DNA of 26,144 bases, taken from positions 1 through 26,144 of the IMG/VR virus record IMGVR_UViG_3300010401_000032; one strand, given 5' to 3'. The notes under the pieces were generated by a model. The model was not told where the DNA came from and ran no database searches. It saw only the letters and a list, made by a program, of their open reading frames with translations. Below, in pieces: positions 1-26,144 of this stretch. The number at the start of each line of letters is the position of its first letter. Position 1 is the first letter of the stretch. The position numbers were made by a program, and so were the translations under genes. Source of the DNA: a virus.

Positions 1-490
1 CAAAAACTTGTGCAATATTTGTACGAGGATAAAAGATTTTTGTATCGGCACAATGAGTCCACCACTTAGCATTAAATCCATTTTGATTATACCAGTTTGT
101 ACATCTTAAATCTGGTGAAAGTAATAGATGTACTCTAGGAGCGGCAACTTTATGATACTTAAAAGCTTGTGGTTCGTCGCCACACTCTTTAATAAGAATA
201 GAGTTAGGAAAATATTGCTTGTCAAATGCTACTGCGTCCCAAGGACCATAATCCATGCAAAAGATTACGTCCGGAATATATTGGCCACGATTATACAACG
301 TGAAAAGCTCATTGATACCCTGATTAGAATACTTACGCATCTTGTCGCGTGGCAACATTCCATCATCGTGATATAAATTAAAATGAGTTACTTCATGTCC
401 ACGAGACATTAGTTCGGCTTTGAATCCCATTGGGGTACTCCAGGATTCCCCAAACTTTTCCCAGGATGCATATAGCATAGCAATCTTCAT
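1..490 (-). CDS. Glycosyltransferase-like protein, N-terminal part (partial)
   Basis: The frame is open from an ATG at 490 to the window edge, so about 163 N-terminal residues are seen and the C-terminus is missing. It begins MKIAMLYASWEKFGESW, like the first strand and loop of a GT-B Rossmann fold, followed by GFKAELMSRGHEV, which fits the first helix and second strand. Further on come DVIFCMDYG and a WWTHCADTKIFYP segment, which resembles the inter-domain linker of CgeB/GT4-type transferases. A role in modifying phage DNA, virion or host surface sugars is inferred. The start overlaps the stop of the upstream gene as ATGA, so it is the last visible gene of a leftward operon. The family call is moderate because the nucleotide-sugar site lies outside the window. 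Confidence 0.6.
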   Translation of the reverse strand, partial: MKIAMLYASWEKFGESWSTPMGFKAELMSRGHEVTHFNLYHDDGMLPRDKMRKYSNQGINELFTLYNRGQYIPDVIFCMDYGPWDAVAFDKQYFPNSILIKECGDEPQAFKYHKVAAPRVHLLLSPDLRCTNWYNQNGFNAKWWTHCADTKIFYPRTNIAQVF

Positions 491-1260
491 TCGAAATCCT
501 CGAATACTCCATGTAGATATCCAGAATCTACCAAGCGTTTTAGTTCTTCGTCTTTGAGCTTAGAAAGTCTTTCGACTTCTACGGCAACTTCCGTCTGAGC
601 ACTCTTTGAAGACATAACGTCAGCTAAATCGACCAAGCTTTGTTTCTGAGAACGCACTTCGTGTAGTCTATCTTTTCTAGACATTTTAAGTTGTTCCATG
701 CCCTTTTGATACAATTTCATGTGCTGATCATATTCTTCTTGGTATTTTTTATCGACGTGCCGTCGATATCTAGGATCAGTTTCTTGTATTTCACCAGATA
801 GGCTTTGATCTCTCCACTGTTCTTCTTTTTCTTTACGGTTTAAGGCTTGAAAAGCAAGAATATATTCCAGTATGGAAGCAAACAATGCCTGTTCTTCAAC
901 CTCCGTCAAAGTCTCCGTTGCCCGCATAGCATTCAAATATTCATCTATAAACACGCTTTTGTCTTCAAGCGTGAAATTCCTGAGGGCCATGCGAAATCGC
1001 GGCGTGGTCTCAAGCCGTGCGGTTATATATTTTAATCGTTCTTCACGGGTCATTTCGTCAAGTGTTTTGGAAACCACTTGATTTTTAGATAATTCTTCTC
1101 TTTTGCTTAAAATGTTTGCTACTGTTCGGTGTGCGTTTTTCGCTGACCAATCCGCTGGAAACTTTTCCGCCATCAGAGAAGCGATCTCTACATTTGATTT
1201 GCCCTGTTGAGCAAATTCGTAGATCATGATCTTTTGTTCCTCAGGAAATATCTTCGGCAT
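487..1260 (-). CDS. Helix-turn-helix and coiled-coil protein, 257 aa
   Basis: Residues about 6-50 (PEEQKIMIYEFAQQGKSN, then VEIASLMAEKF) read as a tri-helical HTH like those of phage small terminases or sigma region 4. The remainder is highly charged and predicted helical, with long runs rich in Lys, Glu and Gln (about 150-240) that suggest a coiled coil. Its start lies 20 bases inside the sigma-like gene upstream, so the two are translationally coupled. Possible roles are a small terminase subunit or the DNA-binding partner of the sigma-like protein; the sequence alone does not decide. I do not recognise the exact family. Confidence 0.7.
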   Translation of the reverse strand: MPKIFPEEQKIMIYEFAQQGKSNVEIASLMAEKFPADWSAKNAHRTVANILSKREELSKNQVVSKTLDEMTREERLKYITARLETTPRFRMALRNFTLEDKSVFIDEYLNAMRATETLTEVEEQALFASILEYILAFQALNRKEKEEQWRDQSLSGEIQETDPRYRRHVDKKYQEEYDQHMKLYQKGMEQLKMSRKDRLHEVRSQKQSLVDLADVMSSKSAQTEVAVEVERLSKLKDEELKRLVDSGYLHGVFEDFE

Positions 1261-1831
1261 TATTAATGATCTCCGTTGCTATTTCTCTAATTTGTTTTTT
1301 GATACGAGGAGGAATGTTATCTCCATTCAGTAACTTATCGTAATATGCGTGCAGATGTTTTGGCAATGCATTACGTATACTGGTATCTAACATCATTGCG
1401 TCGACTTCTTCTTCGTGAATGTTGTCGGTGATATCAACCTCCAAAGAATTAGGTTGCTTTAAAGCTGCTTTTGTCGACATGTTTTCGCGATATTTCACGA
1501 TCTTATCACATCCTACTTCATTTATAGTACAAGTCTTGCGTATTCGATCCCATAGTGGACAACGAACGCATGGCGGATTATTTGGAACCCAAATGCCGCG
1601 ACTTTGATTGTATAAGAAATTTTTAATACATACTTGAAGATATTTATAAGGAGAGGGACCTATACGAGTTGAATCATAAAATCGTAATACTCTAATGCAT
1701 TCCATCCTAATTTCCTGTGCAATGTCTTCAAAATCCATCCCAGGAATTGGATACTTTCGCCCCTCTGTATTTATCAAAGCTTCGATGACATCAGAGACTT
1801 CGATATATTCTAACACGCCGCTGGCTGTCAT
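1241..1831 (-). CDS. Sigma-70 region 2-like protein with Cys4 insert, 196 aa
   Basis: Residues about 32-78 (DFEDIAQEIRMECIRVLRFY, then SPYKYLQVCIKNFLYNQSR) have the pattern of sigma-70 region 2: an acidic DxxQE helix, an aromatic core, and a final basic helix that would contact the -10 element. It is followed at once by four cysteines (C88, C91, C101, C108), probably a zinc knuckle, and a C-terminal tail with no clear region 4 HTH. At 196 residues it is close to ECF sigma size but lacks the usual sigma4. The next gene carries an HTH and overlaps it by 20 bases. A phage transcription factor that reprograms host RNA polymerase is likely but inferred. The start follows the upstream stop by three bases. 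Confidence 0.6.
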   Translation of the reverse strand: MTASGVLEYIEVSDVIEALINTEGRKYPIPGMDFEDIAQEIRMECIRVLRFYDSTRIGPSPYKYLQVCIKNFLYNQSRGIWVPNNPPCVRCPLWDRIRKTCTINEVGCDKIVKYRENMSTKAALKQPNSLEVDITDNIHEEEVDAMMLDTSIRNALPKHLHAYYDKLLNGDNIPPRIKKQIREIATEIINNAEDIS

Positions 1832-1834
1832 ATA

Positions 1835-2110
1835 TCAATTTGTCTCGTCTTCGTCATTCTCTTGTTCTGGCTCTTCTTTTGATTCAGCAATAATTTGCTT
1901 TTCTTCTGCTTTTGTTTTTGGTTTTTCTTTTACGACTTCTACGGGCTTGAAATTTGGAGAAGCCTTTGCAAGACCAACTATTTTCTCAGCAGGGATATCG
2001 CCGGTAGCTTTTTGAGGCGGCGTTTTAACAATAGGATCTTCGCCTCTTGAATGATCAGCAACGTGACCACCATTATTAACTGTCACTCGATCGATGTTAT
2101 TTTTGTTCAT
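1835..2110 (-). CDS. Acidic low-complexity protein, 91 aa
   Basis: I do not recognise this protein. It is Lys/Glu rich, with a Pro/Lys middle (VVKEKPKTKAEEKQ) and a strongly acidic tail ending EPEQENDEDETN, so it is probably disordered. A good Shine-Dalgarno (GGAGAAAATAA) precedes the ATG at 2110, and the first 14 bases overlap the end of the upstream gene, which supports real translation. It lies directly upstream of the sigma-like gene in the same operon. Such tails are common in phage scaffold-like or polymerase-binding proteins, but no function can be assigned. Confidence 0.6.
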   Translation of the reverse strand: MNKNNIDRVTVNNGGHVADHSRGEDPIVKTPPQKATGDIPAEKIVGLAKASPNFKPVEVVKEKPKTKAEEKQIIAESKEEPEQENDEDETN

Positions 2111-2366
2111 TTATTTTCTCCTGTGAATCACAAAAACGATTTACTAAATCATGCATGGTTTCTCTTAGTCCGGCACCGCCGTTACTTAAGATAAAGTAAC
2201 CAGTCTGATCTCGTACCGTTTCACAAATCTTAATTCCAGAATACTCTGCTTTAGCTAAAGTCTGTGGACCAACTCCAACCATCTTAAAATAAATCATAAC
2301 GACATCATTCGGTATGGGTTTATTAAACTCTATTAGATTTTGTTCTGAAGATACGATTGTTTCCAT
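2097..2366 (-). CDS. Unknown small protein, 89 aa; first gene of leftward operon
   Basis: The sequence has alternating hydrophobic stretches (DVVMIYFKMVGVGPQTLAK) and a YFILSNGGAGLRETMHDLV segment; no known domain is evident. It is the promoter-proximal gene of the leftward operon running to the window edge. Its start codon at 2366 faces the AT-rich divergent region 2367-2614. The overlap with the downstream gene and the continuous frame support it as a real gene. Confidence 0.6.
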   Translation of the reverse strand: METIVSSEQNLIEFNKPIPNDVVMIYFKMVGVGPQTLAKAEYSGIKICETVRDQTGYFILSNGGAGLRETMHDLVNRFCDSQEKINEQK

Positions 2367-2614
2367 AAAGTGGGTGACAACTATGCTGTTTTATGTCATA
2401 ATAGCCCATAGCTATTGGGGCAATTAGAGAGCGGAGCGACCTTGGATTAAGAAGTAACGTCGACTTAAAGTTTAGTCGACTACTATAGATAGTACGGTAT
2501 ATTGTCTTTTTTCCCTTTTTAAGCTGTTACTTTCATTTTTAGAGTATTTTTGATATATATTATCTATAGCTCTTGTACGGTCTTTGGACTGTACTTAAAA
2601 TGAAAGAAGGGTAT
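2367..2614. promoter_or_regulatory. Divergent intergenic region with two palindromes
   Basis: This AT-rich stretch separates the leftward sigma-like operon from the rightward protease gene. It holds a perfect 7-bp inverted repeat GTCGACT (2459-2465) / AGTCGAC (2474-2480). Immediately next to it is a second one, TACTAT (2481-2486) / ATAGTA (2489-2494). Such paired dyads are typical operators. I could not identify a convincing -35/-10 pair for either direction. Confidence 0.4.
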
Positions 2615-3322
2615 ATGAAGACGAAACTTGTTTTGGTCTGTCTTGTTGTGTTGGCCCTGGGTTCCGTTTTGACTGGACAACACTTTATGGAGAATGCCGG
2701 CGTTAAGAAGATTGTTAATGCCCCGCAAGAAGACTATACGGTTTCAATAGAGTTTGTTATAGATCAGCGTCAAGTTAATCAATATCCCGTGGTTACTGAT
2801 GCTTTTATGAGAGCGGTAGAGACTTGGGCCGGTGCCGTTCCGATTCGTGCGACGGTGTATATCGAAAATCCAGTCGGATTTATCTGGCACATTGAAACGC
2901 ACTGGCGAGATCGTCCCGGAGTGATCGAAGTCCTTTTAGACGATTTACAATCGCCACCTTATTCTGCTGGTGAAGAACTTATAGGCTTATGGAAGCCGGA
3001 AGTAGATAGACTTCTATTAGACGCTGACAGGCTTGAAAAAGATCCGGCTTTAGCATACGCCGTTGCTTTGCACGAACTCGGTCATGCTTTCGGAGTCCCT
3101 CATATCGTTGGCGAGGATAAGTCTGCATTAACTGGATATATCGTTGTACCGATTCCAGACGACAAAGCACAGGAATACGTCATGTACCCTTTCAAGAGTA
3201 ATGACAAGAAGCAAGATACTTTATCGCCAGTGGAGATAGACATAGCACGTTGGCACATTATGCATGTCCTGACAGACCCCACAAACAAAAGTGTGGGTTG
3301 TAGCCTGACAAGAACGCCGTAA
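2615..3322 (+). CDS. Secreted metzincin-type zinc metalloprotease, 235 aa
   Basis: The start at 2615 gives a classical signal peptide (MKTKLVLVCLVVLALGSV) preceded by AGAAGG; an in-frame ATG at 2573 would add 14 implausible residues. The sequence HELGHAFGVPH at residues 153-163 is the full HExxHxxGxxH zinc signature of metzincins, and YVMYP near residue 190 fits the Met-turn. Size and arrangement resemble a minimal matrixin (M10) catalytic domain with no visible propeptide cysteine switch. It should act outside the cytoplasm, in periplasm or medium. The tail after about residue 215 is unlike the family. The gene stands alone between the divergent region and the promoter of the long operon. 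Confidence 0.8.
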   Translation: MKTKLVLVCLVVLALGSVLTGQHFMENAGVKKIVNAPQEDYTVSIEFVIDQRQVNQYPVVTDAFMRAVETWAGAVPIRATVYIENPVGFIWHIETHWRDRPGVIEVLLDDLQSPPYSAGEELIGLWKPEVDRLLLDADRLEKDPALAYAVALHELGHAFGVPHIVGEDKSALTGYIVVPIPDDKAQEYVMYPFKSNDKKQDTLSPVEIDIARWHIMHVLTDPTNKSVGCSLTRTP

Positions 3323-3332
3323 TACGTATAAT
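3305..3332 (+). promoter_or_regulatory. Sigma-70 promoter of the long rightward operon
   Basis: CTGACA (3305-3310), a 16-base spacer and a perfect TATAAT (3327-3332). The inverted repeat ATACC (3331-3335) / GGTAT (3341-3345) covers the start of the transcript and overlaps the Shine-Dalgarno AGAGG of the gene at 3349, so it could act as an operator or a translational hairpin. Confidence 0.6.
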
Positions 3333-3348
3333 ACCGAAGAGGTATCAT

Positions 3349-3597
3349 ATGTACAGAATGCGTTACGCATACGAAGTTAGCGTTAAAAAGGGTGTCGTAT
3401 CTATTTCCGAGCCGCTTGGAATTGAAAAACCCGAACAGCTTAAGATTGCTGGACTTACAAAGTCGGCCCTTAGGCACTGGGTCAAAGAAAAAGTTAAACA
3501 AAATCCTACTTTAGTCGATTCTTCTTTGATTGTTCGTTCTAAGTATACTGAGACGTCTCACGGCATCGCCTTAGAGTTTAAAATCGCCAATGGATGA
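3349..3597 (+). CDS. Unknown protein, 82 aa
   Basis: Small soluble protein with an N-terminal beta pattern (MRYAYEVSVKKGVVSISEPL), a central KSALRHWVKEKVKQ helix and a C-terminal strand. No family is recognised. AGAGG lies nine bases upstream of the ATG, directly after a consensus promoter, so this is the first gene of the operon. Its stop overlaps the next start by eight bases. Confidence 0.65.
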   Translation: MYRMRYAYEVSVKKGVVSISEPLGIEKPEQLKIAGLTKSALRHWVKEKVKQNPTLVDSSLIVRSKYTETSHGIALEFKIANG

Positions 3598-3862
3598 AAT
3601 CAGCAGAGCTATAAATAATCCTGCCGTTAAAGCCGGCTTGATGCTAGTTGCACCAGAAATAGTCTTTGGTGTCCAGGCTGTCGTAGGATTGTTTAGCGTT
3701 TGGACAAAACATAAGCCCGATGCCCACGACATCCTATCTATCATTGATAGACAAGTAGCGTCTATGATAGAAGAACTATCTACATCAAAATCTAAATTAA
3801 GAAGAGAAGAATTAGAAATACGCATTCATACTTTGCTGGGCGTCTTGACCAAAGTTAAATAA
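3590..3862 (+). CDS. Unknown protein with hydrophobic segment, 90 aa
   Basis: Residues about 12-38 (VKAGLMLVAPEIVFGVQAVV) are hydrophobic enough for one membrane-associated helix. The C-terminal half is charged and helical (MIEELSTSKSKLRREELEIR). Holin- or spanin-associated proteins can look like this, but no lysis neighbours are visible, so no function is claimed. Both ends overlap neighbours (8 bases upstream; TAATG with the macro domain gene downstream), which supports translation. Confidence 0.6.
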   Translation: MDEISRAINNPAVKAGLMLVAPEIVFGVQAVVGLFSVWTKHKPDAHDILSIIDRQVASMIEELSTSKSKLRREELEIRIHTLLGVLTKVK

Positions 3863-4302
3863 TGCAGTATAAAATCGGTAATATTTGGGATCGCTCGGAC
3901 GGCTGGATTGTCGTCACGACAAATATGATGATTAAGAATAACAATACTGCCGTGATGGGAGCAGGGATCGCAAAAGAAGCTGCTACTCGCAATAAAGAAT
4001 TGCCAGCTAAGTTAGCAACACATATTCATCGTCGGGGAACGGCACTCTTCTATTGTAAGCCCTATATTTGCTTACCGACTAAGATAGACTGGAAGGATAA
4101 TTCGATTATCGAACTTATCGAAGATGGCTGTAAAGAGTTAGCTGATTTTGGCGAACTTCTCACGCAATTAAACTGCCGAGATCAAATCTATCTGCCACAA
4201 CTAGGATGCGGTCTTGGCGGACTAAACTGGGAACGCGAAGTTAGACCAATTGTTGATTCAATACTCGACTCTGATCGTTTTGTGTTAGTGAGTAGAGAAT
4301 GA
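3862..4302 (+). CDS. Macro domain protein (ADP-ribose binding/processing), 146 aa
   Basis: A single macro domain fills the protein. N-terminal strands GNIWDRSDGWIVVTTN lead into VMGAGIAKEAATRN (31-44), the ligand-binding loop equivalent to GGGVAxAI. LPQLGCGLGGLNWE (111-124) is the second glycine-rich phosphate loop, characteristic of the ADP-ribose-1''-phosphatase (Poa1p-like) group. Such domains hydrolyse or bind ADP-ribose derivatives in the cytoplasm. Phage copies could act in NAD turnover, tRNA-splicing by-product clearance or reversal of ADP-ribosylation; which one is not visible here. TAATG overlap upstream and ATGA overlap downstream place it inside the operon. Confidence 0.85.
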   Translation: MQYKIGNIWDRSDGWIVVTTNMMIKNNNTAVMGAGIAKEAATRNKELPAKLATHIHRRGTALFYCKPYICLPTKIDWKDNSIIELIEDGCKELADFGELLTQLNCRDQIYLPQLGCGLGGLNWEREVRPIVDSILDSDRFVLVSRE

Positions 4303-4742
4303 CACTATACTACATATATAATGTCAAGACCGATAATGGTGAACGAGTACATGCCATGGTTGAAGATCCATTGGCCTTTGCTAGAACCGAATTTAATGCT
4401 AATACAATGGAATTCAGTGGTGTTTCTATAGAGGCAGAGACACCGCAAATAGCACAACAGATTTATCTACATCCTACTGATGGTCAAATGTGTGCCTGCG
4501 AAGAACCACTTCCAACACAACTAAAAAGAATACTTGGTTCAAGTGAAAATTTAGAAAAAATAACGCTTCTAACGAAGCAGATAATAATGAACTTGATCCA
4601 CATCAGCGATCAGCTTTCAACGCTTTCTCGCTGTCTAAATGAAATAGAGCCCGACATTCTACCGCAAGAATTTTATGCCCAACTCAAACAACAATACATC
4701 GCCGAATTCTTTAGACTACACTACCGATCTCATGATGGCTAG
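4299..4742 (+). CDS. Unknown protein, 147 aa
   Basis: The start overlaps the macro-domain stop as ATGA. The N-terminal half is beta-rich (TLYYIYNVKTDNGERVHAMV). After residue 75 it becomes helical with leucine/isoleucine heptads (LLTKQIIMNLIHISDQLSTL), suggesting oligomerisation. No catalytic motif is visible and no family is recognised. Tight coupling to the macro gene suggests co-expression only. Confidence 0.65.
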   Translation: MTLYYIYNVKTDNGERVHAMVEDPLAFARTEFNANTMEFSGVSIEAETPQIAQQIYLHPTDGQMCACEEPLPTQLKRILGSSENLEKITLLTKQIIMNLIHISDQLSTLSRCLNEIEPDILPQEFYAQLKQQYIAEFFRLHYRSHDG

Positions 4743-4962
4743 ACTGAACGGACGTCACGCCGTTCAGCAAAATCTTGGTGCATTACGCTCGCACGCCTCA
4801 ATAGCCGCTCACGACAACAAAGATATTAACGAAGAAACTTTTTTCAACGATCTGTCGGCGAAGTGGCTTGATGGCGTTAAATATGAACTTGGTCTAATTT
4901 TCGGCGTAGAAAAAGCAACAGAATTATTGGATGTGCTTTATGGCAAAACAAGAGTCACTTGA
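4732..4962 (+). CDS. Unknown protein, about 76 aa
   Basis: The frame is open from an ATG at 4675, but the upstream gene reads naturally there and the extra 19 residues are Asn/Ser filler. The tandem ATGs at 4732/4735, overlapping the upstream stop, are therefore preferred. The protein is helical with WLDGVKYELGLIFGVEKATE near the C-terminus and no known motif. It overlaps the start of the deaminase gene by 23 bases. The start choice is uncertain because no clear Shine-Dalgarno is present. Confidence 0.55.
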   Translation: MMARLNGRHAVQQNLGALRSHASIAAHDNKDINEETFFNDLSAKWLDGVKYELGLIFGVEKATELLDVLYGKTRVT

Positions 4963-5473
4963 CAGGGCGTACATAGGATGTGCCGCCCTAATTGGCGAAC
5001 TTTCACATGCCGTACGTAAGAAGGTCGGATGTATCATAGTTTCCGCTAAGGGCAATCATATCATTGCCGAAGGGTTTAATGGTACGCCCAGTGGATTTGA
5101 CAATTGTTGTGAAATCTTTGTAGCACACGATTACCAAGATAGTGATGGCTCTCATAAGATTTGTACAAAATGCTTTAGGAGTTGGCAGCTAAATGATATA
5201 ATCTGTTACTCAAAAACTAAAGATGAAGTTATTCACGCAGAAGCTAACGCACTTGCAAAAATTGCCAGATCTAATAATAGCTCCGAAGGGGCTACCTTAT
5301 ATTGTACGCTCATGCCTTGCTTTGAATGTGCGAAGCAAATTATACAAGCCGGCATTAAGAGAGTCGTCTATTTAGAGCACTATCCATATCCTGGACACAC
5401 GGGCATAGTTAGGACGCCCGGCTTAGAATTATTATTAAAAGCTCAGATACAGGTTGACAAGCTTACCGATTAG
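4940..5473 (+). CDS. dCMP deaminase family protein, 177 aa
   Basis: Zinc-dependent cytidine/deoxycytidylate deaminase fold. The catalytic HAE motif is in IHAEANAL (H99, E101) and the second zinc half is TLMPCFECAKQ (C127, C130). Extra cysteines upstream (NCC near 55 and CTKC near 75-78) resemble the second structural zinc site of T4-type dCMP deaminases. A further match is NGTPSGFDNC near the dCMP-binding loop. It converts dCMP to dUMP, feeding dTMP synthesis during phage replication. The start at 4940 has GGATG upstream; an ATG nine bases earlier is less likely. Confidence 0.85.
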   Translation: MAKQESLDRAYIGCAALIGELSHAVRKKVGCIIVSAKGNHIIAEGFNGTPSGFDNCCEIFVAHDYQDSDGSHKICTKCFRSWQLNDIICYSKTKDEVIHAEANALAKIARSNNSSEGATLYCTLMPCFECAKQIIQAGIKRVVYLEHYPYPGHTGIVRTPGLELLLKAQIQVDKLTD

Positions 5474-5490
5474 AGCGATAACGTAGTATT

Positions 5491-5943
5491 ATGCTCGAAC
5501 GTATAGCCGAATGGCTAAAAAGGCATGGTCGATATCGTATGATCCCCCGAGATCATAACGAAAAATACTTAGAACGTTTCTACCTCCTATCCACGAAGTG
5601 GCTAGGGGTATATCTACACTGCTTTTGGGCAGACGACGACGATGGATTACACGATCATCCATGGTATTCGATGAGCCTGCCACTTCGTGGAGGATTCTTG
5701 GAAGAAATGCCCGAGCGTCAAAGTGTTCCGTGTGGACCTACAGTCACTAAGTTTCGCAGACCTCTTGTTCCTGTATTACGCAGTAAGTATGCGGCACACC
5801 GTATTACGTTGCCCGCCGGCAAAGCCGGTAATGTTTGGAGCTTATTTATAAGATTTGGTCTGAAACGCCGCACGTGGGGATTCTATAGAAATGGTACATG
5901 GGAACCGGCAGCGTTTCAATCAAGAAAAGAAATGACTTCGTAA
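5491..5943 (+). CDS. Cupin-like protein, 150 aa
   Basis: The segment GLHDHPWYSMSLPLRGGFLE (about 52-71) has the spacing of a cupin metal-binding motif with two histidines, a beta-strand and a glycine turn. AHRITLPAGKAGNVWSLFIR further on looks like the second cupin strand pair. The tail WGFYRNGTWEP matches a recurrent phage/bacterial cupin-like family of unknown substrate. No Shine-Dalgarno is evident upstream. TAATG overlap couples it to the next gene. Confidence 0.6.
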   Translation: MLERIAEWLKRHGRYRMIPRDHNEKYLERFYLLSTKWLGVYLHCFWADDDDGLHDHPWYSMSLPLRGGFLEEMPERQSVPCGPTVTKFRRPLVPVLRSKYAAHRITLPAGKAGNVWSLFIRFGLKRRTWGFYRNGTWEPAAFQSRKEMTS

Positions 5944-6413
5944 TGAAGGTGTATGCATTAGTACGTAAACACTTTGATTGGTGGCACCTGATAGGTATCT
6001 ATGAAACGGCACAATTAGCTCATGTTGATCTAGAGTATATTAAAAAAGAAATGATGAAGCGGCCCAATTATCAAACGGCTTTTCTTGCTGGATCGGACGA
6101 ACACGGTAGCCCTTATCAAAGATATTATCAATGTACAGAAATAGAAAAATTCGGCGACGATGAAGAGTGGCATAATGTAGCCATATGGTATATAGAAGAA
6201 AGAAATCTTGAAAATATTGCTGTAGAAGAAAAGATATCTAGAATTAAAAAATGGCAAAAAACTAAAGAAGGTAAGTCGCGACCGCATCTTTCAGGAAAGC
6301 CAGAAATAGATTATCTGGAAAATTTAGTTCTCAGGTGTTCAAAATGCATGCATACTCAGCATGTGCCGGAAATGACCTATGAAGATAGCAGTAACGGGCC
6401 ACCGCCCCAATAA
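5943..6413 (+). CDS. Unknown protein with C-terminal CxxC, 156 aa
   Basis: The ATG at 5943 overlaps the upstream TAA, so the longer reading from 5898 is rejected. The body is helical and charged with many aromatic residues, and the C-terminus carries one CSKC pair, perhaps half of a zinc site or a redox pair. No family is recognised. The last 35 bases overlap the start of the SLOG-like gene. Confidence 0.6.
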   Translation: MKVYALVRKHFDWWHLIGIYETAQLAHVDLEYIKKEMMKRPNYQTAFLAGSDEHGSPYQRYYQCTEIEKFGDDEEWHNVAIWYIEERNLENIAVEEKISRIKKWQKTKEGKSRPHLSGKPEIDYLENLVLRCSKCMHTQHVPEMTYEDSSNGPPPQ

Positions 6414-6852
6414 ACTAGGCGGCTTTGACGCCCAGGAAGCTCACCGTGCTATCCGCAGGCACATGCGGGATCTTTTACAGAAACATGACAACCCGGAATT
6501 AATTTCCGGCGGTGCCCTTGGAATAGATCAAATGTGGATCCAAGTGGGACTTTATCTCGACCTAAAGATAACAGCAGTTCTTCCTTTTAAAGGCTACAAC
6601 GAAAAATGGCCACTGCGTTCGCAGATAGAATATCAAGAATTACTTGACCAATGTAAGGAAGTAAGATATATTGCTGATGAATTCAGTATGGCCGCCTACC
6701 AGAAACGCAATGAATGGATGGTAGACAATAGCGATCTTCTGATTGCTTACTGGAATGGGTCTAATGGTGGAACCGCAAATTGTGTACAATATGCCCGCAA
6801 TACAAACCGCAATATTCTAATTTTCAATACAGATGCATTTCTTAAAATATAG
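6379..6852 (+). CDS. SLOG-superfamily (YpsA/DprA-like) nucleotide-binding protein, 157 aa
   Basis: It starts MKIAVTGHRPNKLGGF and contains LISGGALGIDQMW (about 41-53), the glycine-rich nucleotide or ADP-ribose-binding signature of SLOG Rossmannoid proteins. It ends with SDLLIAYWNGSNGGTANCVQ, a third typical strand and phosphate loop. Proteins of this group bind nucleotide-derived ligands in the cytoplasm, and SLOG domains occur as sensors in anti-phage systems. Presence in the same operon as a macro domain suggests related ligands, which is inference. GGAA upstream of the ATG may be its ribosome site. Confidence 0.75.
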   Translation: MKIAVTGHRPNKLGGFDAQEAHRAIRRHMRDLLQKHDNPELISGGALGIDQMWIQVGLYLDLKITAVLPFKGYNEKWPLRSQIEYQELLDQCKEVRYIADEFSMAAYQKRNEWMVDNSDLLIAYWNGSNGGTANCVQYARNTNRNILIFNTDAFLKI

Positions 6853-7396
6853 TTTTCTGATTTTCCTAGGTGCTTGTGCCGCACCTCACGTTGACCTAAT
6901 GGCCGGCGTGAGAAATTTTGATGGTGCCTGGGAACAGATGGACGTACAACCCGCAGTAGCCGCACAGGTGAATACCGCTTCGCCAAACGGATTTGGTGCA
7001 GAATGTGGTTTTATAGCCAGTTCTGATACATCATATGATGGAACATATGTCAATCGACAAGCTAATCATGCTAGCTCGTCCGTACACGAGATATTTATTG
7101 GAGCAAGAAAGAACTTTCTACTGAGTGAAAAGCTACAATTTTTCCTAAGTGCCGGAGAGTCTTATGCTTCATTAAATACGAGTGTGGATCTTGCGTATAA
7201 TGACAATACCGTTTCGCGTAAAACTGAATCGCTATCGCCTTATGCACAAGCAGGATTAAACTTGTTCGTTGGTCATAATTATACTATCGGTATTCTAGTA
7301 CGACGCGATTTTTGGTCAGAAGGTCACAATATGTTCGAAATCGAACCTCTTGCCGATAGTACTTCTGGCTTCTTAACATTTGGATATAGCTTTTAA
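6833..7396 (+). CDS. Lipoprotein with beta-barrel-like pattern, 187 aa
   Basis: The N-terminus MHFLKYSFLIFLGAC is a lipoprotein signal with lipobox LGAC, predicting lipidation at C15. The rest shows alternating polar/hydrophobic strands and ends in aromatic phenylalanine (SGFLTFGYSF), like the sorting signature of outer-membrane beta-barrel proteins. At about 170 mature residues an eight-stranded barrel or half-barrel is possible. It probably sits in the host outer membrane, where phage lipoproteins can block receptor use or superinfection; this role is inferred. The first 20 bases overlap the SLOG-like gene. Confidence 0.65.
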   Translation: MHFLKYSFLIFLGACAAPHVDLMAGVRNFDGAWEQMDVQPAVAAQVNTASPNGFGAECGFIASSDTSYDGTYVNRQANHASSSVHEIFIGARKNFLLSEKLQFFLSAGESYASLNTSVDLAYNDNTVSRKTESLSPYAQAGLNLFVGHNYTIGILVRRDFWSEGHNMFEIEPLADSTSGFLTFGYSF

Positions 7397-7397
7397 T

Positions 7398-7682
7398 ATG
7401 AAAACACTTGCAATAGTTTTAGTGGCGGCTCTCGCGTTAGCAGGCTCTTTCGGAGCAGGCATGACGACGGGAAAACGCATGTCTCACGTTCCGGAACAGA
7501 AGATCCCGATTGGCTTCACTTTCAATATGCCCTGTGAAGAGCACGGCAGCCATGTCGGTAAAGTCCTGGATTCCTCTTTGGTCAGAATTTACAAACTCAA
7601 TAGGGATGACGGCGAAGAAGCCTCATTTCCGGAATCAGATCTACTTGATTTCTTCAACGCTATTGGCGTGACAGTAAAGTAG
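7398..7682 (+). CDS. Membrane-anchored or secreted unknown protein, 94 aa
   Basis: The N-terminus MKTLAIVLVAALALAGSFGA is a signal peptide or single membrane anchor. The remaining 70 residues are soluble, with HSGxH-like content (PCEEHGSHVGKV) but no known domain. It starts one base after the lipoprotein stop, so an envelope-directed gene pair is likely. No function is assigned. Confidence 0.65.
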   Translation: MKTLAIVLVAALALAGSFGAGMTTGKRMSHVPEQKIPIGFTFNMPCEEHGSHVGKVLDSSLVRIYKLNRDDGEEASFPESDLLDFFNAIGVTVK

Positions 7683-7694
7683 TGTGACAAGAGA

Positions 7695-7762
7695 CCGGAT
7701 GTTATATATAACGCTTGTACCCGCAAGCGTGATCCGGATTTTAGCCCCACCATACACGTGGG
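7695..7762 (+). ncRNA. Structured leader upstream of the nucleotidyltransferase gene (candidate)
   Basis: An outer helix CCGGAT (7695-7700) / ATCCGG (7732-7737) encloses a short AT hairpin (7701-7712) and a perfect 7-bp helix ACGCTTG (7711-7717) / CAAGCGT (7724-7730), giving a branched fold. A further 5-bp helix CCCAC (7746-7750) / GTGGG (7758-7762) follows. The reading frame is nominally open here, but the product is unlike the transferase family. No uridine tract follows, so it is not a simple terminator. It may be a regulatory leader or an RNA-processing site inside the operon. Confidence 0.4.
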
Positions 7763-7827
7763 ATAATAAGAGACGCTTACTTAAAAAAGAAAAGAGATTC
7801 GTTTTCTCAAGAAACGGAATAGATATA

Positions 7828-8784
7828 GTGTCAAAACCAAAACAAATGATTTGCCAAATAAAATTTGGCAGCCACCTATACGGGACAGCAACCGAGAAGT
7901 CTGATATAGACTTTAAGGGTATATTTCTACCTACGGTAGAGGAAATCTTCTTAGGTAGAATTCCAAAAACTTTTGCCGACGGAACGAGTGATGACTCTCG
8001 CAAGAATCTTCCCGGCGAGGAAGATAGCCAATTCTATTCATTACACCACTTCTTGAGATTGGCCGCTCAGGGACAGACTGTCGCCATCGATATGTTGTTT
8101 GCTCCCGAAAATTGCATTTTTAAAGATCCACAATTTGGTTGGATTTGGGACGAGATAGTAAAGAATCGCCAAAAACTGCTTTCAAAAGATATGAATGCGT
8201 TTATTGGCTATGCTCGGGGACAAGCTTTTAAGTATTCATTAAAAGGCGAACGTCTTACGAAGCTTCACGATTTTGTTACGGTTTTACAAGGCGTAACTGA
8301 TGGTCCACTATCTAAAGTTTGGATAACACTACCGAAGGATGCGGAACGTATTAATCCGCAAGGAATCCGCGAATTACAAATTGGTGGAAAATGGTTCGGT
8401 GAGTCTACTGCTAGTCGCTTAGTGCTAGACGCTATAAATAAACAAATTGCACGGTACGGAGTACGAGCCAACGCCACTGCTGACGCGGGCGGAATCGACT
8501 GGAAGGCTTTGTCGCACGCGGTGCGTGTGACAAAAGAACTCGTGGAACTGATTTCATTTAAGACCATCACATTTCCATTAAAAGACGCGGAACTAATTCT
8601 CGCAATTAAAAAAGGCGAAGTACCTTTAGAAAAAGTTCAACAGATACTAGACGCTGATTTTGCATTTGTTGAATTTCAAGCACATCAATCAACATTACCA
8701 GATTCAGTAGATATGAAATGGTGCGATCAGTTCCTTTTCGATATAGTGCAAAGAAGCGTACATGACAATATTCTTCACGTCTGA
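7828..8784 (+). CDS. RlaP/NrdC.11-like nucleotidyltransferase, 318 aa
   Basis: The pol-beta nucleotidyltransferase signature is at the N-terminus: FGSHLYGTATEKSDIDFKGI with GS at 14-15 and the acidic pair D26, D28. The next strand IFLPTVEEIFLG and the later helical body with EEDSQFYSLHHFLRLAAQGQ match the RlaP group that includes T4 NrdC.11. The GTG at 7828 is preferred because GGA lies upstream and the family begins a few residues before GSxxYG; ATG 7846 is the alternative. The group is predicted to transfer nucleotides to RNA or protein targets. The 3' end overlaps the phosphoesterase gene by 23 bases. Confidence 0.75.
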   Translation: MSKPKQMICQIKFGSHLYGTATEKSDIDFKGIFLPTVEEIFLGRIPKTFADGTSDDSRKNLPGEEDSQFYSLHHFLRLAAQGQTVAIDMLFAPENCIFKDPQFGWIWDEIVKNRQKLLSKDMNAFIGYARGQAFKYSLKGERLTKLHDFVTVLQGVTDGPLSKVWITLPKDAERINPQGIRELQIGGKWFGESTASRLVLDAINKQIARYGVRANATADAGGIDWKALSHAVRVTKELVELISFKTITFPLKDAELILAIKKGEVPLEKVQQILDADFAFVEFQAHQSTLPDSVDMKWCDQFLFDIVQRSVHDNILHV

Positions 8785-9295
8785 TACCCACTTCGGGCAT
8801 ACCAATATTATCCGCTACTGTTCGCGACCTTTTGCGAATGTAGCGGAGATGAATGAGGGGCTCATCGAAAGATGGAATTCTCGTGTCACTAAGGGTGACA
8901 CGGTGTTTCACTTGGGCGACTTCTTTTATTCTATGAAAAAGGATGAAGCGATTGAAGTATTGCATCGTTTGAATGGACAGGTACGTATAGTGCCGGGCAA
9001 TCACGATAAACTCATCCATAGGATGTGGGAATCGTGGCAACTGTGCGAAGTTCGAAGATCAGAATTATTTGTACTTGAGCAACCTATAATAGAAATTCAT
9101 CACGAGCACAAGATGTTGGTATTATGCCACTTTCCTATTGAATCGTGGCATCAAAAGGAACGAGGGTCAATCCACTTACATGGACATAGCCACGGCAACT
9201 CTACGCCCACAATTAATAGATACGATGTAGGCGTAGATGTCTATGGTGGTCCAGTTACATTAGAAGAGCTAGAAAATAGAAAAGGATGGGCATGA
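8762..9295 (+). CDS. Calcineurin-like metallophosphoesterase, 177 aa
   Basis: All metal-binding blocks are present in order: SDTHFGH (D8, H10), HLGDFFY (D53), PGNHDK (79-83), CHFP (H123) and HLHGHSHG (138-145). Length and the GNHD/GHxH spacing fit small phage and bacterial YfcE/MPE proteins that use two metals to hydrolyse phosphodiesters or monoesters. Its start lies within the nucleotidyltransferase gene and its stop overlaps the next start as ATGA, so the three are coupled. An RNA-end or cyclic nucleotide substrate is plausible from context but unproven. Confidence 0.85.
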   Translation: MTIFFTSDTHFGHTNIIRYCSRPFANVAEMNEGLIERWNSRVTKGDTVFHLGDFFYSMKKDEAIEVLHRLNGQVRIVPGNHDKLIHRMWESWQLCEVRRSELFVLEQPIIEIHHEHKMLVLCHFPIESWHQKERGSIHLHGHSHGNSTPTINRYDVGVDVYGGPVTLEELENRKGWA

Positions 9296-10401
9296 GATAC
9301 GATATAGCTACGGCAGAACTAGATCCCGCAACAAAAGTATTTATTCTGAATGCTTATAAAAAGGGATTAGAATTCCTGTCGTCCAATTATTTTATCATTC
9401 CCGATAAAGTTGAAGAGCTATTTGCTCTAATTCGTGCTCGTAAAGATTATACCGGCGAAGTGTCTTCTTCGTCATATATGTACTTTGAAACTGATGGCTA
9501 TCACATAGCTATCAATAAGGTTTCTAACATTTTATTGTTCGCCTGTCCAAATATCGCATGGTGCCAAGATTTTGTTAAAGGATTAGACGGATTCTCTAAA
9601 ACAAAAGAAAATGGCAGTATCAATATCGACTACTTCTTTCTTGCCAGCCATGGTGTTAGCAGAAATATCATCGAAGTTAATATTGATACCATGGAACAGA
9701 TTCACCCCGGATTGTATCCCGATGTTGACATTGATATTTTAAGCAGTGAATACATGAATGATAAGGATTCCATCCTTTTCTTAGCGGGAATCCCCGGAGT
9801 CGGTAAAACGACCTTCATGCGGTATCTTTTGCAGCGATTTGCAAAAAGGCAACTAAATCCCGATCTATTAGAATTACTTACCGGTGAATCTATTGCCTAC
9901 GTCAAAGACATGTCAGTAATGTCACAGAGTCAGTTCTGGTGTGAGCTTGTTAGTTCTAAATACAACATCATTATCTTTGACGATCTGGACTTCGGGCTTG
10001 CAACAAGAGACAACCCTGGCAATAACATCGTAAGCAATCTACTATCTTACAGCGATGGTATATTCGGCTCTAAAGCTAAGATCGTTATTACGACTAATAT
10101 GGCCATCACCGATATCGATAAGGCTTTACTACGCCCTGGAAGATGCTTCGATTTCCTCGTCTTAAATCCGCTAACTCGGAGCGACGCTTTAAATGCTTGG
10201 ATAACTATTCTTAATTTACCAAAAGAAGATTTTGAAGCACAGTGGCCAGATGCAAAAGAAATTACTCAATCAGATCTCATGAGTGTATCTTATCGTATTC
10301 GCGAAAGCAGAAAGCAACGCACATACGTTAAGAAAGGTAAGAATATTTATAATGTTGAAGATAAGATGAAACAAATGCTATCACCGGTAGGCTTTAAATG
10401 A
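9292..10401 (+). CDS. AAA+ ATPase, 369 aa
   Basis: A single C-terminal AAA+ module is preceded by about 160 residues of unknown fold. Walker A is GIPGVGKTT (166-174), Walker B IIIFDDLD (226-233), sensor 1 lies in VITTNM (near 269), and LLRPGRCFD (about 279-287) carries the arginine finger in the BCS1/Pch2-like style. The unique N-terminal domain probably gives substrate specificity. The start at 9292 overlaps the phosphoesterase stop as ATGA and has AAAGGA upstream, which decides against the in-frame ATG at 9286. The protein may remodel a phage complex; the target is unknown. Confidence 0.8.
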   Translation: MRYDIATAELDPATKVFILNAYKKGLEFLSSNYFIIPDKVEELFALIRARKDYTGEVSSSSYMYFETDGYHIAINKVSNILLFACPNIAWCQDFVKGLDGFSKTKENGSINIDYFFLASHGVSRNIIEVNIDTMEQIHPGLYPDVDIDILSSEYMNDKDSILFLAGIPGVGKTTFMRYLLQRFAKRQLNPDLLELLTGESIAYVKDMSVMSQSQFWCELVSSKYNIIIFDDLDFGLATRDNPGNNIVSNLLSYSDGIFGSKAKIVITTNMAITDIDKALLRPGRCFDFLVLNPLTRSDALNAWITILNLPKEDFEAQWPDAKEITQSDLMSVSYRIRESRKQRTYVKKGKNIYNVEDKMKQMLSPVGFK

Positions 10402-10712
10402 AAACATTGATTGCAACTATTATTCTAAGCAGTTTGTCCTTTGGACAGACAAAAGTACCGCCGCCAAAAATCGACTATAGTAAGTACGGCTCCCTCTCTG
10501 GACAAATGATTGTATATCAAAATGTACAAAGACAGATAGACGTTTTAGAGCTTGAAAAATATAGGGCGTTTAGGGAAGAAATACGCCGCCAAACACCTAC
10601 AGTTGTGACTACCTATTACGTTTCGGAACGCCGCTCTTATTACGACCGTTGCCCAGTATCAAATGATTGCGTTAGACAGCGTAACTCCTGGCGATCATCG
10701 TCCAGGAAATAG
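10398..10712 (+). CDS. Secreted unknown protein, 104 aa
   Basis: A signal peptide (MKTLIATIILSSLSFG) precedes a short Lys/Tyr/Arg-rich body with two cysteines (RCPVSNDCV) that could form a disulfide outside the cytoplasm. No family is recognised. It overlaps the AAA+ stop as ATGA and is the last gene of the long rightward operon, 67 bases before the terminator stem. Confidence 0.6.
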   Translation: MKTLIATIILSSLSFGQTKVPPPKIDYSKYGSLSGQMIVYQNVQRQIDVLELEKYRAFREEIRRQTPTVVTTYYVSERRSYYDRCPVSNDCVRQRNSWRSSSRK

Positions 10713-10753
10713 CTGCCGCGTGTTTGTGGACCCCGGGCCGCCTTTGTAAAAAC

Positions 10754-10768
10754 CTGCCATTCCGGCAG
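10754..10768 (+). other. Short hairpin before the operon terminator
   Basis: CTGCC (10754-10758) / GGCAG (10764-10768) with loop ATTCC, followed by ATTGAAAAAA rather than uridines. It may stabilise the 3' end of the rightward mRNA. Confidence 0.35.
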
Positions 10769-10779
10769 ATTGAAAAAAC

Positions 10780-10814
10780 TACCCTACCGTCGATGCAATA
10801 GGGTATTCTTTTCT
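10780..10814. terminator. Bidirectional intrinsic terminator
   Basis: TACCCTA (10780-10786) / TAGGGTA (10799-10805) form a 7-bp stem with a 12-base loop. Rightward it is followed by TTCTTTTCT; leftward it is followed by a six-uridine run. It separates the convergent long rightward operon and the leftward small-gene block. Confidence 0.7.
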
Positions 10815-10815
10815 A

Positions 10816-10902
10816 TCAATGCGAAAGGTAGGCTGAAACGATCCACGCGACGCAGAAGCATACGCCTAGTGCAAGGAACCTTTCCGAAATGTCAAGCTTC
10901 AT
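10816..10902 (-). CDS. Small membrane protein, 28 aa
   Basis: The product starts MKLDISERFLALGVCF and ends WIVSAYLSH, one short hydrophobic helix with a charged N-terminus. A strong Shine-Dalgarno (AAGGAAAGGA) lies nine bases before the ATG at 10902, and the stop is two bases from the bidirectional terminator. It resembles the 24- and 33-residue neighbours in size and style. No function is known. Confidence 0.55.
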   Translation of the reverse strand: MKLDISERFLALGVCFCVAWIVSAYLSH

Positions 10903-10965
10903 GCTGATATGATCCTTTCCTTATGGTGTTCTGTTGCATGCTCAAGCTTCGAATAGTAGAAGACA

Positions 10966-10989
10966 AGGGGCCGAGCATGCTCGGCCCCT
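10966..10989. repeat. Perfect 24-bp palindrome
   Basis: AGGGGCCGAGCA followed by its exact reverse complement, with no unpaired centre, between two leftward micro-genes. In RNA it would be a very stable hairpin. Only a weak pyrimidine run (TTGTCTTCT) follows leftward, so it may be an attenuating or RNA-stabilising element rather than a full terminator. Confidence 0.5.
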
Positions 10990-11023
10990 AGTGTATCCTA
11001 CGCTGCCCTATGGGCAAGCTAGC

Positions 11024-11098
11024 TTACATACATGCTTCGATGATGTAGCACAGTAGCACGCCACCGATTTGAAGGATGTCGAGTTTGGAGAGTTTCAT
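11024..11098 (-). CDS. Micro-protein, 24 aa
   Basis: The product begins MKLSKLDILQIGGVLLCY and ends with Met-24. Its hydrophobic middle could dip into the membrane. AAAGGAAA lies upstream of the ATG at 11098, 19 bases after the stop of the 92-residue gene. It resembles the 28-residue neighbour at the N-terminus (MKLSKLDIL versus MKLDISERFL), suggesting a shared origin. It is very short, so confidence is limited. Confidence 0.45.
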   Translation of the reverse strand: MKLSKLDILQIGGVLLCYIIEACM

Positions 11099-11117
11099 AG
11101 CTGGATGTTTCCTTTGA

Positions 11118-11396
11118 TTAGCTGAAAAGGTTGCACAATTCTTGGAGGGTCGCGGGGCGATCTACTTCGGGCGATCCGCACAGATGGCAAGCTTCATCCG
11201 ATGCGAGTACCGTGGAGCGGACGCTCGCATCCGAGTACGTTTCGGCATGCTCGATACGGCACGCTTCGCAGAGTAGATCGGTATGCAGATTCCCGAGATT
11301 ATCCCGCCACTCCGCAGCGTAGAACGCTCCGGATTCCTTCGCGGGATCACGGTAGACCAAGTGGAGCATATGCTTTGAATCTGTGTAGGTTCGCAT
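11118..11396 (-). CDS. Small Cys-rich (zinc ribbon-like) protein, 92 aa
   Basis: Two CxxC pairs (LLCEACRIEH near 43-47 and ACHLCGSPE near 69-73) could bind one zinc. The N-terminus is beta-like (YTDSKHMLHLVYRDPAKESG). AGGACG six bases before the ATG at 11396 is the ribosome site; it overlaps the stop codon of the 33-residue gene upstream, so the pair is coupled. No exact family is recognised. A nucleic-acid or adaptor role is only a possibility. Confidence 0.65.
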   Translation of the reverse strand: MRTYTDSKHMLHLVYRDPAKESGAFYAAEWRDNLGNLHTDLLCEACRIEHAETYSDASVRSTVLASDEACHLCGSPEVDRPATLQELCNLFS

Positions 11397-11406
11397 GGTG
11401 GTCGTC

Positions 11407-11508
11407 CTAGTGCGGAACGGTGACAGTGTGAAGGATGGCGATCGCCTTCGAAATGATGATTCCGGCGAAGATGAAGGCGACCACTGCGGCTACTGCGTAG
11501 GACTTCAT
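11407..11508 (-). CDS. Single-span small membrane protein, 33 aa
   Basis: The sequence MKSYAVAAVVAFIFAGIIIS is a clear transmembrane helix, followed by a short polar tail ending TVTVPH. AGGGAAG precedes the ATG at 11508, and the TAG stop is embedded in the ribosome site of the next gene. It is the promoter-proximal gene of the micro-gene group, although no clear promoter is visible. Confidence 0.6.
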   Translation of the reverse strand: MKSYAVAAVVAFIFAGIIISKAIAILHTVTVPH

Positions 11509-11590
11509 GTTTGGGCTTCCCTTTGGGTTTCTCGTCTCTGCCCTACCTATCGGCAGGCTGGCAATGGACCTGAAACACAATCCGGAAAAT

Positions 11591-11625
11591 CTGAGGGCCG
11601 GACCTAAGTTAGGTCCGGCCCTCAG
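11591..11625 (-). terminator. Strong hairpin terminator after the DUF932 gene
   Basis: A 17-bp perfect stem (CTGAGGGCCGGACCTAA and its complement) with a single central base lies 30 bases after the DUF932 stop. Leftward it is followed by ATTTTCC, a short uridine tract, so termination of the leftward transcript is likely. Confidence 0.55.
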
Positions 11626-11654
11626 GATACGTACCCCGCCCCGCTAGGCTTCGC

Positions 11655-12554
11655 TTAGGTGATACCCGCAAGCTTGTCGAGCATGGTCACCGTTTGCCCC
11701 TCGAACACCTGCCGCGTGCCGTTCAAAGCGTAGAGACTGGCCAAACGCTTCTCCTCGTTTTCCTTCGCCTTTTCGGGGAGATACCGGGTATTCGTCGACG
11801 TTACGGCATTGTAAACGTCGGCGAGACTCCGGCCGAACGTGCCGCGTTCCGGTCGGTTGAATTCGGAAAGTGCAAATTCGTACTCGTTCAAGGTTCGGGC
11901 CGAAACGTCTTCCAGATCCTTTCCCTTGAAACCGTAAAGGTCCGAGAGAATGACTGCCGCATCGGTTGCCGAAACGCTGGCCGAATTCCAGATCGTAACG
12001 CGATCGGAAATGCGGCGGATTTGCGTTTTGAGATCATTCCAAGTGGAAACCGCAAGGTCCAGATTTTCGCCAACCTTGCCAGAGTGCGGGATTGCGAAAC
12101 TCGCCATCCTAGCCGCCATCATAGCGGTATTCTGGCAAACGATCCTATGCGAATGGATCGAACCTCGGATTTTCCCGCCGCCGCCCTGGTGATTGTGGAG
12201 ACTCAGGAAATGCGTCCAATCTTCTCCCGCGACCTTGCCTTGTTCGGCCAGACTCCCGCCGTCGATTCGGAACGAGAGAACCTCATAACTCCCGCGATGG
12301 AAAAGGAAGCCTCGTTCCGGAGTGATCCAACCTTCCGCCATGAAGTGGTCGACACGCGACGCAACCTCGGCGGGAGAGATCGCCCGATATTCCGTCGAAA
12401 CCGTTTTCGGCGAGATGACTTCGCCATCGGTGGAGCGGACGATATGAAACTGCCCCCGGATGTTCTCGTCGCGGCGGATCGGATGGGGAGCGGGTTCCAA
12501 GGAAACGGAATAGTCCATTCCTTGCGATTTGAGAAACTCGGACATGCTGACCAT
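11655..12554 (-). CDS. DUF932 phage/plasmid-like protein (TIGR03299 type), 299 aa
   Basis: The centre carries LHNHQGGGGKIRGSIHSHRI and VCQNTAMMAARMAS, the conserved core of DUF932 (phage/plasmid-like protein TIGR03299). Length 299 fits the family. A YEVLSFRIDGG segment before and a helical C-terminal half with DLYGFKGKDLEDVS follow the usual order. The family is common on phages and plasmids, often with DNA metabolism genes, and has no agreed biochemical activity. AAAGG before the ATG at 12554 supports the start. The gene lies between two long hairpins and has typical block-3 composition. Confidence 0.8.
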   Translation of the reverse strand: MVSMSEFLKSQGMDYSVSLEPAPHPIRRDENIRGQFHIVRSTDGEVISPKTVSTEYRAISPAEVASRVDHFMAEGWITPERGFLFHRGSYEVLSFRIDGGSLAEQGKVAGEDWTHFLSLHNHQGGGGKIRGSIHSHRIVCQNTAMMAARMASFAIPHSGKVGENLDLAVSTWNDLKTQIRRISDRVTIWNSASVSATDAAVILSDLYGFKGKDLEDVSARTLNEYEFALSEFNRPERGTFGRSLADVYNAVTSTNTRYLPEKAKENEEKRLASLYALNGTRQVFEGQTVTMLDKLAGIT

Positions 12555-12577
12555 GACTTGAACCTTTCTTTTGGAGC

Positions 12578-12612
12578 CTAGGGGCGGCGGGAACCTTTCC
12601 CGTCGCCCCTAG
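12578..12612 (-). repeat. Long GC-rich hairpin in the leader of the DUF932 gene
   Basis: CTAGGGGCG (12578-12586) pairs with CGCCCCTAG, and with CGGG/CCCG inside makes a stem of about 14 bp with a seven-base loop. It sits between the stop at 12632 and the DUF932 start. No uridine run follows, so it may protect or regulate the downstream mRNA. The flank GATACACTAGGGG recurs beside the palindrome at 10966-10989. Confidence 0.45.
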
Positions 12613-12631
12613 TGTATCGTCCGATTCTACT

Positions 12632-12784
12632 TCATGCCGTAGGATTCTCTAGTTTTTCTTTCGATCGGATCCGATCGGCCATTTCCTTATATACAGGAAG
12701 TCCAGCCTTCGCCGATCGAATGATCATTCCCAATTTTTTCGCCACGTGAACTAGTGTAACTTTTTCCACGCTCTTTTTTTCCAC
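12632..12784 (-). CDS. Unknown basic protein, 50 aa, GTG start
   Basis: The frame is open from an ATG at 12838, but that ATG lies inside the -35/-10 spacer of the promoter at 12821-12848 and cannot be transcribed from it. GTG at 12784 has AAAGGA six bases upstream and is chosen. The product (VEKKSVEKVTLVHVAKKLGM at its start) is Lys-rich and probably one or two helices. No family is recognised. Confidence 0.55.
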   Translation of the reverse strand: MEKKSVEKVTLVHVAKKLGMIIRSAKAGLPVYKEMADRIRSKEKLENPTA

Positions 12785-12820
12785 GGGTAATCCTTTCTCG
12801 TTTTCACCCTCGATTCCACA

Positions 12821-12848
12821 AGTATACCACGATGGCATGTAAAGTCAA
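12821..12848 (-). promoter_or_regulatory. Sigma-70 promoter, TTGACT-16-TATACT
   Basis: -35 TTGACT (12843-12848), 16-base spacer, -10 TATACT (12821-12826). It drives the 50-residue GTG gene and probably DUF932, with a normal leader carrying a Shine-Dalgarno. Confidence 0.7.
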
Positions 12849-12892
12849 GCATTTTTCGCAAAGCTTACAATGTATGCGTTATGTAAAATATC

Positions 12893-12920
12893 TTGTTTCC
12901 CGTTCGGGATATGATAGACT
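12893..12920 (+). promoter_or_regulatory. Rightward promoter with spacer palindrome
   Basis: TTGTTT (12893-12898), 16-base spacer, TAGACT (12915-12920). The spacer holds CCCG/CGGG (12899-12908). The predicted +1 is near 12927, inside the first TTACG-N4-CGTAA palindrome. No gene follows it rightward, so the transcript would be non-coding. Confidence 0.4.
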
Positions 12921-13127
12921 CTAAGTTACGATAGCGTAACATCCACCTCAAGCTGTCAAAACGGCGGAATCTGTCGTTTTGGCAGATTGTGTTACGTTTT
13001 CGTGCCTTTACAATTCCTTTACGTTACGGTCGCGTAATATTACACAAGTTTTACATGAATTGGCGGCCGGCGAGGAGGGGAAGGTCCAGAGCCCGCAGTA
13101 ATGTACTTTTGCGGTGCCACCCGAAAT

Positions 13128-13193
13128 TTTGTGGTCTACGACCACAAAGCCATAAAATTCTGGAATCCGAAATGGCGGTTTCGGATTCCAGAA
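13128..13193 (-). terminator. Tandem hairpin terminators
   Basis: Leftward, the first hairpin is a 15-bp perfect stem (TTCTGGAATCCGAAA, 13158-13172, with its complement at 13179-13193, loop of six) followed by TTTTAT. The second is a 9-bp stem (TTTGTGGTC 13128-13136 / GACCACAAA 13140-13148) followed by ATTT. Together they should end the transcript of the gene at 13242-13472. Confidence 0.65.
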
Positions 13194-13241
13194 GGGGACA
13201 TCGAGCTACTAATGGGGTTGAGAATTACCCCCGGTATTGTT

Positions 13242-13472
13242 TTACCAGTATCGATCCAGTGTTTCTTTTGCGATTTTCAACGTATAGCCAGTGATGTATC
13301 GGTGCAGCTTGATTGCCGCAAGCTTGTCTCCCTTGGTGACTCGTGCCAATTCCTGAGCCACTTCTTCATTAGTCCAGGTAGGACGCACCGGTTGTTCCGG
13401 CTTGATAGGGCCAAGGCGAACATGGGCCACGAATTCCAAGATCTCTTCAAGGCTGTCAAATTCAAGCTTCAT
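13242..13472 (-). CDS. Unknown protein, 76 aa, leaderless
   Basis: ATG 13472 lies exactly six bases after a TATACT -10, so transcription should begin at or next to the start codon; the in-frame ATG at 13511 is upstream of the promoter. The product starts MKLEFDSLEEILEFVAHVRL, an amphipathic helix, and has a second helical part TNEEVAQELARVTKGDKLAA. No family is recognised. It forms a single-gene unit ended by tandem hairpins. Confidence 0.65.
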   Translation of the reverse strand: MKLEFDSLEEILEFVAHVRLGPIKPEQPVRPTWTNEEVAQELARVTKGDKLAAIKLHRYITGYTLKIAKETLDRYW

Positions 13473-13478
13473 AGTATC

Positions 13479-13507
13479 AGTATATCCAATAAACGTAACA
13501 GACGCAA
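13479..13507 (-). promoter_or_regulatory. Leaderless promoter, TTGCGT-17-TATACT
   Basis: -35 TTGCGT (13502-13507), 17-base spacer, -10 TATACT (13479-13484), then six bases to the ATG at 13472. Confidence 0.65.
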
Positions 13508-13571
13508 GCAAGAAGTGTTGGAAATAGTAATATTACAAAGAATAGAAGAAGCTTGGAAATGAGATATTTCA

Positions 13572-13646
13572 TAAAAAAGGGGACCTATCCTTTGTGCGTG
13601 GGCAGTTTAGATAGGTCCCCGATGCGGCTTCACGCCAACTTCTCTC
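13572..13646 (-). ncRNA. Candidate small RNA with own promoter and terminator
   Basis: From the promoter at 13653-13680 the predicted transcript starts near 13646 and runs about 75 bases to an intrinsic terminator: an 11-bp stem GGGGACCTATC (13579-13589) / GATAGGTCCCC (13610-13620) with a 20-base loop, followed leftward by six uridines. A small GGC/GCC hairpin precedes it. The only frame inside lacks an ATG. The terminator also serves the cyclic-phosphate receiver operon. Confidence 0.5.
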
Positions 13647-13680
13647 GATGACAGTATATACTATCCTGTCATCGAGTCAA
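13644..13680 (-). promoter_or_regulatory. Promoter covered by an 11-bp inverted repeat
   Basis: TTGACT (13675-13680), 16-base spacer, TATACT (13653-13658). CTCGATGACAG (13644-13654) and its perfect complement (13666-13676) flank the core, a classical operator position. The -35 lies in the last codons of the gene ending at 13669. Confidence 0.6.
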
Positions 13681-14010
13681 GAATCTCTTCATTTGTTCCA
13701 TCGAAGCTTGGATGTTTTTGCATCCAACGGGATTCGCAGAATGAATCGACCACTTTAGAGGATACAGAATAATACCTGGACCAGAGCCATGGCGATCAAC
13801 GAAAGCCATCATTTCCAGGAACTTTGCGACATCGTATCCCGTGCCTCGATCTTCGCCGAGATCATGATCGAAGCTAATCCATTCGATCGACTCACGATTG
13901 AGCCAGAGAAGACCGATACACTCTTTCGCCGTTCGGCAAATGGTCCAACCCTCATCCTTCTCGCCTTCGAGGTAGGACGGATTACGGATATCGTCGAGCC
14001 AAATCTTCAT
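13669..14010 (-). CDS. Cyclic-phosphate processing receiver domain protein, 113 aa
   Basis: It starts MKIWLDDIRNPSYL and contains IEWISFDHDLGEDRGTG (about 42-58) and a YDVAKFLEMM helix. This is the recognisable order of the cyclic-phosphate processing receiver (cREC) family, a receiver-like Rossmannoid domain with the WLDDxR N-terminus and a DHDLG acidic pocket. Known members are found in phages and bacterial conflict loci and are predicted to act on cyclic phosphate ends or nucleotides. The ATG at 14010 overlaps the upstream TAA (TAATG). The gene ends inside the promoter of the small RNA candidate. Confidence 0.7.
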   Translation of the reverse strand: MKIWLDDIRNPSYLEGEKDEGWTICRTAKECIGLLWLNRESIEWISFDHDLGEDRGTGYDVAKFLEMMAFVDRHGSGPGIILYPLKWSIHSANPVGCKNIQASMEQMKRFLTR

Positions 14011-14177
14011 TATGCAGTCCCCAGATTTTGTCCTGTCAGTTTCTTCCAATTGAAAGCAATCCACCTACGGCAGCCACGATGAATGACATTGCCGTCCTTT
14101 AGGATTACAAACTCAGAACCAAATCTATTGAGGCCAATCCAATCGGCCCGCAGATTGTTGAACTCGGAAACGATCAT
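14010..14177 (-). CDS. Unknown protein, 55 aa
   Basis: The ATG at 14177 lies eight bases after a TATAAT, so its mRNA has at most one or two leader bases. The product begins MIVSEFNNLRADWIGLNRFG and is beta-rich with several tryptophans (RRWIAFNWKKLTG). No family is recognised. It is coupled by TAATG to the cyclic-phosphate receiver gene and probably works with it. Confidence 0.6.
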   Translation of the reverse strand: MIVSEFNNLRADWIGLNRFGSEFVILKDGNVIHRGCRRWIAFNWKKLTGQNLGTA

Positions 14178-14185
14178 AGTATTTC

Positions 14186-14213
14186 ATTATACTATTTCCA
14201 GCCTACTTTCCAA
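14186..14213 (-). promoter_or_regulatory. Near-leaderless promoter, TTGGAA-16-TATAAT
   Basis: -35 TTGGAA (14208-14213), spacer 16, -10 TATAAT (14186-14191), eight bases to the ATG at 14177. The -35 overlaps the last codons of the upstream gene. Confidence 0.6.
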
Positions 14214-14475
14214 ATTCTCTTACAATCTCCTTACATGTCTGAATGTCCTCGATTTCGAGGGGTCCGGACAGATCGGCGAGCTTGGAAATGAAGAGCTTAG
14301 AAATGGCGTGTTTGTTCTTCCATTCCGTGTCTTGACCTAGAACGTGCGAAAGGTCGCAGATCGTTCTCATGTGTTCACAGAACTGAAACACGATGCCTGA
14401 CAGGTTGCACCCGTTTTGGACGAGTAGTGCATCCCGTGCGGCATCGGCATACCGCTTCTTCATGGCCGTATCCAT
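14203..14475 (-). CDS. Phage unknown protein, 90 aa, leaderless
   Basis: A strong promoter (TTGACA-17-TACAAT) ends six bases before ATG 14475, which fixes the start; the open frame further upstream is chance. The sequence MDTAMKKRYADAARDALLVQ followed by NGCNLSGIVFQF matches a recurrent phage protein of unknown function with an ARDALLVQ-x-ACNLSGIV core. It is probably all-helical and cytoplasmic. It forms a unit of its own, followed by the promoter of the cREC operon. Confidence 0.7.
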   Translation of the reverse strand: MDTAMKKRYADAARDALLVQNGCNLSGIVFQFCEHMRTICDLSHVLGQDTEWKNKHAISKLFISKLADLSGPLEIEDIQTCKEIVREFGK

Positions 14476-14481
14476 GGCTGG

Positions 14482-14510
14482 ATTGTAACACAGTGCGATA
14501 GCTCTGTCAA
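14482..14510 (-). promoter_or_regulatory. Leaderless promoter, TTGACA-17-TACAAT
   Basis: -35 TTGACA (14505-14510), 17-base spacer, -10 TACAAT (14482-14487), six bases to ATG 14475. It is divergent from the promoter at 14525-14553. Confidence 0.75.
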
Positions 14511-14524
14511 TTCGGAAACGTAAT

Positions 14525-14579
14525 TTGCCGTGCAAGAGTTTATGCACTATTCTAGGGCACCTTAGGCAATGGAGCCTAA
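14525..14579 (+). promoter_or_regulatory. Rightward promoter with spacer palindrome and leader hairpin
   Basis: TTGCCG (14525-14530), 17-base spacer, TATTCT (14548-14553). The inverted repeat GTGCA/TGCAC lies across the spacer. A TTAGGC (14562-14567) / GCCTAA (14574-14579) hairpin follows in the 5' leader of the small AT-hook gene. Confidence 0.5.
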
Positions 14580-14601
14580 AAACCACAATCAGGAGTGCAT
14601 C

Positions 14602-14745
14602 ATGGTCAACACCCTCAAGATTCAAGCGATCGAGCAAGGTACGACCCTCCAGGAACTCGTGTCCGAGATCCTCGGACGGGCTGGCATCGCTCGCCCGCGT
14701 GGACGCCCGAGGGGCCGCCGGCCCGCGACCGAGCAAGCTCAGTAG
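14602..14745 (+). CDS. Small DNA-binding protein with AT-hook-like tail, 47 aa
   Basis: The N-terminal part TLKIQAIEQGTTLQELVSEI looks like the helical half of a ribbon-helix-helix. The tail ARPRGRPRGRRP contains the GRP core of AT-hooks and should bind the DNA minor groove. CAGGAG six bases upstream of the ATG is a good ribosome site, unlike the leaderless neighbours. It is probably a regulator of its own divergent promoter region, which carries a spacer palindrome. The protein is short and unstudied in exact form. Confidence 0.6.
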   Translation: MVNTLKIQAIEQGTTLQELVSEILGRAGIARPRGRPRGRRPATEQAQ

Positions 14746-14789
14746 TCGTCCCGGGTTCGGGAATTCGAAGGGCAAGCCAAGGAATTGGC

Positions 14790-14817
14790 TTGCTCTTTCG
14801 TCACTACCTACTATTAT
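14790..14817 (+). promoter_or_regulatory. Leaderless promoter, TTGCTC-16-TATTAT
   Basis: -35 TTGCTC (14790-14795), spacer 16, -10 TATTAT (14812-14817), six bases to ATG 14824. CCTAC/GTAGG arms flank the -10. Confidence 0.5.
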
Positions 14818-14823
14818 GTAGGC

Positions 14824-15009
14824 ATGGCACACAAGCTCGCTCACTTCTTCCCCTCCATCCTTACAGACCACAAAAATAGGAGCTATCTTGTAATTCAATT
14901 TACGGATGGTAGGGGCGAGCTTCAAATGGATATGAGAATTCCACTGTACCAAAACGATCCGGGGGCCGTCAAAGACGACCCCCGAGATCAGCAAACGAGC
15001 GTAACCTAG
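14824..15009 (+). CDS. Unknown protein, 61 aa, leaderless
   Basis: The ATG at 14824 is exactly six bases past a TATTAT -10. The product starts MAHKLAHFFPSILTDHKNRS and is a small beta-containing soluble protein (YLVIQFTDGRGELQMDMRI) with an acidic C-terminus. No family is recognised. It is one of the few rightward genes in this block and is convergent with the ribbon-helix-helix gene; the hairpin at 14999-15017 lies across both ends. Confidence 0.55.
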   Translation: MAHKLAHFFPSILTDHKNRSYLVIQFTDGRGELQMDMRIPLYQNDPGAVKDDPRDQQTSVT

Positions 15010-15017
15010 CGTTACGC
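14999..15017. other. Hairpin between convergent genes
   Basis: GCGTAAC (14999-15005) / GTTACGC (15011-15017) with a five-base loop spans the ends of two convergent genes. No uridine run follows either way, so it is a weak terminator candidate. Confidence 0.35.
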
Positions 15018-15176
15018 AACGAGCCGCAGAATAGCCTTATGCACCGCCTCGTTGAGGTTGATGCCTTGGGCCGCTGCGAACTTCTTGACCAAATTCTTGG
15101 TCGAAGTGGGGATCCGAACGCCAAGAACGGACGTTTGGATGTTGAACGTGGACGGACGACCGAGCTTAGTAGCCAT
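15012..15176 (-). CDS. Ribbon-helix-helix regulator, 54 aa
   Basis: After a GRPSTF leader, TSVLGVRIPTSTKNLVKKFA (about 16-35) and AAQGINLNEAVHKAILRLV make the strand-helix-helix order of RHH (CopG/Arc-type) repressors. A second RHH protein at 21722-21940 shares the GRPS(T/S)F leader and the same core spacing, so the two are paralogues. An excellent Shine-Dalgarno (AAAGGAGAA) sits six bases before ATG 15176. It probably dimerises and binds one of the local palindromic promoters. Confidence 0.75.
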   Translation of the reverse strand: MATKLGRPSTFNIQTSVLGVRIPTSTKNLVKKFAAAQGINLNEAVHKAILRLVA

Positions 15177-15222
15177 TTGCGATTCTCCTTTAGTAATACT
15201 AGAAACCATATCTAGTGGGAGG

Positions 15223-15250
15223 AGTATAGCACGGCCGGACCCGTTTACAA
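15223..15250 (-). promoter_or_regulatory. Promoter of the RHH gene, TTGTAA-16-TATACT
   Basis: -35 TTGTAA (15245-15250), spacer 16, -10 TATACT (15223-15228). The leader of about 40 bases contains a CTAGA/TCTAG arm pair before the Shine-Dalgarno, a possible autoregulatory site. Confidence 0.6.
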
Positions 15251-15262
15251 GTTACGGGACAG

Positions 15263-15547
15263 TCATTTTGCGAACGGCAAGGAAGAATACGTCCATTCTT
15301 GACTTACCGTCCGGCCGTAGCCGTTCCAGTGCTCCAGGAGCCTATAAAGACTTCGCTCATCGAAGACTTGGACGTAACTCGTGCCCGTACGACCTGTCTT
15401 GTGATGCTTCCAATAGTACGGCACGCTGACCATACCCTTGGGGATGTCCTGCTGTCGAGTAGCCCGAGCGTAGTTCACTCCGGCCTCGTACAGGATGGGC
15501 TCTTCGTAATTCAATTGCCGCCCTTTTCCTTTTGTGAAAGGATCCAT
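15263..15547 (-). CDS. Unknown protein, 94 aa
   Basis: The sequence has a Tyr/Trp-rich beta pattern (VSVPYYWKHHKTGRTGTSYV) followed by a LYRLLEHWNGYG helix. No domain is recognised. It overlaps the preceding gene by 37 bases and is the last gene of the operon from the promoter at 16352-16379. Confidence 0.65.
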   Translation of the reverse strand: MDPFTKGKGRQLNYEEPILYEAGVNYARATRQQDIPKGMVSVPYYWKHHKTGRTGTSYVQVFDERSLYRLLEHWNGYGRTVSQEWTYSSLPFAK

Positions 15548-15960
15548 TCTCTAACTTGAGCCGGCGGACCCTTGACGAGGCTATTCCAACCAAAGTCAAG
15601 AATCTCAATCGAGAGAGAACAAGCCTCGTCAACGCTCACGATATAGACGTACTCTTCGCCAACATCCTTTGTGCCAGCCGGCTCAAGGTAGAAGTTCCCC
15701 ACCGATGTCCGGGCCGCCGTGTGCTTAGTCTTCGGATGGCTTCGCTTCAAACGTGCAACGATTTGAGCCGCGAGACACCCGGCTCCATTTGCCACGTTTT
15801 TATCTTCGTAGGAACTAATACCGTTTGTGATTCTGAAAGGCAGAAGGAAATCCACAAGTTCCAATCCGTGACCCTCGGGATAACCGTCCATTTGACGATA
15901 GAGGGTGAGGATATCTGCCCCACTTTCATTACGCACAATTGTAAGCGATCGAGTATCCAT
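15511..15960 (-). CDS. Conserved phage/bacterial unknown protein, 149 aa
   Basis: It begins MDTRSLTIVRNESGADIL and continues LYRQMDGYPEGHGLELVDFL. This matches a widespread family of unknown function with the core M-x-TR-S/A-LT and YRQ-x-DGYPxGHG. The fold is likely alpha/beta and the protein cytoplasmic. Length 149 fits shorter members. The gene starts two bases after the stop of its upstream neighbour. No biochemical role is established. Confidence 0.75.
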   Translation of the reverse strand: MDTRSLTIVRNESGADILTLYRQMDGYPEGHGLELVDFLLPFRITNGISSYEDKNVANGAGCLAAQIVARLKRSHPKTKHTAARTSVGNFYLEPAGTKDVGEEYVYIVSVDEACSLSIEILDFGWNSLVKGPPAQVREWILSQKEKGGN

Positions 15961-15962
15961 GA

Positions 15963-16190
15963 TTATGTCTTTCTAAATCGTGGTAGTTGACGGATCCAGG
16001 AATTGTCGCCTTCTTCATATCGGATATCAGCATACAGCCGCAGAAATGCGGGAGCGTCGATATCTTGCTCTAAATAGAGATACTTGCCCGATTGCCGGCT
16101 GTACGGCGAAATCTTTAGCCCTACCCGCTTGGCTTCTGATAGCGGGACCTCAAGCCATGCACGGCCCGAGTCTGCGAGGAGGCGGAACAT
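15963..16190 (-). CDS. Unknown protein, 75 aa
   Basis: Small alpha/beta protein with WLEVPLSEAKRVGLKISPYS and a YLYLEQDIDAPAFLRLY segment. It shows no known motif. The start sits two bases after the upstream stop in the context GGCGAATAGCCATG, which recurs at other start sites of this block. It is the second gene of a four-gene unit. Confidence 0.65.
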   Translation of the reverse strand: MFRLLADSGRAWLEVPLSEAKRVGLKISPYSRQSGKYLYLEQDIDAPAFLRLYADIRYEEGDNSWIRQLPRFRKT

Positions 16191-16192
16191 GG

Positions 16193-16345
16193 CTATTCGC
16201 CAAAATAGCGAGCCATCGCCTCAAGCTCTTCGCCGCTAGGCGGCGGGACCCCGGGAATGTCCTCCCAAGCGTCCGCAGGAGCTTCCACGCTGGCCCAAAG
16301 GTCCGCCTTGATGATCGCTGCCTCGCCTTGTTCGGTGTTCTTCAT
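16193..16345 (-). CDS. Unknown acidic protein, 50 aa, leaderless
   Basis: ATG 16345 is exactly six bases downstream of a TATAAT. The product starts MKNTEQGEAAIIKADLWASV and has a Pro-rich centre (EDIPGVPPPSGEELEAMARY). No family is recognised. It is the first gene of the operon running to 15263. Confidence 0.6.
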   Translation of the reverse strand: MKNTEQGEAAIIKADLWASVEAPADAWEDIPGVPPPSGEELEAMARYFGE

Positions 16346-16351
16346 GAATGT

Positions 16352-16379
16352 ATTATACATCATGCGGCCGAATAGGCAA
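16352..16379 (-). promoter_or_regulatory. Leaderless promoter, TTGCCT-16-TATAAT
   Basis: -35 TTGCCT (16374-16379), spacer 16, -10 TATAAT (16352-16357), six bases to ATG 16345. Confidence 0.7.
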
Positions 16380-16387
16380 GTAATATT

Positions 16388-16540
16388 CTAGATAAATCTC
16401 ACCCACCAACATTTACACGCTCTTCGTGTGCATCGAAAATACCACGCTACATTTCCAAGCCATATAATAGGATCACCGAAAGATGTCTTTCTCTCGTGCT
16501 TGGCAAAACGATGCTGGCATTTAGGACAAGTGGATATCAT
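16388..16540 (-). CDS. Zinc ribbon protein, 50 aa
   Basis: CPKC at residues 5-8 and CTRRACKC at 37-44 form a four-cysteine zinc ribbon in an otherwise aromatic, basic protein (IIWLGNVAWYFR). The ATG at 16540 overlaps the upstream TGA as ATGA. It is the last gene of the five-gene operon from 17547. A nucleic-acid-binding or structural role is likely but unproven. Confidence 0.65.
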   Translation of the reverse strand: MISTCPKCQHRFAKHERKTSFGDPIIWLGNVAWYFRCTRRACKCWWVRFI

Positions 16541-16824
16541 ACTGGCAACTTCGGAAATACACCGAATGCCTGAAAGCACCGAACGTGTGCATTTATCATG
16601 CTTGGAAAAGGACCCAGGAGATCCTCGTCATTGCTTCGAATGAACCAGTTATCTCCACGCCTAGCAATCTGATATTCGGGGCCGTGCGAATGCAGTATGG
16701 TAACAACGTCGATATCAGAAAGCTTCATATGATTACAGTCTCCGCAAGAATCGGGCTGCCCACAATCGGGACAAAGCTCATCTTCGGGATAATCCCACTT
16801 GCGTCCGTATCGATCGGTGCTCAC
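16537..16824 (-). CDS. Small protein with N-terminal Cys cluster, 95 aa
   Basis: It starts at GTG 16824 overlapping the upstream stop (GTGA). A Cys-rich knuckle CPDCGQPDSCGDC (18-30) is followed by VVTILHSHGPEYQIARRGDN and a helical tail. A zinc-binding N-terminus fused to a small unknown domain is the best reading. Confidence 0.65.
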   Translation of the reverse strand: MSTDRYGRKWDYPEDELCPDCGQPDSCGDCNHMKLSDIDVVTILHSHGPEYQIARRGDNWFIRSNDEDLLGPFPSMINAHVRCFQAFGVFPKLPV

Positions 16825-17177
16825 AATTGCTCTTCGATGATGTCGGCAATCTTTTCGAATGGGATGCCGTTGTCATTGAGATCTGAAAGAGTACCAGCCC
16901 AAGATTCTTCCATTTCGTAATCGATACTTGGATCACAATCAACTAGGCCGGCCCAAGCTTGGACTTCCTCGGGTAGATAATCCCCTTCCTCTAAATAAGT
17001 GCATGGGGAACCATCTACTTCGAACATCCGCCACTTATTGCCAGTTTCCTCAGCATGCAATGCACAAAGGACGCCGAGACAGCAATATCCATTGGCATTC
17101 TTTAGGGCACGATCGGTCTGCTGAAACATGCCACTTCGAAGTGCGGCCGTCCATCTAGACTTGACTTGCAGCTTCAA
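16821..17177 (-). CDS. Conserved phage unknown protein, 118 aa, TTG start
   Basis: The core WTAALRSGMFQQ, then GYCCLGVLCALH, LPEEVQAWAGL and TLSDLNDNGIPFEKIADIIE matches a very common phage family (ALRSGxYxQ…FCCLGVLC…LNDxGxSFxxIA) of unknown function. TTG 17177 overlaps the upstream TGA and has GAGGA eight bases before it, while the alternative GTG at 17201 lies before that ribosome site. The TTG start is therefore preferred. Usual family length is similar. Confidence 0.75.
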   Translation of the reverse strand: MKLQVKSRWTAALRSGMFQQTDRALKNANGYCCLGVLCALHAEETGNKWRMFEVDGSPCTYLEEGDYLPEEVQAWAGLVDCDPSIDYEMEESWAGTLSDLNDNGIPFEKIADIIEEQL

Positions 17178-17377
17178 ATTATGATTCCTCGGATTTCCCA
17201 CTTGTTACTGGGGAAGAACTCATGATCCTCATACAGACCCTTGTAGAATCGAGCCTTGTCCGCTGAATCCCACAGTTTCACTACATTGGGATTAGAAGTA
17301 GTATACCATTCCTTAGTTCTCTCGTCAACTGCGATATACTGATCTTTTCCAGCTTTGAAATAGAAAAGTTCTTTCAC
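17174..17377 (-). CDS. Unknown protein, 67 aa, GTG start
   Basis: The GTG at 17377 overlaps the upstream TGA (GTGA). The product is alpha/beta, beginning KELFYFKAGKDQYIAVDERT and containing NVVKLWDSADKARFYKGLYE. No family is recognised. It is the second gene of its operon. Confidence 0.6.
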   Translation of the reverse strand: MKELFYFKAGKDQYIAVDERTKEWYTTSNPNVVKLWDSADKARFYKGLYEDHEFFPSNKWEIRGIII

Positions 17378-17547
17378 GAGAACATCCCCAATTGTTGGAC
17401 GGCAGAAACTTGGATGCGAGCCTTGTTGCCCGGCTTAGCCCGATTGTACTTGGCGAGCCACACTACGCAATCGCCGTAGTTCGCCTTGTCGTCGGTTTCG
17501 GTGGACCGGTAGAGGAGCAGGCCGTTCTCGACAACCTCGTAGCTCAT
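17374..17547 (-). CDS. Unknown protein, 57 aa, leaderless
   Basis: ATG 17547 lies six bases after a perfect TATAAT. The product MSYEVVENGLLLYRSTETDD continues with YGDCVVWLAKYNRAKPGNKA, a small beta protein. It heads the operon ending at 16388. No family is recognised. Confidence 0.6.
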   Translation of the reverse strand: MSYEVVENGLLLYRSTETDDKANYGDCVVWLAKYNRAKPGNKARIQVSAVQQLGMFS

Positions 17548-17553
17548 GACTCC

Positions 17554-17581
17554 ATTATAGCATGTATTGCATGCTAGTCAA
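17554..17581 (-). promoter_or_regulatory. Leaderless promoter with spacer palindrome
   Basis: TTGACT (17576-17581), spacer 16, TATAAT (17554-17559), six bases to ATG 17547. The spacer holds AGCATG/CATGCT. The same layout is seen at 18937-18965 and 22402-22429. Confidence 0.75.
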
Positions 17582-17584
17582 ATA

Positions 17585-18139
17585 CTATCCAGGAAACTCG
17601 GCCTCTTGCTTTACCTTTACCGCCATCGTTTCGGGCAGATCGTGGAGGAGCAGATAGACCTCGCCCCCGAATGAGAGACTCCGGATCGAGTCCAGTGCGT
17701 AATCCCGAACGAGAATTTCCTTCTCCGTTTCCTGCCGGCTGGACTTGCTCCGGGCCGGGAGATACGGGGCGACTTGCTCTTCCGTCAACATGGTGCCATC
17801 GGCCGCGAAATAGGTATGATTGAGACTCTTCTCAACCTTCGTTTCCAAATACAGTTTGTCATTATGTTCAACAAACATCGTGCCCGGAACTCGCCGGCCC
17901 CACTGGCGGGGATCCGCTTCGAAGTCACCTTCCGAACCTTCCCGCAAACGCTGCCGATTGACCGCGTTCTCATACTGGAATCCGAGGCAAACATTGACGC
18001 GAGACAACTTGCGGACTTGGCCGTAAGGATTGCCAGTCTTCTTGAGTCTGGCGTCCGTGTCCGTGCAAATCGTGGCGAACGTCGCTCCCTTGATGCTGAG
18101 GAGCAGGGTGACGAGATTGTCTTTGGAGATGACCTTCAT
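17585..18139 (-). CDS. Conserved phage unknown protein, 184 aa
   Basis: The sequence KGATFATICTDTDARLKKTG and a downstream RQWGRRVPGTMFVEHNDKLY and YLETKVEKSL follow a phage family with a TGNPY, VNRQxxREG and WGxRxxGTxxVEH core, of unknown function. It is probably a beta-rich cytoplasmic protein. The start follows AAGGAAAGCGAAGAGCT. The leader carries a hairpin at 18157-18174, so it is one of the few first genes in this block with a real 5' leader. Confidence 0.7.
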   Translation of the reverse strand: MKVISKDNLVTLLLSIKGATFATICTDTDARLKKTGNPYGQVRKLSRVNVCLGFQYENAVNRQRLREGSEGDFEADPRQWGRRVPGTMFVEHNDKLYLETKVEKSLNHTYFAADGTMLTEEQVAPYLPARSKSSRQETEKEILVRDYALDSIRSLSFGGEVYLLLHDLPETMAVKVKQEAEFPG

Positions 18140-18156
18140 AGCTCTTCGCTTTCCTT

Positions 18157-18202
18157 ATGGCGTCTGAACGCCATAGTATACCATATCGCTCTTCGCTGTC
18201 AA
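18157..18202 (-). promoter_or_regulatory. Promoter TTGACA-16-TATACT with leader hairpin
   Basis: -35 TTGACA (18197-18202), -10 TATACT (18175-18180). The perfect hairpin ATGGCGT/ACGCCAT with a four-base loop (18157-18174) spans the first transcribed bases, a possible operator or 5' stabiliser. Confidence 0.65.
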
Positions 18203-18208
18203 GTCAAT

Positions 18209-18718
18209 CTAGGGGCATTTATTGTGTCGATACCCACGGCCGCCCAACGCCAGATTCTCATTGTGCCTTTTGAGTCTAATCGGACTCAACATGATCGATT
18301 GGCCACACGTGCCACACGCGGCGGGAGTCATTACCACCTTTCGCTTGAAAGCTTCGGCGACCTCCAGAGTATGGCACCGCTCGCCATTGCCACCTAGGCG
18401 AATATGCATTGCTTGCCACGCTTCGCCGTGATCGATTTTGCGACCCGTAGGACCCCGGAAGGGCGGGGCCAGAATATGGGCAAATTCGTGCGTGACGGTA
18501 TTGTAGAAATCGTCCGCAAAGTTAGTTTCATCGGCGTAGAATGGCAGTGAAAGCTTTACGATTTTACTTAGGCACTTGGCTTTACCAGCGGCCTCAGTCA
18601 TCCGAGTAGAAATCTCTATCCGAATTTGACGAAGTACCGGCCCCAAATCAGGGTGTTTGATAGCGAGTACGTCACGAATACAATAGGCTTCGTGGAGTAA
18701 ATCTTGTGCGGACTTCAT
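18209..18718 (-). CDS. SprT-like zinc metalloprotease domain protein, 169 aa
   Basis: HEFAH (H77, E78, H81) with a third histidine in DHGEAWQAMH (about H97) gives the SprT/Spartan zinc site. A C-terminal zinc ribbon follows (CGTC 135-138 and the final HNKC), the usual SprT order. The family includes DNA-protein crosslink proteases and phage copies of unclear role. Length 169 is typical for the bacterial/phage type. It starts two bases after the upstream stop, in the second position of a two-gene unit. Confidence 0.8.
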   Translation of the reverse strand: MKSAQDLLHEAYCIRDVLAIKHPDLGPVLRQIRIEISTRMTEAAGKAKCLSKIVKLSLPFYADETNFADDFYNTVTHEFAHILAPPFRGPTGRKIDHGEAWQAMHIRLGGNGERCHTLEVAEAFKRKVVMTPAACGTCGQSIMLSPIRLKRHNENLALGGRGYRHNKCP

Positions 18719-18720
18719 GG

Positions 18721-18930
18721 CTATTTGCTACACTTACAGTCTTCGAAAGCACCTTCTGAATGGCCAGCAGATTCAATAGATGCATAGAATATCTTGCCAT
18801 CGAATCGATACGGTCTGACGTAACGAAGTCCACCTTCGGGGTCCGGTTGCTTGGGCTTCGGATTCCCGCATGCGACGTATGCGTCACGCACGGCCCTTTC
18901 GTGGGCCAATCGCTTTTGCCATTCTTCCAT
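18721..18930 (-). CDS. Unknown protein, 69 aa, leaderless
   Basis: ATG 18930 is six bases from a perfect TATAAT. The product MEEWQKRLAHERAVRDAYVA is helical at the N-terminus and ends Cys/Lys-rich (EDCKCSK). No family is recognised. Its stop TAG is two bases from the SprT-like start. Confidence 0.65.
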   Translation of the reverse strand: MEEWQKRLAHERAVRDAYVACGNPKPKQPDPEGGLRYVRPYRFDGKIFYASIESAGHSEGAFEDCKCSK

Positions 18931-18936
18931 GGTTTC

Positions 18937-18965
18937 ATTATAGCATATTACTATATGCTAGTCAA
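18937..18965 (-). promoter_or_regulatory. Leaderless promoter with spacer palindrome
   Basis: TTGACT (18960-18965), spacer 17, TATAAT (18937-18942), six bases to ATG 18930. The spacer holds AGCATAT/ATATGCT. Confidence 0.75.
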
Positions 18966-18981
18966 GACCCTTACATAAGTA

Positions 18982-19269
18982 TTACTTTACGTAAAGTGCA
19001 ATTGTTCTCTTTACGTTTTCCAGCGTTCGAACCATCGCTGCCGTATCTTCCGATTTGAGCCGAATGTAAATCGCTGGACCAAACATCCCATCATAATTTA
19101 CTTCACAAACTCCATCAATTCTAGAAAGAATAGAAGTCAATGTTGCGGGATAAGCGTATGTCCCAGTCGTAGTCTTGTATAGATCGACGGAATCCCTATC
19201 TAGTATTTTGAAGAACTGTTCTTTAGCAATCTCGATGCAGTAGGAGCGTTCGGTTTCGGTTACTTTCAT
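18982..19269 (-). CDS. Unknown protein, 95 aa
   Basis: Alpha/beta protein with IEIAKEQFFKILDRDSVDLY and a C-terminal helix AAMVRTLENVKRTIALYVK. No family is recognised. Its start is in the recurring context AGCGAAGAGCTATG, nine bases after the upstream stop. It is the last gene of the five-gene operon from 20209. Confidence 0.65.
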   Translation of the reverse strand: MKVTETERSYCIEIAKEQFFKILDRDSVDLYKTTTGTYAYPATLTSILSRIDGVCEVNYDGMFGPAIYIRLKSEDTAAMVRTLENVKRTIALYVK

Positions 19270-19278
19270 AGCTCTTCG

Positions 19279-19506
19279 CTAGGGGATCCATTGAGTTAGA
19301 CAAATTCTATTTCCAGGCTGAACCGTATACAGGAATCCAGCATAGCGGCTTCCGCGATTGTATTCGTCTACCCAAGGACGCGGGGTAAAGTAATTTGCAG
19401 AGCTACAGGACTCACCCTTTGCGAAGGCAGGCACCGCACGACTATTCCACAAATTCCAAATGTCGGAAGTCCAGATAGCTTCCTTGGAATTGATGCACGT
19501 TCGCAT
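19279..19506 (-). CDS. Unknown protein, 75 aa
   Basis: ATG 19506 has AGGCGAG upstream, embedded in the stop of the 45-residue zinc gene, and is preferred over an earlier ATG at 19539 that lies inside that gene. The product is Trp/Tyr rich (AIWTSDIWNLWNSRAVPAFA) and beta-like. No family is recognised. Confidence 0.6.
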   Translation of the reverse strand: MRTCINSKEAIWTSDIWNLWNSRAVPAFAKGESCSSANYFTPRPWVDEYNRGSRYAGFLYTVQPGNRICLTQWIP

Positions 19507-19516
19507 GGCCACTCGC

Positions 19517-19654
19517 CTAATTTTTACAAGGCTTGCCATGATATCGATTCCGCCCGCAGTCGGGGCAAAAACTGAATCGTCTACTCCAGGCTTCTAGGAC
19601 GCTAGCTAGCCACTGGAGAAGAATCGCTATCGGCTCCAGCGTCCGAGCTTTCAT
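19517..19654 (-). CDS. Small zinc-knuckle protein, 45 aa
   Basis: The product starts MKARTLEPIAILLQWLASVL, a hydrophobic helix, and ends FCPDCGRNRYHGKPCKN, a three-cysteine knuckle (CPDC plus one Cys) typical of small phage zinc proteins. It overlaps the end of the upstream gene by 53 bases in another frame. No separated Shine-Dalgarno is visible (GGAAG abuts the ATG), so the start is less certain than the frame. Confidence 0.5.
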   Translation of the reverse strand: MKARTLEPIAILLQWLASVLEAWSRRFSFCPDCGRNRYHGKPCKN

Positions 19655-20036
19655 CTTCCACATACGAGCTACGACCTTTCTTGCCACTGGTCACAGTATA
19701 CCCTCGCTGTTGCAATACTCCAATAAGAAAGTCGTCCTTTTGTGACTGCAACAGCGAAGTTACATGATCCTTTACTTGTTGGCAAGCTCCTTCAATTGCA
19801 ACGATCATGGCTTCGACCGCAATTCCTTCCCCCATGGGAATCGGATCGCCGATAGCCTCATCGAGGTAAGCCTTGGCCGCGTCCGTGAGCGTAGGATAAT
19901 GCTTCTCGGGATTACGCCACTTGGATTGTTTTGCCTGTCCGGCAAACCTCCCGCGTTCGATGGTCTCGCCGCCTTCTTGCCACTCTTGGATGGACCAATT
20001 GTAGGCATCGGATCTGATAATTCGCCTCTTCGGCAT
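19602..20036 (-). CDS. Unknown protein with disordered acidic tail, 144 aa
   Basis: The N-terminal domain contains NWSIQEWQEGGETIERGRFA and HYPTLTDAAKAYLDEAI, a pattern shared by phage proteins of unknown role. A helical middle (IAVEAMIVAIEGACQQVKDH) is followed by a Ser/Asp/Glu tail after residue 120. The start in GAATAGCTATG overlaps the stop region of the upstream gene. It is cytoplasmic. Confidence 0.65.
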   Translation of the reverse strand: MPKRRIIRSDAYNWSIQEWQEGGETIERGRFAGQAKQSKWRNPEKHYPTLTDAAKAYLDEAIGDPIPMGEGIAVEAMIVAIEGACQQVKDHVTSLLQSQKDDFLIGVLQQRGYTVTSGKKGRSSYVEDESSDAGADSDSSPVAS

Positions 20037-20038
20037 AG

Positions 20039-20209
20039 CTATTCGCTTTCCTTGATTTCGATTGAATCTTGTTCAACTTCACAAAAATCAGTAGCTTCGC
20101 AAGTGCCCATATCGCCATCATCGAACATTTCTAGGGCTTCTTCCTTGCTTGCAGCTTCGATAATTGTGTAATATCCCTGGATTTCTGTCCAGTCAATTCG
20201 GTATTTCAT
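20039..20209 (-). CDS. DpnD/PcfM-like small protein, 56 aa
   Basis: MKYRIDWTEIQGYYTIIEAA, then SKEEALEMFDDGD, resembles the DpnD/PcfM family (strand-strand-helix with A-x-S-xEEAL). The role of that family is unknown. The ATG at 20209 overlaps the upstream TGA, and it also has its own promoter at 20243-20270 inside that gene. The family assignment is by pattern only. Confidence 0.55.
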   Translation of the reverse strand: MKYRIDWTEIQGYYTIIEAASKEEALEMFDDGDMGTCEATDFCEVEQDSIEIKESE

Positions 20210-20367
20210 AGCTCTTCGCTATTCCCTTCAAGGACTACCGACAGTATACTACGAAACGTCCGCAAGTCAATTTGATTCTGCTTTATCCACATCCATACTA
20301 AATTCATACGTTCGTATGGACCGGGCTCTTCTCTGAGCCTTTGAATGCATTCGGGCAGAGTCTTCAC
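20206..20367 (-). CDS. Unknown helical protein, 53 aa, GTG start
   Basis: GTG 20367 starts one base after the upstream stop and gives VKTLPECIQRLREEPGPYER followed by MNLVWMWIKQNQIDL. The longer reading from 20442 would overlap the upstream gene by 74 bases and is Arg/Thr filler. The 3' half contains the promoter of the next gene. No family is recognised. Confidence 0.5.
   Translation of the reverse strand: MKTLPECIQRLREEPGPYERMNLVWMWIKQNQIDLRTFRSILSVVLEGNSEEL
20243..20270 (-). promoter_or_regulatory. Internal promoter, TTGACT-16-TATACT
   Basis: -35 TTGACT (20265-20270), -10 TATACT (20243-20248), inside the 53-residue gene. It would give a leader of about 27 bases with GAAGGG for the gene at 20209. 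Confidence 0.6.
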
Positions 20368-20368
20368 A

Positions 20369-20641
20369 CTAGCGGTAGTCGTTATCTTCCCAGTTGTCCG
20401 GATCGTCCGCGTCCGTAAACTCCTCGAACCGTACCGGTTCAAGGATGACGGGGGCAGCTACTTCTCTACGTTCGCCGTTTCTTACTTCCACTAACGACAA
20501 TCTATAATTGCCGCTATTACGTCGTTCGTATTCTAGGACTTGGAATGGATCGCCTTCGCTTGGCATGACCGCCGAGTGATAGTGCCGGCCGTCCATGATC
20601 TCATGTAGGATAAAGTTTTCGTGCTCTTTAGGTTTACTCAT
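20369..20641 (-). CDS. Unknown protein, 90 aa, near-leaderless
   Basis: The ATG at 20641 is nine bases from a TATAAT, leaving a leader of two or three bases and no Shine-Dalgarno. The product is beta-rich (FQVLEYERRNSGNYRLSLVE) with an acidic C-terminus (DADDPDNWEDNDYR). No family is recognised. Confidence 0.65.
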   Translation of the reverse strand: MSKPKEHENFILHEIMDGRHYHSAVMPSEGDPFQVLEYERRNSGNYRLSLVEVRNGERREVAAPVILEPVRFEEFTDADDPDNWEDNDYR

Positions 20642-20650
20642 TTACGCTAC

Positions 20651-20679
20651 ATTATAGCGTCAGTCCATTTGCCAGTCAA
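20651..20679 (-). promoter_or_regulatory. Promoter TTGACT-17-TATAAT
   Basis: -35 TTGACT (20674-20679), -10 TATAAT (20651-20656), nine bases before ATG 20641. It overlaps the end of the upstream gene. Confidence 0.7.
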
Positions 20680-20920
20680 TCTTTTTCTCGGAACTTTCAT
20701 TTCCAAGGTCAGAATCTTCAACTACATAGAGTTTATTTTTGATTCTAACGTAGCATGTTCCCGCGTTACTAATTTGATAGGTTAGCATCCGTCGCCATCG
20801 CCCGAGCACATAGAGCATTCTGTGCGACCGAAACATCCCGTATTCCTTTGGGTTCCTTCCTAGGTACGTGTCCCACTTCCAGGGTACGGGCTTTCCCGTG
20901 ATGCTTCGAAGTGTTAGCAT
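20660..20920 (-). CDS. Unknown basic protein, 86 aa
   Basis: ATG 20920 follows the upstream stop by five bases; a TTG at 20944 would extend it by eight residues. The product is rich in Arg, Tyr and Trp (YGMFRSHRMLYVLGRWRRML) and contains a strand pair YVRIKNKLYVVEDSD. No family is recognised. Confidence 0.6.
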   Translation of the reverse strand: MLTLRSITGKPVPWKWDTYLGRNPKEYGMFRSHRMLYVLGRWRRMLTYQISNAGTCYVRIKNKLYVVEDSDLGNESSEKKIDWQMD

Positions 20921-20925
20921 TTGAA

Positions 20926-21111
20926 TTAGTTTGCCAGCTTCCAATAGGATTTAGGAACGTCGTTTTTGGCAATATGTATCATTAGTGCCAATTCGATACA
21001 ACGCCTACAGTCCTCAGGCGTATGCAATCCTCGCTTTTTCAATTCTTGCCATTCCGAGCACAATTGCAGAAAGCGGCGTTTTGCGAATTGCTTTAGGGTC
21101 ATGCCTTCCAT
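20926..21111 (-). CDS. Unknown helical protein, 61 aa, near-leaderless
   Basis: ATG 21111 lies seven bases past a TATAAT. The product MEGMTLKQFAKRRFLQLCSE, then TPEDCRRCIELALMIHIAKN, is all-helical with a CxxC-like RRC pair. No family is recognised. It heads a two-gene unit. Confidence 0.65.
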   Translation of the reverse strand: MEGMTLKQFAKRRFLQLCSEWQELKKRGLHTPEDCRRCIELALMIHIAKNDVPKSYWKLAN

Positions 21112-21118
21112 ACGTTTT

Positions 21119-21146
21119 ATTATACCCTAATGGAGGGGATAGTCAA
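21119..21146 (-). promoter_or_regulatory. Promoter TTGACT-16-TATAAT
   Basis: -35 TTGACT (21141-21146), -10 TATAAT (21119-21124), seven bases to ATG 21111. It overlaps the last codons of the GP88-like gene. Confidence 0.7.
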
Positions 21147-21477
21147 CCGTTTTCACAGACTTATCCCAGCACGCTCTACAATCCTGGCAGTTATTATTTT
21201 GTTGACGGGCGGGGCATTTGAAGTGAATGATTTTCGCCATGCCGTTTGCCCATTCCCGAACGTCGAATTGGACAATCGCCAATCGCCGGTATTGAGCTTT
21301 CTGTACGCACGGGAATACATACATTCCTTTCAAAGCGTAACACTTACTGCAAACGCTTCCGATTTTCTTTCTCAGGATTGCCCCGATGATACAAGCCTTT
21401 GCCGGTAGCCCATAGGCAAATCCCGGCATTTTAGAAGGCTTGGAAAGGCCGCCAACCAGTACGTCTAATCTTCCCAT
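21127..21477 (-). CDS. GP88-like protein, compact form, 116 aa
   Basis: The N-terminal part (GLSKPSKMPGFAYGLPAKAC, then GSVCSKCYALKGMYVFPCVQ) matches the phage GP88 family, and the C-terminus CQDCRACWDKSVKTVDYPLH matches the end of that family. As I recall, full members have a middle of roughly 100 residues (WHDSGD, LPTRE) that is absent here: REWANGMAKIIHFKCPARQ runs straight into the C-terminal Cys cluster. This looks like an in-frame internal deletion, possibly a decayed or specialised short form. The start overlaps the upstream gene by 13 bases. Confidence 0.65.
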   Translation of the reverse strand: MGRLDVLVGGLSKPSKMPGFAYGLPAKACIIGAILRKKIGSVCSKCYALKGMYVFPCVQKAQYRRLAIVQFDVREWANGMAKIIHFKCPARQQNNNCQDCRACWDKSVKTVDYPLH

Positions 21478-21680
21478 TTTACCAGCACATAAACGTAACA
21501 AAGGAAAATAATGACGACTAGGAAAACAAGGCACTGCCCAATTTGACGGAAGAAACGTATGATTGGACGCATTGCGTCAATCAAATCATCTTCTCTACCG
21601 TACTGAGCAAAGGGGACGTAAACGCTAGGCGGGGCACCGCGAACGCTGCCCCGCCTAGAGCCAACCGTATTTGAGGACAT
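21465..21680 (-). CDS. Small membrane protein, 71 aa, leaderless
   Basis: ATG 21680 lies six bases after a TAGACT -10. The N-terminal 40 residues are polar; residues about 47-68 (IGQCLVFLVVIIFLCYVYVL) are one transmembrane helix. It is probably an inner-membrane protein of unknown role. Confidence 0.65.
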   Translation of the reverse strand: MSSNTVGSRRGSVRGAPPSVYVPFAQYGREDDLIDAMRPIIRFFRQIGQCLVFLVVIIFLCYVYVLVKWED

Positions 21681-21686
21681 GGAGAC

Positions 21687-21715
21687 AGTCTACCCTATAC
21701 TGGGTATCCCGTCAA
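21687..21715 (-). promoter_or_regulatory. Leaderless promoter, TTGACG-17-TAGACT
   Basis: -35 TTGACG (21710-21715), -10 TAGACT (21687-21692), six bases to ATG 21680. TACCC/GGGTA arms sit in the spacer and the -10. Confidence 0.65.
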
Positions 21716-21721
21716 CCGTTC

Positions 21722-21940
21722 TCAGCGAGTAGCTTCCTTGAATCCACGCTGAATCAGTTGATCCAGGGCTTGATTGATGTTGATCTCGCGGTCGGTCGCA
21801 AACTTGCGAACCATTTGCCGGGTCGAACGCGGAACGTGAGCCTGGAACGGCACCGTTTCGACATTGCCGAACGAAGACGGGCGACCGGGGCCGGCGGCGG
21901 GAGCGGACTTGACTTTGCGGGTAGCGGTAGCATTGCTCAT
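21722..21940 (-). CDS. Ribbon-helix-helix regulator, 72 aa
   Basis: After a basic Ala/Lys leader and GRPSSF, the core VPFQAHVPRSTRQMVRKFAT and INQALDQLIQRGF shows the RHH strand and two helices. It is a paralogue of the 15012-15176 protein (same GRPS-x-F leader and R/K-FA…INxNxA spacing). GGAGAA before the ATG and a normal leader distinguish it from the leaderless genes. A repressor role at local promoters is inferred. Confidence 0.75.
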   Translation of the reverse strand: MSNATATRKVKSAPAAGPGRPSSFGNVETVPFQAHVPRSTRQMVRKFATDREININQALDQLIQRGFKEATR

Positions 21941-21981
21941 ATGTTTCTCCAGATTGTTTGTTGGGCGGAATTGCCCGAAGT

Positions 21982-22009
21982 AATATAGCCTATTCTGCTA
22001 GGCTGTCAA
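21982..22009 (-). promoter_or_regulatory. Promoter TTGACA-16-TATATT with spacer palindrome
   Basis: -35 TTGACA (22004-22009), -10 TATATT (21982-21987), spacer arms GCCTA/TAGGC. It drives the RHH gene with a leader of about 35 bases. Confidence 0.7.
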
Positions 22010-22333
22010 GGGAAAAAGAATCTTCTCAATCTCAGGCTTCAAAGCAGCTTCTACGTCCGATCGAGTCCACGCGGGATCCCCGTAGATCGGACGCGAAAGG
22101 CAATACCTGAGAAACTCAGTACGCTTTTCAGCATCCGAGAAATGATTTTCGTAGAACGTATCACGATTGTATTCGGCGATGTTACCGAACATGTTCGAAA
22201 GGTCCACGTAAAACCACTTGTAGAAAAGTGTCTTCGGGCATCCCTTCCTGTAGAATTGCAGGAAGTGCTTGAAAAGCTTTTCCTTGTGTTCTACAGAATA
22301 GAATTGCGTTGCCGTGAATTGAGGGGCATTCAT
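21998..22333 (-). CDS. Phage unknown protein, 111 aa, leaderless
   Basis: ATG 22333 is six bases from a TATAAT. The sequence EHKEKLFKHFLQFYRKGCPK, then LFYKWFYVDLSNMFGNIAEY, follows a recurrent phage family with LF-x-K-x-FY-x-x-LS-x-x-FG-x-IA-x-Y of unknown function. It is all-helical and cytoplasmic. The end overlaps the -35 of the next promoter. Confidence 0.7.
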   Translation of the reverse strand: MNAPQFTATQFYSVEHKEKLFKHFLQFYRKGCPKTLFYKWFYVDLSNMFGNIAEYNRDTFYENHFSDAEKRTEFLRYCLSRPIYGDPAWTRSDVEAALKPEIEKILFPLTA

Positions 22334-22339
22334 GGAAAC

Positions 22340-22367
22340 ATTATAGCCTATTCGGCAGGGGTTGCAA
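22340..22367 (-). promoter_or_regulatory. Leaderless promoter, TTGCAA-16-TATAAT
   Basis: -35 TTGCAA (22362-22367), -10 TATAAT (22340-22345), six bases to ATG 22333. It is divergent from the RNA promoter at 22402-22429. Confidence 0.7.
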
Positions 22368-22401
22368 TGGGAAAACGAAAAAACTTTTTGAAGCTCTTCG
22401 C

Positions 22402-22429
22402 TTGACTAGCACGCAAGGCGTGCTATAAT
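22402..22429 (+). promoter_or_regulatory. Strong promoter of the structured RNA, with spacer palindrome
   Basis: TTGACT (22402-22407), spacer 16, TATAAT (22424-22429). The spacer is AGCACGC-AAG-GCGTGC, with arms extended into the -10 T. Predicted +1 at 22435-22436 coincides with the first base of the RNA's closing helix. Confidence 0.75.
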
Positions 22430-22435
22430 AAGGGC

Positions 22436-22586
22436 GTTCTTTGGTGCGAAAGCGTGTGCCATGGGAGGACGTCTCCAAGTCTGTGCCTCTATATGGGGCT
22501 AAGGACTAACATGGATTCGGGTTTACCGAGCCACCTAGCTGTAGGGTCATTGGCAGGAGTAACGAGCCAACATACAGTCAAAGAAC
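22436..22586 (+). ncRNA. Promoter-driven structured RNA, about 151 nt, family unknown
   Basis: The ends pair as GTTCTTTG (22436-22443) / CAAAGAAC (22579-22586). In between, six small helices follow one another: GTGC-GAAA-GCGT (22444-22455, GNRA loop), GGAG/CTCC (22464-22476), GCCTC/GGGGC (22485-22499) inside AGTC/GACT (22478-22507), TCGG/CCGA (22517-22529) inside TGG/CCA, CCTA/TAGG (22534-22545), and TTGGC/GCCAA (22550-22570). It starts at the +1 of a consensus promoter and ends 12 bases before the ATG of a small gene. It could be a stand-alone RNA or a 5' regulatory leader. I do not recognise it as tmRNA, 6S, RNase P or a named riboswitch. Confidence 0.6.
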
Positions 22587-22598
22587 ACTAATACAATC

Positions 22599-22817
22599 AT
22601 GGAAACCACCGATCCTACAAAGTACCGCGTCACTTATATTTGTAAGTGTTCAGCGGATTATGCAGAAGGCTACGGGAATACTCCCGAGGAAGCCGAAGGT
22701 AAAGTAAAGGAATTCTGGAAAATCGGCGGACATAAGATTGCCGATATCGCCAGTCGAATTGTTGAGATTGCCGTTATGCATGGAAATGGCGGATCACATT
22801 ACGAGGAAGTTACTTGA
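22599..22817 (+). CDS. Unknown protein, 72 aa
   Basis: The product METTDPTKYRVTYICKCSAD continues EGYGNTPEEAEGKVKEFWKI, a small alpha/beta protein with a helical C-terminus (ADIASRIVEIAVMHGNGG). No family is recognised. There is no Shine-Dalgarno; the ATG follows the structured RNA by 12 bases. A weaker promoter (TTGGCA 22550-22555, TACAGT 22573-22578) inside the RNA could give a short leader. Translation may depend on the RNA upstream. Confidence 0.6.
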   Translation: METTDPTKYRVTYICKCSADYAEGYGNTPEEAEGKVKEFWKIGGHKIADIASRIVEIAVMHGNGGSHYEEVT

Positions 22818-22841
22818 CTTCCAAGCTCAATGTGATATAGT
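22814..22841 (+). promoter_or_regulatory. Promoter TTGACT-16-TATAGT
   Basis: -35 TTGACT (22814-22819) overlaps the stop of the upstream gene; -10 TATAGT (22836-22841). Predicted +1 is near 22848, at the head of the gene-free structured stretch. Confidence 0.6.
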
Positions 22842-22847
22842 ATACCG

Positions 22848-23044
22848 TCCTAGCAAGAGAATCCGCGATTGGGACCTACCGTGTGGGTAGGATGGCCCCG
22901 CCCAATCCCGAGTAGCCGCCTTGAGCGGCGGGGCCGCTCCCGCCAGCCCGCATGGTCGCCCCGCCGTCACAGTAAGGCGAACTTGGATGAACCTGTGATT
23001 TTATTTTAGAAATTACAGTAAGGCGTATGCGGAGCCACCTGTAA
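22848..23044 (+). ncRNA. Second candidate structured RNA, GC-rich
   Basis: Downstream of a promoter and without a gene. GATTGGG (22867-22873) / CCCAATC (22901-22907) encloses CCTACC/GGTAGG (22875-22891). Next come mutually exclusive stems GCCGC/GCGGC (22915-22929) and GGCGGG/CCCGCC (22927-22944). The segment ends with two related 32-base hairpins. The extent is a guess from the promoter and the last hairpin; no clear terminator is seen. Confidence 0.45.
22967..23044 (+). repeat. Two copies of a 32-base hairpin element
   Basis: Copy 1 (22967-22998) is TCACAG-TAAGGCG … ACCTGTGA; copy 2 (23013-23044) is TTACAG-TAAGGCG … ACCTGTAA. The stem arms differ by a paired change (C:G to T:A) while AGTAAGGCG and ACCTGT are conserved and the middle varies. 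Confidence 0.6.
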
Positions 23045-23306
23045 TTTGAAATTTCACTTTGCTTGGAATGGTAAAATTCTAGATTCTGATTTCTAGATTT
23101 GACCCGGTATCTATTTAAAGCAAAGAAGCCGGCGATTCTGGCAATCTGCCGGCTCCTCAAGTGTGGCGAAAGTCCAATGTTATTCTTCCGCTTCCTACCG
23201 TCAATACTCAGGCTGCGATTTTATCAACTGACCGGAATATCAACGGTCGTCAGTTGCGTTGTTCGCTCTTTCAAAGCACACTACGGCAGGCGTTCGACTG
23301 TCGGGC
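23045..23306. other. Gene-free stretch downstream of the HNH gene
   Basis: No convincing gene. It contains a near-duplicate around TTCTAGATT (23075-23100), an inverted repeat AGCCGGC/GCCGGCT (about 23126-23154), and a longer dyad CAACTGAC … GTCAGTTG (about 23226-23256). These may be RNA ends of the neighbouring transcripts or marks of homing-endonuclease insertion. Weak open frames are present on both strands but lack starts or protein-like sequence. Confidence 0.35.
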
Positions 23307-23777
23307 TCATATTGGGTCAACCGAACGCCATGCTTTATAATTCACAATATCTGTAATTGTTGATTTGCCCACCCTGTAAAACTCGGCTATCGTTTTATGT
23401 TTTACTCCATTTGAAGCCATCTCACGTATTGATATAACTTTATCCCGCGAGAGTTTAGCAAACGGATTACTTTCTCCAAGATGTCTACCGTTTTTATGAC
23501 GACCTTTTCGCATCTTGTCACTTACATTATCTGCATTAGTGCCAAGAAACAAATGATCCGGTCGTACGCATGCACGATTGTCACACTTGTGGCAAACACA
23601 CATACCTTCTGGTATCGCACCAAAGTGTATAATCCATGCAATACGGTGGGCACGAACTGTTTTCTGATTGTAATAGAACTGGCCGTATCCCTTAGAATGT
23701 TTATTACCTATCCAATTCCAGCATTCGGCAGTTTTATCTACCCTTTCCCAGAATTTGTCGAGCGTAATTTGATCCAT
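23307..23777 (-). CDS. HNH homing endonuclease with C-terminal HTH, 156 aa
   Basis: An HNH_3-type nuclease: [16 protein letters not shown] and [15 protein letters not shown] precede [20 protein letters not shown] (about 61-80), with C62/C65/C70 and H75 and the following NADN. The C-terminal [20 protein letters not shown] and STITDIVNY read as a resolvase-like HTH for target recognition. Such proteins are free-standing phage homing endonucleases that nick or cut DNA and spread their own gene. It begins 14 bases beyond the encoded CCA of the tRNA, lacks a Shine-Dalgarno, and is probably co-transcribed with the tRNA. Confidence 0.85.
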
Positions 23778-23790
23778 CAGACACGTTGAA

Positions 23791-23868
23791 TGGTGGCAGG
23801 GACGAGATTCGCACTCGTGGTCTCCTCCTTATGAGGGAGGCGTCGTAGCTAGACTGGACTACCCTGCT
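23791..23868 (-). tRNA. tRNA-Met (anticodon CAT)
   Basis: The full cloverleaf is present: acceptor AGCAGGG/CCCTGCC, a D arm with GTC/GAC, anticodon stem CCTCC/GGAGG with loop CTCATAA (anticodon CAT), variable loop AGACC, T stem ACGAG/CTCGT and encoded CCA. It is 78 bases long. Oddities: the first pair is A1·C72, unpaired as in initiator tRNAs (which usually have C1·A72), but pair 11-24 is T-A as in elongators and there are no three G-C pairs at the anticodon stem base. The T loop is TGCGAAT, with G where position 55 is normally U. CAT could also be modified to read Ile. Confidence 0.85.
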
Positions 23869-23874
23869 AATTAT

Positions 23875-23903
23875 ATTATATCTCAAAGAACAAGGAAAGT
23901 CAA
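23875..23903 (-). promoter_or_regulatory. tRNA promoter placed for a leaderless tRNA
   Basis: -35 TTGACT (23898-23903), 17-base spacer, -10 TATAAT (23875-23880), then exactly six bases to the first base of the tRNA (23868). Confidence 0.75.
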
Positions 23904-23944
23904 CACTATTCCAAGTTTTTGGCGATTAATCACAACTTTGCTTT

Positions 23945-24007
23945 AAAAAGCAGGCCGGCGACCACGGCCAGTCGTGACTAATTTGGGCTCGTCAATTCCC
24001 TTCCGCG
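23945..24007 (-). ncRNA. Candidate small RNA, leftward
   Basis: Promoter TTGACA (24037-24042), spacer 17, TACTAT (24014-24019). The predicted transcript of about 63 bases ends at an intrinsic terminator: GGCCG/CGGCC stem (23953-23969) followed by TGCTTTTT. The sequence AGTCACGACT just before is self-complementary. No ORF with a start lies inside. Confidence 0.45.
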
Positions 24008-24013
24008 ACCAGT

Positions 24014-24042
24014 ATAGTACACCAAGACGCCTGAGTTGTCAA
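24014..24042 (-). promoter_or_regulatory. Promoter TTGACA-17-TACTAT
   Basis: Consensus -35 with a weaker -10, divergent from the promoter at 24068-24096. It drives the leftward small RNA candidate. Confidence 0.5.
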
Positions 24043-24067
24043 GATTTTTCTTTTTTAAGCTCCACAC

Positions 24068-24096
24068 TTGACAAACTACTAAACCTACGCTATAGT
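24068..24096 (+). promoter_or_regulatory. Promoter TTGACA-17-TATAGT
   Basis: Perfect -35 (24068-24073), 17-base spacer and a good -10 (24091-24096). Transcription would start near 24103 with no gene for about 127 bases. Confidence 0.65.
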
Positions 24097-24102
24097 AAGA
24101 GA

Positions 24103-24149
24103 CATCTTGTCGCACCTGAAACTTAGAGGCTAAGTAGCTGGCGACTTTT
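24103..24149 (+). ncRNA. Candidate small RNA, rightward
   Basis: Nested helices GTCGC (24109-24113) / GCGAC (24141-24145) around ACTTAG (24121-24126) / CTAAGT (24130-24135) are followed directly by TTTT. A promoter lies just upstream. This could be a short RNA of about 47 bases or an attenuator ahead of the gene at 24230. Confidence 0.4.
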
Positions 24150-24193
24150 ACATTTCGCGAACCCAGATCTTACAACCATTCCAAGCAAAAAAG

Positions 24194-24221
24194 TTGCCCG
24201 TCCTTTAGGACGAGCTATAAT
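24194..24221 (+). promoter_or_regulatory. Near-leaderless promoter with spacer palindrome
   Basis: TTGCCC (24194-24199), spacer 16, TATAAT (24216-24221), eight bases to ATG 24230. The spacer carries CGTCCT/AGGACG. Confidence 0.65.
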
Positions 24222-24229
24222 AAACACCC

Positions 24230-24400
24230 ATGAAGACATACATAGCCAGCATGATACGAGTGACCATTCTTTTTGCCCTTCTACGGGTATTTGGGGAGGC
24301 GACTGAGACGGCACTTATCATGGTGTTTGGATGGGAGATACTGAATAGGGCATGCGAGATAAAGGATATTGTGGCGGCGGCAAAAGAAAGTAAAGTTTAG
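24230..24400 (+). CDS. Small membrane-associated protein, 56 aa
   Basis: The product begins MKTYIASMIRVTILFALLRV and contains ATETALIMVFGWEILN, two hydrophobic stretches that could span the membrane. The ATG is eight bases after a TATAAT with no Shine-Dalgarno. It is the first gene of the right-hand micro-gene train. No family is recognised. Confidence 0.55.
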   Translation: MKTYIASMIRVTILFALLRVFGEATETALIMVFGWEILNRACEIKDIVAAAKESKV

Positions 24401-24432
24401 TGTGTGCGTAGCTGACTTATGTTTTAACTATT

Positions 24433-24612
24433 ATGTATAACGAAGCTGTCCACATTAAAGTTTATTCTGACCAAGACCTACAATCCTACGAGGATGATTG
24501 GGCTGTCGAGGGCTGTCCTATTTGCCTCTCTCGTAAGCCTCCCCTCTGGCATAAGAAGTCCATCAAATGTAGAGAGTGTTCTTATATGGAAGTTTTTGAG
24601 AAAGAGCTTTAA
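24433..24612 (+). CDS. Small zinc ribbon protein, 59 aa
   Basis: GCPICLSRKPPLWHKKSIKC, then RECSY, gives a CPIC … CREC four-cysteine ribbon at residues about 29-50. The N-terminus is MYNEAVHIKVYSDQDLQSYE. No Shine-Dalgarno is seen. It ends two bases before the next ATG. The role is unknown; small zinc ribbons in phages often bind nucleic acid or host proteins. Confidence 0.6.
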   Translation: MYNEAVHIKVYSDQDLQSYEDDWAVEGCPICLSRKPPLWHKKSIKCRECSYMEVFEKEL

Positions 24613-24614
24613 AT

Positions 24615-24752
24615 ATGAAAGACTACATAGTCTCTATCTTGGCAGTAATCGTCCTTTCATGGGTACTGCACCGGTTAGGAGCATCGGGAGAAGTTGCCTG
24701 GATCATGGGATTTGGATTGGTAGTATTGTGGAAGCTATGCGGCGGAAAATAG
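24615..24752 (+). CDS. Small membrane protein, 45 aa
   Basis: MKDYIVSILAVIVLSWVLHR and VAWIMGFGLVVLWKLCGGK give two hydrophobic helices. It starts two bases after the zinc ribbon stop and its end overlaps the next gene by 16 bases. No family is recognised. Confidence 0.55.
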   Translation: MKDYIVSILAVIVLSWVLHRLGASGEVAWIMGFGLVVLWKLCGGK

Positions 24753-24874
24753 AGTCTAAAATCCTGGACTTACAACAGGAGCTTGACTACATTACACACC
24801 CCGTCTCTCGTTCTATTCTTCTAAACAAGATTCGTATGTTACAGTGGGTTTTAGATGAGCTTGAAAAAGAATAG
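24737..24874 (+). CDS. Small coiled-coil protein, 45 aa (tandem family member)
   Basis: MRRKIESKILDLQQELDYIT and a C-terminal IRMLQWVLDELEKE form two helices. The same layout (KI … L, then L-x-WVLDELE) recurs in the genes at 25042, 25254 and 25385, so this is one of four related neighbours. It overlaps the upstream membrane gene. Confidence 0.55.
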   Translation: MRRKIESKILDLQQELDYITHPVSRSILLNKIRMLQWVLDELEKE

Positions 24875-24884
24875 TCGCTATTAT

Positions 24885-25040
24885 ATGGCTAACTGGGAAT
24901 ACGTAGACTGCTACGGCGTCATTCGTACCCGTGGCTTCCGTATTGTCCGCCGCTTCAAAAACCGAGCATATAAGACCATCGCCTATTTCCCTCTACATCA
25001 GGCTAGATTGGCCAAACGCATTCTGAAAGGCTTAGAATAG
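24885..25040 (+). CDS. Unknown basic protein, 51 aa
   Basis: The ATG at 24885 gives MANWEYVDCYGVIRTRGFRI, then YKTIAYFPLHQARLAKRILK, a small basic beta/alpha protein. An earlier ATG at 24855 lies inside the upstream gene and is less likely. The C-terminal helix ends LKGLE like the neighbouring coiled-coil family. No family is recognised. Confidence 0.55.
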   Translation: MANWEYVDCYGVIRTRGFRIVRRFKNRAYKTIAYFPLHQARLAKRILKGLE

Positions 25041-25041
25041 C

Positions 25042-25254
25042 ATGAAGTTTAAATATAAGTTACAGCATAAGATCCTCGAACTAGAAGAGGAATGGGAAGA
25101 ATTCACGAAGTCTGGCGACGAGCGAGCCGATTCCGTGAAAGTCCATATCCTTTGTGGTAGGTTGGATTCTTTAAGGTGGGCCGCAGAAGAGCTTAAAAAG
25201 GATAAGAATGTCATTGGCCCTATTACAGACGACGAACTCCGAGGAATTTATTAA
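25042..25254 (+). CDS. Coiled-coil protein, 70 aa (tandem family member)
   Basis: MKFKYKLQHKILELEEEWEE and LDSLRWAAEELKKDK repeat the two-helix plan of the 45-residue gene, with a short extra tail. It starts one base after the upstream stop and shares TAATG with the next gene. The role is unknown. Confidence 0.6.
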   Translation: MKFKYKLQHKILELEEEWEEFTKSGDERADSVKVHILCGRLDSLRWAAEELKKDKNVIGPITDDELRGIY

Positions 25255-25388
25255 TGAGCTTAAGATCTAAAATCGAAGCAGAAATCGCCCGAATAGACTC
25301 TATTCGAACCGACAACGAAGCCGCCCAGTTGATACATCGTGGTTCTCTCATTGGTCTTAGGTGGGTGCTTGAAAGGCTTGAAGAATGA
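25254..25388 (+). CDS. Coiled-coil protein, 44 aa (tandem family member)
   Basis: MSLRSKIEAEIARIDSIRTD and GSLIGLRWVLERLEE show the same helix-turn-helix plan as its neighbours, in its shortest form. It overlaps the preceding TAA and the following ATG (ATGA), so the three genes are translated as a chain. Confidence 0.6.
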   Translation: MSLRSKIEAEIARIDSIRTDNEAAQLIHRGSLIGLRWVLERLEE

Positions 25389-25771
25389 CTTTAAAGAATA
25401 AGATAAATAATAAGATTAATACTATTCTGGCTGACAAAGGCCGTGGCGGCCTCGTTGCTTATAGTAAAGAACAAATTGCCGTCGTTAGTGCTTTAAATTG
25501 GGTATTAGATGAACTTCTAGAGGAAGAGCATCCTTGTTCTAAGATTGACTTTAAGAGTGAATTAGAAGGCTTACAAAATGATTTAGTCTTTATCTTCCAA
25601 GATCTATGCGATAACAACTCTGAATTTAGAGCACAAGGCGAATGTAATCTTAATGGTCTAGTTGACCGAATTCAAATTCTATCGTTTTTAAAGCGTGGTA
25701 TTCCTATCTCAGAAATAGTGACTGATTCACCTCATGGGGGAGCCTTAATTGAAAGGCTTGAAAAGCAATGA
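25385..25771 (+). CDS. Coiled-coil protein, 128 aa (tandem family member)
   Basis: The first half (KNKINNKINTILADKG … ALNWVLDELLEEE) is a copy of the family unit. The second half (SKIDFKSELEGLQNDLVFIF … ALIERLEKQ) looks like a longer, diverged second unit, so this may be an internal duplication or a fusion of two copies. ATGA overlaps couple both ends. No function is known. Confidence 0.6.
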   Translation: MTLKNKINNKINTILADKGRGGLVAYSKEQIAVVSALNWVLDELLEEEHPCSKIDFKSELEGLQNDLVFIFQDLCDNNSEFRAQGECNLNGLVDRIQILSFLKRGIPISEIVTDSPHGGALIERLEKQ

Positions 25772-25944
25772 ATTACGTTACACTCTATTTCCTTACGGGA
25801 CTTCTACTGGCCATCTACGCACGCTGGGATAGTGGTTGGCAAATGGCAATTGGTGAATATTTATTGATTATCGCATTTTGGCCAATAGGCGTTCTGGTAG
25901 TCATTGGCTCATACATTCAAGATTTTCTAAATATAGAGCTTTAA
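25768..25944 (+). CDS. Small membrane protein, 58 aa
   Basis: MNYVTLYFLTGLLLAIYARW, a polar turn, then EYLLIIAFWPIGVLVVIGSY: two transmembrane helices. The ATG overlaps the upstream stop. It is similar in plan to the next gene (hydrophobic, RW turn, AFWP/AWP second helix), suggesting duplication. Confidence 0.6.
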   Translation: MNYVTLYFLTGLLLAIYARWDSGWQMAIGEYLLIIAFWPIGVLVVIGSYIQDFLNIEL

Positions 25945-26100
25945 ATGATAACTTATCTTTTAATCGGCATAGCTCTGACTATCCTCGAAAGACTCAGGTG
26001 GGGTCCTATACCGATCGCCATGTATGTTTTAATCACTGTCGCGTGGCCAGTTTTTCTTATCGTTGTATGTTTACACTGGTCCTTTAAATACAAGTTATGA
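25945..26100 (+). CDS. Small membrane protein, 51 aa
   Basis: MITYLLIGIALTILERLRWG, then MYVLITVAWPVFLIVVCLHW: two transmembrane helices with a short RW-containing turn, like the preceding gene. It starts directly after the upstream stop without a gap. The pair could be a small membrane complex; no function is known. Confidence 0.6.
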   Translation: MITYLLIGIALTILERLRWGPIPIAMYVLITVAWPVFLIVVCLHWSFKYKL

Positions 26101-26112
26101 TGACATAATTAC

Positions 26113-26144
26113 ATGCTTAAGTTACCAAAAATTGACGCAAAAGA
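26113..26144 (+). CDS. Start of a further gene (partial)
   Basis: An ATG at 26113 opens a frame (MLKLPKIDAK) that runs off the window edge, in line with the preceding rightward genes. Only ten residues are visible and no Shine-Dalgarno is seen, so it is tentative. Confidence 0.3.
   Translation, partial: MLKLPKIDAK

Follow-up and report, generated by a model that had tools for sequence, protein, structure and literature searches.

Introduction

RNA C and RNA D of phage T4 are stable small RNAs that arise by processing of the phage's tRNA transcript. The 5'-terminal stem-loop of Escherichia coli ompA is established as an mRNA-stabilising element, as cited in PMC2777011. Leaderless transcription units, in which the -10 box adjoins the open reading frame (ORF), have been described in both phages and bacteria (PMC12340547, PMC3160421), and mycobacteriophages are known to have RNA-based prophage origins that involve a noncoding RNA (PMC7157519).

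In this study, we analysed a window of 26,144 nucleotides, bases 1-26144 of the 161,114-base uncultured phage record IMGVR_UViG_3300010401_000032 (hereafter G000), for which a preliminary description had proposed a promoter-driven structured RNA of about 151 nt and of unrecognised class. A relative of the G000 head protein is carried by 19 IMG/VR records (G001-G019); the comparison set consisted of 18 of these, read whole, with one 6.5-kb fragment left out. The head protein itself had no match among 50,697 isolate phage records.

Results

The G000 record carries at least 21 tRNA genes. A CUA-anticodon tRNA, labelled Pyl by ARAGORN, lies within a cluster of ~20 tRNAs (L006 2285-2361, record 42285-42361) and could possibly act as an amber suppressor in the phage. 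At 21127-21534 on the minus strand of the window, a GP88-like gene lacks ~90 central codons that most relatives keep, as seen from split tblastn matches.

The features of the locus are listed in Table 1. The dyad in the promoter spacer has counterparts of the form AGCACG-N-CGTGCT elsewhere in G000 (promoters 17581(-) and 18965(-)) and in relatives (G001 67888(-) and 64727(-), G006 10457(-), G007 2227(+), G009 49373(+) and G016 131312(-)). Regulation of the 22402 promoter is suggested because this spacer dyad recurs in relatives and occupies a repressor-binding position, and the dyad is probably the operator of a small phage regulon. The promoter at G007:2227 matches that at 22402-22429 with 96% over 24 nt, but the RNA downstream is not shared, and it was rejected as a homologous locus. 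In G007, the ~1 kb behind the same dyad promoter that separates a SprT-like gene from gp88 (L038 2227-3240) appears to be noncoding; its first 60 nt resemble, by eye, a G005 transcript ahead of the repeats (CGAGGACGSCGAGCG..AACAGSCG).

Promoter matches in the 19 related records numbered 363 in total, and the sample for the start-site ruler comprised 186 promoters with an ATG within 37 nt that opens an ORF of 30 codons or more. The ATG lay 5-9 nt past the -10 box in 150 of these 186 promoter-proximal ORFs, the commonest distance being 6 nt (80/186). Leaderless genes are widespread in this phage family, with a sharp -10-to-start ruler. The tRNA-Met gene at 23791-23868 on the minus strand, whose promoter is at 23903, has its 5' end (23868) 6 nt past its own TATAAT, coinciding with the +1 inferred from the ruler. 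By applying the same ruler to the 22402 promoter, +1 was placed at 22436, the seventh base past the TATAAT.

Table 1. Coordinates of the features at the locus (positions in the window).
Feature	Position	Strand	Basis or remark
Sigma-70-type promoter, TTGACT-16 nt-TATAAT	22402-22429	+	Sequence; scan, 11/12 matches to TTGACA/TATAAT
Perfect dyad AGCACGC-AAG-GCGTGCT filling the promoter spacer	22408-22424	.	Sequence; similar dyads in other promoter spacers
Noncoding 5' leader of the 72-aa gene, 163 nt (proposed)	22436-22598	+	Ruler +1; no terminator-like site; inner ORFs short, weakly coding
Closing helix, 5' arm (GUUCUUUG), 8 bp	22436-22443	+	Folding; shuffle test
Closing helix, 3' arm (CAAAGAAC)	22579-22586	+	Folding; pair probability context-dependent
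Inner hairpin with the best support, 5+5 bp and an internal loop	22478-22507	+	Pair probability 0.9-1.0
Inner hairpin UUCGG/CCGAG	22516-22530	+	Pair probability 0.85-0.99
Inner hairpin UUGGC/GCCAA	22550-22570	+	Pair probability ~0.85, four of five pairs
72-aa gene METTDPTKY...	22599-22817	+	Codon score in true-gene range; 49% identical relative L002
Promoter of the pseudoknot RNA	22814-22841	+	
Conserved pseudoknot element, including conserved CCGAGTAG	22846-22945	+	Common to G001, G002, G004, G006, G007
Pseudoknot P1	22867-22873/22901-22907	+	
Pseudoknot P2	22894-22900/22929-22935	+	
Pseudoknot inner hairpin	22916-22928	+	
Bipartite fixed-length repeat AGTAAGG-N12-CTKCTASRATTTT, two copies	22971-23002, 23017-23048	+	Behind the pseudoknot

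The preliminary description had reported a consensus promoter, a +1 exactly at the 5' base of an 8-bp closing helix, and a gene that lacks a Shine-Dalgarno (SD) sequence and starts 12 nt after that helix. The promoter was recovered, the ruler supports the placement of +1, the two arms of the helix are perfect complements, and both the 12-nt gap to the ATG at 22599 and the missing SD were confirmed. An 8-bp helix with a span of at least 100 nt and beginning at +1 to +3 arose in 7 of 5000 dinucleotide shuffles of the leader; since the comparison set holds 48 noncoding promoters, and so about 48 chances for such a helix, this rarity is suggestive and not decisive. Products of the noncoding promoters in the family begin with a helix of at least 7 bp in 8 of 48 cases, compared with 6.6% of shuffles. 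The pair probability of the closing helix was 0.93 for the RNA alone, 0.77 with 74 nt of the gene added and 0.24 with the whole ORF, and a local 5' hairpin (22436-22470) is favoured over the closing helix once the whole downstream ORF is modelled.

The 151-nt RNA has a minimum free energy of -51.9 and a z-score of -2.2 (-2.18), with 3 of 200 and 43 of 2000 shuffles as stable. Among equally long windows of this genome, a z-score of -2.2 or lower was reached by 15% of the 382 intergenic and 12% of the 150 coding ones; the folding energy lies within the genome background, and the fold as a whole is unremarkable here. Four inner hairpins (22464-22476, 22478-22507, 22516-22530 and 22550-22570) are firm, with pair probabilities mostly of 0.85-1.0, but several of the inner helices claimed previously are weak: the probability is 0.39 for the GNRA hairpin, 0.25 for the nested 5-bp helix and 0.49 for the hairpin at 22534-22545. 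The start region (22590-22599) was predicted to be mostly unpaired (~0.68-0.99) in every context modelled. The 22550-22586 hairpin resembles the reverse strand of the tRNA at 46451-46521 (peptide E = 0.017), which was judged to be chance.

The 72-aa gene is the sole clear coding sequence behind the 22402 promoter, and a scan of the plus strand found no terminator-like site between +1 and this gene. No intrinsic terminator or U-run follows the closing helix. With a promoter upstream and no terminator before the coding ORF, the stretch has the arrangement of a 5' leader of a coding gene. An IRES-like element had earlier been considered, but the absence of an SD is no sign of one, because SD-less and leaderless genes are common here, with an SD-like motif absent from 151 of the 224 called genes of this phage by a crude test. 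The protein had no match in Pfam or PHROGs. Its only credible relative (49% identity) is on another phage contig, L002, where the gene begins right at the stop of the preceding gene in an operon-like context with no leader; L003 was rejected as a short chance match within another gene. No further relatives were found in the 19 relatives, phages, plasmids or GTDB. Two short inner ORFs (22441/22444-22509 and 22511-22591) have codon scores of -0.03 and 0.01 per codon, within the range common to true and wrong frames, and their coding potential is ambiguous.

Searching the whole window with Rfam 15 (4227 models) at the gathering threshold matched only tRNA, and the region alone at E <= 10 gave chance-level matches to hveRNA (15.7 bits, cut-off 90) and HIV-1_SL3 (15.1 bits, cut-off 33), in agreement with the earlier description of the RNA as being of unrecognised class. 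For tmRNA and tRNA, ARAGORN and the Rfam models returned only the tRNA-Met at 23791-23868 on the minus strand. BLAST of the 22402 region against phages, plasmids and the relatives yielded no homologue. The structure (covariance) model R1, built from the single leader sequence, was run over the 18 relatives and, with default filters, over 621 kb, and the best other score was 8.9 bits (E = 6.3). Exact patterns taken from the RNA, three of them searched in IMG/VR and one in GTDB genomes, hit only chance sites, and none of the surroundings of these hits scored with the structure model. No leader homologue lies upstream of the L002 gene. These searches may omit records very near the window's own, so that very close relatives of the leader may exist unseen. 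Covariation of the leader helices is not computable, because the collections searched contain no homologue of the leader.

About 280 nt downstream of the closing helix is a conserved promoter-driven pseudoknot RNA (22867-22935), in which P1, P2 and the inner hairpin make up an H-type pseudoknot. In each of five relatives, the element lies upstream of a ribbon-helix-helix gene. Among six sequences, 98.9% of the cells in the arms pair and 10 of 16 pairs show two-sided changes, for arms that were excised by hand and fitted by eye (which favours structure) and that lie 0-1 nt from fixed neighbours. None of 500 shuffles reached this pairing level, and sliding the partners by one column halved the pairing. 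The pseudoknot RNA has no Rfam match, and a search for pseudoknots ahead of the repeats in the other relatives gave nothing better than shuffles did. The bipartite repeats behind the element form tandem arrays of 2-4 copies, clustered at a single locus, in 12 of the 19 related records and appear iteron-like. The slot between the ribbon-helix-helix gene and the pseudoknot element has different contents in each relative; in G000, it holds a small gene, the 22436 RNA and the 72-aa gene.

Discussion

Considering these results, we propose, at a probability of about one half, that the stretch 22436-22598 is a lineage-specific 5' untranslated leader of the 72-aa gene, with a 5' end that may be protected by pairing. 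The promoter, probably under the control of a dyad-binding phage protein, would start transcription near 22436, and transcripts should run into the 72-aa ORF because no terminator-like site on the plus strand lies in between. The first eight bases of the leader are predicted to pair with bases that closely precede the start codon. By analogy with ompA, this base-paired 5' end would slow 5'-end-dependent mRNA decay, and the A/U-rich start region would stay single-stranded for what is presumably SD-less initiation. The proposal builds on the promoter, the start-site ruler, the noncoding character of the stretch, the absence of a terminator and the predicted accessibility of the start codon. Against it, the only relative of the 72-aa gene has no such leader, and the closing helix is weakened when the full ORF is included. 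The sequence does not indicate a ligand-sensing or catalytic role for the leader.

Alternatively, behind a real promoter, the 163 nt might be a spacer free of structural selection, folding as any 151-nt stretch of this genome would. The z-score of -2.2, matched by 12-15% of genome windows, is consistent with this, as are the absence of the leader from all 18 relatives and the change of slot contents from one relative to the next; without a homologue, there is no evidence of selection on the leader or its helices. However, a long-range 8-bp helix at the +1 of the ruler was seen in just 7 of 5000 shuffles, even if some 48 noncoding promoters offered the chance, and we regard such a spacer as possible but doubtful. 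The coincidence of +1 with the end of the helix would also suit a stand-alone small RNA of ~151 nt, made with its mature 5' end, cut by host nucleases just past the closing helix and serving in trans or as a scaffold for protein. The tRNA-Met 1.3 kb away likewise begins at the +1 of the ruler, and a helix at the very start is somewhat commoner among the products of noncoding promoters in the family than among shuffles. Nevertheless, such an RNA is unlikely: neither an intrinsic terminator nor a U-run follows the helix, it has no homologue, and the 72-aa gene, with no other good promoter, would be left promoterless. Of the two possibilities raised in the preliminary description, a regulatory leader or a stand-alone RNA, a leader as such is retained and the stand-alone RNA is disfavoured, because there is no terminator-like site on the plus strand between helix and gene.

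A cis-regulatory element of the 72-aa gene (riboswitch, thermometer or protein-binding leader), in which the closing helix has a competitor in the 5' hairpin 22436-22470, could be imagined from the two mutually exclusive pairings of the 5' end, whose predicted balance moves with transcript length. Yet alternative pairings are expected of any RNA, and with no conserved core, homologue or Rfam match we consider it improbable. The same low standing is given to translational coupling, in which ribosomes would pass through the small ORFs 22441/22444-22509 and 22511-22591 and reach the 72-aa gene by reinitiation. The stop-to-start distances of 1 and 7 nt would fit, and reinitiation would account for the missing SD; but the codon scores fall where true and wrong frames overlap, no peptide homologue occurs in the relatives, and the first ORF has neither an ATG nor an SD. 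The promoter-driven noncoding RNA ahead of an SD-less gene is best kept as the leader proposed above, which matches no known RNA class. There is no support for making it a new class of structured RNA, given its ordinary folding energy and the lack of a homologue in the collections searched.

Taken alone, the leader carries little weight, since its fold is average and no relative shares it, which gives no basis for a new RNA class. Its value lies in its surroundings, since it led to the covarying pseudoknot RNA and the conserved repeats, which are directly testable; the pseudoknot RNA is the better candidate for a new RNA class. Furthermore, the 22402 locus shows that dyad-bearing promoters drive both genes and noncoding transcripts in this phage family. 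Because RNA-based prophage origins exist in mycobacteriophages (PMC7157519), it is a reasonable guess that the pseudoknot and the repeats might serve as a replication or maintenance locus. It is far-fetched, by our estimate, to join the 151-nt RNA with the pseudoknot RNA, followed by the repeats and with the linked ribbon-helix-helix gene, into one plasmid-like locus of RNA-based replication or maintenance. If this were true, replicon specificity or copy number would be determined by the variable first RNA or by whatever takes its place in the slot of the relatives.

Among known systems, T4 RNA C and RNA D resemble the 22436 RNA in being phage noncoding transcripts of roughly the same length near a tRNA gene. 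They differ in arising by processing of a tRNA transcript, whereas for the 22436 RNA neither processing nor homology nor a termination signal is apparent. Leaders of the ompA type share with the predicted fold of the 22436 leader a base-paired 5' end before a coding gene and an accessible start region. In ompA, however, local hairpins are combined with an SD, whereas the 22436 leader is SD-less and would rely on long-range pairing for any stabilising effect. The leaderless units described previously (PMC12340547, PMC3160421) have the same promoter type and follow the same spacing rule as those of the G000 phage family. In contrast to these units, the 22402 unit has no start codon at +1 and carries a 163-nt leader instead.
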